Assembly (NCBI GenBank): GCA_947650915.1
Contig: CANSWY010000001.1
Coordinates: forward strand, 248,001 to 312,000
DNA: 64,000 nucleotides
Direction of reading: 5' to 3'
Origin: an uncultured Eggerthellaceae bacterium
Lineage (GTDB): Bacteria > Actinomycetota > Coriobacteriia > Coriobacteriales > Eggerthellaceae
Below are positions 1 to 64,000 of the stretch, in pieces. Below the pieces are notes generated by a model. It was not told the DNA's origin and searched no databases. It saw only the letters and a list, made by a program, of their open reading frames with translations. Within the stretch, counting starts at the first letter, position 1, and every line of letters begins with the position of its first letter. The translations under genes and the position numbers were made by a program.

Positions 1-141
1 AACGGCGAGATCGATGTCGCTCTTTTCTGTGAACCGTCCTGTAGCGCGCGATCCGAACAGAATGATTTCTGACATGCCGCAGTCCTCAGCGGCCTCAACG
101 ATGAAGGCGAGGACGTCATCTTTGAGGCCGAACGCGTTCAT
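1..141 (-). CDS. Nucleotidyltransferase-domain protein (MNT type), N-terminal 47 residues only
   Basis: The reverse strand opens with ATG at 141-139 and stays open to the window edge, so the gene is cut off at position 1. An AAAGGA ribosome-binding site lies 6 bases upstream of the start. The 47 visible residues contain FGSRATGRFTEKSDIDLAV, the GSxxxGxxxxxSDxDL signature of the minimal nucleotidyltransferase fold; the two aspartates would bind the metal. Family knowledge: such short proteins are often antitoxin partners of HEPN proteins and AMPylate or otherwise nucleotidylate a partner, but others are stand-alone. Any HEPN partner would lie beyond the window on the left, so the toxin-antitoxin role cannot be tested here. 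Confidence 0.82.
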   Translation of the reverse strand, partial: MNAFGLKDDVLAFIVEAAEDCGMSEIILFGSRATGRFTEKSDIDLAV

Positions 142-159
142 GCCGCTTCCTTTACGAAG

Positions 160-183
160 AAGGCCAGCATTTCTGCTGGCCTT
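160..183 (-). terminator. GC-rich hairpin downstream of tRNA-Asp
   Basis: A perfect 10-bp stem (AAGGCCAGCA with TGCTGGCCTT) and a 4-base loop lie 11 bases beyond the CCA end of tRNA-Asp, between it and the nucleotidyltransferase gene. On the reverse strand only a short pyrimidine stretch follows, not a classic U-run. It is probably the tRNA transcript terminator or processing hairpin; the hairpin after tRNA-Pro at the far end of the window is similarly U-poor. Confidence 0.6.
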
Positions 184-194
184 GACATTCGAAA

Positions 195-271
<77 letters not shown>

Positions 272-305
272 GCGAAACTTGGGTGCTGCGAAATGCAGCC
301 TAAAC

Positions 306-334
306 ATTATAAGCAGAAGACTTGCGTGAGGCAA
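306..334 (-). promoter_or_regulatory. Promoter of tRNA-Asp
   Basis: On the reverse strand, TTGCCT (-35) and TATAAT (-10) are separated by exactly 17 bp, and the -10 box lies about 35 bases before the mature tRNA 5' end. The same TTGCCT-17-TATAxT layout is found before rplS in this window. Confidence 0.75.
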
Positions 335-344
335 GGAGAAATTT

Positions 345-1373
345 TCAGATGATCTGGCCGCCACCCAGGAGCAGGTCTCCATCATAGAAGGCGGCCGTCT
401 GACCGGGGGCGGGCGCGAACACGGGGGAGGAGAACGTCAGGATCGCCTCATCGTCATCCACGTGCACGGTGCATGCGGAAGGCTCCATGTTGTAGCGGAC
501 CTTCGCTTGGCAGGCGAAGGCGCTGCCATCCGGTTCCGCGAGCCAGTTCAGGTCCCGCACGCGCACCGTGTCCACCTGGACCGATGCTGCGTCCCCGAGC
601 ACCACCCGGTTCGCATCAGCGTCTTTCGCGCAGACATAAGCGGGATGCCCGAGGGCCACGCCCAGGCCTTTGCGCTGGCCGATGGTGAACAGGTGCGCGC
701 CCTCGTGTCCTCCCAGGACGCGCCCTGTTCCATCGACGATGCTCCCGGGGCGCGTTCCCAAGCGCTCTCTCAGGAAATCCGCGCAGGACCCGTTGACGAA
801 GCAGACATCTTGGGATTCTTCGCGCGCAGCGGAGGGCAGTCCTGCCTCTGCCGCCAGCTGCACCACCTCCGGTTTGCTGAGGTCTCCCAAAGGGAAGAGC
901 GCGCGGCTGAGCGCGCTGCGGGGAACGCGCGAGAGGAAGTAGCTCTGGTCTTTTCGGGCATCTGCCGCGCGCATCACGCGCGTTCGTCCGTCATCGTGGC
1001 CCACCTTAAGGTAATGCCCGGTGGCGATGCGCGCGCAGTCGATCTCTTCCGCCCTGCGCATGAAAGCGCCGAACTTGATGGTGCGGTTGCAGGTGACGCA
1101 CGGGTTCGGCGTCAGGCAGGCTGCATGCTCATCCAAGAACGGCCGGATGACGAGGCGGCGGAACTCCTCAGCCAAAGGAAAGACCTCATGGGGGATGCCG
1201 AGCTGTTCGCACACCGCGCGCGCTGATGCCACGTTCGCTTCGTCTTCAGGCGTGCCCAGCACCATGGTGGCGCCGGCGCAAGGGGTGCCGGCGCGCGTGA
1301 GCAAGAGCGCGCAGACGCTGGAATCCACGCCTCCGCTCATGGCGATGCAGATCTTCTCAGGCACGTGACGCAT
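345..1373 (-). CDS. mnmA: tRNA-specific 2-thiouridylase MnmA
   Basis: MnmA thiolates U34 of tRNA-Lys/Glu/Gln, taking sulfur from a persulfide relay and activating the base with ATP. With the start used here it has 342 residues, normal for the family. The PP-loop SGGVDSS is at 13-19. The conserved NPxxxCNxxIKF region is at 90-101, with C95 as likely nucleophile, and the second catalytic cysteine is C191 (SQDVCFV). The frame is open further upstream. The alternative ATG at 1394 has AGGAGG only two bases away and would add MEQSQKG; I chose 1373 because it gives the family-typical short N-terminus, but 1394 is quite possible. It is divergent from the ABC exporter genes. Confidence 0.95.
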   Translation of the reverse strand: MRHVPEKICIAMSGGVDSSVCALLLTRAGTPCAGATMVLGTPEDEANVASARAVCEQLGIPHEVFPLAEEFRRLVIRPFLDEHAACLTPNPCVTCNRTIKFGAFMRRAEEIDCARIATGHYLKVGHDDGRTRVMRAADARKDQSYFLSRVPRSALSRALFPLGDLSKPEVVQLAAEAGLPSAAREESQDVCFVNGSCADFLRERLGTRPGSIVDGTGRVLGGHEGAHLFTIGQRKGLGVALGHPAYVCAKDADANRVVLGDAASVQVDTVRVRDLNWLAEPDGSAFACQAKVRYNMEPSACTVHVDDDEAILTFSSPVFAPAPGQTAAFYDGDLLLGGGQII

Positions 1374-1496
1374 CCCTTTCTGGCTCTGTTCCATTTCCTC
1401 CTGCGGTATTCTGGCATGAGAAGAAGAGACTGCAAGGGATGAGATGTTGCGAACGCGAGGATCAGAGCTGGAGATGCGGATGAGGGGCGCGCGCCG

Positions 1497-3662
1497 ATGA
1501 AGGTGTTCCGTTTCTTGGGCGCGCACAAGCTGGCGGTCTTCTTGGCCACCGTGCTGTTGGCGGGGTGCGTGGCGTGCGATCTTTCCATTCCCAAGCTGAC
1601 ATCGCAGATCGTGGATGTGGGCATCCAGCAGTCAGGGGTGGACCGCATCGCCGTGGACGGCATGACGGATGGATCGCACGCGGCCATCGCGCTCATGGTC
1701 CCCGAAGATGACCAAGGTCTTTTCGCGGCGTCGTATCAGCAGGATGCAGGCGGCATCTGGCGTCTGACTGAGGAAGGCCGGGAGCATCTGGATGAGCTGG
1801 ACCGGATGCTGGCGTTCCCGCTGGTGGCCGTGCATGGCTCCTCCTTGCTGGGCGGCAGCGTTGACTTTGAACAGATGGTGGAGGCCGCTCGGGCAGGAGA
1901 GGTGGACGCGCAGGAGATCCGCGCGTATGCGGCCGCAGCCGAAGAGGAGATGGACCAGGCTCCGGAAATGTTGGAGCAAGCAGCAGTGGCCGCAGCGCTC
2001 AAGGAGGAGTCAGCCGCCGGCGTGGATCTGCAGCAGAAGCAGATGGACTATCTTCTGGGCACCGGCGCGCTCATGATCGGTCTGGCGGCGCTTTCCATGG
2101 TGCTGAACATCCTGGTGGGGCTGGTGGCCGCGCGCACGGGGTCTGCCATCGGGCGCGATCTGCGCACGCGGCTCTTCAGGCGGGTGGTGGGATTCTCGGA
2201 CGCGGAAGTGCAGCGCTTCTCAGCCGCGTCCCTCATCACCCGCGGCACCAATGACATCCAGCTCATCCAGAACGTCTCCATCATGATCTTGCGCATGGTG
2301 CTCTACGCGCCCATCGTGGCCATCGGCGGCATCATCATGGTCTTGGCCACGAATGCGGCGCTGGGGTGGATCATCGTCGTCGCCATCTGCGTGGTGGCAG
2401 TGCTCATCTTCATCCTGTTCCGCCTGACGGGGCCGAAGTTCAAGATCATGCAGCGCCTGATCGATGAGGTGAACCTCACGGCGCGCGAGATGCTCACGGG
2501 CATCCCGGCCATCCGTGCGTTCGGGCGGGAGGCGGTGGAGCAGGAACGCTTCGACGCCGCCTCATCCGAGCTCATGCGCACGCAGCTGTTCACGAACCGC
2601 GCCATGAGCTTCATGATGCCCGCCATGATGCTGGTCATGAACCTCACCAGCGTGGCCATCGTCTGGTTCGGCGGCCACGCCATCCAGGACGGCACCATCC
2701 AGACCGGCGACATGATCGCGTTCATCACCTACGCCATGGTGATCATCATGGGTTTCCTCATGATCGGGATGGTGTCCATCATGCTGCCGCGCGCCGATGT
2801 GGCGGCTGAGCGCGTGATGGAGGTGCTCTCGTGCACGCCCGCCATCACCGATCCAGATGATCCTTGCGCCTTTGAACCTGGAGGCGCGGGCATCGGCATC
2901 AGCTTCGAGGACGTCTCGTTCGCCTATCCGGGCAGCTCTGAGTGCGCCTTGTCCCACGTGACGTTCTCGGTTGATCCAGGGCAGACGCTGGCGCTCATCG
3001 GCGGCACGGGATCGGGCAAGTCAACGGTGCTGAAGCTGATCGAGAGGTTCTACGATGCGGGATCAGGCGTCGTGCGCGTGGACGGCCGGGACGTGCGGAC
3101 GCTTTGCCAGACCGACCTGCGGGATGCGCTGGGGTACGTGCCGCAGAAGGGGTATCTGTTTTCAGGCACCGTGGACACGAACGTTGCCTACAGCGATGAG
3201 GGCATGCCGCCTGATCAGGTGGCATCCGCTCTCCGTACGGCGCAAGCGGAACCGTTCGTCAAGGCGCGCCCTGAGGGGGTGGACGCTCCCATCGCACAGG
3301 GCGGATCCAACGTGTCGGGCGGCCAGCGGCAGCGCCTCTGCATCGCCCGAGCGCTGGCGCATCCGGCGCGGGCATATCTCTTCGATGACTCGTTCAGCGC
3401 GCTGGACCTCCGTACGGATGCCGATCTGCGCCAGGCGCTCTCCCATGAGCTGGAAGGCGCGACGAAGGTCATCGTCGCGCAGCGGATCGCCACCATCAAG
3501 GATGCGGACGTCATCGTGGTGTTGAAGGACGGCCGGGTGGAGGGCGCGGGCACGCATGCGCATCTCATCAAGGCTTGCCGTGAATACCAACGCATCGCCT
3601 CATCGCAGCTCTCGGATGATGAGCTTGCAGCAGTGGGAGAGGGGGTGCGCTCAGATGGCTGA
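1497..3662 (+). CDS. Heterodimeric ABC exporter, subunit 1 (degenerate-site half)
   Basis: This is a 721-residue half-transporter, with membrane domain followed by ATPase. After the first membrane helix (about 12-32) comes an unusually long charged, helix-rich stretch (about 45-180) before the second helix at about 190; it should sit outside the membrane. In the ATPase domain, Walker A is GGTGSGKST (about 501-509) and the signature is intact (NVSGGQRQR). Walker B, however, ends in YLFDDSFSALD, with Asp where the catalytic Glu belongs, and the switch histidine is Gln (IVAQRIATI). These losses match the non-catalytic half of heterodimeric exporters such as TM287/288 or BmrCD. It overlaps the partner gene by 8 bp. 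The substrate is unknown; multidrug or peptide export is possible. Confidence 0.93.
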   Translation: MKVFRFLGAHKLAVFLATVLLAGCVACDLSIPKLTSQIVDVGIQQSGVDRIAVDGMTDGSHAAIALMVPEDDQGLFAASYQQDAGGIWRLTEEGREHLDELDRMLAFPLVAVHGSSLLGGSVDFEQMVEAARAGEVDAQEIRAYAAAAEEEMDQAPEMLEQAAVAAALKEESAAGVDLQQKQMDYLLGTGALMIGLAALSMVLNILVGLVAARTGSAIGRDLRTRLFRRVVGFSDAEVQRFSAASLITRGTNDIQLIQNVSIMILRMVLYAPIVAIGGIIMVLATNAALGWIIVVAICVVAVLIFILFRLTGPKFKIMQRLIDEVNLTAREMLTGIPAIRAFGREAVEQERFDAASSELMRTQLFTNRAMSFMMPAMMLVMNLTSVAIVWFGGHAIQDGTIQTGDMIAFITYAMVIIMGFLMIGMVSIMLPRADVAAERVMEVLSCTPAITDPDDPCAFEPGGAGIGISFEDVSFAYPGSSECALSHVTFSVDPGQTLALIGGTGSGKSTVLKLIERFYDAGSGVVRVDGRDVRTLCQTDLRDALGYVPQKGYLFSGTVDTNVAYSDEGMPPDQVASALRTAQAEPFVKARPEGVDAPIAQGGSNVSGGQRQRLCIARALAHPARAYLFDDSFSALDLRTDADLRQALSHELEGATKVIVAQRIATIKDADVIVVLKDGRVEGAGTHAHLIKACREYQRIASSQLSDDELAAVGEGVRSDG

Positions 3663-5646
3663 CCGTGAGCCCCCCATGCCCCATCAGGTGGCATCGGATG
3701 TCGTTGAAGTGAAAGCCGCCGAACTGGACCGGTTGAGCGCTGAGGAGCGCGCCCAGGCCCGCCAGCGCATCCGCAAAGACGCCATGACGGGCCAGGGCGC
3801 ACGCGCACGGACTGGGGCAAAGCGGCGAGGCGGCCCGCCTCACGGAGGCCCGGGCGGCGCCATGCATGGGGGAGAGAAGGCGCGGGATTTCCGCGGGACG
3901 ATGCGCCGGATGCTCTCGTTCATGGGGCAGTTCAAGCTGCACATCCTGTTGGTCTTGGTGTTCGCCATCGGGTCCACCGTCTTCAACATCGTCGGTCCGA
4001 AGGTGCTCTCAGAGGCCACCACTGCGCTCTTCAACGGCGTGGTGGCCCAGATCGGGGGCGTGGGCGGCATCGATTTCGGGCTGGTGGGGCGCATTCTGGC
4101 CACCACCTTGGTGCTGTACCTCGTCTCTGCTGCATGCGGTTGGGTGCAGAGCTGGATGATGGCCTACGTGTCCCAGCAGACCTGCTATCGGCTGCGCCGC
4201 GCCATCGCCCAGAAGATCGACCGCATGCCGTTCGGTTACTTCGAGAAGAACTCCACCGGGGATACCCTGTCCCGTATCACCAATGACGTGGACACGCTGG
4301 GGCAGAGCCTGAACCAGGGCGTCACGCAGCTCATCACCTCGTCGGTCACGGTGGTGGGCGTGATCATCATGATGTTTTCCATCAACTGGTTGCTCACGCT
4401 GATCACGCTCATCATGGTGCCGCTTTCGCTCATCCTGGTGGCGGTGGTGGTGCGCGCTTCCCAGCGCCACTTCTATGCGCAGCAGGCTCTCCTGGGCCAG
4501 GTGAATGCGCAGACGGAGGAGACGTTCTCGGGACACCAGATCGTGCGCGCGTTCAACCGGGAGGATGAGACGGTGCGCCTGTTCGAGGAGGCGAACGGGG
4601 CGCTGTACGAGGCGGGCTGGAAGTCCCAGTTCCTGTCCGGTTTGATGAAGCCGGTGATGGACCTCATCGGGAACCTGGGCTATGTGGCAGTGGCGGTCAC
4701 CGGGGCGTTCTTGGCCGTGCAGGGTACCATCACGGTGGGGGACATCCAAGCGTTCATCCAGTACGTGAAGAACTTCACGCAGCCCATCACGCAGCTTGCC
4801 CAGGTGAGCAACGTGCTCCAGCAGCTGGCGGCTGCCGCCGAGCGCATCTTCGCGTTCATCGACCAGCCGGAGATGCCGGAGGAGGAACCCACCCATCTGG
4901 CCGACCAAGTGGAAAGCGAAGTGCGTTTCCAAGACGTCTCGTTCGGCTACGATCCAGCCGATCCGGTCATCAGCGGGTTCTCTTTGGATGTCCTTCCGGG
5001 CCAAACGGTGGCCATCGTGGGTCCCACCGGCGCGGGCAAGACCACCATCGTGAAGCTGCTCATGCGCTTCTATGACCCCACCTCCGGTGCCATCGCGGTG
5101 GGCGGCGTGGACTTGCGCAGCCTCAGCAAGGACGATGCGCGGAGCCTCTTCGCCATGGTGTTGCAGGATACCTGGCTTTTCAGCGGCACCATCCGCGAGA
5201 ACGTGCGCTACGGGCGCTTGGACGCGACGGACGAAGAGGTGGAGGAGGCGTGCCGCCGGGCGTGCGCTGACCACTTCATCCGCACGCTGCCGGGCGGCTA
5301 TGATTACCGGATCAATGAGGACGCCACGAACGTGAGCCAGGGGCAGAAACAGCTCCTCACCATCGCGCGGGCGCTCATCGCAGATCGGCGCATCCTCATC
5401 TTGGATGAGGCCACCAGCTCTGTGGACACGCGCACCGAAGCGAAGATCCAAGAAGGCATGGACAACCTCATGAGCGGCCGCACCTCCTTCGTCATCGCGC
5501 ATCGCCTCTCCACCATCAAGGGCGCGGACGTCATCATCGTGATGGATGAGGGCAAGATCGTGGAAACGGGGCGGCACCAGGATCTGATCGCGTCGGGCGG
5601 CCGCTACGCCGAACTGTATAATTCCCAATTCGAAGAAGCGGTCTGA
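3655..5646 (+). CDS. Heterodimeric ABC exporter, subunit 2 (catalytic half)
   Basis: This is a 663-residue half-transporter. Its start ATG overlaps the stop of the upstream partner and is preceded by a GGAGAGGGGG ribosome-binding site; an in-frame ATG further upstream at 3556 lies inside subunit 1 and is less likely. About 80 basic, Gly/His-rich cytoplasmic residues precede the six-helix membrane domain. The ATPase has Walker A GPTGAGKTT (about 455-463), intact Walker B LILDEATSSVD and intact switch His (FVIAHRLSTI), but its signature reads VSQGQKQ instead of the usual SGGQ. Walker B and His losses in subunit 1 and signature loss in subunit 2 fall in the same composite ATP site, so exactly one site should hydrolyse ATP. 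Confidence 0.94.
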   Translation: MADREPPMPHQVASDVVEVKAAELDRLSAEERAQARQRIRKDAMTGQGARARTGAKRRGGPPHGGPGGAMHGGEKARDFRGTMRRMLSFMGQFKLHILLVLVFAIGSTVFNIVGPKVLSEATTALFNGVVAQIGGVGGIDFGLVGRILATTLVLYLVSAACGWVQSWMMAYVSQQTCYRLRRAIAQKIDRMPFGYFEKNSTGDTLSRITNDVDTLGQSLNQGVTQLITSSVTVVGVIIMMFSINWLLTLITLIMVPLSLILVAVVVRASQRHFYAQQALLGQVNAQTEETFSGHQIVRAFNREDETVRLFEEANGALYEAGWKSQFLSGLMKPVMDLIGNLGYVAVAVTGAFLAVQGTITVGDIQAFIQYVKNFTQPITQLAQVSNVLQQLAAAAERIFAFIDQPEMPEEEPTHLADQVESEVRFQDVSFGYDPADPVISGFSLDVLPGQTVAIVGPTGAGKTTIVKLLMRFYDPTSGAIAVGGVDLRSLSKDDARSLFAMVLQDTWLFSGTIRENVRYGRLDATDEEVEEACRRACADHFIRTLPGGYDYRINEDATNVSQGQKQLLTIARALIADRRILILDEATSSVDTRTEAKIQEGMDNLMSGRTSFVIAHRLSTIKGADVIIVMDEGKIVETGRHQDLIASGGRYAELYNSQFEEAV

Positions 5647-5706
5647 GGCCCACGTTCGCCGGGTTTCAGATCCCATGACGCCGTCAAGAGAGGTTGCTGT
5701 CCTCCA

Positions 5707-6555
5707 ATGCCGCTGAACGAACGCATCACCCATCCATCCGCCTCAAGTCCTGAAAGCGGCGCATGCACCGGCCCTTTCGGGCTTTGCGCCCATGACGGCC
5801 TTCTGCCGCGGGGCATCATGCGCGCAACGGAGGAGGCGTTGGCGTCTGAGCGCCTGCTGGGCACATTGGCGGCTCCTTCAGCTGAGCATCCGGTGAAGAT
5901 CGCGGCCTTCGATTTCGATGGCACGTGCATCTCGGCCTCTTCGCCGAAGAAGCTGGTGAATTCTTTGTCCCGCAGGGGAAAGCTCTCCCTCTACAAGCTC
6001 ATCCGCATCGGATTCTGGGGGCTGGCCTACAAGCTCAATCGGCCGCGCGATGACGAAGGGGTGCGCACGCGCGTGTTCTCTGCGTTCGCCGGCATGGACG
6101 CGCGCGGCGTGAACGAATCGCTCTGCGAGTTCTACACGGAGCGCGTGGACCCGTTCTTCCGCGTGGACGCCGATGCGTGCATGTATGCGCACTTGGAAGC
6201 GGGCCATGCCGTGGTGGTGGTCTCTGCCAGCTTCGAGCCCATCATCGCTTCCGCCATGTTGGAGCATCCCATCCAGTTCGCGTTGGCATCCCGCATGAAG
6301 ATCGACGATGAGGGCCGCTATACTGCGGAGGTGGAAGGACAGCCCACCGAAGGGCCGGCCAAGCTCACCGTGCTGGAGGCGTTCGCTGACCGCTGCTTCG
6401 GACGCGGCTGCTGGACGCTGGAATGGGCCTATGGCGACCATTTCTCCGATCTGCGACTTTTGGAAGCGGCGGAGCACCCTTGTGCGGTCACGCCGGATGG
6501 GAAGCTGGCGGACGCTGCCCGGGAGCGTGGCTGGCAGATCCTGGAGTGGGTCTGA
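5707..6555 (+). CDS. HAD-superfamily hydrolase, subfamily IB (phosphoserine-phosphatase-like)
   Basis: With the first ATG it has 282 residues. The catalytic motif DFDGTC begins at about residue 69; motif II lies around VVVVSASFEP, and the acidic motif is WAYGDHFSDLRLL. The cap lies between motifs I and II, as in subfamily IB. Family members dephosphorylate small phospho-metabolites or lipid phosphates; the substrate cannot be told from sequence. The start is uncertain: the first 37 residues lack family character, and the ATG at 5818 preceded by GGGG may be the true start. The 3' end of this gene is partly duplicated about 270 bp downstream. Confidence 0.85.
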   Translation: MPLNERITHPSASSPESGACTGPFGLCAHDGLLPRGIMRATEEALASERLLGTLAAPSAEHPVKIAAFDFDGTCISASSPKKLVNSLSRRGKLSLYKLIRIGFWGLAYKLNRPRDDEGVRTRVFSAFAGMDARGVNESLCEFYTERVDPFFRVDADACMYAHLEAGHAVVVVSASFEPIIASAMLEHPIQFALASRMKIDDEGRYTAEVEGQPTEGPAKLTVLEAFADRCFGRGCWTLEWAYGDHFSDLRLLEAAEHPCAVTPDGKLADAARERGWQILEWV

Positions 6556-6646
6556 GGGAGCACGATCGGGTGCGCAGGTCCTTCGGCGAAGGCACCGTGG
6601 TGGCGTTGCGCTTTTCGAACGAGGTGCGCTGGCATGCATGAAAGCG

Positions 6647-6742
6647 ATGTGCAGAAGGGACGTTCCAAATTGCACATAGGAAATGACGTTGCATGCTGAA
6701 GGGCTGTCCCTATGTGCGATTTGGGACGTCCCTTCTGCACAT
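6647..6742 (+). repeat. Dispersed palindromic element, copy 1
   Basis: Two 34-35-base inverted arms face each other around a loop of about 26 bases. The outer edge reads ATGTGCAGAAGGGACG and the inner edge TTGCACATAGG. The arms differ at a few positions (GACGTTCC against GGGACGTC, and one more in the TTGCA part); both leave G-T wobble pairs when read as + strand RNA. Each arm carries the self-complementary core GGGACGTCCC or a one-base variant. It lies between the HAD hydrolase gene and a fragment duplicated from that gene's end. Confidence 0.9.
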
Positions 6743-6761
6743 CTGTCAGAGGAACAAAGGC

Positions 6762-6827
6762 GATGGGCGTGAATGCATCCGAGAACCCGCTATTGAGCGG
6801 GGCTGGCAGATTCTGGAGTGGGTCTGA
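6762..6827 (+). pseudogene. Remnant of the 3' end of the HAD hydrolase gene
   Basis: Read in frame up to the TGA at 6825-6827, this stretch ends IERGWQILEWV, against RERGWQILEWV at the end of the hydrolase gene (stop at 6553-6555). The last 32 bases, running past the stop codon, differ at only two positions (GGCTGGCAGATYCTGG and onward). Farther upstream the match weakens to DGR...ERGW against DGK...ERGW. There is no start codon or body, so this is a leftover of a duplication or of a deleted paralogue, now separated from the intact gene by palindromic copy 1. The stretch 6828-6971 holds only a possible -10 box (TACAAT at 6918-6923) for the next gene. Confidence 0.7.
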
Positions 6828-6971
6828 GAGAGACTCTGGCGCAGGACGAGGCATGGGGTTTTCGTAGAGTGCATCTTGCACATACAGATGTTCGATATTC
6901 TGAGCGTTTCTCTGCGCTACAATACGCGGGAAATGAGAAGACGCGCATCGATCAGCATGAGAGGTTCGGAT

Positions 6972-8495
6972 ATGACTGAAGAGAATGCACATCCTGACGC
7001 GCGCCCAGGGGATGAACGCGCGGGGCGCGCGGGCAGCGTGGCGGATTTCTTGGCCCGCGCCCATGAAGCCAGAAGCTCTGGCGATGACCTTTTGAGCATG
7101 TACCTGTATTTGGCCGCGTTCGAGCGGTCATCGAAGGAATCGGATGCTCCGGCGGAAGACGCCCTTCTGGGCATCAAAGAGGCATGGGCGCTCGCGTGCT
7201 CTGCCAAGGAGCGGTCGCTCGCAGAGTACATCTTCGAGAAGATGGAGCCGTATCTGTCCCACGAGGAGCTGAAGGCGTGCTCTGAGATGCTCCAAGAACT
7301 GGCGTTGGACCGTTTGGAGGAATGCGGCTTGTCCCGTGGGGAGCTGGAGGACATGGCCCAGATGATCTCTGAGGACATCTTGGGCGCCGAAGACCCCAGC
7401 TTGCACATCGAGCACATCTCCACCCAGCGCATCCCGGGCGGTTCCCTCAGCGTAGCGCAGATCAAGGGCACGCTGCCGGCTGCCGTTTCGAAGCGCATCG
7501 AGGAGTCGTCTGAGCCTGCGGAGGCGCAAGCGGATGCTGAGGGTGCCGCGACAGATGAGGTGCAGCTGGAGCTGCAGGAAGAGCCGCTGGACTATTCGAA
7601 CCTCGCCGGATACGGCGCGGCCATCGAAGCCATGCGCAGCTTAGGCATCGGCATGGCAGCCGATGAGGAATTCAAGGACCTGGTGGATCTGCTCAATTCC
7701 CGGCACGGCCTCACCCAGATGCCGGCCATGGACAGCCTGCTCTTCCGCTCGCCGGTGAGAGAGGATGCGAACCGTTTCGTCATGGCCACCATCGGGGAGC
7801 TGGGGCTTCCGGCGGTGCACATGCGCATGGAAGAGAACATCCAAGGCCTGCCGGTGCTCTGCATCAGCGCGCGGGCGGATGCGCTCCCGAAACAGAGCTC
7901 CCTCCAGGATGCGTTCAAGAACGGCGGCGTGCTGGTGCTGGAGGATTTGGATCTGTGGACCTCTCCTTCTTTCGATCTCCCTGAGGAGGGGCCGGCGCTG
8001 TTCATGATGCAGCTCACGCGCGGTGCTCGTGAGGCCGTTGAGATGATCCGCACCTCTGTGGACAACCCTGAGGTCTATGTGTTCGCCACGTGTTCCACCG
8101 AAGGCGCGGTGGATGCGTTCTATCTTGATTCGTTGGAACCCATCACGGTGGTGGACGTAGACTATCCCACCGCAGAAGAGCGCGTGGAGATCTGGATGGA
8201 CATCGCGCACCGCCATCCGTCCTTGCGCGGCATCAACAAGGCGGAGCTGGTGCGGTTCTCCGCCAACATGCCCCGCTTCGACATCTATATGGCCGCACGG
8301 GATGCTGTGGAGGAGGCCTACAAGGCGGCTTTGAGCTCCAAGCGCTATGTTCCTGTCACGCGCGACAACGTCTTCGACAAGCTGGCAGCTTATCAGCCTC
8401 TGGAATCAGATGAGTACACCCAGCTGGAAGACGAGGTGCTGAAGGACTTCCGGCGCAGTTTGGATGACATCGACAGCCTTCTGGGCAACGACTGA
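6972..8495 (+). CDS. Degenerate AAA+-like protein of unknown function
   Basis: 507 residues from the ATG with an AGAGG ribosome-binding site; the frame is open further upstream without a good start. The N-terminal 215 residues are acidic and helical, TPR-like around 20-110. Residues about 250-470 follow the layout of an AAA+ module: strand and P-loop position (LLFRSPVREDANR, about 257-269), a conserved-looking GELGLPAVHMRME, a Walker-B-like GGVLVLEDLDLW (about 318-329), a sensor-1-like VYVFATCSTE, then a helical lid with YPTAEERVEIW. The P-loop Gly-rich GxxGxGK is missing, so ATP binding is doubtful. I do not recognise a named family; a structural or regulatory role is inference. Confidence 0.8.
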   Translation: MTEENAHPDARPGDERAGRAGSVADFLARAHEARSSGDDLLSMYLYLAAFERSSKESDAPAEDALLGIKEAWALACSAKERSLAEYIFEKMEPYLSHEELKACSEMLQELALDRLEECGLSRGELEDMAQMISEDILGAEDPSLHIEHISTQRIPGGSLSVAQIKGTLPAAVSKRIEESSEPAEAQADAEGAATDEVQLELQEEPLDYSNLAGYGAAIEAMRSLGIGMAADEEFKDLVDLLNSRHGLTQMPAMDSLLFRSPVREDANRFVMATIGELGLPAVHMRMEENIQGLPVLCISARADALPKQSSLQDAFKNGGVLVLEDLDLWTSPSFDLPEEGPALFMMQLTRGAREAVEMIRTSVDNPEVYVFATCSTEGAVDAFYLDSLEPITVVDVDYPTAEERVEIWMDIAHRHPSLRGINKAELVRFSANMPRFDIYMAARDAVEEAYKAALSSKRYVPVTRDNVFDKLAAYQPLESDEYTQLEDEVLKDFRRSLDDIDSLLGND

Positions 8496-8518
8496 GGCTC
8501 TCTCCCGGAGCGGCGCGG

Positions 8519-9088
8519 ATGGTCTTCCTTGACATGCTCCTGGTGGGCGCGGGCCTTTCCATGGACGCGTTCGCGGCATCGGTGTGCAAGGGCCTCCAGT
8601 CTGCGCGCATCAACTGGAAGCATGCCTTCGCCACGGCGTTCTCCTTCGGGCTGTTCCAAGCGGCCATGCCCCTCATCGGATGGGCGGCGGGGTCTGCTTT
8701 CGCGCACCTGATCGAACCGGTGGACCATTGGATCGCTTTCGTGCTCCTGTCCGCTGTGGGCGGCAAGATGCTCTGGGATGCCCGTCAGCAAGAAGGGGAG
8801 TGCGCCGCCTGCGCGGACGTTGCCCCGTTCAGCATCCGTGAGCTGTTGGCGCTGTCCGTGGCCACCAGCATCGATGCGCTGGTGGTGGGCGTCTCCTTTG
8901 CCATGAGCGGGACGGATATCTGGGCCGCTGCCGCGGTCATCGGGTTGACCACGTTCGTGCTCTCTCTGGCCGGGTTCGTCATCGGGAACCGCTTCGGTGC
9001 CCGCTACGAGCGCGCTGCTGCCGTCGTGGGCGGCGTGGCGCTCATCCTGCTGGGCCTGAAGATACTGGTGGAGCATCTGTTCTTCTGA
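8519..9088 (+). CDS. mntP: Manganese efflux pump MntP
   Basis: This 189-residue, six-helix membrane protein matches MntP (DUF204). The first half starts with LLVGAGLSMDAFAASVCKG and the second half carries the matching repeat LLALSVATSIDALVVGVSF, each with the membrane-buried Asp (MDAFA, IDALV) required for Mn2+ transport. GGAG precedes the start. It follows the AAA+-like gene by 23 bp and converges on pheA with only 15 bp between them. MntP genes are often controlled by a Mn riboswitch (yybP-ykoY); none is visible in the short upstream gap. Confidence 0.95.
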   Translation: MVFLDMLLVGAGLSMDAFAASVCKGLQSARINWKHAFATAFSFGLFQAAMPLIGWAAGSAFAHLIEPVDHWIAFVLLSAVGGKMLWDARQQEGECAACADVAPFSIRELLALSVATSIDALVVGVSFAMSGTDIWAAAAVIGLTTFVLSLAGFVIGNRFGARYERAAAVVGGVALILLGLKILVEHLFF

Positions 9089-9103
9089 GCGGGTGTCCGC
9101 CTC

Positions 9104-9955
9104 TCAAAGGACGGGGTAGGATCCCAGCACCTTCACTTCGCGCAGCTTCAGGCGCAAGCAGGCAAGGGCGGTCTGGGCGGCAGGGTCGGTGTCCTTCTTC
9201 TCGAATTCGATGAAGAACATGTAATCGCCCAGCTGCTGCTTCAGCGGGCGTGACTGGACCATGGACAGATTGATGTCCGCATAAGCGAATTCGGACAGGA
9301 TCATGTTCAGCGTGCCGGCGCGGTCGGTGCGCATGAAGAGGGCCACCGTGGTCTTGTAGGTGCTGCTCTCCAGGTCAGGAGCAGTGCCCAAACGCCCGAT
9401 CAGCGCGAAGGCGGTCTGGTTGCCCAGGTTGTCCTCGATCGATGAATCGACGACCTTGCACCCGTAGAGTTCGGCTGCCAAAGGGTTCGCGATGCCAGCC
9501 ACGGTGGGATCGGACGCAGCCAGACGGGCGCTCTCCGCCGTGGAAGCCGTCACCTGGGTGCCCCGTCCCGGATAGCGTTCCGTGAGATAGCGGCGGCATT
9601 GCGCGATGCCCTGGGGGTGGGATGCGATGGTCTTGATGCCTCCTGGCTCCGCATCCGGTGAGATGAGCAGGCTGTGATGGATGTCGAACACCTCTTCGGC
9701 CAAGATGACCGAAGAGGAGCGGAATGCGAAGTTGTCCAGCGTGGAGGTCACCGGGCCTTCTAGCGAATTCTCCTTCGCCACCACGCCATAGATCGTGCGG
9801 CTGCGGTCCACCGCATCGAACACCTCGTCGAAGGAGGCGCATGCCACCAGTTCCGCGTCCGGGTGCCCCAGCTTCTCTGCGAATGAGAGCGCAGCCTGGT
9901 GCGAATAGGTCCCTAGCGGTCCCAAGAATGCGATGGATGTCGTGGATCGGCTCAT
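9104..9955 (-). CDS. pheA: Prephenate dehydratase
   Basis: A stand-alone 283-residue enzyme that converts prephenate to phenylpyruvate in phenylalanine synthesis. It begins MSRSTTSIAFLGPLGTYSH, with the family GPxGTYSHQAA motif, and has the substrate-binding TSTLDNFAF and NQTAFALIG stretches. A C-terminal ACT domain (about 195-275; AGTLNMILSEFA) should give feedback inhibition by phenylalanine. There is no chorismate mutase domain. The start has AAAGG six to seven bases upstream; the frame is open to 10006 but without support. Confidence 0.95.
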   Translation of the reverse strand: MSRSTTSIAFLGPLGTYSHQAALSFAEKLGHPDAELVACASFDEVFDAVDRSRTIYGVVAKENSLEGPVTSTLDNFAFRSSSVILAEEVFDIHHSLLISPDAEPGGIKTIASHPQGIAQCRRYLTERYPGRGTQVTASTAESARLAASDPTVAGIANPLAAELYGCKVVDSSIEDNLGNQTAFALIGRLGTAPDLESSTYKTTVALFMRTDRAGTLNMILSEFAYADINLSMVQSRPLKQQLGDYMFFIEFEKKDTDPAAQTALACLRLKLREVKVLGSYPVL

Positions 9956-10013
9956 GTCCGGCCTTTCTGATGGATGGCTTGCGGTGCTAGATGATAAACC
10001 ATGCATCCTGCAT

Positions 10014-10121
10014 TGTTACGGCAGCATTTCCGCGTAACATTCTTGCGCCGTTTGCCATGATCGCAGGTTCTTTTTTGAGAATCCGTCTTCCGTATTTTCC
10101 GTGGAGAATGCAGAATGTTAC
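10014..10121. promoter_or_regulatory. Repeated TGTTAC sites between pheA and the hydrogenase operon
   Basis: The divergent gap between pheA and the hydrogenase small subunit holds a perfect inverted repeat, TGTTACG at 10014-10020 and CGTAACA at 10033-10039 with 12 bp between. A third half-site at 10113-10121 reads GAATGTTAC, the exact reverse complement of GTAACATTC at 10034-10042. Such a pattern suggests a dimeric regulator controlling hydrogenase (and perhaps pheA) transcription. The -35/-10 boxes for the operon are not clear. The regulator is unknown. Confidence 0.5.
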
Positions 10122-10161
10122 CCGATCGTAAAAGACGAGGGCACCTGGAGGAGGTGTGCAC

Positions 10162-11466
10162 ATGGAAGATCTGGCCAAGACGACGGACGTGTTCTCGGTA
10201 CTCGAATCACGCGGAGTCTCCCGCCGAAGCTTCATGAAGCTCTGCGCAGGCGTTGCTGCAGCAGCAGGCTTGTCGCAGATGGCGGTCCCGCGCGTGGCTG
10301 AAGCCATCGAGAAATCCGTCATCGGTGCCACATCCGGAGATCTCTATCCCGTCATTTGGATGGAGGGCGCGTCGTGCACGGGCTGCACGGAATCGTTCGC
10401 TCAGATAGAGACGCCGGACGTGGCAACGGTCGTTCTGGATGTGATCTCTCTGAACTACTCAGAGACGCTGTCCGCAGCAGCCGGTTGGTCGGTGGAGGAA
10501 GCCAAGGCTCAGACCATCGAAGCCGGGAACTACATCCTGATCTACGAGGGCGCTGTGCAGAAGGCTTGGAACGGCAATGCGCTCCGCGTGGCAGGAGAGG
10601 TGGGCACTGAAGCGCTCGCCCACGCGGCGGAGAGCGCGAACGCGGTGGTGGCCGTGGGCTCCTGTGCCGTGAACGGCGGATGGTGCGCTGCGCACCCCAA
10701 TCCGTCCAACGCCATGGGCGTGGAGCAGTTCCTGGCAGAAGAGGGGGTCGAGACGCCGGTGGTGAACATCCCGGGCTGCCCTGTGAACCCCGAATGGGTC
10801 ATGTCGGTCCTGGTTGATGTGGTCATCCTGCAAGACCCCGGTCTGCTCAAGCTGAACGATTTCGCCATGCCGGCGGGGCTGTTCAACCAGACCATCCATG
10901 ACAACTGCGAACGCCGCGGACACTTCGAGAACGGCGAATTCGTCTATGAGTTCGGAAGCGAAGAGGAAGCAAAGGGCTACTGCCTCTACCCGCTGGGCTG
11001 CCGTGGTCCGCAGACGCATTCCCCCTGCGGCGTCACGCTCTGGAACAACCGCCGCTCCTGGTGCGTCCAGGCCGGCAGCCCCTGCATCGGATGCTGCGAG
11101 GCCAATCCGAACAACCCAGGGGACAACTGGGTGCAGGTGAATGCGCCGTTCTACAACCGCTTCCGTGACTTGCGCATCGGCGACTTCAAGTTCCAGCCCG
11201 AACCGGTGGCGTGGATTCTCACCGGCATCGTGGCTGCAGCGCTGGTGGTGCACGGCTTCGGCATGAAAAAGACCGGCCGCATGGACGGCGGCGCTGACTT
11301 CGAGCCCATCCGCAAGTGGGACAAGGCGCATCCTGAGCAGTCCATCGGCGTCTACGCCGATCCGGAGAAGGGCGGTCCGGTGCTGGACGCTGCCGTCTGC
11401 GAAGAGAACACCCATCACGCGCCGGCTCCCGCCGACGACGTTGTTGACGACTACGAGAAAGAATAG
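10162..11466 (+). CDS. hyaA: [NiFe] uptake hydrogenase small subunit, Tat-exported
   Basis: The 434-residue electron-transfer subunit oxidises H2 together with the large subunit on the outer face of the membrane. A twin-arginine signal (SRRSFMKL, 20-27) precedes a hydrophobic stretch. The proximal cluster ligands start at EGASCTGC (C72, C75) and continue with GSCAVNGGW and NIPGCPVN. The medial and distal cluster region is rich in cysteine (CRGPQTHSPCG, GSPCIGCCE). A C-terminal membrane anchor spans about 347-366, followed by a charged tail. The start is ATG with AGGAGG 7 bases upstream; an upstream GTG at 10156 is less likely. It fits the membrane-bound group 1 (the Coriobacteria-type 1i is my best guess). 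Confidence 0.96.
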   Translation: MEDLAKTTDVFSVLESRGVSRRSFMKLCAGVAAAAGLSQMAVPRVAEAIEKSVIGATSGDLYPVIWMEGASCTGCTESFAQIETPDVATVVLDVISLNYSETLSAAAGWSVEEAKAQTIEAGNYILIYEGAVQKAWNGNALRVAGEVGTEALAHAAESANAVVAVGSCAVNGGWCAAHPNPSNAMGVEQFLAEEGVETPVVNIPGCPVNPEWVMSVLVDVVILQDPGLLKLNDFAMPAGLFNQTIHDNCERRGHFENGEFVYEFGSEEEAKGYCLYPLGCRGPQTHSPCGVTLWNNRRSWCVQAGSPCIGCCEANPNNPGDNWVQVNAPFYNRFRDLRIGDFKFQPEPVAWILTGIVAAALVVHGFGMKKTGRMDGGADFEPIRKWDKAHPEQSIGVYADPEKGGPVLDAAVCEENTHHAPAPADDVVDDYEKE

Positions 11467-11480
11467 GAGGTGAGCAAGAG

Positions 11481-13154
11481 GTGACACGTTCCATCATCGA
11501 TCCGATCACTCGCATCGAAGGACATCTCAGGGTGGAGATGGAGGTCGAGCAAGGCGTGGTGACCGACGCATGGGTCTCCGGCGGATGCTTCCGCGGCATG
11601 GAGCTCGTCGTCCAGAACCGCACGCCCCAGGATGCCGCGCAGATCGTGCAGCGCATCTGCGGCGTGTGCCCGGTGAGCCATGCTCATGCATCTTCCATCG
11701 CTGCCGAGAAGGCCTACGGCATCACCATTTCCAACAACGCGCGTCTCGTGCGCAACCTCATCGAGGGCGCGCAGTTCCTCCATTCGCACATCCTGTGGTT
11801 CTACAACCTGTGCGCATTGGACTACGTCAATCCGCTGGACGCTCTGAAAGCGAACGTCCCGGATACCTATGATCTTGCCCAGGCTGCTGGCACGTCCATG
11901 GATACCGACTTCTATGGCCTGAAGGAGAAGCTAGAAATCTTCAAGGCCAACGGGCAGCTCTCCATCTTCTCCGGCAACTGGTTCGATTGCGACGGCGGGG
12001 AAGGCTACAAGCTCTCTCCGGAGCTGAACCTGATCTGCACGGCCCATTACCTGGAGGCGCTCAAAATGCAGGCGCGCGCGTCTGAGGTGGCAGCGCTTTT
12101 GGGCGGCAAGATGCCGCACGTCATGACGCTCATCCCGGGCGGCACCGCCTTCGTTCCCACGGAGAGCAAGCTGGATGACCTGTGGGCCATGGTGAATGAG
12201 ATCTACGACTGGGTCTCCACCACCATGATCCCGGATACGCTGGCGCTGGCTCCGGCTTACACCGACGTGCTCAAGTTCGGCAAGGGCTGCGGCCGCTACA
12301 TCGCCTGGGGCGTCTTCGAAGGTCCCGGCTGGCCTTATGGCGGGGACTACACCGAACAGATGATCCACCGCTATCTGCCCATGGGCGTGCTGGATGAGGA
12401 TCTGAACGTGAGCAACGTCGAGGAATCCCTCATCACCGAATACATGGGCCATTCCTGGTACAAGGGCGACGGCACCTACGAGTCCCCGTACTTCGTGACG
12501 GAGCCTGACTTCACCGAATACGACGTTGAGGACCGCTACACCTGGGTCAAGTGCCCGGCCTATGACGGCAAGCCCATGGAGGCTGGCGGCTTCGCCCGCA
12601 TCCTGTCCGCCTATCAGCGCAATGTCCCCTTCATCGTGGAGAACGTGGATGCCATGCTGGTGGCCTTGGGCGCACGTCCGGGCCAGCTCTCGGCGCTCCA
12701 GAACACGCTCGGCCGTACGGCCAGCCGCCAGATCGAGACGCTCTACATCGCCGGCCTCATGAAGGAATGGACGCTGGAGCTGATGGAAGCCATCGCTGGC
12801 GGGGATTCCGAATACTTCAAGGAGCCGCTGACCACCACCGGTGAGGGCACGGGCTTCTGGGAGGCGCCGCGCGGTGCTTTGTACCACTCTGAGAAGGTCA
12901 CGAACAACAACGTGGACGGGTATCAGATCATCATCCCCTCCACCTGGAACTTGGCTCCCATGAACGCTGATGGCGTGCATGGCCCCATGGAGCAGGCGCT
13001 CATCGGCTGCCCGGTGCAGGATGTGGAGATGCCCATCAACGCGTTGCGCACCGTGCATTCCTTCGACCCCTGCACGGCTTGTGCGGTCCATATCACCGAA
13101 CCGGCCACGGGCAAGACGTTCAAGACCGTCACCAGCCCTTGGGGGGTGAAGTAG
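11481..13154 (+). CDS. hyaB: [NiFe] uptake hydrogenase large (catalytic) subunit
   Basis: 557 residues, GTG start with AGGAGGTG upstream. The Ni-Fe ligands are present in both conserved loops: RICGVCPVSH with C60 and C63, and DPCTACAVH at 529-537 with C531 and C534. Family knowledge: the maturation protease cuts after the His of the C-terminal motif, which here would be H537, releasing the 20-residue tail starting ITEPATG. The gene lies 14 bp after the small subunit and is directly followed by the cytochrome b gene. The protein would be carried across the membrane by the small subunit's Tat signal. Confidence 0.97.
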   Translation: MTRSIIDPITRIEGHLRVEMEVEQGVVTDAWVSGGCFRGMELVVQNRTPQDAAQIVQRICGVCPVSHAHASSIAAEKAYGITISNNARLVRNLIEGAQFLHSHILWFYNLCALDYVNPLDALKANVPDTYDLAQAAGTSMDTDFYGLKEKLEIFKANGQLSIFSGNWFDCDGGEGYKLSPELNLICTAHYLEALKMQARASEVAALLGGKMPHVMTLIPGGTAFVPTESKLDDLWAMVNEIYDWVSTTMIPDTLALAPAYTDVLKFGKGCGRYIAWGVFEGPGWPYGGDYTEQMIHRYLPMGVLDEDLNVSNVEESLITEYMGHSWYKGDGTYESPYFVTEPDFTEYDVEDRYTWVKCPAYDGKPMEAGGFARILSAYQRNVPFIVENVDAMLVALGARPGQLSALQNTLGRTASRQIETLYIAGLMKEWTLELMEAIAGGDSEYFKEPLTTTGEGTGFWEAPRGALYHSEKVTNNNVDGYQIIIPSTWNLAPMNADGVHGPMEQALIGCPVQDVEMPINALRTVHSFDPCTACAVHITEPATGKTFKTVTSPWGVK

Positions 13155-13847
13155 ATGGCACATCTGGCACACTACCGTGAGGCGCACCCGATGGTCTTCG
13201 TGGTGACGCACTGGATCAACCTCATCTCCATGATCTGGCTGATCTTCTCGGGCTTCATCATCCATTACCCGTTCATTCCCGGCATCATGGGAATCTGCCG
13301 CGGGGGGCATGTGCTGTTCGGGTTCATCCTGTTCTTCAACATGCTGTTCCGCGTCATCGCAGCGTTCTTCGTGAAGACCTCCCCCACGGGCGGCACGCGC
13401 AAGCAGGATACGGATTACAAGTCCTGGCTTCCGCAGAAGGACAACCGCCATCAGGCGCTTGAGTGGATCAAGTATTACCTGTTCCTCAAGAAGGACCACC
13501 CGCTGGGCGCGAAACTGGGCGTTCCGCAGAAGCTCTCTTACCTGCTGATCCCCATCCTCATCTTCGTGATGTGGTGGACCGGCATGTGCATCTGGGCTCC
13601 GGTCATGGATTGCGGCCCATTCGCAGCCACGGTGAACTTCGTCGGCGGTGCCATGAGCATGCGCATCATCCATTACTACCTGATGTTCGTGTTCATCATT
13701 TTCATGTTCATCCATGTGTACCTGGCGAATGTGGAAAGCTTCGCTCCCACGGCGCTCATGTTCGTCCACAAGGAGCATGGCGGCCTGGTGTACGATCCTG
13801 AGCTCCACAACATCGTGGGCGAGGACATGGACCCGCACAAGGACTAA
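13155..13847 (+). CDS. hyaC: Hydrogenase cytochrome b subunit
   Basis: This 230-residue integral membrane protein starts immediately after the large-subunit stop. Four or five hydrophobic segments are seen (about 15-37, 47-70, 125-145, 170-200). Histidines suited to bind two haems b lie in THWINLISMIW, GGHVLFGF and the IIHYY and FIHVY segments, as in the Ni/Fe-hydrogenase b-type family. It would pass electrons from the small subunit to the quinone pool, coupling H2 uptake to anaerobic respiration. Confidence 0.94.
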   Translation: MAHLAHYREAHPMVFVVTHWINLISMIWLIFSGFIIHYPFIPGIMGICRGGHVLFGFILFFNMLFRVIAAFFVKTSPTGGTRKQDTDYKSWLPQKDNRHQALEWIKYYLFLKKDHPLGAKLGVPQKLSYLLIPILIFVMWWTGMCIWAPVMDCGPFAATVNFVGGAMSMRIIHYYLMFVFIIFMFIHVYLANVESFAPTALMFVHKEHGGLVYDPELHNIVGEDMDPHKD

Positions 13848-13876
13848 TGGTCCTGCCCGGCCCAGAAGGCGTGACG

Positions 13877-13902
13877 GCGGCGGCCCTTCGGCCGCCGCTT
13901 TT
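13877..13902 (+). terminator. Hairpin terminator or attenuator inside the hydrogenase operon
   Basis: A 9-bp all-GC stem (GCGGCGGCC with GGCCGCCGC), CTTC loop and a TTTT tail lie 29 bp after the cytochrome b gene. It looks like an intrinsic terminator, yet the next two genes are on the same strand, functionally linked and only 18 bp away, so partial read-through is likely. Confidence 0.8.
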
Positions 13903-13920
13903 CTCTTAGAAGGAGGAGGC

Positions 13921-14349
13921 ATGGCAGGGCTCACTGACGAACAGGTGAGACGCGAGGAGGCGTTCATGAAGGGGCTTCCGCGCGTGAACGTGGGCGCGCT
14001 TTTGATGCCCGCCATCTGGGGGCCGGCGCACGGGTTCTGGGTGACCATCCTGTTCTACCCGGCATGGCTGGTGGCCGACAACGTCTTCTATGCCGCCTAT
14101 GAGGCCCCCACGCCGCTCTCCATCATCATCGCGGCGCTCACGTTCGTCATCCTTTTAGGAGTGACCGTGGCCTTTGCCATCGTGGCGCAGCCGCTTGCGG
14201 CCCATCGGGCTGAAGCGCGGGGCGTCACGCGTGCGGAGTACCTGAAGCGCCAGAAGGTCTGGATCATCGTGAGCGCAATCATCGCCGTTGCGTTCTTGGG
14301 GTTGGCCACCTGGTACAACCTGGCGTGGAGGCCCTATGTCACGGCCTGA
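13921..14349 (+). CDS. Small membrane protein of the hydrogenase operon
   Basis: 142 residues, ATG with a strong AAGGAGGAGG site. Three hydrophobic segments are visible (about 25-45, 57-80, 108-130), with a short charged N-terminus (EQVRREEAF) and a basic loop (AHRAEARGVTRAEYLKRQ) between the last two. I do not recognise the family. Its place between the cytochrome b and maturation-protease genes, with translational coupling to the latter (14-bp overlap), suggests a role in hydrogenase assembly or electron transfer; this is inference from context only. Confidence 0.85.
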   Translation: MAGLTDEQVRREEAFMKGLPRVNVGALLMPAIWGPAHGFWVTILFYPAWLVADNVFYAAYEAPTPLSIIIAALTFVILLGVTVAFAIVAQPLAAHRAEARGVTRAEYLKRQKVWIIVSAIIAVAFLGLATWYNLAWRPYVTA

Positions 14350-14902
14350 GCGCGTCATCGTCTTTTGCGTGGGGAACCGGCTCATGCTGGATGACGGCGT
14401 GGGGCCCGCCGTCTTCGATGAGCTGTGCGCAGCCTACGTGCTGCCGGATGAAGTGGAGCTGTTGGATGTGGGCTGCATGAGCCTGTCCATGGTGGACAAG
14501 GTGGATGCGGCCGATTATCTGGTCACGGTGGATGCGGTGGACGGCACCGGCGAGGAGCCGGGCACCGTGTTCGAGTTCGCGCCGGAGGACATGGCGCGGC
14601 ATGCGGGTGCCATGGCGAGCCTTCATGACCTCAAGCTGGTGGATCTCTTCGACGCAGCATCCCTTCTGGGATACTCCGCCGAAGGGAAGTGTTTCGGCAT
14701 GCAGGTGGAGAACCGCACGCCGGAGGTGGTCACCATGGGGCTCACGCCGCGCGTGTACGACGCTGTGCCCCATCTGGTGGATGCCGTGATAGCGGATCTG
14801 GTGCTGCGCGGGCACTGCGTCAAGCACAAGGACACGGGAGATGTGGTGGCGCCAGGGTGGCATCACCGGATGCGCGCCGAAGATGGACCGGGCTTGCAGT
14901 AG
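14336..14902 (+). CDS. hyaD: Hydrogenase maturation endopeptidase (HyaD/HybD family)
   Basis: 188 residues. It removes the C-terminal tail of the large subunit after nickel insertion. The N-terminus VIVFCVGNRLMLDDGVGP carries the family GNxLxxDDGxG motif, in which the acidic residue (D in LMLDDG) binds nickel, and LLDVGCMSLSM supplies the second conserved region. Other metal-binding acids or histidines (VTVDAVDG, SLHDLKL) are also present. ATG with GGAGG close upstream; it overlaps the preceding gene. The hyp genes for the Fe(CN)2CO cofactor are not in this window. Confidence 0.92.
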   Translation: MSRPERVIVFCVGNRLMLDDGVGPAVFDELCAAYVLPDEVELLDVGCMSLSMVDKVDAADYLVTVDAVDGTGEEPGTVFEFAPEDMARHAGAMASLHDLKLVDLFDAASLLGYSAEGKCFGMQVENRTPEVVTMGLTPRVYDAVPHLVDAVIADLVLRGHCVKHKDTGDVVAPGWHHRMRAEDGPGLQ

Positions 14903-14947
14903 AATCCTCCTTCACGGAACCGAACTGATCAGGATGCGCGCTGTCTC

Positions 14948-17900
14948 ATGCTCATTGAACCCATAGAGAAGATGCTCGCGGCTTCCGGCTGCCTGGACTC
15001 GTTCTGGGGCAAGCTGGATGCGGGGGAGGATGCCACCTTGGGCGTGGCATCCTCCGCACGCCCGCTCATGGTGGCGGCGCGCTTCGCCCATGCTCCCCAG
15101 CCCACCCTCGTCATCGTATCCGGGGAGGAGGCGGCAGATGCGTTCGCACGGAACGTGCGCGCCTATGCGGGCAACGATGCCGTCCTGCGCTTCCCGGAGC
15201 GCACGGATGTGCCAGGCACCGGGGCACCCGCAAGCCCGCAGACCGTGGCATGCCGCTTGCAAGCGCTCCACGCTCTCAGACAGGGAGCGCCTGTGGTGGT
15301 CATCGCCAGCGCGCAGTCTCTTCTGCGCGCGCTGCCGCCAGTGTCTGCGGACATCGCGGCTCCTCTCACCCTGGCGCAGGGAGATGATCTCTCCGATGGC
15401 GCGGTGGAGGGCGCAGAGGACCTTGACGGCCTCAAACGCCGGCTGGAGGCCATGGGGTATCAGAACACCGGAGAGCTGGACGGCCCGGGCACGTTCTGCT
15501 CCCATGTCGGCGTGGTGGACGTCTTCCCCGGCAATCTGGAACATCCCGTGCGCATCGACCTGTTCGGGGACGAGGTGGAAGAGATCCGGCGCATCGTGCC
15601 TTCCACCGGCCAGACCATTTCAACGCTTCCCTCCGTGGATGTGTTCCCGGTGACGGAGTTCCCGCAAGACGATCAGGCCTTGAAGGCGGCTGCGCGTGCG
15701 CTCCAGAAGACGGCGATGACGAACAAGGGGGCGCGCAGCCTCCTTGAAAGGCTTGAAGAGGGCCTGCGCTTCGACGGAGCGGACGCGCTTTTGCCCTATC
15801 TGTATCCCAAAACGGCCACCATCGGGGATTACGCGGGGGCGGATTCGCTCTGCGCGCTGATCGAACCGCGCTCGCTCATGGACAACATGGCCAATGCGGC
15901 CAAGGGGATCGAGGAGGCGTGCGCGAAAAGCCCCTTTCCCACCCACGGCCTGTTCGTGCCCGCGCCCTCCATCAGCTTCGGTCACGGCGTGCGCGCCACC
16001 TACGTCTCCATCATGCAGGTGGGCTCTTCCGCAGATGACGAGCTGCCGGTGAAGCGCACGGACGTGGCCGGGTCTCCCGAGCGGCTCTTCGGCAAGCTGC
16101 GCACCTGGGCTGAAGCGCGCTATCTCTGCCTCTTCTCCGTGCCGGATGCCCGGGCGCGTGCAGCGTTCGAACTGGACCTGGTGGATGAGAGCCTGCCCAT
16201 TCGGGACATCCCTGTCTCTGACGAGGCCGGACCGCTCTCGCGCGGCGTGGTGAACGTGGTGGCGGAAGACATCCCCTTGGGGATCATCATCCCGAAGGCG
16301 AAGATCGCGCTCGTGTCCGTGAACGACCTGAAGCGCATGAACGCGGACGGGTCCACGCGCTCCCGCATCGACATCACGGACATCACCTTCCCCTATGAGC
16401 CGGGTGACTACGTGGTGCATTCCACCTACGGCATCGCGCTGTTCAAGGACATCGTTCGGCGCGACATGGACGGGGTGGAGCGGGACTATCTGGAGCTGGA
16501 TTACGCGGAGGGGGACAAGCTATTCCTTCCCATCGAGCAGTTCGACAAGGTGACGCGCTATGTGGGGCCTGAAGGGGCGGAGCCGAAGATCACGCGGCTG
16601 GACAGCACGGATTGGTCTCGCGCCATGCAGCGTGCGCGGAAGGCCACCCGCAAGCTGGCGTTCGATCTGGTGGATGTCTATGCGCGCCGCGCGGCCGCGA
16701 AAGGCCACGCGCTTTGCGTGGACACGCCCTGGATGCACCAGCTGGAGGAGAGCTTCCCGTATCAGGAGACGCCGGATCAGGCGCGCGCGATCGAAGACGT
16801 GCTCGCGGACATGGCCTCCAAGCGCCCGATGGACCGGCTGGTCTGCGGGGATGTGGGCTTCGGCAAGACGGAAGTGGCCATCCGCGCCGCGTTCGCTGCC
16901 GCGCAGAACGGCAAGCAGGTGATGGTGCTCTGTCCTACCACCATCCTGGCGCAGCAGCACTACGCCAGTTTCAAGGAGCGGCTGGCGCCGTTCAAGGCGC
17001 GGGTGGACGTGCTCTCGCGCTTCCGCACGCCCGCGCAGCAGAAGGAGAGCCTGGAGGGGTTCGCGAAAGGTGAAGTGGACGTGCTGGTGGGCACCCATCG
17101 GCTGCTCTCGCGGGATGTGAACCCCCATGACCTGGGGCTGGTCATCATAGATGAAGAACAGCGCTTCGGCGTGGGGCACAAAGAACAGTTCAAGAACCTG
17201 CGGGAATCGGTGGACGTGCTCACCCTGTCCGCCACGCCCATCCCGCGCACCATGCAGATGGCCACCTCCGGCGTGCGCGACATGAGCCTCATCTTGACGC
17301 CGCCCGATGATCGGCTTCCTGTGAAGGTGCACGTGGGGGAGTGGGACCCGGACGTGGTGTCGGATGCCATCCGGTATGAATTGGCGCGCAAGGGCCAGGT
17401 GTACTACGTGAGCAACCGCGTGAAGACCATCCGTGAGGCTGAGGACCGCGTGCACGCTGTGGCACCTGAAGCGCGCGTGGGCGTGGCGCACGGCAAGATG
17501 TCGAAAGATGAGCTGGAACGCGTGATGGAGGATTTCGCAGCGGGGGAAGTGGACGTGCTGGTGGCCACCACCATCATCGAGAGCGGCATCGACAACCCTC
17601 ATACGAACACGCTCATCATCGAAGACGCGCAACGATTGGGGTTGTCGCAGATGTATCAGCTCAAAGGCCGTGTGGGACGTTCATCCACGCAGGCCTTCGC
17701 GTACTTCATGTTCCCGGAAGAGGCTTACCTCACTGAAGAGGCCCACGCGCGTCTCATGGCGCTCTCCGACAACCAGGACCTGGGCAGCGGCATGCGCATC
17801 GCGCTGAAGGACTTGGAGATCAGAGGCGCGGGGGACATCTTGGGGGCGGAGCAATCCGGCAACATGAGCGCCGTCGGGTTCGATCTGTTCTCGCAGCTTT

Positions 17901-18424
17901 TGAACCAAGCGGTGGAAGAGGTGCGCGAGTCCCCGGAGGGCACGGTGGCCGCACGTCCGGATCTGTCCGACATCACGGTGAACATCCCGGGGCGCACCTA
18001 TCTTTCTGACGAATATCTGCCGGACATCGCTGAGCGCGTGCTGTGGTACCGCCGAGTGGCATCCGCCTACGCCGTGGAAGACGTGGATGCGCTAGAGGAG
18101 CGGCTGGCATCAGAGCATCCGGGAGAGCCGGCTGAGGCGCGCACCTTGTTCCAGAAGGCGCGCCTGCGCGCTTTCGCGGCTGTGCGGGGCATCACGAACG
18201 TGTCGGTGAGCGCGGGCAAGCTCAATGTCGAGGGCGCTGCCCTTGACCGGGACCAGCGCATCCGTCTGAAGCGCTCAGGCGGCAGATATCTGCCTGAGAA
18301 GAAGAAAGCCATCGTCCCGCTCTCTAAGGCCAGTTCATCTGACGCCTCGGATGCGGAGCTTGCGGGAGATGTCCTAAGATACCTGTCATCCGTTTGGGAA
18401 GGAGAGCCATCTGATGGCGAATGA
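14948..18424 (+). CDS. mfd: Transcription-repair coupling factor Mfd
   Basis: 1158 residues, full length. Mfd displaces RNA polymerase stalled at lesions and recruits UvrA. The order of domains is typical: UvrB-like N-terminal region; RNA-polymerase-interacting CarD-like domain at about 480-550 (YEPGDYVVHSTYGIALF); RecG-like translocase with Walker A GDVGFGKTE (about 634-642) and DEEQ box IIDEEQRFG (about 733-741); motif TATPIPRTM; helicase C domain with GRVGRSSTQAF; and the C-terminal TRCF domain (about 1000-1110). It overlaps the gltX start by 11 bp, so the two are probably co-translated. Confidence 0.98.
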   Translation: MLIEPIEKMLAASGCLDSFWGKLDAGEDATLGVASSARPLMVAARFAHAPQPTLVIVSGEEAADAFARNVRAYAGNDAVLRFPERTDVPGTGAPASPQTVACRLQALHALRQGAPVVVIASAQSLLRALPPVSADIAAPLTLAQGDDLSDGAVEGAEDLDGLKRRLEAMGYQNTGELDGPGTFCSHVGVVDVFPGNLEHPVRIDLFGDEVEEIRRIVPSTGQTISTLPSVDVFPVTEFPQDDQALKAAARALQKTAMTNKGARSLLERLEEGLRFDGADALLPYLYPKTATIGDYAGADSLCALIEPRSLMDNMANAAKGIEEACAKSPFPTHGLFVPAPSISFGHGVRATYVSIMQVGSSADDELPVKRTDVAGSPERLFGKLRTWAEARYLCLFSVPDARARAAFELDLVDESLPIRDIPVSDEAGPLSRGVVNVVAEDIPLGIIIPKAKIALVSVNDLKRMNADGSTRSRIDITDITFPYEPGDYVVHSTYGIALFKDIVRRDMDGVERDYLELDYAEGDKLFLPIEQFDKVTRYVGPEGAEPKITRLDSTDWSRAMQRARKATRKLAFDLVDVYARRAAAKGHALCVDTPWMHQLEESFPYQETPDQARAIEDVLADMASKRPMDRLVCGDVGFGKTEVAIRAAFAAAQNGKQVMVLCPTTILAQQHYASFKERLAPFKARVDVLSRFRTPAQQKESLEGFAKGEVDVLVGTHRLLSRDVNPHDLGLVIIDEEQRFGVGHKEQFKNLRESVDVLTLSATPIPRTMQMATSGVRDMSLILTPPDDRLPVKVHVGEWDPDVVSDAIRYELARKGQVYYVSNRVKTIREAEDRVHAVAPEARVGVAHGKMSKDELERVMEDFAAGEVDVLVATTIIESGIDNPHTNTLIIEDAQRLGLSQMYQLKGRVGRSSTQAFAYFMFPEEAYLTEEAHARLMALSDNQDLGSGMRIALKDLEIRGAGDILGAEQSGNMSAVGFDLFSQLLNQAVEEVRESPEGTVAARPDLSDITVNIPGRTYLSDEYLPDIAERVLWYRRVASAYAVEDVDALEERLASEHPGEPAEARTLFQKARLRAFAAVRGITNVSVSAGKLNVEGAALDRDQRIRLKRSGGRYLPEKKKAIVPLSKASSSDASDAELAGDVLRYLSSVWEGEPSDGE

Positions 18425-20024
18425 GGAGATGAAGGTGCGCGTCCGGTTCGCGCCGTCGCCCACGGGCATGCTGCATCTGGGCGGTGCCCGGACGGCCATC
18501 TATAACTGGGCGTTCGCGCGCTCGCAAGGCGGGGATTTCATCCTGCGCATCGAAGACACCGATCCGGAGCGCTCCACTCATGAGAACACCCAGATCATCC
18601 TCCGTGCGCTCAGGTGGCTCGGCCTTGAGTGGGATGAAGGGCCGGAAGTGGGGGGCGCTGTGGGTCCGTACTTCCAGACCGAGCGCATGGCCACCTATGA
18701 GGCGGCTTTGGAGGAGCTGAAAGCGACGGGCGCGGCCTATCCGTGCTTCTGCTCCAAAGAGCGCTTGGACGCGTGCCGGGCGCAGGCGGAGAAGAGCCAA
18801 GGCGGATATGCGGGCTACGACGGCCATTGCCGCGATATGGATCCAGAGGAAGCAGCCGCGCGCATCGCGGCCGGGGAGCCTCATGTGTGGCGTTTGCGCG
18901 TGCCGGAAGGCCATGGCCCCATCGCCTTCGATGACGCGGTCTACGGTGCCATGAGCTTTCCCGCTGACGTCATGGACGACCTCATCCTCGTGCGCTCGGA
19001 TGGCAGTCCCACCTACAACTTCGCGGTGGTCTGCGATGACGCGAACATGGGCATCACCCATGTCATCCGCGGCGACGACCACCTGTCGAACACGCCGCGC
19101 CAGATCCTGATCTATGAGGCTTTGGGCCTTCCTGTGCCCATATTCGCGCATCTGCCCATGATCTTGGGGCCGGATGGCAAGAAGCTCTCCAAGCGCCATG
19201 GCGCCACGAACGTGGAGGACTACCGTGACCGCGGTTTCTTGGCGGACGCCATGGTGAACTATCTGGCGCTTTTGGGATGGTCCTTGGACGGAGAGACCAC
19301 GCAGATCCCGCGTGAGATGCTGGCATCGGAGTTCTCCTTGGAGCGCATCTCCAAGAAGGATGCGGTGTTCGACGAAGAGAAGCTCACCTGGCTTGACGGC
19401 GTCTACATGCGCGAGATGTCCGTGGGCGAGTGGATCGGCGAAGCCACGCCATGGCTTGCCTATGCCCACCGCCTGGGCGCGCAGGCGCTTGCAGGCGTGA
19501 GCGTCGTGCCCTCGCCTGACAAGGATCAGCAGAAAGAGCGCCTCGCCTCGCTCATCGCGCCTTGGCAGGATGTGCCGGAAGAGGAGTGGCAGGAACTGGT
19601 GGCCGAAGTGGCCGACCGCCGCGCGTGGTACGAGCGCATCTATCCGCTCATCATCGAACGCCAGACCACGTTCAACGAACTGCCTGACAAGCTGGCGTTC
19701 CTCTTCTGGGGTGCGAACGTGGCGCTGGATGAGAAGAGCGTGGCGAAGGTGCTGAAGAAAGAAGGCGGCAGGGCGGATGAAGCGCTCGAGCTTTGCCGGG
19801 AGGTGCTGACGGATGGGTCCATCCCTTGGGAGGCGGAGCCGCTCCAAGAGGCGTGCCGCGCCAAGGGCGAGGCGGCGGGATTGAAGCCGAAGCTCTTGTT
19901 CCAGCCGCTGCGCGTGGCCGTGAGCGGCAACCAGGTGTCCCCGCCTTTGCTCGAATCCATCGAGCTGCTGTCGCGCTCGGATGTGCTCGCGCGCATCGAC
20001 GGCGTGCTCTCGATCATGAGATGA
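18414..20024 (+). CDS. gltX: Glutamyl-tRNA synthetase
   Basis: 536-residue class I synthetase. The HIGH-type motif is in PSPTGMLHLGGARTA (14-28), and KMSKS is represented by KKLSKRHGA near residue 257. A cysteine-containing stretch (YPCFCSKERLDACRAQAE) follows the catalytic core. The start ATG lies within the end of mfd and has GGAGAG upstream. Whether it also charges tRNA-Gln (non-discriminating form) depends on GatCAB elsewhere in the genome. Confidence 0.97.
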   Translation: MANEEMKVRVRFAPSPTGMLHLGGARTAIYNWAFARSQGGDFILRIEDTDPERSTHENTQIILRALRWLGLEWDEGPEVGGAVGPYFQTERMATYEAALEELKATGAAYPCFCSKERLDACRAQAEKSQGGYAGYDGHCRDMDPEEAAARIAAGEPHVWRLRVPEGHGPIAFDDAVYGAMSFPADVMDDLILVRSDGSPTYNFAVVCDDANMGITHVIRGDDHLSNTPRQILIYEALGLPVPIFAHLPMILGPDGKKLSKRHGATNVEDYRDRGFLADAMVNYLALLGWSLDGETTQIPREMLASEFSLERISKKDAVFDEEKLTWLDGVYMREMSVGEWIGEATPWLAYAHRLGAQALAGVSVVPSPDKDQQKERLASLIAPWQDVPEEEWQELVAEVADRRAWYERIYPLIIERQTTFNELPDKLAFLFWGANVALDEKSVAKVLKKEGGRADEALELCREVLTDGSIPWEAEPLQEACRAKGEAAGLKPKLLFQPLRVAVSGNQVSPPLLESIELLSRSDVLARIDGVLSIMR

Positions 20025-20069
20025 TGCGGGACTGCGCCTCCTGAACGCGAACGGGCAACGGCTCCCCAG

Positions 20070-20161
20070 GTGCGAAAGGGACGTCCCAAATTGCACATAG
20101 GAAAAGAGAGTCAGTGCTGGAAGACATTTCCTATGTGCAATTTGGGACGTCCCTTTCGCAC
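20070..20161. repeat. Dispersed palindromic element, copy 2 (perfect)
   Basis: Two 35-base arms are exact reverse complements (20070-20104 and 20127-20161), with a 22-base loop that contains TCAGTGCT. Outer edge GTGCGAAAGGGACGTCCC, inner edge TTGCACATAGGAAA. Compared with copy 1 the three bases after GTGC are changed on both arms, so pairing is kept. It sits between the converging gltX and DUF1461 genes, where it could act as a two-way terminator. Confidence 0.95.
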
Positions 20162-20187
20162 ATCTTTCGCACCGGAGGGAGGTGTTC

Positions 20188-21060
20188 TCAGGCTTGGAGC
20201 CCTGCTGACTGGCGCGGCGCTTCTTTTACAGCGGCCTTCTTGCGGATGATCACCGCCCCGATGACGATGCTGGCCACAGCCACCACGCAGCTTGTGGCGA
20301 GCCACCACGCTCCCATGCCCATCCAGAACCCAAGGGGATACATCTGGATGAGCAGACTGTTTGCGGGAAAGACCCAGGTGCCATCGGTGAAGAAGAGGGA
20401 GTGCATCCAAGCGAAGAGCGCATCGAACCCGAGCAGGCCCCAGATGCCCAGCACCGTGAACAACACCAAGGTGGCCGCCCCGCCGAAGAGAAGAGCGCGG
20501 CCGGCCGCTACTGGTCCGAACATCATCACGAGGGTCATCAGGCAGAATGCGGCGATCATCGTGCATCCGAGGATGGGCATGCGCGCAGCGCTCACCACGT
20601 CGTTCACTTCATTCAGATGCGTGATGGCGTCGGCATCCAGGGCGTAGGACGGGTCCAGCTCGTAGAGCGCCAGCATGGCATCCCAGGGCTTCATCTGGAG
20701 CGCGTCTTCTTCAGCGAGGATGGCGCGCGCCTCATCAGTCCAGCGATCCGCCTTCTCGGGGTCTGCGGCTGAAGCGGCAGCCTGCCTGATGAGCGCCACC
20801 GCATAGCGCTCGTCAGCGGCGCTCCCTCCGTCCACGTCCCGCGCATATCCATCCACCGTGAACTCGCGCGTCTCCAATGCCAGATCCAGCAGCTGGTCAT
20901 GGGCATAAGGCGAGGCATCGAAGGCGCTGTTGTCCGAGGAGAGGTTGCGCGTGATCTGCGGGAAGCCCGCACAGACAGCGAATCCGATGGCCAGATAGGT
21001 GAAAGCCAGGGCAGCGGCGGCCAGGATGCAGAGCACGCGCTGTTGGATCTTCTTGTTCAT
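20188..21060 (-). CDS. DUF1461 (TIGR01906-like) integral membrane protein
   Basis: 290 residues from the ATG at 21060 with AAAGGACG upstream. One N-terminal membrane helix (about 8-31) is followed by an outside domain with YAHDQLLDLALETREFTVDG, then four C-terminal helices (about 155-175, 180-205, 240-275). The stretch MHSLFFTDGTWVFPANSLL and following IQMYPLGFW matches the DUF1461 pattern of a small-residue-to-FF/WxF signature with a late LIxxxPxxFW. The function of the family is unknown. It is divergent from the ATP-grasp-like gene. Confidence 0.85.
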   Translation of the reverse strand: MNKKIQQRVLCILAAAALAFTYLAIGFAVCAGFPQITRNLSSDNSAFDASPYAHDQLLDLALETREFTVDGYARDVDGGSAADERYAVALIRQAAASAADPEKADRWTDEARAILAEEDALQMKPWDAMLALYELDPSYALDADAITHLNEVNDVVSAARMPILGCTMIAAFCLMTLVMMFGPVAAGRALLFGGAATLVLFTVLGIWGLLGFDALFAWMHSLFFTDGTWVFPANSLLIQMYPLGFWMGMGAWWLATSCVVAVASIVIGAVIIRKKAAVKEAPRQSAGLQA

Positions 21061-21099
21061 GGACGATGCACGTCCTTTCTCTTCTGAGCGGGGAAATAT

Positions 21100-21127
21100 A
21101 CTATACGAACTGACCCATGACGGACAA
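21100..21127 (-). promoter_or_regulatory. Likely promoter of the DUF1461 gene
   Basis: On the reverse strand TTGTCC and TATAGT are separated by 16 bp, and the -10 box lies about 40 bases before the start codon. Reasonable but not consensus. Confidence 0.45.
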
Positions 21128-21148
21128 CGCGCGGGAGAGGGAGGGGCC

Positions 21149-22498
21149 ATGGCGGCTTCGATGCATGAGTTGAGGGAAGAGTACTTGGACATCGCGCGGT
21201 CGCTCTCAGGGGATGTGCCGGGACGCGAACGCGCGATGGCCGCCATCGGGGCGTCTGACGTCCGAGCCTATGGGCGCCCGGTGGAGTTCTCCTACGTGCC
21301 TTACGTCTTCGCGCCTGAGGACGTGGCATATCTGGAAGAGGTATGCGCACGCACGCACGGGCTGCTCTCCAAGGTGATCGCACGCTATCTGGAAGATGAA
21401 GGGTATCGGCGCCTTTTCGGCTTCACAGAAGAGCTGGAGCGCCTCATCATGCTGCCTTGTCCCTATGAAGAGAAGCTCCCCATGGCGCGCTTCGATGTGT
21501 TCCTGGATGACCGTGACCGGAGCTTCAAGTTCTGCGAATTCAACACCGACGGCTCTGGAGCCATGTCGCGTGATGCCGAATGCGGGCGGGCTTTGGCGGA
21601 AGGGGAGGCGTACCAGCGTTTCTCTTCTCTCCACCCCATTCAGCAGTTCGATCTCTTCGATTCTTGGGTGGCTGCGTTCATGGACACCTACCGCTCCTGC
21701 GGCCGTTTCCCGGACGACCCGGTGGTGGCCATAACCGACTTCGAAGAGAGCGGCGTCAAGAGCGATTTCGTGCGCTTTCTGGCTGCCTTCGAACGCGCTG
21801 GCATCTCTGCGCGTTTCGTGGATGTGCGCAGCTTCGCCTATGACGGGAAGCGGTTGACGGATCCGTCGGACGGTGCCGTCATCAATGCGGTCTATCGGCG
21901 TGCCGTCACTTCTGAGATGCTCCAGCACCCCGGCGAATGCGACGCGTTCATCAACGCCACGGCGGACATGAACGTCTGCACCATCGGGCACTTCCGCACC
22001 ACGGTGGTGCATTCCAAGATGGTGTCGGTGGTGCTCCATGACCCGGCCACGTCAGCGTTCTTGGATGAGGGGGAACGAGCGTTCATCCAGGCCCATGTCC
22101 CGCGCACCTACCGCTTGAAGGTCAAAGAGGCCCAGCTCGTCGAAGAGGTGAAGGCCGAGAAGGATCTTTGGATCATCAAGCCGGAGGACGACTATGGCGC
22201 CCATGGCGTCTTCGCTGGCATCGACCATGATGAGGATGCGTGGGCGCGGATCGTGGATGAGCGGCTGGATGCGGGCTGCATCGTCCAGGAATACTATCTG
22301 CCGCGCACGGTGCCCTTGATGCCCGCGCGCCTGCCGGTGGACGGGGATGCCCTGCGCGTGGAGGATTGGCACACGATGCCCGGGCTCTACACCTACAACG
22401 GGCGCTTCGCGGGCGTGTATTCGCGGGAAGGGCGCGAGGGTGTCATCGCGCTCGATCATGGCGGCCTGGTCTCTCCCAGCTTCCGTATCACCGGATAG
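21149..22498 (+). CDS. Circularly permuted ATP-grasp-like protein of unknown substrate
   Basis: 449 residues, ATG with GGGAGGGG immediately upstream. The central part reads FKFCEFNTDGSGAMSRD, like the glutamate/asparagine metal site (ExN) that occurs before the ATP part in permuted ATP-grasp enzymes. Later come VAITDFEESG, then LWIIKPEDDYGAHGVFAG, the lysine-containing nucleotide-binding strand and glycine loop, and CIVQEYYLPRTVPL. Family knowledge: such proteins resemble glutathionylspermidine synthase and form amide bonds between a carboxylate and an amine. The substrates here are unknown. It stands alone upstream of rpsP. Confidence 0.75.
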   Translation: MAASMHELREEYLDIARSLSGDVPGRERAMAAIGASDVRAYGRPVEFSYVPYVFAPEDVAYLEEVCARTHGLLSKVIARYLEDEGYRRLFGFTEELERLIMLPCPYEEKLPMARFDVFLDDRDRSFKFCEFNTDGSGAMSRDAECGRALAEGEAYQRFSSLHPIQQFDLFDSWVAAFMDTYRSCGRFPDDPVVAITDFEESGVKSDFVRFLAAFERAGISARFVDVRSFAYDGKRLTDPSDGAVINAVYRRAVTSEMLQHPGECDAFINATADMNVCTIGHFRTTVVHSKMVSVVLHDPATSAFLDEGERAFIQAHVPRTYRLKVKEAQLVEEVKAEKDLWIIKPEDDYGAHGVFAGIDHDEDAWARIVDERLDAGCIVQEYYLPRTVPLMPARLPVDGDALRVEDWHTMPGLYTYNGRFAGVYSREGREGVIALDHGGLVSPSFRITG

Positions 22499-22502
22499 CA
22501 CC

Positions 22503-22531
22503 TTGCAAAACAGCTGCACCGCAGGTATGAT
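22503..22531 (+). promoter_or_regulatory. Promoter of the rpsP-khpA-rimM-trmD operon
   Basis: TTGCAA, a 17-bp spacer and TATGAT lie about 50 bases before rpsP. An 8-bp inverted repeat (AAAACAGC at 22507-22514 and GCTGTTTT at 22540-22547) brackets the -10 box and could be an operator or a leader hairpin. Confidence 0.7.
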
Positions 22532-22578
22532 TCACAACTGCTGTTTTCAATTTGCACGAATAAAGGAGCACGGTTTTC

Positions 22579-22821
22579 ATGGTCAAGATTCGTCTGGCAC
22601 GTCATGGCGCGAAGAAGCGCCCGTATTATCGCGTGGTGGTCTCTGATTCTCGCTGCCCGCGCGACGGCAAGTTCATCGAACAGGTGGGGCGCTACAATCC
22701 CTGCTCCAACCCGAAGCTGATCGAGCTTGACCTTGAGAAGATCGACGCGTGGGTGGGCAAGGGTGCTCAGGTGAGCGACACCGTCCAGCATCTGATGAAA
22801 CTCGCTCGGGAAAGCGCCTAG
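22579..22821 (+). CDS. rpsP: 30S ribosomal protein S16
   Basis: 80 residues with the standard start [17 protein letters not shown] and [21 protein letters not shown] lies upstream of ATG. First gene of the conserved rpsP-khpA-rimM-trmD operon; it stabilises the 5' domain of 16S rRNA in the small subunit. Confidence 0.98.
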
Positions 22822-22826
22822 CCACC

Positions 22827-23078
22827 ATGGACAGCACCGCGGAGGAGTTGGCATCGCTCGTCGAATTCGTGGTCACGCCGCTGGTCGACCATCCGGATGA
22901 GGTGGATCTCTCTCTTGTCAGCGAAGATGGCCGCGTACAGATCGAGGTCCGGGTGGACCCATCCGATGCAGGCAAGGTCATCGGGCGGCAAGGCCGCGTG
23001 ATCAAGTCCATCCGCACTCTCGTGCGCGCGGCGGCCTCCCGCAAAGGCGTGCAGGCTGAGGTGGAGCTGGTCGATTAG
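22827..23078 (+). CDS. khpA: KH-domain RNA-binding protein KhpA
   Basis: 83 residues. A single KH domain with the GxxG loop in GKVIGRQGRVIKSIRTLV. Family knowledge: KhpA pairs with KhpB (Jag/EloR) and binds RNA, affecting cell elongation and division in several Gram-positives. The gene lies 5 bp after rpsP, and its stop shares one base with the GTG start of rimM. Confidence 0.93.
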   Translation: MDSTAEELASLVEFVVTPLVDHPDEVDLSLVSEDGRVQIEVRVDPSDAGKVIGRQGRVIKSIRTLVRAAASRKGVQAEVELVD

Positions 23079-23602
23079 TGCACGGTTGGTACGCGGCGGC
23101 GCGCGTCGCCGGAACGAAGGGTCTGGAAGGAAAGCTGAGGCTTGCAGATGCCTCAGCTTTCTTGCGTTCAGCGCATCCGGGCGTGCAGGCCGCTTTCGTC
23201 CCTCCGCGTGAGGATGCGCCCCGGTTCGCTTCGGTTGATGCATTCGAAGAGGATGGCCCTGATGGGTGCATCGCTGTCCTCGGCGGCGTGGCCGATCGCA
23301 GCGCAGCAGAGCTCCTTTCGGGCTGCATGGTGCTCCTGGAAGGGGAGGCCTCCGAAGAGGAGGGGGACACTGTTCCGTTCTCAGGCATCGTGGGCTTCAT
23401 CGTGGAAGATGCGGATGCGGGAGAGGTGGGCGTGGTGGAAGCGGTGGATGCCGGCCCGGATCGGGTGCAGCCGCTGATCACCGTGGCGCGCACAAACGCC
23501 CCGTCGGCCCTGATCCCTTTGGTGGACGACCTCATCGTCAGCATCGATGAAGCGCGCCAGTGTCTGATCATGCGACTGCCCTCAGGGCTTCTTGACATCT
23601 GA
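23078..23602 (+). CDS. rimM: Ribosome maturation factor RimM
   Basis: 174 residues from a GTG that overlaps the khpA stop (TAGTG). The N-terminal RimM barrel begins with [16 protein letters not shown]; the C-terminal PRC-barrel includes VVEAVDAGP and the [15 protein letters not shown] stretch. It assists maturation of the 3' head domain of 16S rRNA by binding S19. The central part is more acidic than usual ([10 protein letters not shown]). Position between khpA and trmD supports the call. Confidence 0.93.
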
Positions 23603-23609
23603 GGGCGCC

Positions 23610-24311
23610 ATGAGGATCGATTGCATCACCACGTTCCCTGACATGTACGCCTCTGTGATGGGCACGTCCATGATGAAACGGGCCCAAGAAAAGGGCATCC
23701 TGCAGTTCCAAGCCCATGATCTCCGGGCGTGGGCGGAGGGCGTCCATCGCAAGACGGATGACTATCCTTACGGCGGAGGATGCGGTCTGGTGATGATGTG
23801 CGATCCCATCTTCAAGGCCACTGAAGATGTGCTGGGCCTGCCTTCCGGGTCTCTGCCCGGCGCGCATTTGGATGCGGGCGTGAAAGTGGTGTTCATGGCA
23901 CCGCACGGCCAGGTGTTCGATGACGCCTGCGCCCGGCGCCTTTCAGCTGAAGAACGGCTCGTGTTCGTCTGCGGCCACTATGAGGGGATCGATGAGCGTG
24001 CGTATGCCCTGGCCGATGAGGTCATCTCCATCGGGGATTACGTCCTCACCAGCGGAGAGCTTGCTTCCATGGTGGTGATCGATGCGGTGGTGCGGAAGCT
24101 GCCAGGGGTCTTGGGAGCAGAAGGAGGGGCGGAAGAGGAGTCCTTCGCTGCGGGTCTCTTGGAGCATCCGCAGTACACGCGCCCGGCGAGCTACCGCGGC
24201 ATGGGTGTTCCCGAGGTGCTGCTCTCCGGCCACCATGCGAACATCGAAGCGTGGCGCCGGGAGGAATCGCTCCGGCGCACCCGGAAGCTCAGGCCCGATC
24301 TCCTGGATTGA
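23610..24311 (+). CDS. trmD: tRNA (guanine37-N1)-methyltransferase
   Basis: 233 residues. SPOUT-family enzyme that methylates G37 of tRNAs reading CNN codons and prevents +1 frameshifts. Seen motifs: [13 protein letters not shown] at the start, [26 protein letters not shown] and the knot [14 protein letters not shown]; late [16 protein letters not shown]. The ATG has GAGGGCG upstream; the upstream in-frame start at 23592 lies within rimM and is less likely. Confidence 0.97.
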
Positions 24312-24436
24312 GCCGCGCGCATTCGTCCTCTGTGCCCCGCAGGGAGCTGACGGGTTAGGTTATGATGATGCGCGGCTTGCGCGCGCTCGCACCAGATGCG
24401 GTGCGCTTTGGCAGCTCCGATCGACCCAGAAAGGCG

Positions 24437-25015
24437 ATGGCAGGGATGTATTCAGGCGAACACGCTGAGAAGAAAAGAGGGATGGGGCGTTCCATCCTTT
24501 CGTTCGTCCTCACCATCGCGGTCATCGTGGCGATCGCGTGGGGGCTGCGCACCTTCGTCTTCCAAGCTTATGAGATCCCCTCCGGTTCCATGGAGGACAC
24601 CATCATGACCGGAGACATGGTGTTCTCTGAAAAGCTCTCCTATTACGCGGGGAGTCCGGAGCAGGGCGACATCATCACGTTCAAAGATCCTGAGATCCCT
24701 TCGCGCACCCTCATCAAGCGCGTCATCGCCACCGATGGCCAGACGGTCCAGCTGATCGATGGCAAGGTGTACGTGGACGGACAGGAGCTGGACGAGCCGT
24801 ATACAGACGGCAAGGAGACATGGCCGCTCACCTCATCCTACGGCTTGCCCGTTGAGTATCCTTACAAGGTCCCCGAGGGCGAAGTCTGGGTCATGGGGGA
24901 CAACCGCACCAATTCGCAGGATTCCCGCTATTTCGGCTCCATTCCCGTATCATCGGTCACCGGAAAAGCGGTGTTCACCTACTGGCCCTTGGACAGCATC
25001 GGCATGCTGGAGTAG
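24437..25015 (+). CDS. lepB: Signal peptidase I
   Basis: 192 residues from the chosen ATG (AAAGGCG just upstream; in-frame ATGs at 24362 and 24446 are alternatives). One N-terminal membrane helix (about 20-40), then the catalytic serine box IPSGSMEDTIMTGD with Ser51 and the lysine box SRTLIKRVIATDG with Lys94. The conserved GDNRTNSQDSR comes near the C-terminus. It cuts Sec and Tat signal peptides on the outer face of the membrane. It follows trmD by 125 bp. Confidence 0.95.
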   Translation: MAGMYSGEHAEKKRGMGRSILSFVLTIAVIVAIAWGLRTFVFQAYEIPSGSMEDTIMTGDMVFSEKLSYYAGSPEQGDIITFKDPEIPSRTLIKRVIATDGQTVQLIDGKVYVDGQELDEPYTDGKETWPLTSSYGLPVEYPYKVPEGEVWVMGDNRTNSQDSRYFGSIPVSSVTGKAVFTYWPLDSIGMLE

Positions 25016-25063
25016 GGCCTGTGTCCTGAACGAGCACGACAAGAGGAAGGCAACGGAGAAGAC

Positions 25064-25984
25064 ATGAGTTCGGCATCGAAGAACGCTCCCACGTTCCAGG
25101 AAGTGATCATGAGGCTCCAGGAATTCTGGGCCTCCCAGGGCTGCGTGATCCTGCAACCCTACGACAACGAAGTGGGAGCGGGCACGAACGCGCCGGCCAC
25201 CACGTTGCGCGCGTTGGGGCCTGACACCTGGCGCACGGCCTACGTGCAAGGCTGCCGCCGGCCCACGGACGGCCGCTACGGGGAGAATCCGAACCGGTTG
25301 CAGTTCTACTACCAGTTCCAGGTGCTCATCAAGCCCTCTCCTGATGACATTCAAGAGGCGTATCTGGCTTCTTTGCGCGCCATCGGCATAAACACCGATG
25401 AGCATGACGTGCGTTTCGTGGAGGATGACTGGGAGTCTCCCACGTTGGGCGCCTGGGGCCTTGGCTGGGAAGTGTGGATCGACGGCATGGAGGTCACGCA
25501 GTTCACGTATTTCCAGCAGGTGGGCGGCTTCGAATGCAGCCCGGTCCCGGTGGAGATCGCCTACGGGCTTGAGCGCCTCACCATGTTCGTGCAAGGGGTG
25601 GATTCGGTCTACGACATCGTCTGGGCGAAGGGGCCGGACGGCGTCACGTTCACCTACGGGGACGTGTACCTGGAGAACGAGCGCGAATACTCCGCCTACA
25701 ACTTCGAAGTGGCCGACACTGCTTTCCTCTTCCAGGAATTCGCTGATCGCGAAGCCGAATGCCTGAAGACGCTGGAAGCGGGCCTGCCGTTGCCGGCCTA
25801 TGATTCCGTCCTCAAATGCTGCCACACGTTCAATCTGCTGGACGCGCGCGGGGTCATCTCCGCCACGGAGCGCATGGGGTACATCCTGCGCGTCCGCACG
25901 CTGGCGAAAGCGTGTTGCGAATCGTACATGGAGCATGTGGTCGGCTTGCCCGGCGCTGCTGAGAGGAAGGAGGGCACGCGATGA
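25064..25984 (+). CDS. glyQ: Glycyl-tRNA synthetase alpha chain
   Basis: 306 residues. It carries the catalytic class II core of the tetrameric alpha2-beta2 enzyme: [18 protein letters not shown], motif 2 around [16 protein letters not shown], and [13 protein letters not shown] as motif 3. The stop overlaps the start of glyS (ATGA). The two-chain enzyme is a bacterial form not used by classical Actinobacteria such as mycobacteria. Confidence 0.98.
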
Positions 25985-28074
25985 GCAACGTGCGCACGCT
26001 CGCCTTCGAGATAGGCACTGAAGAGATCCCGGCGTTCGATCTGAAGAACGCCACGGAGAAGCTTCCCCAGATCATGGCATCTGCGCTTACCGATGCGCGC
26101 ATCGCTTTCGGTGGGATGGAGGTCTTCTCCACGCCGCGGCGCATGGCGGTGGTGGTGCGCGGGGTGGAGGAAGAGACGGCTCAGGTGGACGAGACCTTCA
26201 AAGGGCCGTCGGTGGCCATCGCCTTCGATGAGGCGGGCGCTCCCACCAAGGCCGCCATCGGGTTCGCGCGCGGCAAGGGCGTCGCGGTGGAGAGCCTGGA
26301 GGTGCGCGAAGAGGGAGGCGCCGAATACGTCTTTGCTTCGCGGCGCATCGAGTCAGCGCGGACGATCGGCCTTCTGCCGGAGGTGCTCCGGGGCGTGATA
26401 GAGGCCATCCCGTGGCCGAAGTCCATGCGCTGGGCGTCCTATCCTGAGGTCTTCTCCCGACCGGTCCGGTGGCTGGTGGCCCTGTTCGGGGATGAGGTGG
26501 TGCCCTTGTCCTTCGCTGGAGCGGTGGCTGGGCGCCATACGGAAGGGCACCGGGTGCTCTCTCCTGCCGGGACGGACATCGCGCGCGCGGATGAGTATGA
26601 GGCAGCGGTTCGGCAGCTCAAGATCGTGCCCGCGCAAGACGAGCGCCGCGCCCTCATCGAAGAGGCGGTGCGCGCCATGGAGGCGGATCTGGGAGAGGGC
26701 TTCACGGCAGTCCTTCCTGAGAAGACGCTCACGGAGGTGGTGAACCTCTCTGAGGCGCCCACGCCCCTGCTGGCCAGCTTCGCGGAGGAATTCCTGGCTG
26801 TGCCGGAAGAGATCATCGTGGACGCCATGCTCATGCATCAGCGCTATTTCCCGCTCTACCGGGACGGCAAGCTCGCGAACCGCTTCATCATCGTTTCGAA
26901 CGGAGACGACCGTTTCGCTGACAACATCATCGACGGCAACCAGCGGGTGGTGGCTGCGCGGCTCTACGACGCGAAGTTCTTCTACGAGGAGGACCTGAAG
27001 CGTCCTCTGGAGGCCTATGTGGACCGTCTGGATGAGGTGGTGTTCCAGGAGAAGCTGGGCACCATGCGCCAGAAGACCAGCCGCGTGTGCCGTTTGGCGG
27101 AGCGTCTGTGCCTGGACGCGGCCCTTGAGGCCGAGGAAGCGGGCAAAGTGGCGCGTGCCGCACGCTTGGCCAAGGCCGACCTGGTCACGAACGCGGTCAT
27201 CGAGTTCACCAGCGTGCAGGGCATCATGGGCTCCTATTATGCAGAGGCGGCCGGCGAGGATGCAGAGGTGGCCGCTGCCATCGCTGACCATTACCGTCCG
27301 CGCTTCGCAGGCGATGACATCCCTTCTGGCATCGTGGGCCGCATGTTGGCGCTGGCGGACAAGGTGGACACCATCTGCGGCCTGTTCGCCATCGGCCAGC
27401 TGCCCACGGGGTCTTCCGACCCGTTCGCTCTGCGCCGTGCCGCCCTGGGCGTCATCTCCATCCTCCAGAGCGGTCTGGACGTGAGCCTGGACGGCGCCAT
27501 CCAGGACGCTTTGCGCATCTATCAAGAGGACGGCGTCCCGTTCGATGCGTCCGATGCGCATGCGTCCATCAAGGATTTCTTCGTGACGCGCATGAAGGTC
27601 ATGCTGAAAGAGGATGGCTGTTCCGTCGATGCCATCGATGCCGTGCTGGCGGCGGGCGTCTGGGAGCCGGTGGTGGTGGAGGCGCGCGTGCGCGCTCTGG
27701 ATGTTGCCCGCACGGACGCCCTTGAGGCGTTCGCTGATCTGTCCGTGGCTTATGCCCGTGCGAACAACCTGCGCGATGCGGATGCGGGAAGCCTCTACGA
27801 TCCGGCTCTGTTCAATGACTCTGAAGCGGCTTTGGCCCGCTCCATCGAGGCGGCGCGCACGGAGGTGGCCGAAGCTCTCGCAGGTGATGATTATCCGGCG
27901 GCCCTGGCAGCGCTCGCGGCCTTGCGTGCGCCCATCGACGGGTTCTTCGAGGCCACCATGATCATGGATGAGGACCTCGCCCTGCGCGCCAACCGCATGA
28001 AGCTCCTGAACGCGTTCGTGGAAGTCTTCGCGAACGTGGCCGATTTCGGTCTGCTCTCATCGAAGCGCTCCTGA
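25981..28074 (+). CDS. glyS: Glycyl-tRNA synthetase beta chain
   Basis: 697 residues, normal for the family. Opens with [18 protein letters not shown] and contains [12 protein letters not shown], the KSMRWAS stretch and the HD-like [14 protein letters not shown] region. It supplies tRNA recognition and an anticodon-binding C-terminal domain. It overlaps glyQ by 4 bp with an ATG, and an AGGAAGGAGGG site lies in the end of glyQ. Confidence 0.98.
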
Positions 28075-28093
28075 GAGCCTGAGGTCACGCGTC

Positions 28094-28996
28094 ATGGCAG
28101 GGGAGGAACGCGGATTCTCTCATGAGCGCATCCGGGGGAGCGCAGCGTTTCCCACGGTGCATGTGGTGTCGGATTCGGTGGGTGAGACGGCGCGCACGGT
28201 GGCCCAGGCCGCAGCTGCCCAGTTCGGTGAGAAACACCCGAAGATCGAGGTCTTCGGCAAGATGAAGACGTTCGACCAGGTGCGCCGGGTGCTGGACGAG
28301 CACGTGGCCTATCACGTGGAGCAGCTGGGAGATGACCGTCTGCTCATCTTCTACACGTTGGTTGATCCGGAACTGCGGGATGCGGTCTCCGATTACATCA
28401 GCGCCCATGAGCACATGCACGGCGTTGACCTTCTGACCGAGGCCATCACGGCCATGGCGGCCGTGAGCGGCCGGGAACCCAACGACACGCCCGGGGTGCT
28501 GCGCATTGCCGATCTGGATTACTTCAACCGCGTGGCGGCCCTGGAGTTCACCATCGAACATGATGACGGCCGCAATCCGCAAGACCTTCCCAAGGCCGAC
28601 ATCGTGGTCATCGGAGCGTCCCGCACATCCAAGACGCCGGTCTGCATCTATCTGGCGCAGCATGGCTTCAGCGTGGCGAACGTTCCACTGGACCTGCACA
28701 CCGAACCGCCCAAGCAGCTGTTCGAGGTGGATCCTTCCCGTATCTTCGGGCTGATGTCCACGCCGGAAGTGCTGACGGGCATCCGGTCGCGCCGGATCGG
28801 GCATGCGGCAGCGGTGGCAGGCTCCTATGCGGACCCCGAGTACATCCACGAGGATTTGGAGTCGGCCCGCGCCCTCATGCGCAAGCTGGGCTGCTATGTC
28901 ATCCGCACGGACGGCAAGGCCATCGAGGAGACCTCGCAGGAGATATTGGATCTTTACGCCAAGACCCATGGCACGGACAACAGAAAGGATGCATGA
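28094..28996 (+). CDS. ppsR: Pyruvate phosphate dikinase regulatory protein (kinase/phosphotransferase, DUF299)
   Basis: 300 residues. The family both inactivates PPDK by ADP-dependent phosphorylation of a threonine near the catalytic histidine and reactivates it by phosphate-dependent removal. Seen: VHVVSDSVGETARTVAQAA at the N-terminus, the P-loop-like VIGASRTSKTPVCIYLA, and ANVPLDLHTEPPKQLFEVD. Its target gene, ppdK, lies 1.8 kb downstream with one membrane-protein gene between. There are 19 bp after glyS. Confidence 0.93.
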   Translation: MAGEERGFSHERIRGSAAFPTVHVVSDSVGETARTVAQAAAAQFGEKHPKIEVFGKMKTFDQVRRVLDEHVAYHVEQLGDDRLLIFYTLVDPELRDAVSDYISAHEHMHGVDLLTEAITAMAAVSGREPNDTPGVLRIADLDYFNRVAALEFTIEHDDGRNPQDLPKADIVVIGASRTSKTPVCIYLAQHGFSVANVPLDLHTEPPKQLFEVDPSRIFGLMSTPEVLTGIRSRRIGHAAAVAGSYADPEYIHEDLESARALMRKLGCYVIRTDGKAIEETSQEILDLYAKTHGTDNRKDA

Positions 28997-30640
28997 ATGA
29001 GCATCGTGAAGAAGGCTTCCTTGGAAGGGGTCGAGGTAGGCTCCATCGGGAACGCTTCTGTGTCAGTGGTCTCAGAGGAGCCGTCAGCATCCCGTTCAGG
29101 CTTCAAGATGAAGATGAGAACCACCTGCGGCGGTGATCTGTTCCTCATGGCCATCGCCATCGGGGCCATCCTGCTCTTCACGGGGAGCATGATCTTCCCC
29201 GATTCATACGACAACGATGTCTGGTTCTTCTTGGCCACAGGAGACTACATCCTAGAGCATGGCATTCCCTACACCAACCCGTTCTCCGTGCATGAGGGGC
29301 TCGGCTTCATCGCTCAGCAGTGGCTGCATTGCGTCATATCGTCTCTGCTCTATCATGCCGGCGGATTCGTGCTCATGGGCGTCTGGACCGGTGTGCTCTT
29401 CCTTGCATTGGCAGCATCCTTGTTCGTCTTGGGGCGCACGTTGTGCCAGACGCGCACAGGGAGCGAGGCAGTGATGATCCTCGTCGCCCTGTGCGTGATC
29501 GGTGCGAGCGCCTATGCGAGCGTCCGGCCCCACCTGTATTCCATGCTCGCGTTCACCTGGATCATGTGGTCATGCGAGAGCTACCGTAAGAGCGGGAACG
29601 TGCGGTTCCTCATCCTGGTCCCGTTGATCGCCTGCCTGCATGTGAATCTCCATGCGGCCATCGCGCCCTATGACCTGTTCATCGTGGCATGCTACGCTCT
29701 GCCCGATGCGCTCACGTTGGTGCATCGCCGTGGGAAGCTCAAGAAGGTGGGATTCGTGGAGGCGTCCTACGCGCGCCTGCCTCTCCTCATCGTTCTGGTG
29801 GTCAGCGTGCTCGCGCTGCTGGTGAATCCCTACGGCATCCGAGGCGCGCTCTATCTGTTCCTTTCGTTCGGTGCGGCGGATCACCGCAACCGCATCAACG
29901 AGATGGGACACTTCGTGCCCGCGATCAATTGGCAGACCGCCCTGGTCACCGCTTTGATGTTCGCGGTGGCGTTGGCAGCGGGACGCATGGGGCCGAAGCG
30001 CATGAATGCGCCGCTTTCCATCCTTGCTGCGGCGGCCATCATCGGAGCGCTGGCGTATCTGCGCAATCAGTGGATCAGCTGCCTGTTCTGCTTCGCATAT
30101 CTGGCCTGGTCATCGCGCGGCGTGCACTTGCGCATGTTCAAGGACAGCCGTGCTGTCAAGGGCTTCGCTGCGGCGGTGGTTTTGGCGGCCGGTGCGGGGA
30201 TGGTCGCGCTTGCGATGCATGCGGCTCCCAGCTTGGAAGCGCAGCCGGTCGATTCGGCGCGGACCCCGGTCAAGGGTGTTGAGTATCTCGACCAGATCGG
30301 CGTGGACAAAGAGACCACGCGCGTGTTCACGTTCTTCAATGCTGGGGGCTTTTTGGAGTACCACGGTTTCAAGGTGAACATGGATCCGCGTCCTGAGATC
30401 TGGAACAGCGCCATCAACGGGGTGGGATACGACTACTATTTCGAATACGTGCAGATGGCCGAGGGTGACATGGTGTTCAATACCTACAACTATCTGTATG
30501 ACTTCGATGTGTTCTTCATCGATTCGACCGCGGGCACCGATCCATATTTCACGGACAATGACGGATACCGACGCATTCTGACCGGGGACGGGTACACCGT
30601 CTACGCCAAGAGGTCATGGTATGACCAGTACGTCTCTTGA
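28997..30640 (+). CDS. Polytopic membrane protein, possibly of the GT-C fold
   Basis: 547 residues, starting directly after ppsR (AAAGGATGCATGA upstream). About 45 cytoplasmic residues, then roughly ten membrane helices to about residue 410 and a soluble C-terminal part of about 130 residues. After the first helix comes DSYDNDVWFFLATGDYILEH followed by GIPYTNPFS, which resembles the acidic first-loop motif (DxWxxLxxG) of polytopic GT-C-like membrane proteins. The C-terminal part has RVFTFFNAGGFLEYHG and many aromatic residues. A lipid-linked sugar transferase role is inference; I do not recognise a named family. Confidence 0.8.
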   Translation: MSIVKKASLEGVEVGSIGNASVSVVSEEPSASRSGFKMKMRTTCGGDLFLMAIAIGAILLFTGSMIFPDSYDNDVWFFLATGDYILEHGIPYTNPFSVHEGLGFIAQQWLHCVISSLLYHAGGFVLMGVWTGVLFLALAASLFVLGRTLCQTRTGSEAVMILVALCVIGASAYASVRPHLYSMLAFTWIMWSCESYRKSGNVRFLILVPLIACLHVNLHAAIAPYDLFIVACYALPDALTLVHRRGKLKKVGFVEASYARLPLLIVLVVSVLALLVNPYGIRGALYLFLSFGAADHRNRINEMGHFVPAINWQTALVTALMFAVALAAGRMGPKRMNAPLSILAAAAIIGALAYLRNQWISCLFCFAYLAWSSRGVHLRMFKDSRAVKGFAAAVVLAAGAGMVALAMHAAPSLEAQPVDSARTPVKGVEYLDQIGVDKETTRVFTFFNAGGFLEYHGFKVNMDPRPEIWNSAINGVGYDYYFEYVQMAEGDMVFNTYNYLYDFDVFFIDSTAGTDPYFTDNDGYRRILTGDGYTVYAKRSWYDQYVS

Positions 30641-30712
30641 GCTGCCACTCGTGAGATTTGCTGACCCCGATGGCGGCCCATCCGTTGCTTTATCGTTATC
30701 ATGATGCTGCAC

Positions 30713-30737
30713 CCTTGGAAGGGCTTCTCTTCCAAGG
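30713..30737 (+). promoter_or_regulatory. Leader hairpin upstream of ppdK
   Basis: A perfect 9-bp stem (CCTTGGAAG with CTTCCAAGG) and 7-base loop lie 33 bases before the ppdK start. There is no U-run after it, so it may be a weak terminator of the membrane-protein transcript or a leader structure. Confidence 0.4.
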
Positions 30738-30770
30738 ACTTGGATATCAGAGATGATGAAGGAGTGCACC

Positions 30771-33491
30771 GTGGCGGAAGCAGTCAAGCGCGTATACGCC
30801 TTCGGCAAGGATGCCGAAGGGAAGAACGTGACCGAGGGCAACACGGACATGAAGTCCGTGCTGGGCGGCAAGGGCGCGAACCTCGCTGAAATGGCGAACA
30901 TCGGGCTGCCGGTGCCTCCGGGTTTCACCATCACGTGCCAGACCTGCATGGAATACGCTGATGCAGGCAACGTCTGGCCGGAAGGCGCGCTGGACACCAT
31001 CGCCGCATATCGTGCGGATCTGGAAGAGCGCATGGGCAAGAAGATCGGGGACGCCCATGATCCGCTCCTGGTCTCCGTCCGTTCCGGCGCCCCCATGTCC
31101 ATGCCGGGCATGATGGACACGGTCTTGAATCTGGGCCTGAACGATGAATCCATCAACGGCCTGATCGCCCAGACGGAGAACCCGCGCTTCGCTTGGGATT
31201 CCTACCGTCGCTTCATCCAGATGTTCTCCAACGTGGTGATGGGCCTTGATGGAGACCTTTTCGAGAACGCCATCACAGCCATCAAGAACGAGCGCGGCGT
31301 CAAGTCCGACACCGATCTCACCGCAGAGGACTTGCAAGAGCTGGTGGGCGTGTTCAAGAAGATCTTCTCCGACAACGTGTCCGCCGAAGCCTATCCAGCG
31401 CTGGTGGTGGACGGCGCCGTGCAGTTCCCGCAAGATCCCATGATGCAGCTGCAGCTGGCCATTGAAGCGGTGTTCGGCAGCTGGAACAACCCGCGCGCTG
31501 TCCTGTACCGCAAGAAGAACAAGATCGCCGATGACCTCGGCACGGCGGTGAACGTGCAGTCCATGGTGTTCGGCAATAAGGGCAACACCTCCGCCACCGG
31601 CGTGGCGTTCACGCGCAACCCGGCGAACGGCGAGAAGGAGTTCTACGGCGATTACCTGGTGAACGCCCAGGGCGAGGACGTGGTGGCGGGCATCCGCAAC
31701 ACCAGCCCCATCGCTGAGCTGAAAGAGGTGGCCGGCCTGGAGGACGCGGGACGCCAGCTGGAGGAGATCTTCGTCACGCTGGAGAACCATTTCCGCGACA
31801 TGTGCGACATCGAGTTCACCATCGAACAGGGCAAGCTCTGGATGCTGCAGACGCGCGCGGGCAAGCGCACGGCCACAGCGGCGCTCCACATCGCCATCCA
31901 GATGGTGGAAGAGGATCTGATCACCAAGAAGGAAGCGGTCATGCGCGTGGAGCCGGAGCAGCTGGACCAGCTCCTCCATCCGCAGTTCGACAAGGACGCT
32001 GACTACGACGTGGTGGCACGCGGCTTGAACGCGAGCCCAGGCGCTGCGGTGGGCGAGGCCGTCTTCTCAGCGGCTGATGCCGTGGCGGCTGCCGAAGAGG
32101 ATCGCAAGACCGTGCTCGTCCGCTGGGAGACCACTCCTGATGACCTGGCCGGCATGATCGCCGCCGAAGGAATCCTCACCTCTCATGGCGGCAAGACCAG
32201 CCATGCGGCGGTCATCGCGCGCGGCATGGGTGCGCCGTGCGTCTGCGGCGTGGAAGCGCTCAAGATAGATGCCGAGAAGAAGGAAGCCGCCATCAGCGGC
32301 ACGGACATCGTCATCCGTGAGGGTGACATGATCTCCATCGACGGCACTTCGGGCATCGTGGTCTTGGGCGCCGTGGACCTGGTGATGCCGGAGCTCACCG
32401 GGGATCTGGACACCATCCTGGAGTGGGCGGACGAATACCGCCGTCTGGGCGTGCGCGCCAATGCCGACAATCCGGAGGACGCGCATCTCTCCCGTGATTT
32501 CGGCGCTCAAGGCATCGGCCTCTGCCGCACGGAGCACATGTTCTTGGGTGAGCGCAAGCAGATCATCCAATCCTTCATCTTGAACGATGACGAGCTCAAC
32601 CGCGAGAAGGCCACGGCCGCGCTCTATGAGGCTCAGTCCGGGGATTTCTATGAGATGTTCAAGGCCATGGACGGCCTGCCGGTCATCGTGCGCCTGCTGG
32701 ACCCGCCGCTGCATGAGTTCCTGGACAGCCCGCGCGCGCTGGAAGTGGAGATCGCGCGCATGGAGGAGAATGGCGCGTCTGCGGCGGAGATAGCCGAGAA
32801 GCGCATCATGCTAGAGAAGATCGATGCGTTCGCTGAGCAGAATCCCATGCTGGGCATGCGCGGCGTGCGTTTGGGCATCGTGTATCCCATCCTGCCGCAG
32901 ATGCAGATCCGCGCCATCGCCACGGCATGCGCGAAGCTCCAGAAAGAAGGGTTCAACCCGAAGCCTGAGATCATGATCCCGCTCGTGTCCACCGTGGCTG
33001 AGTTGGCCCGCCTGCGGGAAGTGGCGGAAGGCGTCATCGCGCAGGTGGCCGCTGATGAGGGCACCGCACTTGAGATTCCCATCGGCACCATGATCGAGCT
33101 GCCGCGCGCAGCGCTCACCGCCGATGAGATCGCCACGCAGGCGGATTTCTTCTCCTTCGGCACCAACGACCTCACGCAGACCACCTTCGGCTTCAGCCGT
33201 GATGACGTGGAGGGCGAGTTCGTCCCGCAGTACCTGCAGGAGCGCTTGCTCACCCACAACCCCTTTGCCACCATCGATGAGCATGGCGTGGCGAAGCTGG
33301 TGCGGATGGGCGTGGAGCTGGGCCATGAGGGCAATCCGGACATCGTCTGCGGCGTTTGCGGCGAACATGGCGGAGATCCTGAGTCCATCCACATCTTCAA
33401 CCGCATCGGCCTGGATTACGTGTCCTGCTCTCCCTATCGCGTACCGGTGGCGCGCTTGGCTGCCGCACAGGCGGAGATCGAACAGGAGTAG
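30771..33491 (+). CDS. ppdK: Pyruvate, phosphate dikinase
   Basis: 906 residues from GTG, which has AAGGAG six bases upstream; the in-frame ATG at 30753 lacks such a site and contains the AAGGAG itself. The enzyme interconverts pyruvate + ATP + Pi with PEP + AMP + PPi. Seen: nucleotide-binding LGGKGANLAEMANIGLPVPPG; swivelling domain LTSHGGKTSHAAVIARG with the phospho-histidine (TSHAAV) and nearby threonine (GKT) that the regulator modifies; PEP domain with GIGLCRTEHMF and a C-terminal GVCGEHGGDP cysteine. Works with the DUF299 regulator two genes upstream; suits a PPi-linked anaerobic glycolysis. Confidence 0.97.
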   Translation: MAEAVKRVYAFGKDAEGKNVTEGNTDMKSVLGGKGANLAEMANIGLPVPPGFTITCQTCMEYADAGNVWPEGALDTIAAYRADLEERMGKKIGDAHDPLLVSVRSGAPMSMPGMMDTVLNLGLNDESINGLIAQTENPRFAWDSYRRFIQMFSNVVMGLDGDLFENAITAIKNERGVKSDTDLTAEDLQELVGVFKKIFSDNVSAEAYPALVVDGAVQFPQDPMMQLQLAIEAVFGSWNNPRAVLYRKKNKIADDLGTAVNVQSMVFGNKGNTSATGVAFTRNPANGEKEFYGDYLVNAQGEDVVAGIRNTSPIAELKEVAGLEDAGRQLEEIFVTLENHFRDMCDIEFTIEQGKLWMLQTRAGKRTATAALHIAIQMVEEDLITKKEAVMRVEPEQLDQLLHPQFDKDADYDVVARGLNASPGAAVGEAVFSAADAVAAAEEDRKTVLVRWETTPDDLAGMIAAEGILTSHGGKTSHAAVIARGMGAPCVCGVEALKIDAEKKEAAISGTDIVIREGDMISIDGTSGIVVLGAVDLVMPELTGDLDTILEWADEYRRLGVRANADNPEDAHLSRDFGAQGIGLCRTEHMFLGERKQIIQSFILNDDELNREKATAALYEAQSGDFYEMFKAMDGLPVIVRLLDPPLHEFLDSPRALEVEIARMEENGASAAEIAEKRIMLEKIDAFAEQNPMLGMRGVRLGIVYPILPQMQIRAIATACAKLQKEGFNPKPEIMIPLVSTVAELARLREVAEGVIAQVAADEGTALEIPIGTMIELPRAALTADEIATQADFFSFGTNDLTQTTFGFSRDDVEGEFVPQYLQERLLTHNPFATIDEHGVAKLVRMGVELGHEGNPDIVCGVCGEHGGDPESIHIFNRIGLDYVSCSPYRVPVARLAAAQAEIEQE

Positions 33492-33496
33492 GCGCT

Positions 33497-34633
33497 TTGG
33501 CGTTGAATTTGGAAGGACTTCCCTGCGCTGTCTCATTGATCAGGGCGGGAAGCCGAGGATCCAACGGACCATCGAATGCAGCTGCCGCCACGGCGGCTGC
33601 ATTCGTCTCTGAAGAGGGCGCTGAGCCGGGCGCGCCCCTGCTCGTGTGCCTGGATCAGCGCGCGCTCCCGGCAGCTGAAGAACACCTTTGCACGGATGAC
33701 TGGCGCTGTGCCGTCTCATGGGTGAAGGAGCTTGCGGTGCGCGGTGCGCCGGCCATCGGCGCTGCGGGGGCATCTGCTGTGGCCCTGGCGGCCCATGAGG
33801 CGGCTTCCAGTGGGCGAGAGCGGTTCTGTGAGCGGCTGGAGGAAGCCTCTTCCGTCATCCGCTCTGCGCGTCCCACGGCCGTGAACCTGGCATGGGCGGT
33901 GGACCGGTGCATGGAATCCGCTGAGGCGTTGGTGCGCAACGGAGCTGCTCCGGATGGGGTGGCGTCAGCGCTGTTCGATGAGGCATGCGCCATCATGCGG
34001 GAAGACGAGGCGGCGAATCGCAGGATCGGCGCGTTCGGATCGGAGCTGTTGCCGCAAGGGTGCAGCGTGCTCACCCATTGCAATGCGGGAAGCTTGGCCA
34101 CCTCATTCTATGGCACGGCGCTGGGCGTGGTGTATGCGGCAGCCGATGCGGGAAAGATCCGCATGGTCTTCGCGGATGAGACGCGGCCGGTCTGCCAAGG
34201 GTCGCGCCTGACGGCCTGGGAGCTTGCGCGAGCTGGCGTGCCGGTCACGCTCATCTGCGATGACATGGCAGCATCGGTGATGGCCGCGGGCAAGGTTGAC
34301 GCGGTGGTGGTCGGCGCTGACCGCATCGCTTCGAACGGGGATGTGGCGAACAAGATCGGCACGCTGGGCGTGGCGGTGCTCGCACGTCATTTCGGCATCC
34401 CTTTCTATGTGGCTGCGCCCACCTCCACGGTGGATCCAGCCGCGCCGGTGGGCAGCGCGATCCCCATCGAGGAGCGTGCGACGGCGGAGGTGTTGCCGCA
34501 GCCCATGGACGGGGTCGAGGTGTTCAACCCCGCGTTCGACGTGACGCCGGCCCATCTGGTCACTGCCATCATCACGGAGGCGGGCGCATTCAGGCCAAGG
34601 GATGTCTTGCAGGCTCTGCGGCAGGAGGATTGA
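33497..34633 (+). CDS. mtnA: Methylthioribose-1-phosphate isomerase-like protein
   Basis: 378 residues with a TTG start (GGAG eight bases upstream), 5 bp after ppdK. Family motifs: LVCLDQRALP, VRGAPAIGAAG, VLTHCNAGSLATSFYGTALG with the catalytic cysteine, DETRPVCQGSRLTAWEL, and VVVGADRIASNGDVANKIGT with the catalytic aspartate. MtnA isomerises methylthioribose-1-phosphate to the ribulose form in methionine salvage; close relatives act on other ribose-1-phosphates (5-deoxyribose, ribose). No other salvage gene is nearby, so the physiological substrate is open. Confidence 0.92.
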   Translation: MALNLEGLPCAVSLIRAGSRGSNGPSNAAAATAAAFVSEEGAEPGAPLLVCLDQRALPAAEEHLCTDDWRCAVSWVKELAVRGAPAIGAAGASAVALAAHEAASSGRERFCERLEEASSVIRSARPTAVNLAWAVDRCMESAEALVRNGAAPDGVASALFDEACAIMREDEAANRRIGAFGSELLPQGCSVLTHCNAGSLATSFYGTALGVVYAAADAGKIRMVFADETRPVCQGSRLTAWELARAGVPVTLICDDMAASVMAAGKVDAVVVGADRIASNGDVANKIGTLGVAVLARHFGIPFYVAAPTSTVDPAAPVGSAIPIEERATAEVLPQPMDGVEVFNPAFDVTPAHLVTAIITEAGAFRPRDVLQALRQED

Positions 34634-34634
34634 G

Positions 34635-35327
34635 GTGGACTTCAAGGCTCATATGAAGGACGCGTTCTTGGCAGCGTATCCCATCATGCTGGGGTATGTG
34701 GCCATCGGCATCCCGTGCGGAATCCTCTGTGATTCCATCGGATTGGGCGCGCTGCAGGTGTTCATCCTCTCTGCGCTCTTCTACTCCGGGGCTGGCCAGT
34801 TCATGATCCCCAACATGCAACTGGCAGGGTCCCCCTTGGCTTCCATCATCGCCAGCGTGTCCCTGGTGAACACGCGTCAGATGCTCTATTCCGCTTCTTT
34901 GGCCCCTGAGTGCGCGCACGCGGGCAAGCTAGTGTCCTTCTTTTTCGCCGCCACGGTGACCGACGAGAGCTACGGCGTGTCCATCGCCAAGTTCAAGGAG
35001 GGCGGCTGGTCGGTGGACCGGGCCCTCATGGTCAATCTTTTCTCGCAGACGTCTTGGGCGCTCTCGAACGTGGCCGGGGTGTTCGTAGGATCGCTTCTGG
35101 ATATCCCGCTCCCCATCGCTTCGTTCGCCATGACGTCTATCTTCATCTGCCTTTTGTTCACGCAGCGCTTGACCGCGCCGAACGTGATCGCGGCAGTGGC
35201 TGCGGTCATCGGCGTCTATATCTGCAAAGCGCTGGGAGCCTCTGGCGCGGCCATCATCGTGGGCGCGCTCTTGGGCGTCGCCTGCGCGCTGGTGGCCATG
35301 CGCATCGCAAAGGGGAGGCGCGCATGA
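34635..35327 (+). CDS. azlC: Branched-chain amino acid permease AzlC (large subunit)
   Basis: 230 residues from GTG with AGGAGG six bases upstream, one base after the mtnA stop. Starts DAFLAAYPIMLGYVAIGIPCG, then FILSALFYSGAGQFM and ASVSLVNTRQMLYS, all typical of AzlC. About six membrane helices. With AzlD it exports branched-chain amino acids or analogues such as azaleucine. The stop overlaps the azlD start (ATGA). Confidence 0.95.
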   Translation: MDFKAHMKDAFLAAYPIMLGYVAIGIPCGILCDSIGLGALQVFILSALFYSGAGQFMIPNMQLAGSPLASIIASVSLVNTRQMLYSASLAPECAHAGKLVSFFFAATVTDESYGVSIAKFKEGGWSVDRALMVNLFSQTSWALSNVAGVFVGSLLDIPLPIASFAMTSIFICLLFTQRLTAPNVIAAVAAVIGVYICKALGASGAAIIVGALLGVACALVAMRIAKGRRA

Positions 35328-35647
35328 GCTGGGAGGAGTTCTGGATCATCCTGGCCACCTGTGGAGCCACCATGCTCATCTGTCGCGTGGCGCCGCTGTT
35401 CCTGCTCAAAGGGCGCGATCTTCCCGATGGCGTCATCCGTGCGCTGAATCTGATCCCGCCCGCTGCATTCGCCGCATTGGTGGCGAACGACATCTTGACG
35501 CCGGGCATGTTCAGTCAAGGGATCTGGCCGGCAGCCGCCATCATCTGCGCTTCGCTCATCGTCGTGGTGGTGGCTGTGAAGACGAAGTCGCTGATCTGGT
35601 GCGCAGTGTCCGGCGTGGCCTCCTACGCCGTCCTCTTGCTGATCTGA
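35324..35647 (+). CDS. azlD: Branched-chain amino acid permease AzlD (small subunit)
   Basis: 107 residues in three or four membrane helices. The start MSWEEFWIILATCGATMLICR and RVAPLFLLKGRDLPDGVIRA fit AzlD, whose RxxPxxLxxxxxLP pattern is seen. It overlaps azlC by 4 bp, preceded by a GGGGAGG site. Small partner required for AzlC function. Confidence 0.94.
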   Translation: MSWEEFWIILATCGATMLICRVAPLFLLKGRDLPDGVIRALNLIPPAAFAALVANDILTPGMFSQGIWPAAAIICASLIVVVVAVKTKSLIWCAVSGVASYAVLLLI

Positions 35648-35663
35648 TCGAGCATGCGTTCGG

Positions 35664-35849
35664 ATGTGCAGAAGGGACGTCCCAAATTGCACCCGCGAGA
35701 TCGTCTGATGTGCAGAAGGGACGTCCCAAATTGCACATAGGAACTGTCTTTCAGTGCTCATCGATTCTTTTCTATGTGCAATTTGGAACGTCCCTTCTGC
35801 ACATCAGGCCATCCAGACATGTGCAATTTGGAACGTCCCTTCTGCACAT
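35664..35849. repeat. Dispersed palindromic element, copy 3 (nested double copy)
   Basis: Four arms are present: A 35664-35691 and B 35708-35743 in one direction, B' 35771-35804 and C' 35819-35849 in the other. B and B' form a complete element with a TTTCAGTGCT loop. A and C' are the outer parts of another element, separated from B/B' by 16 and 14 unrelated bases. A can pair with C', giving a two-storey hairpin, as if one element had entered the loop of another. It lies between azlD and the rplS promoter. Confidence 0.92.
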
Positions 35850-35886
35850 CCTTTTTTGCGTGTGCAATCGGGTCGTGGATTTCTGC

Positions 35887-35915
35887 TTGCCTCTCGGCAA
35901 GGGTAGAGATATACT
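35887..35915 (+). promoter_or_regulatory. Promoter of rplS
   Basis: TTGCCT and TATACT are separated by 17 bp, about 70 bases before rplS, right after the palindromic cluster. A CTTGCC/GGCAAG inverted repeat overlaps the -35 box. Confidence 0.75.
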
Positions 35916-35981
35916 TGCAAATCGTGTCTTTACTGATGACATTGAAGGCTTTGAATCAAGATTAGAGCAGGGACAAGGAAC

Positions 35982-36329
35982 ATGGATATCATTCGCGCAA
36001 TAGAAACGCAGGACATCAAGCAGGACATCCCGGACTTCGGCCCTGGTGACAACGTGAAGGTGCATTACCGCATCACGGAAGGCAACCGCGAGAGGATCCA
36101 GGTGTTCCAGGGGGATGTCATCCGTCGTCACGGCGAGTCTTCCCGTGAGACGTTCACCGTCCGCAAGGTCAGCTTCTCGGTGGGCGTGGAGCGCACATTC
36201 CCGGTGAATTCTCCGAAGATCGAGAAGATCGAGGTCACGCGCCGTGGCAAGGTGCGCCGCGCCAAGCTCTACTACCTGCGTGACAAGGTGGGCAAGGCTG
36301 CCAAGATCAAGGAGAAGTCCTTCCGTTAG
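35982..36329 (+). CDS. rplS: 50S ribosomal protein L19
   Basis: 115 residues. Contains [34 protein letters not shown], and [20 protein letters not shown], all family hallmarks. ATG with AAGGA upstream. Sits at the subunit interface near S14. It has its own promoter and terminator, so it is monocistronic or weakly linked to rnhB. Confidence 0.98.
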
Positions 36330-36351
36330 GATGCGCTTCGATTGCATTTCG

Positions 36352-36380
36352 AAAAGGCCCTCGATGGAGGGCCTTTTTCT
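36352..36380 (+). terminator. Intrinsic terminator of rplS
   Basis: An 11-bp stem (AAAAGGCCCTC with GAGGGCCTTTT), GATG loop and T-rich tail start 22 bp after the rplS stop and just before the rnhB ribosome-binding site. Confidence 0.9.
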
Positions 36381-36396
36381 TTGAGAGGAGGATTGA

Positions 36397-37173
36397 GTGG
36401 AGTCGGTCGCACAGATCAAGCAGCTGCTGGCGGATGCGGATGGGGAAGAGCTGGCATCGCTCATAGAGCGTTTCTCAGACGATGGGCGCGCAGGTGTCCG
36501 GGCGGCCGTGGCCACGGCTTGCCGGAGAGCGCGTCGCGCGCAATGTGAGCGAGAGCGGCTGGGCCGTCTCTATGCGTTCGAGCAGGAGCTGGTGCGCGCG
36601 CGGGGCGGCGGTGCGGCAGTGGGGCTGGATGAGGTGGGGCGCGGGCCCCTCGCAGGCCCCTTGGCGGTGGGCGCGGTCGTGCTGGATCCGTCAGCGCCGC
36701 CCGTGGGCCGGTTGGATGATTCGAAACGGCTGTCACCATCGGTGCGCGAGGCGGTCGCGCGCGAGGTGCGCGCACGGTGCTCGGCCTGTGCGGTCATCTA
36801 CGTGGAGCCCCATGAGATCGATGAGGCAGGCATCACGGCATCGCTGCGGCGGGCATTCGCGGAAGCCGTGGCCTCCATCGAGGATGCGGGCGTGCAGGTG
36901 GACGTCATCTTGCTGGATGGGAATCCGCTCGGCTTCGACGGGCGCGAAGTGAACGTGGTGAAGGGGGATGCCAAGTGCGCCTCCATCGCAGCAGCGTCCG
37001 TCATCGCGAAGACCGAACGGGACCATCTCATGGAACGGTTGGATGTCGAACATCCGGGATATGGATTCGCTGACAACAAAGGCTACGGTTCCGCTGCGCA
37101 CATCCAGACCATCAAAGAGCGCGGGTTGTCCACCGTGCATCGCGCCACGTTCTGCACGAAGCTCCTATCGTGA
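36397..37173 (+). CDS. rnhB: Ribonuclease HII
   Basis: 258 residues from GTG with AGGAGG five bases upstream. It removes ribonucleotides from DNA and RNA primers. Catalytic GLDEVGRGPLAGP has the DE pair at D78-E79; other conserved parts are LDDSKRLS, VDVILLDGN with the third acidic residue and VVKGDAKCASIAAASVIAKTxRD-type region with the fourth. The first 70 residues form an Arg-rich helical extension that is common in Gram-positive RnhB proteins. Confidence 0.96.
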   Translation: MESVAQIKQLLADADGEELASLIERFSDDGRAGVRAAVATACRRARRAQCERERLGRLYAFEQELVRARGGGAAVGLDEVGRGPLAGPLAVGAVVLDPSAPPVGRLDDSKRLSPSVREAVAREVRARCSACAVIYVEPHEIDEAGITASLRRAFAEAVASIEDAGVQVDVILLDGNPLGFDGREVNVVKGDAKCASIAAASVIAKTERDHLMERLDVEHPGYGFADNKGYGSAAHIQTIKERGLSTVHRATFCTKLLS

Positions 37174-37454
37174 CCCCCCCCTGTGTCCCGAGGTCGCATC
37201 CTCCCTGCTGGAATGGCTGATCCTGTGCACGAATCCGTCGCTTGAGGAGGGCATGTCTGATACGACGCTGGCTCTGTGTGCCGTGGGAGGCAGAAATGCA
37301 ATGGAGACGTGTCAGATCCATGCAGATCGGACGCAAGATATGTGATGGATCCTTGACGGTCAGTGCATGTGCGCAATGGGGGATCATCAAGGGCTCATGG
37401 CAGATCCTCGTCAGACGGCACCTTTAACCTTCTTCTCAGTCGAAGGAGGATCGA
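37174..37454. other. Gap without recognised gene between rnhB and yraN
   Basis: 281 bp with no convincing coding frame, no clear promoter pair and no strong hairpin. The yraN ribosome-binding site (AAGGAGG) lies at its end. The base composition is less GC-rich than the flanking genes. It may hold the promoter of the yraN-comM-dprA-trmFO-xerC series, but I cannot point to boxes. Confidence 0.5.
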
Positions 37455-37919
37455 ATGACGGATGCAGTGCTCGAGCGGTGCGAAGCGGCCGCTCACGGTG
37501 GTGGATGCGAGGAATCTGGAACGGCGCCCCAGGCGCAATCTCGGATCGGAAAGCGCAACAAGACGTTGGGGGCCAGAGGGGAGGATGCTGCTGCCCGCTT
37601 CCTTTATCGGCGCGGGTACGAGATCTTGGAACGGAACTGGGCATGCTTCGCGGGCGAGGCGGACATCATCGCGAAAGACGATGACGTCGTGGTGTTCGTG
37701 GAAGTGAAGACGCGCAAGGGCTGTGACCATGGTTTTCCGTCCGAGGCGGTGACGCCATCCAAACGCCATCGTTATGAGAAGATCGCGCTCGCGTACTTGT
37801 CCGAATGCGAAGAAGAGGACGTGCCGGTCCGGTTCGATGTGGTCTCCATCGTGGTGGTCTCTCCCCATAAGGCCATGGTGCGCCATCAGATCAACGCGTT
37901 CTCGGCGGCAGAGCGGTGA
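37455..37919 (+). CDS. YraN family (UPF0102) endonuclease-like protein
   Basis: 154 residues, ATG with AAGGAGG five bases upstream. After a 30-residue variable N-terminus: LGARGEDAAARFLYRRGYEILERN, then GEADIIAKDDDVVVFVEVKTR, the ExD...ExK nuclease core of the restriction-endonuclease fold. The family is widespread and mostly uncharacterised, with a Holliday-junction-resolvase-like fold. The typical genomic place is between rnhB and comM/dprA, as here. The stop overlaps the comM GTG. Confidence 0.93.
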   Translation: MTDAVLERCEAAAHGGGCEESGTAPQAQSRIGKRNKTLGARGEDAAARFLYRRGYEILERNWACFAGEADIIAKDDDVVVFVEVKTRKGCDHGFPSEAVTPSKRHRYEKIALAYLSECEEEDVPVRFDVVSIVVVSPHKAMVRHQINAFSAAER

Positions 37920-39445
37920 GGGGCATATGCGCGGTCCAGAGCGCCGTTCTGAACGGAGTCGAGGCGCAGCCCGTCACAGTCGAGGTCTCTGTTGGGAGTG
38001 GGCTTCCGGGAATGTCCATCGTCGGGATGGCGGACACCGCGGTCAAGGAGGCCCAGGAGCGGGTGCGTGCGGGCATCAAAGCCTCAGGATTCGCGATGCC
38101 GGGCGAGAAGGTGGTGGTGAATCTGGCGCCCGGCAACCTCAAGAAGACCGGATCAGGCTTCGATCTGCCCATTGCCTTCGGCATCTTGGCAGCGACGGGG
38201 CAGATTCCGGAAGAGGCGGTCTCAGGGAGGCTGATCGTGGGAGAGCTTTCGCTCCAGGGCAATGTCCGCCCCATCATCGGAAGCCTGGCGTTCGCGGTCT
38301 GTGCGAAGAAGAGAGGCCTGGCATTCGTCACGGCTGTACAGGAACCGGCGCCCATCCAAGGGTTGGAGCAGTTGGGGGTCAGAGGATTGGGGATGCTCCA
38401 TTTGGAGGAGCCGTTCGAAGAGCTCATCTCGAAGCCCGCGAGCAAAGGAACCGACGCCGTGTCGCCGCTGCCCGATTATCGGGACATAGCTGGGCATGAC
38501 ATCGCCAAGCGAGCGCTCCAAATAGCGGCAGCTGGAGAGCATGGCCTGCTCATGATGGGTCCACCTGGCTCGGGCAAGACCATGCTCGCATCGCGTTTGG
38601 TGTCCATTTTGCCGCCGCTCACTGACGAGGAGACGATGGAGGCTGCGGTGGTGCACTCCGTCGCTGGCGAGGACGTGCAGTCCATCCTCTCAGGCGTCCG
38701 ACCCTTCCGCAGCCCCCATCACTCAGCCACCACGGCAGGCCTTTTGGGCGGCGGGTCTCCCATAAAGCCAGGAGAGGTGTCCCTGGCGCACTGCGGGGTG
38801 CTCTTCCTGGACGAGCTGAGCGAATTCCGCGCATCAACGCTCCAGAGCCTGCGCCAACCGCTGGAGAGCGGGTGCGTCTTCCTCACGCGCGCTGAAGCGA
38901 GCCTCCGCTTGCCCGCGCGCTTCATGCTGATCGCAGCGTCGAACCCGTGTCCCTGCGGATATCTGGGGGATGTGAGCCATGCCTGTACCTGCACGTCGGC
39001 GCAGGTGAGGAAATACCATGGGAAGATCGGCGGCCCTTTGATAGACCGCATCGCGCTGCGCTTGGATGTGGACCGTCTGCCCACCTCCAGCGTGCTCTCC
39101 TCGGGAGGCGGCACGGATTCGGAGACGTTGCGCAAAGGCGTCATGCAAGCGCGCGCGTTCGCGCAGAAGAGGCGCCAAGCGGAAAGATCCAAGGTGCCGT
39201 CCGGCGATGCGCCCGGCTCCCCTCGCGAGGTCATCGCTTCGTGCAATTTGGACGAGAAGGCGCATCGGTTCGTCAACACGATGGCGGAGGGCGATGCGCT
39301 CTCCGGCCGCGGCCTCATCAACACGCTGAAGGTGTCCCGCACAATCGCGGACATCGAAGGGTCGGCGAACGTGACGGAGGACCATCTGGCTGAGGCATTC
39401 TCGCTCAGGGTGGATTCCAGCATCGGAGGTGGTGCGGATGCGTGA
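37916..39445 (+). CDS. comM: YifB/ComM family AAA+ ATPase (Mg chelatase-like)
   Basis: 509 residues from a GTG that overlaps the yraN stop. The N-terminal ChlI-like domain has SVGSGLPGMSIVGMADTAVKE-type and VNLAPGNLKKTGSGFDLPIA sequences. The AAA+ core has Walker A GPPGSGKTM (about 222-230), Walker B GVLFLDELSEF, FRSPHHSATTAGLLGGG, and a CPCGYLGD...CTCT cysteine stretch. ComM is a hexameric helicase that helps branch migration during natural transformation. Next to dprA, as usual. Confidence 0.94.
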   Translation: MRGICAVQSAVLNGVEAQPVTVEVSVGSGLPGMSIVGMADTAVKEAQERVRAGIKASGFAMPGEKVVVNLAPGNLKKTGSGFDLPIAFGILAATGQIPEEAVSGRLIVGELSLQGNVRPIIGSLAFAVCAKKRGLAFVTAVQEPAPIQGLEQLGVRGLGMLHLEEPFEELISKPASKGTDAVSPLPDYRDIAGHDIAKRALQIAAAGEHGLLMMGPPGSGKTMLASRLVSILPPLTDEETMEAAVVHSVAGEDVQSILSGVRPFRSPHHSATTAGLLGGGSPIKPGEVSLAHCGVLFLDELSEFRASTLQSLRQPLESGCVFLTRAEASLRLPARFMLIAASNPCPCGYLGDVSHACTCTSAQVRKYHGKIGGPLIDRIALRLDVDRLPTSSVLSSGGGTDSETLRKGVMQARAFAQKRRQAERSKVPSGDAPGSPREVIASCNLDEKAHRFVNTMAEGDALSGRGLINTLKVSRTIADIEGSANVTEDHLAEAFSLRVDSSIGGGADA

Positions 39446-40376
39446 TCTGGCAGAAGGAGTGGAAGGGCCGCGCACGGTGATAGGGCGTGAGGATGAGCGG
39501 TATCCCGAAACCTTCCAGTGCCTGGCAGCCCCACCGGAGCGTCTCTGGGTGGTGGGCGATCCGGCTGCTCTCCAAGAGGGCCTTGCAGTGGTGGGCGCCC
39601 GCAAGGCCACGCCTTACGGGAAAGGATGCGCGCGCAGGTTCGCGGGGCGTGCCGCTGAGCGTGGCATCGTCATCATCTCAGGCGGCGCGCGGGGCTGCGA
39701 TGCTGAGGCTCACCGGGCAGCGATCGAAGCGGGCGCTCCCACGGTGGTCTTCTTGGGCGGCGGATGCGATTCCATCTACCCCGCGGAGAACCGCCCCTTG
39801 TTCCAGGAGGTGGTGAGGCGCGGCGGTGCCTTGGTCTCAGAGCATGACTGGACGGTGCCTCCTTTGCCTTACATGTTCCGCGCGCGCAACCGCTTGATCG
39901 CGGGGCTCGCAAAGGCGACGTTGATCGTGGAAGCGGGGCTTCCTTCCGGCACGTTCTCCACCGCCGATGAGGCATTGGAGGCGAACAAGGATGTGCTCGT
40001 GGTCCCGGGCTCCATCGATTCGTCCCAATCCAGAGGGGCGAACCGGCTGATCTATCAGGGGGCCGTTCCCATCGTGGATGACGAGACGTTCGATGACCAG
40101 CTATTCTCGCTCTTCGGGCTTCTGAAGCAGGAAGACATGCGTGCCAAGGAGGCAGATGCGCTCACGCTGTTCGACCAGCAGCTGATGGATGCGCTCACGG
40201 CGAGTCCCCTGACCGCAGAGGAGGTTCATGCCCACGCTGCGGGAGCGGCTGAAGGCGTTTGGAAGGCAGCGCAAACGAACGCGTGGATGGCCCGCATGAT
40301 GGCTACGGGGAGCGTGGTGCGCTATCCCGGCGGCAGGTATGGCGCAGCGGTGAAGGGCCAGCCTCTGGTAAGCTAG
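39438..40376 (+). CDS. dprA: DNA processing protein DprA
   Basis: 312 residues from ATG (GGAGG eight bases upstream); a GTG at 39429 is an alternative. It loads RecA on incoming single-stranded DNA. The Rossmann-like core shows LAVVGARKATPYGKGCARRF, VIISGGARGCDAEAHRAAI, FLGGGCDSIYPAENRPLF, FRARNRLIAGLAKATLIVEA and the SGTFSTADEAL stretch. The C-terminal winged-helix (about 235-305) is present. The N-terminal part is shorter than in DprA with a SAM domain. It overlaps comM by 8 bp. Confidence 0.95.
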   Translation: MRDLAEGVEGPRTVIGREDERYPETFQCLAAPPERLWVVGDPAALQEGLAVVGARKATPYGKGCARRFAGRAAERGIVIISGGARGCDAEAHRAAIEAGAPTVVFLGGGCDSIYPAENRPLFQEVVRRGGALVSEHDWTVPPLPYMFRARNRLIAGLAKATLIVEAGLPSGTFSTADEALEANKDVLVVPGSIDSSQSRGANRLIYQGAVPIVDDETFDDQLFSLFGLLKQEDMRAKEADALTLFDQQLMDALTASPLTAEEVHAHAAGAAEGVWKAAQTNAWMARMMATGSVVRYPGGRYGAAVKGQPLVS

Positions 40377-40381
40377 CGTCC

Positions 40382-41746
40382 ATGGAATGTCGCGTCCATA
40401 TCATCGGAGGAGGCCTTGCGGGCAGCGAAGCCGCATTGGCGCTGGCGTCGAGCGGCGTGCCCGTGAAGCTGTTCGAGATGAGGCCGCAGCTCCAGACGGC
40501 CGTGCATCGCACGGACGGGCTGGCAGAGCTCGTCTGTTCCAATTCGCTCAAAGGCACCCGTCCTGACAGCGCAGCGGGGATGTTGAAGCATGAATTGGAC
40601 CTTCTAGCATCCCCGCTCTACACCTTCGCCAAAGAGACGCAGATCCCTGCGGGCGGCGCCCTCGCCGTGGATCGGGAGCGCTTCTCCGTGTGCGTGACCC
40701 GTGCCGTCGAAGGCCATCCGCTCATCGACGTGGAGCGTGCAGAGGCACGGACATTGGAGCAAGCGGCATCAGGCGCGGATGCGCTCATCGTGGCCACCGG
40801 CCCGCTCACCTCCGATGCTTTGAGCGCGGACCTGGTGCGGCTCATCGGGTCCGACCAGCTGGCGTTCTTCGATGCCGCTGCTCCCATCGTGATGGCGGAC
40901 AGCCTGGATGAGCGCATCGTCTTCCGGCAGAGCCGCTACGAGGAGGGTGGGGGCGACTACCTGAACGCGCCCATGGACGCGGATGAATACCGCGCGTTCG
41001 CAGAGGCGCTCCTTCAAGCCCAGCGCGTGGTGGCGAAAGAGTTCGAAACGCGCGATCTTTTCCAGGCATGCCAGCCCATAGAAGAGGTGGCGCGCGCTGG
41101 ATTCGATGCGCCGCGCTTCGGGGCCATGAAACCGGTGGGATTGACCGATCCGCGCACGGGAAAACGTCCCCATGCCGTTGTGCAGCTGCGCCAAGAGGAT
41201 GCAGCGGGCAGCAGCTACAACCTGGTGGGGTTCCAGACGAACCTGACGTTCCCTGAGCAACGGCGCGTCTTCCGCATGATCCCCGGCTTCGAGCAGGCCG
41301 AATTCGCGCGTTATGGCGTCATGCACCGCAACACGTTCCTGGATGCTCCGCGACTGCTGGATGCCCGCGGACGTTTGCGCGCTCCCTCTGTGGAAAAGCT
41401 GGGCGTCCCCGTTTTCGTGGCTGGCCAGTTGGCGGGCACCGAAGGCTATGCAGAGGCCATCCGTTCGGGCCTGAACTGCGCGCTGTCCGTCATCGCTCTG
41501 GTCCAAGGGAAAGAAGCGCCTCTTCCGCCTTCTGAGACCGCCTTCGGCGCGCTCATGGCCCATGCGTGCGACTCTGCCACGGAGGACTACCAGCCCATGC
41601 ATGTGAACTTCGGCATCATGCCGGCGCTGGACCCTCCGGTGAAGAACAAGCGCCAGCGCTATGAGGCTTACGCCGCGCGCGGTGCAGAGGCGTTGGACGG
41701 ATACGTGCGCTCCTTGGAAGAAGCCGGCATTTGGAGCGTCGCGTGA
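40382..41746 (+). CDS. trmFO: Methylenetetrahydrofolate-tRNA-(uracil-5-)-methyltransferase TrmFO
   Basis: 454 residues. A flavoprotein that makes m5U54 in tRNA with folate as carbon donor. The FAD-binding start HIIGGGLAGSEAALALASSG is followed by LFEMRP, the specific LAELVCSNSLKGTRPDSAAG and FETRDLFQACQPIEEVARAG; later GLTDPRTGKRPHAVVQLRQE and FVAGQLAGTEGYAEAIRSG. The start has little ribosome-binding site and lies 5 bp after dprA. The stop overlaps the xerC GTG start. Confidence 0.96.
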   Translation: MECRVHIIGGGLAGSEAALALASSGVPVKLFEMRPQLQTAVHRTDGLAELVCSNSLKGTRPDSAAGMLKHELDLLASPLYTFAKETQIPAGGALAVDRERFSVCVTRAVEGHPLIDVERAEARTLEQAASGADALIVATGPLTSDALSADLVRLIGSDQLAFFDAAAPIVMADSLDERIVFRQSRYEEGGGDYLNAPMDADEYRAFAEALLQAQRVVAKEFETRDLFQACQPIEEVARAGFDAPRFGAMKPVGLTDPRTGKRPHAVVQLRQEDAAGSSYNLVGFQTNLTFPEQRRVFRMIPGFEQAEFARYGVMHRNTFLDAPRLLDARGRLRAPSVEKLGVPVFVAGQLAGTEGYAEAIRSGLNCALSVIALVQGKEAPLPPSETAFGALMAHACDSATEDYQPMHVNFGIMPALDPPVKNKRQRYEAYAARGAEALDGYVRSLEEAGIWSVA

Positions 41747-42687
41747 TCGCGAAGGGGGCGGACGGCCAGCAGGAAGCGCGCGCCCTTCTGGATGGGTTCC
41801 GGGACCACCTGGCCTTTGAGCGGAACCTTTCGGCCCACACGGTGAAAGCTTACACGGAGGATGTGGAGAGCTACCTCAGGTGGGCGGAGCGAGCGGGCAT
41901 CCCGCCGCTCCAGCCGGGGCGTCGCGGCGCGCGGCTCTATCTGGCGGATCTGGACCGAGCGGGCTATGCGCGCAAGACCTCCAACCGCCATCTGTCCGCG
42001 CTCAAAGGATTCTTCGGATGGGCTTGCGCCAAAGAGCTGATCGAAGCTGATCCCATGAGCGCGCTCCGTGGTCCCAAGAGCGAGAAGCGCCTGCCGAAGG
42101 TGCTCTCCCAGGCGGACATGGAGCGCCTCTTGCGCGTGCATGCAGAGCTCGCCCAAAGCGCCCGCACGCCGCTTCTGCGCGCGAAGGAGCTGCGCGACCA
42201 GGCGGTGCTGGAGCTGGCTTACGCCTGCGGCGCGCGCATCTCCGAGATAGCGGGCCTTGAGATCCCGCGCGTGGACCTCAAGGGCCGCCAGGTCCGCCTT
42301 CTGGGCAAAGGGTCGAAAGAGCGCATCATGCCCGTGCATGAGCTGGCCGCGCGAACGCTCGCCGCCTACCTCTCTGACGCGCGTCCGCACCTGGCTCAAG
42401 CTCCGTCTGAGGACTGGGTCTTCCTCTCAGTCCGCGGCAAGCGCTATTCGGAGGACGCCATCCGTCTGATGTTCAAGCGCACGCTGGCCCAGGCAGGACT
42501 GGATGGGATCTACACCCCCCATGATGTGCGGCACACGTTCGCCACGGATGTGCTGGCGGGAGGCGCTGATCTGCGCAGTGTGCAGGAGATGCTCGGGCAC
42601 GTGAGCCTGTCCACCACGCAGATCTACACGCACCTGACCCCTGAGCGCCTGCAGGAGGCGCATCATCAAGCACATCCTCGCGGGTGA
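41743..42687 (+). CDS. xerC: Tyrosine recombinase XerC/XerD
   Basis: 314 residues from GTG overlapping the trmFO stop, with GGAG six bases upstream; a TTG at 41731 is an alternative. The N-terminal SAM-like domain (about 15-110) is followed by the catalytic domain with R165 (CGARISEIAGLE), H260 and R263 (HDVRHTFA), H286 (MLGHVSLSTTQ) and nucleophile Y295. It resolves chromosome dimers at dif. Position next to trmFO is typical of a host Xer and not of a mobile element integrase; no attachment site was seen. Confidence 0.92.
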   Translation: MIAKGADGQQEARALLDGFRDHLAFERNLSAHTVKAYTEDVESYLRWAERAGIPPLQPGRRGARLYLADLDRAGYARKTSNRHLSALKGFFGWACAKELIEADPMSALRGPKSEKRLPKVLSQADMERLLRVHAELAQSARTPLLRAKELRDQAVLELAYACGARISEIAGLEIPRVDLKGRQVRLLGKGSKERIMPVHELAARTLAAYLSDARPHLAQAPSEDWVFLSVRGKRYSEDAIRLMFKRTLAQAGLDGIYTPHDVRHTFATDVLAGGADLRSVQEMLGHVSLSTTQIYTHLTPERLQEAHHQAHPRG

Positions 42688-42730
42688 GTGCGCATCCGTC
42701 TTTCCGTTCGTGTCCTCTTGATGGGGGCGG

Positions 42731-42760
42731 TTGTTCGCGCGCTTTCGATTGGTTTACCAT
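42731..42760 (+). promoter_or_regulatory. Possible promoter of def-fmt-rsmB
   Basis: TTGTTC, 18 bp and TACCAT lie in the 109-bp gap between xerC and def, about 37 bases before the def start. Each box matches the consensus at four of six positions. Confidence 0.4.
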
Positions 42761-42796
42761 ATTCCGAAAAGACGCTCAAGAGAGGACGTGCTGCTC

Positions 42797-43339
42797 ATGA
42801 AGATAGTCGTATCCCCGGACCCTGTGCTCTCCATGGTCTGCAAGGAGTGCGAAGTGGGGGACAAGAGCCTCATGAAGGCGGCCAAGCAGATGGCGAAGCT
42901 GATGTATGCGAACAACGGGTGCGGGATCGCGGCGCCGCAAGTGGGCTTGGACAAGCGCTTCGTGGTGATCGACGTGGACTGGGACGGCGAAGACGCATCC
43001 ACCCGCAACCCCATCTTCTTGGTGAATCCTGAGATCGTTGAGACGAAGGGCGATCCGGTGGAGGACATGGAGGCATGCCTATCCTGCCCGGGCATCAGCG
43101 TGCCGGTGGCGCGTCCTCCTTGGGCGCGCGTGCGCTTCTATGACCTGGATGGCGAAGAGTGGGAGATCGAAGGCGACGGCCTTCTAGGCCGCTGCTTGCA
43201 GCATGAGCTTGACCACCTGGATGGCAAGACGCTCTTCGAGGCGTGCACGCCTGAAGTCCGTTTGAAAGCGCTCCAGGTCTACGAACAGGCGAAAGCGGCC
43301 GGCGCGCGTCCGGGTGAGGCTGATTTCCATGTCGGCTGA
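42797..43339 (+). CDS. def: Peptide deformylase
   Basis: 180 residues. It removes the N-formyl group from new proteins. Three metal-site motifs are visible: GCGIAAPQVG (about 42-51), ACLSCPG in place of the usual EGCLS, with the metal cysteine kept (about 93-99), and HELDHLDG with both histidines and the glutamate. The Gly-to-Ala change in motif 2 and the second Cys are mild oddities. The ATG has AGAGGA ten bases upstream. It overlaps fmt by 11 bp; deformylase and formyltransferase genes are classically paired. Confidence 0.95.
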   Translation: MKIVVSPDPVLSMVCKECEVGDKSLMKAAKQMAKLMYANNGCGIAAPQVGLDKRFVVIDVDWDGEDASTRNPIFLVNPEIVETKGDPVEDMEACLSCPGISVPVARPPWARVRFYDLDGEEWEIEGDGLLGRCLQHELDHLDGKTLFEACTPEVRLKALQVYEQAKAAGARPGEADFHVG

Positions 43340-44279
43340 GGACGCGCCTTTGCGCATCGTCTTCATGGGCACGCCCGTCTTCGCGGCTGACATCCTAGAA
43401 GAGCTGGCGGCCCAAGAGGACGTCATCTGCGTGTGCACACGGCCGGACAAGGTGCGCTCGCGTGGCAACAAGGCACAGGCGTCCCCGGTGAAGGAGCGCG
43501 CCGAAGCGCTGGGGCTTCCTGTCCATTGTCCGTCCAGCCTCAAGGACTCTTCAGAGGTGCGTTTCTTGGAAGAGCTGGCACCGGATGTCGTCTGCGTGGC
43601 CGCCTTTGGCGCCATCCTGCCGAAGGAGGTGCTGGGCATCCCGCGCTTGGGCTGCATCAACGTGCATGCTTCCGTGCTGCCGCGTTGGCGGGGCGCGGCT
43701 CCCATCGAGCGGGCCATCTTGGCGGGGGATGCTGAGGCCGGCGTGTCCATCATGCGCATGGAAGAGGGGCTGGACACCGGGGATTTCTGCGCTGTGCGCC
43801 GCATTCCTGTTGCGGACATGGACGCTCCTGGGCTCACCCGCGAACTGGCCCATCTGGGGGCCAGCGCCCTTCTGAGCGCGCTCTCCCAGATGCAGCAGGG
43901 ACGCGCCCATTGGACGGCGCAGGATGAGAGCGCTGTCACCTACGCCGAGAAGATCGGCAAGCATGAACTGTTCCTTGATCCGGCCGAGGGCGCGGAAACG
44001 AATCTGCGCCGCGTGCGCGCTTCCTCCGCGGCGCATCCGGCCAAGTGCCGCATCGGTGACAGGACGGTCACCGTGCTGGCGGCCGGGGCGGCTTCGGGCG
44101 CAAGCCGGCTTGATGAGGGCTGTGCGCGCTATGACGGCGGAGCGCTCTTGTTGGGCTGCGCTCAAGGCGCCTTGGAGGCCGCCGAGGTGAAGCCAGACGG
44201 CAAGCGCGCCATGGCGGGCAGCGCGTTCGCTCAAGGGATGCCCGCGCTCAAGACGGGCGTCGGCTGGAGCGTTCTTTGA
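43329..44279 (+). CDS. fmt: Methionyl-tRNA formyltransferase
   Basis: 316 residues. It formylates initiator Met-tRNA with 10-formyl-THF. The start has the family FMGTPVFAADILEEL; the folate site is CINVHASVLPRWRGAAPIE followed by the catalytic DTGDF region. The C-terminal tRNA-binding barrel spans about 205-310. GTGAGG lies nine bases before ATG. Its stop overlaps the TTG start of the next gene (TTGA). Confidence 0.96.
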   Translation: MSAEDAPLRIVFMGTPVFAADILEELAAQEDVICVCTRPDKVRSRGNKAQASPVKERAEALGLPVHCPSSLKDSSEVRFLEELAPDVVCVAAFGAILPKEVLGIPRLGCINVHASVLPRWRGAAPIERAILAGDAEAGVSIMRMEEGLDTGDFCAVRRIPVADMDAPGLTRELAHLGASALLSALSQMQQGRAHWTAQDESAVTYAEKIGKHELFLDPAEGAETNLRRVRASSAAHPAKCRIGDRTVTVLAAGAASGASRLDEGCARYDGGALLLGCAQGALEAAEVKPDGKRAMAGSAFAQGMPALKTGVGWSVL

Positions 44280-45625
44280 GCGGCCTGCGACCGTCTTCCG
44301 GTGCTCTGAGTCCAGCGCGCGCCAGCGCTGCAAAGGCCCTCAGGCTCGTCCAAGAGCAGGGCGCTTCGGCTGCCTCAGCCATCCGTGCGCAGGTGGATGC
44401 ATCTGCGCTCTCGCCTGAGGATGCGCGCTTCGCCTCTGCCCTCGTGCTGGGCGCCGTGCAAGCCCAAGGCGTGCTGGATGCGGTCTTGGACGGCATCTTG
44501 GACAAGCCGCGCGGCGTCCGTCCGGACGTGCGCCGTGCGCTCCAGATCGCAGCCTATGAGCTGCTCTTCATGGGCCGCGAACCCCAGCACGCGGTGGATC
44601 AAGGCGTGCGCCTCGCAGGCAAGAGCGCGCCTTTCGCGAAGGGCATGGCGAACGCAGTCCTGAGGCGCGTCGCCCAGCAGAAAGAGGCGCTCTTCTCGGG
44701 AGACCCAGAGAAGGACTTCTCGGCCTATTGTTTCCAGTCGGGCTTTCCTGAAGGCCTTGCGCGCAGGCTCAGCGCTGACCGCGGTGAGGTGCGGACGCGT
44801 CGGCTCATCCGTCTTGCGAACGAACGCCCGCCGGTGTTCGTGCAGGTGAATGCTTTGAAAGGTGGGGCGGGCGAGGTGCTGGAGGGCCTGGCGCGCGCTG
44901 GCATCCAGACTGAACGCATCCAGGACGTGCCGGGATGCGCACGCTTGGTGCGCAGCGCTGACGTGGCCACGGATGAGGTCACGGAGCTCATCCGTGAAGG
45001 CGTCCTCATCGTCTCTGATCTGGCCTCGCAGCTGGTGGCCTTCGCCTGCGTGCGCGAAGGCCTTCCAGAAGGCCTGTTGGAAGTGGGCGCAGGCAACGGC
45101 ACGAAAGCCCTGCTCATCCAGAGCATGGCGTGCGCGCTGCACGGACGGCAGGTTCCGCGGCATGTCTGCGTGGACAACGTGGCGCACAAGCACGATGAGC
45201 TGCTCAGACGCGCGCGGATGTGCAGCGTCCAGGTGACGGACGCCCTGGTGGCCGATGGCCGCCATCTTGCAGACGGGCTCCCGTCCGGCGCTTTCGATGT
45301 GGTGCTGGTGGATGCGCCTTGTTCCGGCCTGGGGACGCTGCGCCGCCATCCCGAGATCCGCTGGCGCGTGACGGCAGAAGACATCCAGGCGCTCGCGGCT
45401 CTTCAGCAGAAGCTGCTCGCAGAAGCTGCGGCGTTCGCCGCACCGGGCGGGCGCCTCATCCATTCCACCTGCACGGTCACGCGGGCGGAGAACGAAGAGG
45501 TGGTGGACGCTTTCTTGGGAACGGAGGCGGGCAGCTGCTTCGCATGGGCGGGCGGATTCACCACGGTGGATGCGGGCTTCGGCGCGGACAGCCATTTCTG
45601 CTGCATCATGCAGCGCGCCTCTTGA
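44276..45625 (+). CDS. rsmB: 16S rRNA m5C967 methyltransferase RsmB
   Basis: 449 residues from a TTG overlapping the fmt stop. The N-terminal NusB-like domain (about 10-140) contains EDARFASALVLGAVQ and AAYELLFMGREPQHAVDQGV. The SAM site is LLEVGAGNGTKALLIQ; the catalytic region is VLVDAPCSGLGTLRRHPEIRW-like, with the Pro-Cys motif, and the second cysteine is in IHSTCTVTRAENEEVV. It methylates C967 of 16S rRNA. Position after fmt is the common arrangement. Confidence 0.94.
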   Translation: MSGLRPSSGALSPARASAAKALRLVQEQGASAASAIRAQVDASALSPEDARFASALVLGAVQAQGVLDAVLDGILDKPRGVRPDVRRALQIAAYELLFMGREPQHAVDQGVRLAGKSAPFAKGMANAVLRRVAQQKEALFSGDPEKDFSAYCFQSGFPEGLARRLSADRGEVRTRRLIRLANERPPVFVQVNALKGGAGEVLEGLARAGIQTERIQDVPGCARLVRSADVATDEVTELIREGVLIVSDLASQLVAFACVREGLPEGLLEVGAGNGTKALLIQSMACALHGRQVPRHVCVDNVAHKHDELLRRARMCSVQVTDALVADGRHLADGLPSGAFDVVLVDAPCSGLGTLRRHPEIRWRVTAEDIQALAALQQKLLAEAAAFAAPGGRLIHSTCTVTRAENEEVVDAFLGTEAGSCFAWAGGFTTVDAGFGADSHFCCIMQRAS

Positions 45626-45727
45626 AGCCGTCCGCGCATTTCAGCGGGGCCCAGCGTGGCGGCGCGTGCGCAAGATGAGTATCATGTATCGATTCCATCC
45701 GCGTTCTGGACAGACAAGGAAGCTCAT

Positions 45728-46312
45728 ATGGAACCGAACATCTTGGAGGTCGCCAACAGGATCCGTGCGCTGCGCGAGGACATGGACATCACCGCGCAGG
45801 AGATGGCGGATGCCACGGGCCGCACCCTCACGGAATACCTGGCGCAGGAATCGGGGCAGGAGGACCTCTCCTTCACCTTCCTCTACAAATGCGCAGACCG
45901 CTTGGGCGTGGATGTCATCGAACTGCTCACGGGTGAAGACCCGCACCTCACGGGCTATTCCCTCACGCGATCCGGGGAGGGCCTGGTCATCCGGCGCCGT
46001 GCGGGCTTCGAGTACTTGCACAAGGCCCCGCATTTCCGCAACAAGCTGGCCGAGCCGTTCTTGGTGACCGCGCCTTATCTGCCTGAAGAGCAGGACGCGC
46101 CCATCCATCTGTCCTATCACGAAGGGCAGGAACTGGACCTGATCATATCCGGGCACATGAAGTTCGCCTATGAGGACCATGTGGAAGTCTTGGATCCGGG
46201 GGATCTGGTGATGTACGACTCCGGACGCGGCCACGGCATGATCGCCACCGGCGACGAGCCGTGCACGTTCTTGGCCGTGGTGATCAAGCCGCCCGCGGGC
46301 GCCCATGCTTGA
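45728..46312 (+). CDS. XRE-family transcriptional regulator with C-terminal cupin
   Basis: 194 residues, ATG with AAGGA seven bases upstream. The helix-turn-helix is at about 8-63 (RIRALREDMDITAQEMADAT, with a divergent second half) and a cupin-2 barrel at about 105-190 (HEGQELDLIISGHMKFAYED, then DPGDLVMYDSGRGHGMIA). Family knowledge: such proteins sense a small ligand in the cupin. It leads the acyl-CoA synthetase and 2-oxoacid:ferredoxin oxidoreductase genes and is most likely their regulator. Confidence 0.92.
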   Translation: MEPNILEVANRIRALREDMDITAQEMADATGRTLTEYLAQESGQEDLSFTFLYKCADRLGVDVIELLTGEDPHLTGYSLTRSGEGLVIRRRAGFEYLHKAPHFRNKLAEPFLVTAPYLPEEQDAPIHLSYHEGQELDLIISGHMKFAYEDHVEVLDPGDLVMYDSGRGHGMIATGDEPCTFLAVVIKPPAGAHA

Positions 46313-46357
46313 GCGCCCTTTCCGTCCGTTTTCCCTGATGAGACCTGCAAGGAGCAG

Positions 46358-48142
46358 ATGAGCAGCATGAGAGAGATCAACCTCAGATACGTCGATGAAG
46401 CCTACGATGAGAATGGCGTCCTCACGAAGTTCGACATCCATTGTCCGGATGATTACAACTTCGCCTATGACATCGTGGATGACATCGCAGAACATGATCC
46501 GCTGCGCCGCGCCATGGTGTGGTGCAATCCGGAAGGGGAGGAGCACATCTTCACCTTCGCGGACATGAAGACGTGGTCCGACAAGACGGCGAACTTCCTG
46601 GCGGAGGCAGGGATCGGGGCGGGAGACAAGGTGCTCGTCATCCTGCGCCGCCACTACCAGTTCTGGTTCTGCGCTCTAGCGCTGGCGAAGCTGGGCGCGG
46701 TCATGGTGCCGGCCACGTTCATGCTGAAAGAACACGATATGGCCTACCGCCTGAACGGCGCGGGCATCAAGGCCGTCATCGCCACGGCGGCAGGAGATGT
46801 GGCCCAGGTGGTGGACAACGTCCTTCCCGAATGCCCGACGGTGGAGACGCTCATCTTGGTGGAGCCGGCGGGCGCGGGCCTCACCGAACGGGATGGGGAG
46901 GGGAACCTCATCTGCGGGGATGGGCCCATCGGGGATGCGCTTTCCGGGCCGGGCGGCATCTGCGCGTGCGGCATCCAGCGGGAGGGCTGGCTTGACTTCA
47001 ACACGGGCGTGCGCGCGGCCTCTGAGGCGTTCGAGCGCCGAGCCACGGTGGCGGCCGATCCCATGCTCCTGTATTTCTCCTCCGGCACCTCCGGCAACCC
47101 CAAGATGGTGCTGCACGATTCGCTCTATTCGCTGGGGCATCTGATCACGGCCAAGCACTGGCACAACGTGCGCCCGGACGGCATCCATTTCACCGTGGCC
47201 GACACCGGTTGGGGGAAAGCGGTCTGGGGCAAGCTCTATGGCCAGTGGATCATGGAGGCCTGCGTGCTCACCTATGACTTCGACCGTTTCCATGCCGATG
47301 AGATCCTGGATCTGATCGAACGGTACCAGGTGACCACGTTCTGTGCGCCGCCCACGATGTATCGCCTCATGAAGCAGGCCGATCTCTCCCAGCACGACAT
47401 ATCTTCTCTGGAGTATGCCACCACGGCCGGTGAGGCTCTGAATCCGGATCTGTTCGACTATTGGCGCGACGAGGCGGGCATCACCATCTATGAAGGCTTC
47501 GGCCAGACGGAAACGCCGCTCACCATCGGCAATCTCACGAATTCCACACCGCGCCCCGGCTCCATGGGCAAGCCCGTGCCGCTCTATGACGTGGCGCTTT
47601 TGCGCGATGACGGCACGAGATGCGCGCCTGGCGAGACCGGCGAGATATGCATCTCCATCGATCCTCATCCGGCGGGCATCCTCATGGAGTACTACCAGGC
47701 TCCGGAGAAGACGGCGGAGACCATGCATGATGGGTGGTATCACACCGGCGACACCGCTTGGGAGGATGAGGACGGCTATTACTGGTACGTGGGGCGCAAC
47801 GATGACGTCATCAAATCCAGCGGATACCGCATCGGCCCCTTTGAGATCGAGAGCGTGCTCTTGGAGCATGGAGCCGTGAAGGAGTGCGCGGTCACGGGCG
47901 TGCCGGACGAGCTGCGCGGGCATGCCGTCAAGGCCACCATCGTGTTGGCGGAAGGCGCCCAGGGCACCGACGAGCTCACTCGCGAACTGCAAGAGTGGGT
48001 GAAGAGCCAGACTGCTCCGTACAAGTACCCCCGCATCATCGAATACGTGGAAGAACTGCCCCGCACCGTGAACGGGAAGATCCGTCGCGTGGCCATCCGT
48101 GAAGCGGACCAGCAGCCTTCCGTGGCTGAAGGGCTGGTGTAA
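46358..48142 (+). CDS. AMP-forming acyl-CoA synthetase-like ligase
   Basis: 594 residues, ATG with AAGGAG. Adenylate-forming enzyme that makes acyl-CoA from acid, ATP and CoA. P-loop YFSSGTSGNPK, TVADTGWGKAVWGKL, A5 YEGFGQTET, A8 with YHTGDTAWEDEDGYYWYVGR and KSSGYRIGPFEIE, and the C-terminal lysine in RTVNGKIRR. The TGWxK and NDDVIKSSGYRIGPFE parts resemble the medium-chain/aryl acyl-CoA synthetase group. Its place next to an oxidoreductase producing acyl-CoA suggests work on the same branched or aromatic acids. The direction in vivo is not known. Confidence 0.9.
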   Translation: MSSMREINLRYVDEAYDENGVLTKFDIHCPDDYNFAYDIVDDIAEHDPLRRAMVWCNPEGEEHIFTFADMKTWSDKTANFLAEAGIGAGDKVLVILRRHYQFWFCALALAKLGAVMVPATFMLKEHDMAYRLNGAGIKAVIATAAGDVAQVVDNVLPECPTVETLILVEPAGAGLTERDGEGNLICGDGPIGDALSGPGGICACGIQREGWLDFNTGVRAASEAFERRATVAADPMLLYFSSGTSGNPKMVLHDSLYSLGHLITAKHWHNVRPDGIHFTVADTGWGKAVWGKLYGQWIMEACVLTYDFDRFHADEILDLIERYQVTTFCAPPTMYRLMKQADLSQHDISSLEYATTAGEALNPDLFDYWRDEAGITIYEGFGQTETPLTIGNLTNSTPRPGSMGKPVPLYDVALLRDDGTRCAPGETGEICISIDPHPAGILMEYYQAPEKTAETMHDGWYHTGDTAWEDEDGYYWYVGRNDDVIKSSGYRIGPFEIESVLLEHGAVKECAVTGVPDELRGHAVKATIVLAEGAQGTDELTRELQEWVKSQTAPYKYPRIIEYVEELPRTVNGKIRRVAIREADQQPSVAEGLV

Positions 48143-48146
48143 CGCC

Positions 48147-48371
48147 ATGGCGAAAGGACGCGTCGAGATCGATCTTGTGTTCTGCAAGGGCTGCGGCCTG
48201 TGCACGGACGTGTGCCCCGCGAGCATCTTGAAGCTGGATGCGGACACCATCACGCAGAAGGGCTACCATCCGGCCATATGCGTTGACGAGGCGGCGTGCA
48301 CGGGCTGCGCCACCTGCGCGCTCATGTGCCCTGATGTGGCCATCGCGGTCTTCCGGGAGGTGCGCGCATGA
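48147..48371 (+). CDS. 2-oxoacid:ferredoxin oxidoreductase delta subunit, two [4Fe-4S]
   Basis: 74 residues with two 4Fe-4S motifs, [12 protein letters not shown] and [13 protein letters not shown]. It begins 4 bp after the ligase stop and overlaps the alpha subunit start (ATGA). Passes electrons from the thiamine site to ferredoxin. The order delta-alpha-beta-gamma is that of archaeal-type KOR/VOR enzymes. Confidence 0.94.
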
Positions 48372-49432
48372 CGGAGAAAGTGCTCATGAAGGGCAACGAG
48401 GCCATCGCTGAAGCGGCGCTGCGCGCCGGTTGCCGCCATTTCTTCGGTTACCCCATCACCCCGCAGACGGAGCTTGCCGCCTACATGGCGCGCAAGCTGC
48501 CGAAGATGGGCGGCACATATCTGCAAGCTGAGAGCGAGATCGCCGCCATCAACATGCTCTACGGCGCATCCGCCGCTGGCGTGCGCGCCATGACGTCCTC
48601 CTCCAGCCCCGGCATCTCCCTGAAAACGGAGGGCATCTCCTACATGGCCGGCGCGGACCTTCCGGGCGTGATCGTTAACGTGCAGCGCGGAGGCCCGGGG
48701 CTGGGGTCCATCCAGCCGTCCCAGAGCGACTACTTCCAGGCCACCCGGGCCATGGGGCACGGGGACTTCTATCTGCCAGTGTATGCTCCTTCCACCGTGC
48801 AGGAGATGGCCGATCTCACCTATGTGGCTTTCGATGTGGCCGATGGATACCGCACGCCCGTGGTCATCCTGGCCGACGGCATGCTGGGGCAGATGATGGA
48901 GCCGGTGGTCATGCCGGATGCGGCGGACCCGGCGTCCTTGCCCGCGAAGCCTTGGGCGGCTTCGGGCCACGCTGGTGCGCGGCCCCACAACGTCATCAAT
49001 TCGCTCCATCTGGATTCTGAGAAGCTCTATCAGGACAACGTCCGCCGCTTTCAGACCTACGAGCGCATCAAGCGGGATGAGGTGCGGGTGGAGACGTACC
49101 GCATTGAAGACGCTGATGTGGTGGTGGCGGCGTTCGGGGCTGCTGCGCGCATCGCTCGTTCTGCAGTGAACGCGGCGCGCGAAGAGGGCATCCGCGCGGG
49201 CCTGTTCCGCCCCATCACGCTCTGGCCGTATCCGGCGCGCGCCTTGCAGGAGTGCCGCGCGCGTGCGGTGCTCACGGTGGAGCTCAACATGGGCCAGATG
49301 GTGGAGGATGTGCGCTTGGCCCTTGAGGGCGCGACGCCCGTGTCCTTCTTCGGCAAGTGCGGCGGCATCATCCCCACGCCCGATGAGGTGCTGGATCAGA
49401 TCAGAGGCATAGCGGAAGGGCTGGGTGAATAG
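48368..49432 (+). CDS. 2-oxoacid:ferredoxin oxidoreductase alpha subunit
   Basis: 354 residues. Starts [20 protein letters not shown] and [18 protein letters not shown], then [20 protein letters not shown] with the TPP-activating glutamate and [18 protein letters not shown]. The C-terminal transketolase-like domain has [16 protein letters not shown] and [16 protein letters not shown]. This layout fits 2-oxoglutarate (KOR) or branched-chain 2-oxoacid (VOR) enzymes; substrate cannot be fixed from sequence. Confidence 0.93.
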
Positions 49433-49433
49433 C

Positions 49434-50285
49434 ATGGCGGCTGATGAGCAGATGTCGCGCACGGAAGAGAAGGCGGTGTTCCAGCGTCCCCATGCGCTCC
49501 TGCCCGTGGTGACGAACTACTGCCCGGGCTGCACCCACGGGATCGTGGAGCGCCTGGTGGCGGAGGTCATAGATGAACTGGACGTGGAGGGCAGGACCAT
49601 CGGCATCGCTCCGGTGGGCTGCGCGGTCACCAGCTATGACTTCTTCGGGTGCGACATGATCGAGGCGGCCCATGGTCGCGCCCCTGCGGTGGCCACCGGT
49701 GTGAAACGGTCGTTGCCCGATCACGTGGTGTTCGCCTATCAGGGAGACGGGGACCTGGCCTCCATCGGCATGGCGGAGACGGTGCACGCGGCCACCCGCG
49801 GCGAGAACATCACCATCATCTTCATCAACAACGCCATCTATGGCATGACGGGCGGCCAGATGGCGCCCACCTCGCTCCCGAACCAAGTGACGCAGACATC
49901 CCCCTACGGGCGCGATCTGGACACGGCAGGATATCCCATCCGCGTGTGCGAGCTATTGTCCACCCTTGATGGCGTGGCGTATCTGGAGCGCGTCTGCGTG
50001 GACGGCCCGAAGGCGGTGCGCGCGGCGAAAAAGGCCATCAAGCGCGCATTCCAGAACCAGGTGGACGGAGTGGGCTATTCGCTGGTGGAAGTGGTCAGCA
50101 CCTGTCCCACGAACTGGAAGATGACGCCGCAGGAAGCATTCGCATGGATGCGGGAGAACATGCTGCCTTATTACCCCTTGGGCGTCTACAGGGACGTGCA
50201 GGCTGACGGCTTCGCGAACGCGGCCGAGGCAGCCTTCGCCCGCGCGCAGGATTGCCCCATGGCTTCCGGAAAGGCAGGCAGATGA
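49434..50285 (+). CDS. 2-oxoacid:ferredoxin oxidoreductase beta subunit (TPP-binding)
   Basis: 283 residues. TPP motif AYQGDGDLASIGMAE with the downstream NNAIYGMTGGQMAPTS; the cluster-binding NYCPGCTHG at the N-terminus; a late TCPTNW cysteine. The ATG at 49434 lies one base after the alpha stop; an in-frame GTG at 49425 is possible. It carries out the decarboxylation on thiamine diphosphate. Confidence 0.93.
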   Translation: MAADEQMSRTEEKAVFQRPHALLPVVTNYCPGCTHGIVERLVAEVIDELDVEGRTIGIAPVGCAVTSYDFFGCDMIEAAHGRAPAVATGVKRSLPDHVVFAYQGDGDLASIGMAETVHAATRGENITIIFINNAIYGMTGGQMAPTSLPNQVTQTSPYGRDLDTAGYPIRVCELLSTLDGVAYLERVCVDGPKAVRAAKKAIKRAFQNQVDGVGYSLVEVVSTCPTNWKMTPQEAFAWMRENMLPYYPLGVYRDVQADGFANAAEAAFARAQDCPMASGKAGR

Positions 50286-50830
50286 TGGCGCAGCAGATGG
50301 ATGCCGTGTTCGCCGGTTTCGGCGGACAAGGAGTGCTCTTCGCGGGGAAAGTGGCGGCCATGGCGGGCCTCATCGCAGGACGTGAGGTGTCATGGCTGCC
50401 TTCCTATGGGCCTGAGATGCGCGGCGGCACGGCGAACTGCTCCGTCACGCTGTCTGATGATCCCATCGGCAGCCCGCTCGTGCTCACGCCGAACGTGCTC
50501 GTGGCCATGAACCAGCCTTCGTTCGTGCGCTTCGTGCCCGAAGTGATGGACGGCGGCCTCGTCATCTTCGATGAGACGCTCGTCTCTCCTGAAGGCGCGC
50601 TGCCAGAGCTCACGTTCGGCCTGCCCGCCACGAAGATGGTGGAGGATGCCGGGCTTGCCGGGCTTGCGAACATGGTATTGGTGGGAGCGCTCTGGGAGAA
50701 GTCAGGCTTCTGCACGGAGGCTGAGCTCCTTTCAGCAGTTGACAAGTGCGTTTCAGCGTCGCGCCAGGCATTGGTGCAGAAGAACAAGCAGGCCATCATG
50801 CTGGGAGCAGGTGCGGCGCGCGATCTTTGA
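50282..50830 (+). CDS. 2-oxoacid:ferredoxin oxidoreductase gamma subunit
   Basis: 182 residues. Starts AVFAGFGGQGVLFAGKVAAM and then WLPSYGPEMRGGTANCSV, the CoA-binding hallmark of this subunit. It overlaps the beta subunit by 4 bp (ATGA; a second ATG follows immediately). Binds CoA and completes the four-subunit enzyme that turns a 2-oxoacid, CoA and oxidised ferredoxin into acyl-CoA and CO2. Confidence 0.93.
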   Translation: MMAQQMDAVFAGFGGQGVLFAGKVAAMAGLIAGREVSWLPSYGPEMRGGTANCSVTLSDDPIGSPLVLTPNVLVAMNQPSFVRFVPEVMDGGLVIFDETLVSPEGALPELTFGLPATKMVEDAGLAGLANMVLVGALWEKSGFCTEAELLSAVDKCVSASRQALVQKNKQAIMLGAGAARDL

Positions 50831-50858
50831 TCGGCCGGATGCGGAAGGGGGCGGCCCC

Positions 50859-51704
50859 ATGCTGCTCTGTTTCAAACGATATGTCATTGCGGTCTGCGCC
50901 ATCGCCATCGCGCTGCCGGTGGCAGCGTCCACCCTCTGGCCGTTGGTGACGGGCCAGATGATGGCCGCCAGCTTGGGCGGCCTGATCTTGGAGTTCGTCC
51001 TGTTCTTCGCCGGCTTCCTCATCGCCTATCAGATCTTCAGCCGCCGCGCGGATGCGGTGGCCGATGGCTATGTGCACCTCTACAACGTGGATTGCAACCC
51101 GGAGGCGTTCTTGACGCATGGGCGCGCTCTGGCGGATGTCGTCACGTTCCCTTGCAACGGCCAGTGCGCCTGGTTCATGGGCTATTACGCGCAAGCGTGC
51201 CTGGATGCGGGGCGTGGGGATGAGGCTCGCATCATCGAAGAGGGCCTGCGCCAGAGCATCGCTGCCCAGAAACGGCCGCAGCGGCAGTGCGCGGTCATCA
51301 TCGCGCTCATACCACTGGTGGAGAAGCTGGGCACGCTTGATGAAGCGCGGAACCTGGCAGAGCAGGGACTCTCTCTCATCAGCTCAGATGCCAGCCAGGA
51401 TGCCGCAGTGCAGCGCCAGTATCTGGAAAGCCAGATCGTGGTGACCAAGGCGCGCCAAAGCGGGGATCTGGAGGTGCTCGTCGAACTGGATGAGAAGGTG
51501 GTGGCCTCAGCGGCCTACCCATGGCGCTTGCGCGTGGAGTACGCCTGGGACGCGGCCTCGGCCTGCTTCAAGCTGGGGCGCGCGGATGAAGAGCGCCGCT
51601 ATCTGCTGTTCATCGAAGAGCACGGCGGCACACTGGCTTTGGTGCCCCAGGCGGAGAAGCGCCTTCAAGCCATGGCGTCCTCTCCGCTCACCTCACAACG
51701 TTAA
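50859..51704 (+). CDS. Membrane-anchored TPR-like protein, unknown function
   Basis: 281 residues, ATG with GGGGG seven bases upstream. Two membrane helices (about 6-27 and 33-55) separated by a short loop, then a soluble helical domain of about 225 residues. It has repeated helical pairs (CAWFMGYYAQACLDAGRGDE, LGTLDEARNLAEQGLSL, WDAASACFKLGRADEERRY) that look like TPRs. It lies 28 bp after the oxidoreductase genes, but nothing ties it to them. Family not recognised. Confidence 0.8.
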   Translation: MLLCFKRYVIAVCAIAIALPVAASTLWPLVTGQMMAASLGGLILEFVLFFAGFLIAYQIFSRRADAVADGYVHLYNVDCNPEAFLTHGRALADVVTFPCNGQCAWFMGYYAQACLDAGRGDEARIIEEGLRQSIAAQKRPQRQCAVIIALIPLVEKLGTLDEARNLAEQGLSLISSDASQDAAVQRQYLESQIVVTKARQSGDLEVLVELDEKVVASAAYPWRLRVEYAWDAASACFKLGRADEERRYLLFIEEHGGTLALVPQAEKRLQAMASSPLTSQR

Positions 51705-51791
51705 CTGAACCGTAACGCGATCTCTCGCGCGCTGGCGCGCAACTTGCTCCATAATGTCTCCTTATCTGTTGATGGATCAGGAGGGACACCC

Positions 51792-52622
51792 ATGAAACTG
51801 AAGAACATCGGAGCCGTCATCGGCGCTGGCATGCTCGTCTGCGCGCTGGGCCTCGTCGGCTGCTCGGGGAACGACGGCGCGTCTTCCGCCTCGTCCTCTG
51901 CTGCGGACGGCAGCGCGGCCACTGAGGAAGCGACGCTCGTGAACGACGGCAAGCTCACCGTGGCGGCATCGCTCGACTTCCCGCCGTTCGAGAACCTGGA
52001 GGGCGAAGAGGCCGTCGGGTTCGAGGTGGATCTCATGAAGGCGCTGGCGGAGCAGATGGGCCTTGAGGCGGACTACCTGCCCTCCACCAAGTTCGACACC
52101 ATCATCCCGCTCATCACTGCGGGCGGCCAGGCTGATGTGGGCGTGTCCGGCTTCACGGTCACCGAGGATCGCAAGAAGGAGATCGATTTCACTGACGTGA
52201 TCATCGATTCCAACCAGGGCGTGGTGGTCATGCCCGGTTCCGGCTACACCAGCGTGGATGACCTGGAGGGCAAGCGCATCGCCACCCAGAGCGGGACCAC
52301 CGGCTATGACTGGGCTGTGGAGAACATCCCGGGCGCAGATGTCATCCCCTATGACGAGATGACCGCCGTCTTCGCAGCGCTCCAGGGCAATCAGGCGGAC
52401 GCCATCGTGGCCGATCTTCCTGTGGTCCAGTACTACGTGAACACCGCTTATACGGACATGGAGGTCATGGCCGAGATCCCCACGGGCGAGCAGTACGCCA
52501 TCGTTGTGAGCAAGGACAATCCGGCGCTCACCCAGCAGCTGAACGAGGCGCTGGCTGAGCTCAAGGCGAATGGTACCTATGATGAGATCTATGAGAAGTG
52601 GTTCGGTGCTTCCGCTGAATAG
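51792..52622 (+). CDS. Polar amino-acid ABC transporter substrate-binding lipoprotein
   Basis: 276 residues, ATG with AGGAGG seven bases upstream. Lipoprotein signal with lipobox LVGCSG (Cys about 23) followed by a Ser/Ala-rich linker. Type 2 periplasmic-binding fold (SBP_bac_3): LTVAASLDFPPFENLEGEE, GFEVDLMKALAEQMGL, GVSGFTVTEDRKKEIDFT, GKRIATQSGTTGYDWA. It would be anchored on the outside and deliver polar amino acids such as Gln, Glu, Arg, His or Cys. It overlaps the permease start. Confidence 0.94.
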   Translation: MKLKNIGAVIGAGMLVCALGLVGCSGNDGASSASSSAADGSAATEEATLVNDGKLTVAASLDFPPFENLEGEEAVGFEVDLMKALAEQMGLEADYLPSTKFDTIIPLITAGGQADVGVSGFTVTEDRKKEIDFTDVIIDSNQGVVVMPGSGYTSVDDLEGKRIATQSGTTGYDWAVENIPGADVIPYDEMTAVFAALQGNQADAIVADLPVVQYYVNTAYTDMEVMAEIPTGEQYAIVVSKDNPALTQQLNEALAELKANGTYDEIYEKWFGASAE

Positions 52623-54057
52623 GGAAGCGATCGCATCCAAGGGGGCAGGCTTGCGCCTGCCTCTTCTGTTGTTGCTGGCGGCAGTGCTGCTCCTGGCCGT
52701 GCTGCCCCTGCCGGCCCATGCGCTCACCACGGAGCGTTTCACAGCCAAGAGCAACCAGGACGGCGCTGACGGTATCATGGGCGCCACGCCCACGCGCATC
52801 ACCTGGCAAGGCCAATCTGATGCCAACGAATCACTGGCATCCATCACCATCACCCTGCCTGAAGGCTCCGTGCTGCCCGCTGACGGCACCACGGTCACGG
52901 TCTTGGACGGCCTTGCGCGCTTGGATGTGCCCAGCACGGTGACGGAAGAGGGCGATGCCATCACCGTCACGTTCACGGATGGCGCGCCCGCAGGCGCTAT
53001 GGTGATGCTGGAGCTCAACAACGCCCAGTTCCCGCCGGATGGGGGAACCTACCAGGTCACCGGCACCTACACCACCGCTGCGGGAACTTCCGCTGCCATC
53101 CCTGATGGCGGAAAGAGCATCCAAGTGGTGGGCACCACGCCGCAAGAGCGCATGGCCGCATGGCTGAACGAGCAGCCCTGGGTGCAAGCGTGGAACTCCG
53201 TCACGTTCCTCCATATGTTCTTCGATCCGGCCATCGTGGTCACCACGGTGCCGGCGGTGTTCTCTGGTTGGCTTTTGGCGCTTGCTCTGGTGGCCATCAG
53301 CTTCCCCTTGGCCATCCCGCTCGGGCTCTGCTGGAGCTTCCTGCGCATGTCCAAACATCGGCTGCCGCGCGCCATCGGCGCCACCTATATCAACATCATC
53401 CGCGGCACGCCGTTGTTCCTGCAGATCTACATCGCCTTTTTCGGCATGCCGCTTCTGGGCGTGCAGCCGCCGAACTTCATGCTGGGCATCATCGTGCTGG
53501 TGATGAACTCCAGCGCCTACCTTGCTGAGATCTTCCGCGCGGGCATCCAGTCCATCAACAAGGGCCAGTTCGAAGCGGCCCGCAGCTTGGGGATGAACGG
53601 TGCTCAGACCATGGTCTTCGTCATCATCCCGCAGACGTTCCGCCGCGTGATCCCCACCATGACCAGCGAGTTCATCCTGATGTACAAGGACACTTCGCTT
53701 CTGGCGGCTGTGGGCATCATGGAGATCATGATGTATTCGAAGACCATCACGGCAGCCACGGGCAACGTCACGCCCTATATCGTTGCCGCCTTCTTCTACC
53801 TTGTGGTCACCATCCCGCTCACGAAGGCCATCAACGTGATGGAGGAACGTCTGGTGAGCGGACGTCCGAAACATCGGAAGAACAACCGGCTCGCTGAGAA
53901 GACGCCGGCTTCTCTTTCCGGCACCGTGGGCGCCGTGGCCGCCGAGGGCAGCGAAGCGGATGTGCTGCAGACGCTGCGCATGAGCGAGGCGTTCAGCCAC
54001 GGGCCCCAGGTGATCGCAGACGATTCGCTCGGGTCGAAGATGAAAGGAGATGCGTGA
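52606..54057 (+). CDS. Amino-acid ABC transporter permease with extra N-terminal extracytoplasmic domain
   Basis: 483 residues from GTG 52606; a TTG at 52651 with AAGGGGG upstream is an alternative start. It has a signal-like leader (about 15-42, ending LPLPAHA), then about 140 residues rich in Thr, Gly and beta-strand patterns ([33 protein letters not shown]). After them comes the usual HEQRo permease: [34 protein letters not shown], the EAA loop (EAARSLGMN, about 324-332) that contacts the ATPase, and a 60-residue cytoplasmic tail. Permeases of this family normally have about 220 residues and lack the N-terminal domain, which may bind the receptor or cell wall. Confidence 0.92.
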
Positions 54058-54791
54058 TGGGAAGCCCCGTCATCCGTATCCAGAACCTGGTGAAGTCGTT
54101 CGGGGACACTGAGGTCTTGCGCAACATCAACCTGGAAGTGGACCGCGGGGAGGTGGTGGTGGTCCTGGGGCCGTCCGGTTCCGGCAAATCCACCATGCTC
54201 CGGTGCATCAACCGTCTGGAGACGCCCACGTCCGGCCATATCTGGTTCGAGGACGTGGATGTCTGCGACAAGCATGCGAACCTGAACGAAGTGCGCAGCC
54301 GCCTGGGGATGGTGTTCCAGAGCTTCAATCTCTTCCCGAACCTCACTGCCAAGAAGAACGTGATGCTTGCCCAGCGCAAGGTGCTGAAGCGCTCAGCTGA
54401 AGAAGCGGAGCGCGTGGCCATCGCGCGCCTTGAGGAAGTGGGGCTGGGAGAGCGGGTGGATTACAAGCCGGCCGAGCTTTCCGGCGGCCAGCAGCAGCGC
54501 GTGGCCATCGCACGGGCCTTGGCCATGGATCCGCATGTCATGCTCTTCGATGAAGCCACCAGCGCACTGGATCCGGAACTGGTGCGCGACGTGCTGGCGG
54601 TCATGCGCCGCTTGGCTGAAGGAGGCATGACCATGATCGTGGTGACCCATGAGATGGGCTTCGCGCGGGATGTGGCCGATCGCGTGGTGTTCATGGATGG
54701 CGGCGTCATCGTGGAAGAGGGCACTCCTGATGAGGTGTTCGACCATCCCACGTCAGTTCGCACGAAGGACTTCCTCGGGCACATCGCCTGA
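54057..54791 (+). CDS. Polar amino-acid ABC transporter ATPase
   Basis: 244 residues, ATG with AAAGGAG seven bases upstream and one base of overlap with the permease stop; a GTG one codon earlier is possible. Walker [11 protein letters not shown]-loop [11 protein letters not shown], signature [15 protein letters not shown], Walker [13 protein letters not shown] and switch His in [11 protein letters not shown]. Typical GlnQ/HisP-type importer ATPase; completes the three-gene importer. Confidence 0.97.
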
Positions 54792-54833
54792 TGCTAGAAT
54801 CCCCTCTGCTGTAAGGATCGTGAAGGAGGAGCC

Positions 54834-56063
54834 TTGACGCTTCGGATCTGTGATTTCAAGGACGTGGACATCTCCGCTTTCGATGCGGTGGTGGTGGGCA
54901 GCGGGTTCGCGGGCGCCGTGACGGCGCGCGAGCTGGCGGAGCGCGGCGGCATGCGCGTGCTCATCCTGGAGAAGCGCCCGCACATCGGTGGCAACATGTA
55001 TGACGAATACGATGAGGCGGGCATCCTCGTCCATCGCTATGGGCCGCATATCTTCCATACCAATGACCAGCGGGTGTTCAACTACGTGCGCCGCTTCACC
55101 GGTTGGATCGCCTATCAGCATCACGTGCTGGCGGATTGGTATGGCACCTACATGCCCGTGCCGTTCAACAAGAATTCCATGGAGATCGCCTTCGGCGAGG
55201 AGAAGGCGGCCCATCTCATCCAGAAGCTGATCGACGTCTTCGGAGATGAGCGCAAGGTCACCATCAACGAACTGAGGGAAACGGACGATCCTGAATTGGC
55301 GGAAGTGGCCGATTTCGTGTACCAGAACGTCTTCCTCTATTACACGCAGAAGCAGTGGGGCCTCACGCCTGAGGAAGTGGATCCTTCCGTCACCGCGCGC
55401 GTTCCCGTGTTCATCTCGCGTGACGACCGCTACTTCCAGGATGCCTACCAAGGCATGCCGTCGTTGGGCTACACGGCGCTCTTCGAAGAGCTCCTGGGTC
55501 ATGAGAACATCACCGTCTGTTTGGACACGGATGCGGCCAGCGTGTTCGACCTGGAGTTCCAGGATGGGTCTGAAGACGCGAAGCTGTCGGCCATCAAGAT
55601 CAAGGATGCTCCCTTCGAGGGACCCATCGTCTACACGGGACCCTTGGATGAGCTCTTCTGCGGGCGCTTCGGCCGTCTGCCGTATCGCACGCTGGATTTC
55701 GTGTACGAGACCTACGATGAGGAATACAAGCTGCCCTGCGCCACGGTGAACTGCACGGTGACGGAAGACTACACGCGCGTGACCGAATTCAAGCGGCTGA
55801 CGGCGCAGAAGTCTGACAAGACCACCATCATGAAGGAGTATTCGCGCGCCTACGAGGATCCTGACGCCCAGATCCCGTACTACGCTATCATCAATGATGA
55901 GAACAACGCTCATTACCAGCGCTACCGTGCCCTCACGGAATCGCTCCCCAACTTCCACCCGCTGGGAAGGCTGGCTGAGTACCGCTACTACAACATGGAC
56001 AAGATCATCGAGCTGGCGTTGGCGCTCTCAGATGAGCTGCTGGCCACGCGCGCGGATGCTTGA
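54834..56063 (+). CDS. glf: UDP-galactopyranose mutase
   Basis: 409 residues from TTG, chosen because AAGGAGG lies four bases upstream. The flavoenzyme converts UDP-galactopyranose to UDP-galactofuranose for cell-surface glycans. FAD-binding AVVVGSGFAGAVTARELAERG-type start, RYGPHIFHTN, MPVPFNKNSMEI, VNYT-equivalent NCTVTEDYTRVTEFKRLT, and the arginine in YTGPLDELFCGRFGRLPYRT. The next gene is a glycosyltransferase. Confidence 0.96.
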   Translation: MTLRICDFKDVDISAFDAVVVGSGFAGAVTARELAERGGMRVLILEKRPHIGGNMYDEYDEAGILVHRYGPHIFHTNDQRVFNYVRRFTGWIAYQHHVLADWYGTYMPVPFNKNSMEIAFGEEKAAHLIQKLIDVFGDERKVTINELRETDDPELAEVADFVYQNVFLYYTQKQWGLTPEEVDPSVTARVPVFISRDDRYFQDAYQGMPSLGYTALFEELLGHENITVCLDTDAASVFDLEFQDGSEDAKLSAIKIKDAPFEGPIVYTGPLDELFCGRFGRLPYRTLDFVYETYDEEYKLPCATVNCTVTEDYTRVTEFKRLTAQKSDKTTIMKEYSRAYEDPDAQIPYYAIINDENNAHYQRYRALTESLPNFHPLGRLAEYRYYNMDKIIELALALSDELLATRADA

Positions 56064-56082
56064 GGCCTGAGGGGGGCAAGCC

Positions 56083-57105
56083 GTGCAGAAGACCATCACG
56101 TTCGGAGTGCCGTGCTACAACTCCGCTGAATACATGGACAAGTGCATCCACTCCATCTTGGCTTGCGGAGATGACATCGAAGTGATCATCGTGGATGACG
56201 GCTCCACGGATGAGGGCGCTACGAAGGCCAAAGCGCTCCAGTGGGAAGAGCGCTTCCCGGAGACGGTGCGCGCCATCTGCAAGCCCAATGGCGGCCATGG
56301 CAGCGCGGTGAACGCGGCGCTCGCGAACGCCCAAGGGCTCTATTTCAAGGTGGTCGATTCAGATGACTGGCTGGACCGCCTTGCCATGGAGCGCGTCATG
56401 GCATACCTGCGCACGCAGGCGGGCCATGGCGCCACAGACATGGTCATCGCGAACTACGTGTATGAGAAAGTGCACGAAGGCAAGCAGGTGGTCATGGATT
56501 ACGACAGCATCTTCCCTGAAGAGCGCGTGTTCGGGTGGGAAGAGGTGGGTTCGTTCGGCCACTCCCACTATCTGTTGATGCATTCGGTCGTCTACCGGAC
56601 GCGCCTTCTGCAAGACATGGGGTTGAAGCTGCCCGAACATTGCTTCTATGTGGACAACGTCTTCGTCTATGTGCCGCTGCCGCACGTGAAGACCATGTAC
56701 TACTTGGATGTGGACATGTACCGGTACTTCATCGGACGGGAAGACCAGTCGGTGAACGAGACCACCATGATGCGCCGGATAGACCAGCAGCTCCGCGTCA
56801 CCAAGACCATGATCGATGCGGTGGATGTGATGGATGTCACCCCGCGCAAGCTGCGCAAGTACCTGGAAAGCTACCTTTCCATGATGATGTGCATCTGTTC
56901 GGTGTTCCTGCGCATGGGCAACACCGAAGAGGACAACGAGAAGCTGGAAGACATCTGGGAGTATCTGAAGGATTCATCGCTTCCGCTGTACCGACGCGTG
57001 CGCACGAACGTCTTGAACGTGGGCACGAACATCCCCACCGAACTGGGCCGCAAGGCGGGGCTGGGCGGCTATCACCTGGCGCAGAGGATCTTCAAGTTCA
57101 ACTAG
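56083..57105 (+). CDS. Family 2 glycosyltransferase
   Basis: 340 residues from GTG with a GGGGGG run upstream, 19 bp after glf. The GT-A core shows FGVPCYNSAEYMDKCIHSIL, IIVDDGSTDEGATKAKAL, NGGHGSAVNAALANAQGLYF, and the metal-binding DSDDWLD. The C-terminal part (about 230-340) is helical without clear membrane helices. It is likely to build a glycan, perhaps using the UDP-galactofuranose made by the neighbour; acceptor and donor are unknown. Confidence 0.93.
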   Translation: MQKTITFGVPCYNSAEYMDKCIHSILACGDDIEVIIVDDGSTDEGATKAKALQWEERFPETVRAICKPNGGHGSAVNAALANAQGLYFKVVDSDDWLDRLAMERVMAYLRTQAGHGATDMVIANYVYEKVHEGKQVVMDYDSIFPEERVFGWEEVGSFGHSHYLLMHSVVYRTRLLQDMGLKLPEHCFYVDNVFVYVPLPHVKTMYYLDVDMYRYFIGREDQSVNETTMMRRIDQQLRVTKTMIDAVDVMDVTPRKLRKYLESYLSMMMCICSVFLRMGNTEEDNEKLEDIWEYLKDSSLPLYRRVRTNVLNVGTNIPTELGRKAGLGGYHLAQRIFKFN

Positions 57106-57135
57106 CGCGTTCGCCGCTGTCTGCAAAAGAGGGCA

Positions 57136-58008
57136 TCAGCGTTCGCTGGCCAAGAAGAAGAGCGCCATGGTGCCGGGGCCTGAGTGCGCGCCGATGACTG
57201 GGTCCACGTAGTTGATCATGATGTCCGTCACGCCGAAGCGCTCCCGGACCTGCGCTGCCAGGTATTCGGCGTCTTCCAGGCAATCCCCGTGCGTGATGAA
57301 CACCGTCTGGTCCGCCACGGGCGCGTTGGCTGTCTGCGCCATGTGGTCCACCAGTGCGTTCAAGGATTTCTTGCGCCCGCGCACTTTCTCCAGCGGGATC
57401 AAGTGCCCCTCATCATCCACATGCATGACGGGCTTGATGTTCAGCATGGTGCCGGCCCACGCGCTGGTGCGCGAAACGCGGCCGCCCCGAAAGAGGAACA
57501 TGAGGTCATCCACCGTGAACCAGTGGGCCAGGTGCAGGCGGTTGTCCATGAGCCATCCGTGGACTTCATCCAGCGTGGCGCCGTTGTCCTTCATCTGCGC
57601 TGCGTGCCACACCAACAGCCCTTCGCCAGCGGATGCGGCAAGGGTGTCCACCGCCTTCAGCGTGCGGTCAGGATATTCATCCGCCAGCGTCTGCATCATG
57701 AGGCTGATGGCTTCATACGTACCGGAAAGCCCGCTGGAGAAACCGATGTAGAGCACGTCATCTCCTGCTCTCAGGATCTCTTCCAGCGCCTCTTTCGCTT
57801 CGATGAGGTTGGGGAGGGAAGTGGTGATGACCTTTCCTTCGCGCATCATGGTGTAGAACTGCTTGAGGTTCGTTTTGTGGCCCTTGAGGTAGCTTTGGTA
57901 TTGGACGTCGTCCACCATGAACGTGAGCGGGAAGATGTGGATCCCGAACTCATCGATCATGCTCTCAGGGAGATTGCAGCTGGAATCAGAGACGATCCGG
58001 TATCCCAT
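57136..58008 (-). CDS. DegV family fatty-acid-binding protein
   Basis: 290 residues, ATG with GGAGG eight bases upstream on the reverse strand. Starts YRIVSDSSCNLPE, then PLTFMVDDVQY, VITTSLPNLIEAKEAL, and IGFSSGLSGTYEAISLMMQ, all DegV hallmarks. DegV proteins (FakB) bind fatty acids and hand them to the FakA kinase. Convergent with the glycosyltransferase and divergent from ileS. Confidence 0.94.
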   Translation of the reverse strand: MGYRIVSDSSCNLPESMIDEFGIHIFPLTFMVDDVQYQSYLKGHKTNLKQFYTMMREGKVITTSLPNLIEAKEALEEILRAGDDVLYIGFSSGLSGTYEAISLMMQTLADEYPDRTLKAVDTLAASAGEGLLVWHAAQMKDNGATLDEVHGWLMDNRLHLAHWFTVDDLMFLFRGGRVSRTSAWAGTMLNIKPVMHVDDEGHLIPLEKVRGRKKSLNALVDHMAQTANAPVADQTVFITHGDCLEDAEYLAAQVRERFGVTDIMINYVDPVIGAHSGPGTMALFFLASER

Positions 58009-58179
58009 GGGCTTTTCCTCCTCATCAGGGGCGTTGCCGCCCACATGTGCGCACGCTGGGCATTATGCCACTGGTCGCGGCGCGTGCAAGCGTGGATTCG
58101 CATGCTCCATCAACCTGTCATTCAACTATACTTTCAAGGGTTTTCTGCAAGACACGGACGCATCGAAGAGGCGCATCAG

Positions 58180-61005
58180 ATGGCTGATTACAAAGACACC
58201 ATGAACCTTCCTCGGACGGATTTCCCCATGCGGGGCAATCTGCCGAAGAACGAGCCCAAGCGGCTCGAGGCGTGGGAGCGGGAAGGGTTGTATCGCAAGG
58301 TGCTGGAAAAGAACGCGGACGGCACCCCGTTCGTGCTGCACGACGGTCCTCCCTACGCGAACGGTCCCATCCATATCGGGCACGCCTTCAACAAGATCTT
58401 GAAGGATTTCGTGAACAAGAGCCACGCTCAACGCGGCTATTTCACGCCTTACATCCCCGGATGGGATTGCCACGGCCAGCCCATCGAACACATGGTGGAG
58501 AAGACGCTCGGGCCTGAGAAGATGGCGGAGACGTCCTTGCCCCAGCTGCGGCAGCTCTGCCGCGAGTGGGCCACGAAGTACGTGGACATCCAGCGCGAAG
58601 GCTTCAAGCGCCTGGGCGTGAACGCTGACTGGGAGCATCCGTATCTCACCTACACGCCTGATTACGAGGCGGGCAACGTGGAGCTGTTCCGCGACATGTA
58701 CCTCAAAGGGTCCATCTATCGCGGCCGCAAGCCCATCCACTGGTGCATGAACTGCCACACGGCCTTGGCCGAGGCAGAGATCGAATACGGCGACGAGACC
58801 TCGCCCTCCATCTATGTGGCCTTCAAGCTGGACAGCGTGCCCGGCATCTTCGAAGCGGCCGGCGCGCCGCAGGAGGCCTCCATCCTCATCTGGACCACCA
58901 CACCCTGGACGCTCCCGGCGAACACCGGCGTGTCCCTTGCTCCTGATGCGGACTACGTGATGGTCCAAGCGGCGGGCAAGAGCTTCATCATGGCGGAGAA
59001 GCTGGTGGATGAAGTGGCGGGCATCGCCGGTTGGGAGGACGTCACGCTCCTTTCGGGGGATGGCGCAGAACCGGTGCGCGTCAAGGGCAAGCAGCTCTAC
59101 GGGCTCACCTACACCGCTCCCATCCGGCAGGACCTCAAGGGCAAGGTGATCTACGGCGACCACGTCACGTTGGATTCGGGCACGGGCGCGGTGCACACGG
59201 CTCCGGGCCATGGCCAGGACGACTATCTGGTGGGCTTGGAGTTCGATCTGCCCATCCTGATGCCGGTGGATGACAACGGCGTCCTGACCGATGAGGCCGG
59301 TCCTTTCGCGGGCCTTTCGGTGGATGAGGCGAACCCGAAGATCATCTCATGGCTGGAAGAGCAGGGGACCTTGGTGGCCGCGAAGGAGATCACGCACTCC
59401 TATCCCCATTGCTGGCGCTGCCATGAACCGGTCATCTTCCGCGCCACGGACCAGTGGTTCGTGTCCATGGATGCGAACAGCTTGCGCGAAGAAGCGCTCA
59501 TCGCCATCGATGAAGAGGTCAAGTGGATCCCGGATTGGGCGAAGCGCCGCATCGGGTCCATGGTGGCGGACCGTCCGGACTGGTGCATCTCGCGCCAGCG
59601 GTCCTGGGGCGTGCCGCTTCCCGTCTTCAAGTGCGAGAAGTGCGGCTCCACCGTGGCCACGCGCGAGTCCTTCGATGCCGTCATCAGCCTGTTCCAGCGT
59701 GCCGGCTCTGACGCCTGGTTCACTGATGACCCCAAAGACTACCTGCCCGCCACGGTGAAGTGCGAGAAGTGCGGCTGCGCTGATCTGGTGCCGGAGCGGG
59801 ATATCCTGGATGTGTGGTGGGAATCGGGCGTATCCCACACCAGCGTGCTCAAGCACCGCGCCAGCGAGGGTGTGCGTTTCCCGGCCGATCTGTATCTGGA
59901 AGGGTCCGACCAGCATCGCGGGTGGTTCCAGTCGTCGCTCCTCACCAGCGTGGGGGGCTACGGGGTGCCTCCGTACAAAGCGGTCATGCATTGCGGGTTC
60001 ACCGTGGACAAGGACGGCAAGAAGATGTCGAAGTCCTTGGGCAACGGGATCGATCCGGCCGACCTCATAGCGCAGTATGGTGCGGATGTGGTGCGCCTGT
60101 GGGTGTCCAGCATCGATTATTCGCAGGACGTGCGCGTGTTCGACGAGGTGTTCAAGTCCACCTCGGATGCGTACCGGCGCATCCGCAACACCTTCCGCTT
60201 CCTCCTGGGCAGCCTGGATGATTTCTCTTCGACTGAAGCGGTGCGCAGTTGGGATGGGCTGGAGCCGTTGGATCAGTGGATGCACGTGCGAACCCAGCGG
60301 TTGCTGGCCGAGGTGACGGCCGCTTATGAGGATTTCAAGTTCCACCAGGTCTATCGCGCGGTGTATGAATTCATCGTGAACGACCTGTCCGCTGTCTACA
60401 TGGAGGCCACCAAGGACCGCCTCTACTCCGAGGCGTGCGCCTCTCCGCGGCGCCGGGCGGTGCAGACGGTGCTGGCTGATGTGCTGGAGGTGATGGTGCG
60501 CATCTTGGCGCCCATCCTCTCGTTCACAGCGGACGAGGTGTGGGAGCACTACCCTGAAGGCATGAAGGAACCGGGCCGTCCGTTCAGCGCTCAGCTGGCC
60601 GGCTGGCCGCATGCGCAGGATTTCTTGCCGCAGATGCCGGAAGGAGTGGAAGCGGCAGTGGAAGAGGGCTTCGCGGTGCTCTTGGAAGCGCGCGAAGCGG
60701 TGACCAAGGCCCTGGAGGATGCGCGCGATGCGGGCGTTATCAAGAAGAGCCAGGAAGCGGATGTCGTGCTCACGGTGACGCCTGAGATGAGCGAGGTCAT
60801 CGGGCGCTATCCGGAAGGCGCGCTGGAGGAGCTCTTGATCGTGGCGTCCGTCCAGGTGCAGCCAGGGGATGAAATGGGCGCTTCTGTGCGGCGGACGGCT
60901 CTGGAGAAGTGCGAGCGGTGCTGGAATCATCGTGAGCTCTCCCAGGATGCGGGCTATGAAGACGTGTGCGCGCGGTGCGAAGAGGTGCTCAAGAGCCTTG
61001 GCTGA
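58180..61005 (+). CDS. ileS: Isoleucyl-tRNA synthetase
   Basis: 941 residues from ATG with AGAGG eight bases upstream; the frame stays open far upstream but on the back of degV. Class I core: GPPYANGPIHIGHAFNKILK (HIGH) and the KMSKS loop in KKMSKSLGNGIDP. The CP1 editing domain has WTTTPWTLPANTGVS and the later GTGAVHTAPGHGQDD. The C-terminal zinc finger has CERCWNH and CARCEEVL. A -10-like TATACT lies 50 bases upstream. No T-box was seen in the 171-bp leader. The stop overlaps lspA by 8 bp. Confidence 0.98.
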   Translation: MADYKDTMNLPRTDFPMRGNLPKNEPKRLEAWEREGLYRKVLEKNADGTPFVLHDGPPYANGPIHIGHAFNKILKDFVNKSHAQRGYFTPYIPGWDCHGQPIEHMVEKTLGPEKMAETSLPQLRQLCREWATKYVDIQREGFKRLGVNADWEHPYLTYTPDYEAGNVELFRDMYLKGSIYRGRKPIHWCMNCHTALAEAEIEYGDETSPSIYVAFKLDSVPGIFEAAGAPQEASILIWTTTPWTLPANTGVSLAPDADYVMVQAAGKSFIMAEKLVDEVAGIAGWEDVTLLSGDGAEPVRVKGKQLYGLTYTAPIRQDLKGKVIYGDHVTLDSGTGAVHTAPGHGQDDYLVGLEFDLPILMPVDDNGVLTDEAGPFAGLSVDEANPKIISWLEEQGTLVAAKEITHSYPHCWRCHEPVIFRATDQWFVSMDANSLREEALIAIDEEVKWIPDWAKRRIGSMVADRPDWCISRQRSWGVPLPVFKCEKCGSTVATRESFDAVISLFQRAGSDAWFTDDPKDYLPATVKCEKCGCADLVPERDILDVWWESGVSHTSVLKHRASEGVRFPADLYLEGSDQHRGWFQSSLLTSVGGYGVPPYKAVMHCGFTVDKDGKKMSKSLGNGIDPADLIAQYGADVVRLWVSSIDYSQDVRVFDEVFKSTSDAYRRIRNTFRFLLGSLDDFSSTEAVRSWDGLEPLDQWMHVRTQRLLAEVTAAYEDFKFHQVYRAVYEFIVNDLSAVYMEATKDRLYSEACASPRRRAVQTVLADVLEVMVRILAPILSFTADEVWEHYPEGMKEPGRPFSAQLAGWPHAQDFLPQMPEGVEAAVEEGFAVLLEAREAVTKALEDARDAGVIKKSQEADVVLTVTPEMSEVIGRYPEGALEELLIVASVQVQPGDEMGASVRRTALEKCERCWNHRELSQDAGYEDVCARCEEVLKSLG

Positions 61006-61540
61006 GCGAGCGGATGTTCCACGCGAACAGAGCGCGCTCATCCGCAAGCGCGCTCTGTTCGTCTGCGTAGCGCTCTTCTGGCTCCTGGCTGACCAAGTGA
61101 CGAAGGCCTTGGCGAACGCGCATGAGGCGGGCGAGGTGCTCTACGCTTCCCCGGTGGGGTTTCTGGATGTGGTGCTCGTGCACAACACGGGCGCGGCGTG
61201 GGGTGCGTTCTCGGGTGCCACGGCAGCGTTGGGCGTGGTATCGCTCGTCATCTGCGCGCTCATCGCCGTCTCTGTCTTCGCGTTCGCGAAGCAGGCCCCA
61301 TGGATCGCCTATCTGGGTTTGGGGCTCGTGTTCGCGGGCGGCGTGGGCAACGCCATCGACCGCTTCTGGCATGGATACGTAGTGGATTTCATCTCTACCG
61401 CCTTCATGGATTTCCCGGTGTTCAACATCGCGGATGTGGGGGTCACGGTGGGCGTGGCTCTGTTCATCATCTCTCTTTTCGTGCATCAGGGAGGAGGGGA
61501 TGATGGCGCGACGGATCAGCCACGTGGCAACGGCCGCTGA
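60998..61540 (+). CDS. lspA: Lipoprotein signal peptidase II
   Basis: 180 residues from a TTG inside the ileS end; this start is the least certain of the operon. It has four membrane helices. The catalytic aspartates are in GGVGNAIDRFWHGYVVDFI-type (GNxxDR) and FNIADVGVTVG; NTGAAWGAFSG is also typical. It cleaves prolipoproteins after lipid attachment, such as the substrate-binding lipoprotein in this window. It overlaps the next gene by 38 bp. Confidence 0.92.
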   Translation: MAERADVPREQSALIRKRALFVCVALFWLLADQVTKALANAHEAGEVLYASPVGFLDVVLVHNTGAAWGAFSGATAALGVVSLVICALIAVSVFAFAKQAPWIAYLGLGLVFAGGVGNAIDRFWHGYVVDFISTAFMDFPVFNIADVGVTVGVALFIISLFVHQGGGDDGATDQPRGNGR

Positions 61541-62534
61541 TGCGGATGAGCGCCTGGATGCCGTGGTCGGGCGCCTTCCTGATGTGGGAAGCCGCAGCCA
61601 GGGTGCCAAAGCCTGCGAAGAGGGCCGCGTGCTGGTGAACGGCGCAGCGGCCGCGAAGAAGCAGCTCATCCGCCCGGGGGACGTCATCATCGTGGAAGTG
61701 GAGGACGCGCCCTCTGGGCTGGTGCCAGAACCCATCCCTCTGGACGTGCGCTATGAAGACGACGACCTCATCGTGCTCTCGAAGCCGGCAGGGCTGATCA
61801 CGCATCCCAGTCCTGATCACGCGCGCAACACGCTGGCAGGCGCGCTCCTGCACCGTTATGGCTGGCAGGGGCTTTGCAACGTACAGGGGGAGGCCGATCG
61901 TCCTGGCATCGTGCATCGGCTGGACGGGGACACCAGCGGGCTCATGTTGGCGGCGAAAACGGACGAGGCGGGCTATGCGCTCATGGACGCCATCGCCACC
62001 AAATCCGTCGATCGACGCTATCTGGCTCTCGTCCATGGTGCGCCTTCCGTTGATTCCGGCATGGTGGACGCGCCCATCGAACGCAGCCGTGCCGATCGCC
62101 AGCGCATGGCGGTGGGGGACGGCCCCGCGTCGCGTGATGCCATCACCACGTTCAAGGTGCTGGAACGTTTCGAGGCGGGTGCGAAGGATGCGGGCTATGC
62201 GCTCCTTGAATGCAAGCTGTACACGGGGCGCACGCATCAGATCCGCGTGCATATGCAGTACATCAAGCATCCCATCGTGGGGGACCAGACGTACAGGGCG
62301 CATGCGCCCAAGCAGCCTGCAGCGGACCTGGGTCTCACGCGCCAGTTCCTCCATTCCTATCGTATCGGCTTCCAGCACCCTGAGACGGGCTGTCAGTTGG
62401 ATTTCACGGATGTGCTCCCGGAAGATCTGGCAGCAGCGCTCAAGGCGCTCGAGGGACGCTCTGCTGGCATCACGGCTTACGGCCAAGAGGTCTATCAGCT
62501 GCTGGGAAAGGAGGCGCCATGCACATCCTCGTAG
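61503..62534 (+). CDS. RluD-family 23S rRNA pseudouridine synthase
   Basis: 343 residues; ATG follows AGGAGGGG (an ATG one codon earlier is equally open). The N-terminal S4 domain (about 15-65; RSQGAKACEEGRVLVNG) is followed by the catalytic HRLDGDTSGLMLAAK with the essential aspartate and LYTGRTHQIRVHMQYIKHP. The lspA-rluD adjacency is common in Gram-positives. The target could be U1911/U1915/U1917 of 23S rRNA. Confidence 0.94.
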   Translation: MARRISHVATAADADERLDAVVGRLPDVGSRSQGAKACEEGRVLVNGAAAAKKQLIRPGDVIIVEVEDAPSGLVPEPIPLDVRYEDDDLIVLSKPAGLITHPSPDHARNTLAGALLHRYGWQGLCNVQGEADRPGIVHRLDGDTSGLMLAAKTDEAGYALMDAIATKSVDRRYLALVHGAPSVDSGMVDAPIERSRADRQRMAVGDGPASRDAITTFKVLERFEAGAKDAGYALLECKLYTGRTHQIRVHMQYIKHPIVGDQTYRAHAPKQPAADLGLTRQFLHSYRIGFQHPETGCQLDFTDVLPEDLAAALKALEGRSAGITAYGQEVYQLLGKEAPCTSS

Positions 62535-63709
62535 GGGTCACGGGCTGCATCGCGGCGTACAAGGCGTGCGAAGTGGTGCGGGAGTTCCAGCGTGCGGGTC
62601 ACGAGGTGTCCGTGGTCATGACGGCCGCCGCGCAACAGTTCGTGGGCCTCGCCACGTTCCAAGCGCTCACCCAGGGGTGCGCGAAGACGTCCTTGTTCGG
62701 CGATGCGGAGCCCATCCCGCACATCGCTCTTGCGGAAGAGGCGGACGCGTTCGTCATCGCGCCGGCCACGGCGAACGTCTGCGCGAAACTGGCCCACGGC
62801 ATCGCTGATGACCTGCTCACGTCCACCGCCCTTGCGTGCACCTGCCCGGTGTTCGTCGCGCCCGCCATGAACGTCCATATGTATGAGAACGCAGCCACCC
62901 AGGCGAATCTGGATGCGCTCCGCAGCCGCGGCGTGCGCGTCATCACTCCGGATGCGGGATACCTGGCATGCGGGGACGTGGGGCCCGGGAAGCTCCCGGA
63001 GCCGTCCGTGATCGCGCGCACGGTGCTGGATGCGCTCTTGAGCGCTGGCGCTCTTGCGGGCAAGCGGGTGCTCGTCACGTCAGGTCCCACGGTGGAGCCC
63101 ATCGACGCCGTCCGTTTCATCTCGAACCGCTCCAGCGGCAAGATGGGAGCAGCCATCGTGCGTGCGGCGCTGGATGCGGGCGCTCACGTGACCGTGGTCT
63201 CCGGTCCGGTCAGCGTGGCCTATGACGCGCGCGCAGAGGTGGTCTGGGTGGAGACGGCAGCGGAGATGCTCAGCGCTGCGGAGGATGCGTTCGCGGATGC
63301 GGATGCCGCCATCTGTGCAGCGGCGGTGGCTGACATGCGCCCGGAGAGGGCAGAGGCGCGCAAGCTCAAGAAGGGGAGGGATGACGCGGCTCTTGCCAGC
63401 ATCCCCTTGGTGGAGAATCCTGACATCCTTTCTGCGTTGGGCCATGGGAAGCGCGTGGGCCAGGTCGTCGTCGGATTCGCGGCGGAAACGGAGGACGTCC
63501 TCAGCAATGCGCAAGAAAAGCTCATCCGCAAGCAGGCTGATCTGATCGTGGCGAACGATGTGTCAGAGGGTGCGGTGTTCGGCGCTGACGCAGATGAGGC
63601 GTCGTTCGTCACCCCATCCGGCGGAGAACGCTTGGGGCTCTTGCCGAAGACGGAGGTGGCGGCACGTCTGGTGGAGCGCCTCGCGGAAATGATGCATCTT
63701 TCTGCTTGA
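62519..63709 (+). CDS. coaBC: Bifunctional phosphopantothenoylcysteine decarboxylase/synthetase CoaBC
   Basis: 396 residues; ATG with AAAGGAGG upstream, 16-bp overlap with the previous gene. The N-terminal CoaC part (about 1-180) begins MHILVGVTGCIAAYKACEVV and has the PAMNVHMYENAATQ motif and a conserved cysteine in YLACGDVGPGK. The C-terminal CoaB part has VTSGPTVEPIDAVRFISNRS, AAAVADMRPE and LVENPDILSALG. It makes 4'-phosphopantetheine for coenzyme A. Confidence 0.97.
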   Translation: MHILVGVTGCIAAYKACEVVREFQRAGHEVSVVMTAAAQQFVGLATFQALTQGCAKTSLFGDAEPIPHIALAEEADAFVIAPATANVCAKLAHGIADDLLTSTALACTCPVFVAPAMNVHMYENAATQANLDALRSRGVRVITPDAGYLACGDVGPGKLPEPSVIARTVLDALLSAGALAGKRVLVTSGPTVEPIDAVRFISNRSSGKMGAAIVRAALDAGAHVTVVSGPVSVAYDARAEVVWVETAAEMLSAAEDAFADADAAICAAAVADMRPERAEARKLKKGRDDAALASIPLVENPDILSALGHGKRVGQVVVGFAAETEDVLSNAQEKLIRKQADLIVANDVSEGAVFGADADEASFVTPSGGERLGLLPKTEVAARLVERLAEMMHLSA

Positions 63710-63734
63710 AAGCGCGCATCCATCACGCTATGAT
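63706..63734 (+). promoter_or_regulatory. Promoter of tRNA-Pro
   Basis: TTGAAA and TATGAT, 17 bp apart, end 32 bases before the mature tRNA. The -35 box overlaps the coaBC stop codon. Confidence 0.8.
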
Positions 63735-63766
63735 ATGCAAGCTGCTTATCCATTGGCAGCGGTTTT

Positions 63767-63843
<77 letters not shown>

Positions 63844-63852
63844 TGAGCTCAA

Positions 63853-63883
63853 AAGGCCCGGTGCCGTTACGGTACCGGGCCTT
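63853..63883 (+). terminator. Hairpin downstream of tRNA-Pro
   Basis: A 14-bp stem (AAGGCCCGGTGCCG with CGGTACCGGGCCTT; one G-T pair) and 3-base loop start 9 bases after the tRNA. No U-run follows; palindromic copy 4 begins two bases later. Confidence 0.7.
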
Positions 63884-63884
63884 C

Positions 63885-63980
63885 ATGTGCAAAAGGGACG
63901 TTCCAAATCGCACATAGAAATAGTCATTCAGCGCTCACGCTCTTTTCCTATGTGCAATTTGGGACGTCCCTTTTGCACAT
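63885..63980. repeat. Dispersed palindromic element, copy 4
   Basis: Arms of 36-37 bases with outer edge ATGTGCAAAAGGGACG and inner edge CACATAGAAA, around a loop with TTCAGCGCT. The three bases after GTGC are AAA on one arm and TTT on the other, a third pairing-preserving variant. One C-A and one T-G mismatch are present. It sits directly after the tRNA-Pro hairpin. The remaining 20 bases to the window end show nothing. Confidence 0.93.
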
Positions 63981-64000
63981 GGAGAGGGTGGTCACGAGGT

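Follow-up and report, generated by a model that had tools for sequence, protein, structure and literature searches.

An azlD-rplS intergenic palindrome cluster as a probable standard composite of a high-copy REPIN/BIME-like repeat family in an uncultured Eggerthellaceae bacterium

In the literature consulted, most REP and REPIN families belong to Proteobacteria, with others from a small number of further phyla; our searches found none described for Coriobacteriales-type bacteria. The TIR repeats of TIRYT transposases, subclass 2.1 in PMC6006769, carry the motif GGGGWSAS (PMC3733652, PMC6006769). TIR families form dimers and clusters, and those reported are only moderately abundant (PMC3733652, PMC6006769). 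CGTC-tagged REPs possess an unpaired CGTC tag at the end, a stem of 8-9 bp and a loop of 4-5 nt (PMC3733652). For the IS200/IS605 elements, single-strand transposition at the replication fork has been shown (PMC6006769).

The window analysed here is a stretch of 64,000 nucleotides (contig CANSWY010000001.1, positions 248,001 to 312,000) from an uncultured Eggerthellaceae bacterium whose genome of about 2 Mb is assembled in 50 contigs. The gap between azlD and rplS in the window holds a cluster of four arms (35663-35850, family sense strand minus) which is bounded by the triplets GAT (35663-35665) and ATC (35848-35850). The arms are imperfect palindromes of 27 nt, GTGCRAAAGGGACGTYCCAAATTGCAC, centred on GGGACGTCCC or GGGACGTTCC. 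Arm A (35666-35692, plus strand), the outer arm on the 3' side of the sense strand, is followed by a 17-nt spacer, CCGCGAGATCGTCTGAT (35693-35709, minus), and by the inner arm B (35710-35736, plus). A loop of 39 nt with ATAG...CTAT ends (35737-35775, minus; 38 nt is standard for the family) separates B from the inverted inner arm B' (35776-35802, minus), after which come an 18-nt spacer, ATGTCTGGATGGCCTGAT in the sense direction (35803-35820, minus), and arm C' (35821-35847, minus), the sense 5' outer arm. A degenerate arm stub beyond C', GTGCAATCGGG (35862-35872, minus), was read from the sequence and lies below the scan thresholds.

The initial annotation described two matching outer arms, A and C', enclosing a complete element B/B', and the four arms do stand in the order + + - -, a structure far beyond chance. 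It also took the outer arms to be partly eroded, which they are not: A equals B exactly, B' equals C' exactly (over 32 nt), and outer and inner arms are equally intact. Inverted arm pairs within the cluster are 97% complementary. When folded as single-stranded DNA the cluster forms one long hairpin (-77.5 kcal/mol, z = -16), and RNA folding gives z = -18; a lone arm folds weakly by itself. An Rfam search of the four-arm locus returned only sub-threshold chance matches to unrelated families. The cluster starts 15 nt after the azlD stop codon, its end is 36 nt short of a promoter-like rplS site, and neither gene is broken by it. This likely rplS promoter (TTGCCT, 17 nt, TATACT; 35887-35915, plus) is outside and downstream of the cluster, and its -10 block is conserved in the congener G001.

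With up to three mismatches allowed, 1002 copies of the arm are present in the genome, compared with no occurrence of a reversed-pattern control. A census of stretches of ten contigs and seven loci, which together cover 1.167 Mb or about 58% of the genome, yielded 644 arms (control 1) in 210 clusters, and 182 of these clusters contain an inner inverted pair. The layouts include >< in 42 clusters, ><< in 40, >><< in 36 and >>< in 32, which corresponds to 42 two-armed clusters, 72 three-armed clusters and 36 four-armed clusters of the azlD-rplS layout; the remaining clusters are mostly longer arrays or single arms. Since the >><< layout recurs across the genome, the arrangement at azlD-rplS represents family architecture and is no local accident. 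The loop of the inner pair is 36-39 nt long, mostly exactly 38, and its ATAG...CTAT ends are almost invariant.

The outer spacers likewise recur as classes, designated S17a (CCGCGAGGTTGCCTGAT), S17b (ATGTCTGGATGGGCGAT) and S20 (ATAGGATCAGTCTTCCGGAT), which were picked by eye with generous cut-offs; 206 of 237 shuffled spacers fit no class. S17a accounts for 68 of the 108 innermost outer spacers on the sense 3' side, and 19 census spacers are S17b. The two spacers at azlD-rplS, previously regarded as unrelated sequence, match classes found in many paralogous clusters: the one next to A is S17a, three edits from the consensus, and the one next to C' is S17b, two edits from the consensus. In the 53 clusters flanked by outer arms on each side, S20 is paired with S17a in 14 or 15 and S17b with S17a in nine, counting either orientation, with eight of the nine oriented as at azlD-rplS. 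S17a thus has at least two partner classes, and therefore the spacers generally cannot be halves of one loop.

The window contains two further copies, both simple two-arm pairs. One (6649-6740, plus) is followed immediately by a degenerate piece (6750-6800) of a module of about 106 nt that is described below. The other (63887-63978, plus) stands directly after a terminator-like hairpin, GGCCCGGTGCCGTTACGGTACCGGGCC (region 63860-63978), and may have inserted at the hairpin base. Arm density differs tenfold between contigs, from 0.17/kb on C1 to 1.67/kb on C8, a range which may be biased by assembly breaks at repeats. A reading of the R/Y variation within arms as RNA covariation was dropped because direct neighbours also share their R/Y state, and subfamily history explains the variation equally well.

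A rough gene call places 115 of 124 clusters in intergenic sequence, and in codirectional gaps the median cluster lies 26 nt from the upstream stop and 100 nt from the downstream start. Clusters were oriented from the T/C difference between their inner arms, and the leading strand was assigned by GC skew, with which gene direction agrees. In 145 of 162 clusters (145:17, p about 2e-26) the sense strand coincides with the C-rich, lagging-sequence strand; the direction is the same on each of the ten contigs, and the bias persists (46:5, or 46 of 51) where flanking genes converge or diverge and thus give no direction. Insertions of the arm family bear, in other words, a clear replication-strand signature. 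Pairs less than 3 kb apart have more similar loops than expected (0.744 versus 0.686, or 0.705 when shuffled within contigs). The strand bias and the similarity of neighbours would fit single-strand transposition at the replication fork, and the bias is what a putative strand-specific recognition and cleavage of the single-stranded arm hairpin by a transposase could produce. The bias could also reflect selection in part rather than the mechanism of insertion, and selection or local gene conversion could contribute to both patterns.

A comparison of the azlD-rplS gap in related strains had been proposed, and it could be made with the congener, where the gap is syntenic and the element is absent; the congener's gap has diverged too far to give an exact empty site. 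Of the 299 genomes sampled in the order, only the present one shows the arm family among the matches listed, and a single dissimilar match fell in one of the 298 others; near relatives may be absent from the listing. A related MAG carries nine arm copies, most of them diverged, and searches of viral contigs, phages and plasmids gave no match. About 1000 arms in a 2-Mb genome, in a family absent from the congener, point to a recent and strong expansion. Present or past mobility of the element, as suggested earlier, has good support from the number of arms, the empty congener site, the absence of the family from the other genomes sampled and the strand bias; mobility would be read here from genome comparison with one strain representing the species.

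We consider it very probable that the azlD-rplS cluster is a member of a species-private, high-copy family of short, non-autonomous mobile repeats of the REPIN/BIME kind, probably spread by a Y1 transposase, in which the four-arm form is a standard composite. The basic unit would consist of two 27-nt imperfect palindromes in inverted orientation, separated by a conserved loop of about 38 nt and delimited by GAT...ATC, and composites would gain outer arms via the recurrent spacers of 17 or 20 nt. At azlD-rplS a four-arm composite of this kind most likely either arrived or was built up. The enzyme is most likely a REP/TIR-associated Y1 (HUH) transposase that acts in trans on the folded single-stranded element, with transposition occurring on the lagging-strand template, and copies would be retained near the 3' ends of genes where they do little harm. 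Copy number, layout, spacer classes, extragenic placement, strand bias and absence from relatives are direct observations, and the enzyme, the single-strand mode of transposition and the sequence of outer-arm addition are inferred.

Composites might instead have formed in place, with arm-plus-spacer units (44-bp period) multiplied at a hairpin through tandem duplication, slippage or template switching, rather than by transposition of ready-made four-arm elements. This alternative bears on how the outer arms originated and does not conflict with membership in a mobile family; we regard it as a serious possibility, to which we would give somewhat less than even weight. Runs of <<< and <<<< with 17-nt spacing are present, the outer arms are closer to the adjacent inner arm (23.9 and 24.5 of 27) than to each other (21.8 of 26), and some clusters (C12:36094, L011) have perfectly mirrored private spacers as template switching at a hairpin would give. 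Identical spacer pairings at unlinked loci, however, are more easily explained by the spread of composites, and the spacer classes differ between the two sides.

The cluster could also serve as a transcription terminator or an RNA element of the azlD 3' end that has been selected at this site. Such a role would concern the effect of the cluster and is compatible with a mobile origin, and we think it unlikely. The RNA hairpin is very stable, it is placed between the azlD stop and the rplS promoter, and a run of six T (35852-35857) directly follows the outer stem, so that termination of the azlD transcript is possible; yet a terminator scan calls no standard terminator at azlD-rplS, and T-runs follow only 4-5 of 181 cluster ends. 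Since such runs are rare at other cluster ends, termination is not a general function of the family, and it was rejected in that role.

Nested insertion, proposed as the simplest reading of the locus, would have the inner pair entering the loop of an older pair A/C'. This kind of event is borne out for the family by a cluster elsewhere in the genome (C5:76882) and is not supported at azlD-rplS itself. At C5:76882 the outer arms share a private GCGCAA/TTGCGC variant, absent from the inner arms. Once GAT and ATC are left out, the outer spacers amount to 18 + 20 = 38 nt; this makes up a complete loop, and its first 18 nt are those of the inner loop. The cluster is best read, on its sequence, as a GAT...ATC pair that inserted into the loop of an older pair, and no target duplication accompanies it. 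Simple pairs are also enclosed by flanking inverted repeats of at least 5 bp more often than expected (6 of 41, null 0.34, maximum 3 in 2000 shuffles), an effect that is not significant when averaged over all clusters. In contrast, the azlD-rplS spacers without GAT/ATC total 29 nt, belong to two different classes and are not halves of a 38-nt loop; 36 clusters repeat the four-arm layout, and the outer arms are identical to the inner ones and not older-looking. An intact target, which would be an arm pair with a loop of 28-31 nt, was seen in none of the census clusters. We judge nesting at azlD-rplS improbable; it may also underlie a first four-arm copy which then spread. The other earlier option, independent insertion of two half elements, is not needed to account for the locus. 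A further reading, in which the arms are immobile sequences maintained by selection and serve as host-protein binding sites or as signals for uptake or segregation, is very improbable, for although high copy number and conserved sequence would suit such signals and the strand bias could reflect function, the arms are absent from the congener and the other genomes sampled, their layout is composite and modular, neighbouring copies are locally similar, and arms have inserted into other repeats.

Two simple pairs lie within long perfect inverted flanks, one of 30 nt (C3:86832) and one of 17 nt that hold partial arm sequence (GTGCAAAAGG; C5:73216); each could represent insertion into a palindrome or extension of the stem. 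A second repeat, a module of about 106 nt with three stems and strong covariation, lies between many of the paired clusters. It has 47 matches in this genome (C2:110085-110190, C8:12924-13026, C8:30487-30593, C9:60541-60646 and about 43 more; loci L167-L196) and none in 59 relatives, and for 12 of its 26 base pairs both partners are altered in one or more of eight copies. No Rfam family matches it at the gathering level. Arms occur within 300 nt on both sides in 22 of the 28 copies inspected. Four copies have an arm pair at the identical point of one hairpin and may descend from one insertion. It is conceivable, though we hold this only tentatively, that the family is a Y1-type single-strand element that targets the tips of folded hairpins in the lagging-strand template, nesting in its own and other palindromes, and that pairs carry the RNA-like module as a composite unit private to the species.

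Seven genes in the genome match models of Y1 or REP-associated tyrosine transposases, some of them below the curated cut-off. Arms were found flanking none of the seven in the 50-contig assembly, in which a further gene could lie in a gap, and the mobiliser is for this reason a putative one. The Y1 genes were rejected as direct partners, their flanks containing other repeats and not arms. A decayed Y1 gene on C18 (L092, 3443-3670), which sits amid GTGAGCAAACTCGTTTGCTCACC-type hairpins of another repeat family, was also set aside; an arm pair lies about 210 nt downstream, which is no evidence at such arm density. A different palindromic repeat (TCCGTAGC...GCTACG) borders another REP-type Y1 gene (L044, C1:138031-138375), and the genome may therefore harbour one or more further REP-like families. 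Insertion sequences with arms as ends were rejected after a 773-kb self-comparison, which revealed few long repeats and no arm-carrying multicopy insertion sequence, and no TnpB/IS605 OrfB was found. Hairpins with a GGGAC core, of the same architecture as the arms, occur near 10 of 35 Y1 loci in this genome and its relatives, one of the ten being the arm family itself, compared with 13 of 400 random windows. One such hairpin, TGACAGGGGGACGGTCCAGATGTCA, is of the same design as the arms and adjoins the Y1 locus L043, and one Y1 gene with flanking GGGAC-core hairpins has weak matches, below the cut-off, to an HTH, the domain expected at the C-terminus of the Y1 protein in TIR/TIRYT systems. The arms may thus be TIR-like repeats; their own transposase may have disappeared, may sit in a gap of the assembly or may work in trans.

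With its many near-identical copies, some of them in a nested state that can still be read, the family is a good test system. The interest of the system is that it tests how REP-type elements pick their targets, and it would further allow tests of local jumping within a replication fork and of composite units that carry other structured sequence.

Among known systems, the arms resemble the MITEs of DNA transposons in being short and non-coding with inverted ends. They differ from MITEs, which derive from DDE transposons, in showing a replication-strand bias, in having no multicopy insertion sequence with arm ends within the 773 kb of self-compared sequence and in lacking a clear target duplication, there being no clear excess of flanking direct repeats at element borders. 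Like CGTC-tagged REPs, they are present in high copy number, form dimers and have no transposase gene flanked by the repeat (PMC3733652), but the CGTC of the arm is central, within the GGGACGTCCC hairpin, and not at an end. The likeness to the TIR repeats of TIRYT transposases lies in the stem-GGGACG-stem architecture of the arms and in the GGGGAC/GGGACG-core hairpins that flank some Y1 genes here and in relatives; unlike TIR repeats, the family numbers about 1000 arms, its motif AGGGACGT is no exact fit to GGGGWSAS and its arms flank no Y1 gene. In comparison with REPINs and BIMEs, the arms have an internal GGGACG core, the composites have quantised spacers of 17 or 20 nt, and the REP 5' tag GTAG or its variant GGAG is absent, the arm flanks being GAT on the outside and ATAG/CTAT on the inside. 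No cognate RAYT gene flanked by the same repeat was found among the seven Y1 genes. The arms are nonetheless high-copy, extragenic imperfect palindromes within the 20-50 nt range of REP sequences, and the inverted pair recurs with conserved spacing, a loop of 36-39 nt in most clusters, as expected of a replicative unit. Like the REPINs and BIMEs associated with RAYT (TnpA_REP) transposases, the family comprises hundreds of extragenic imperfect palindromes, mostly in inverted pairs around a fixed, conserved loop, that form ordered tandem clusters near the 3' ends of genes in a genome with REP-type Y1 genes (PMC3116915, PMC8266576).
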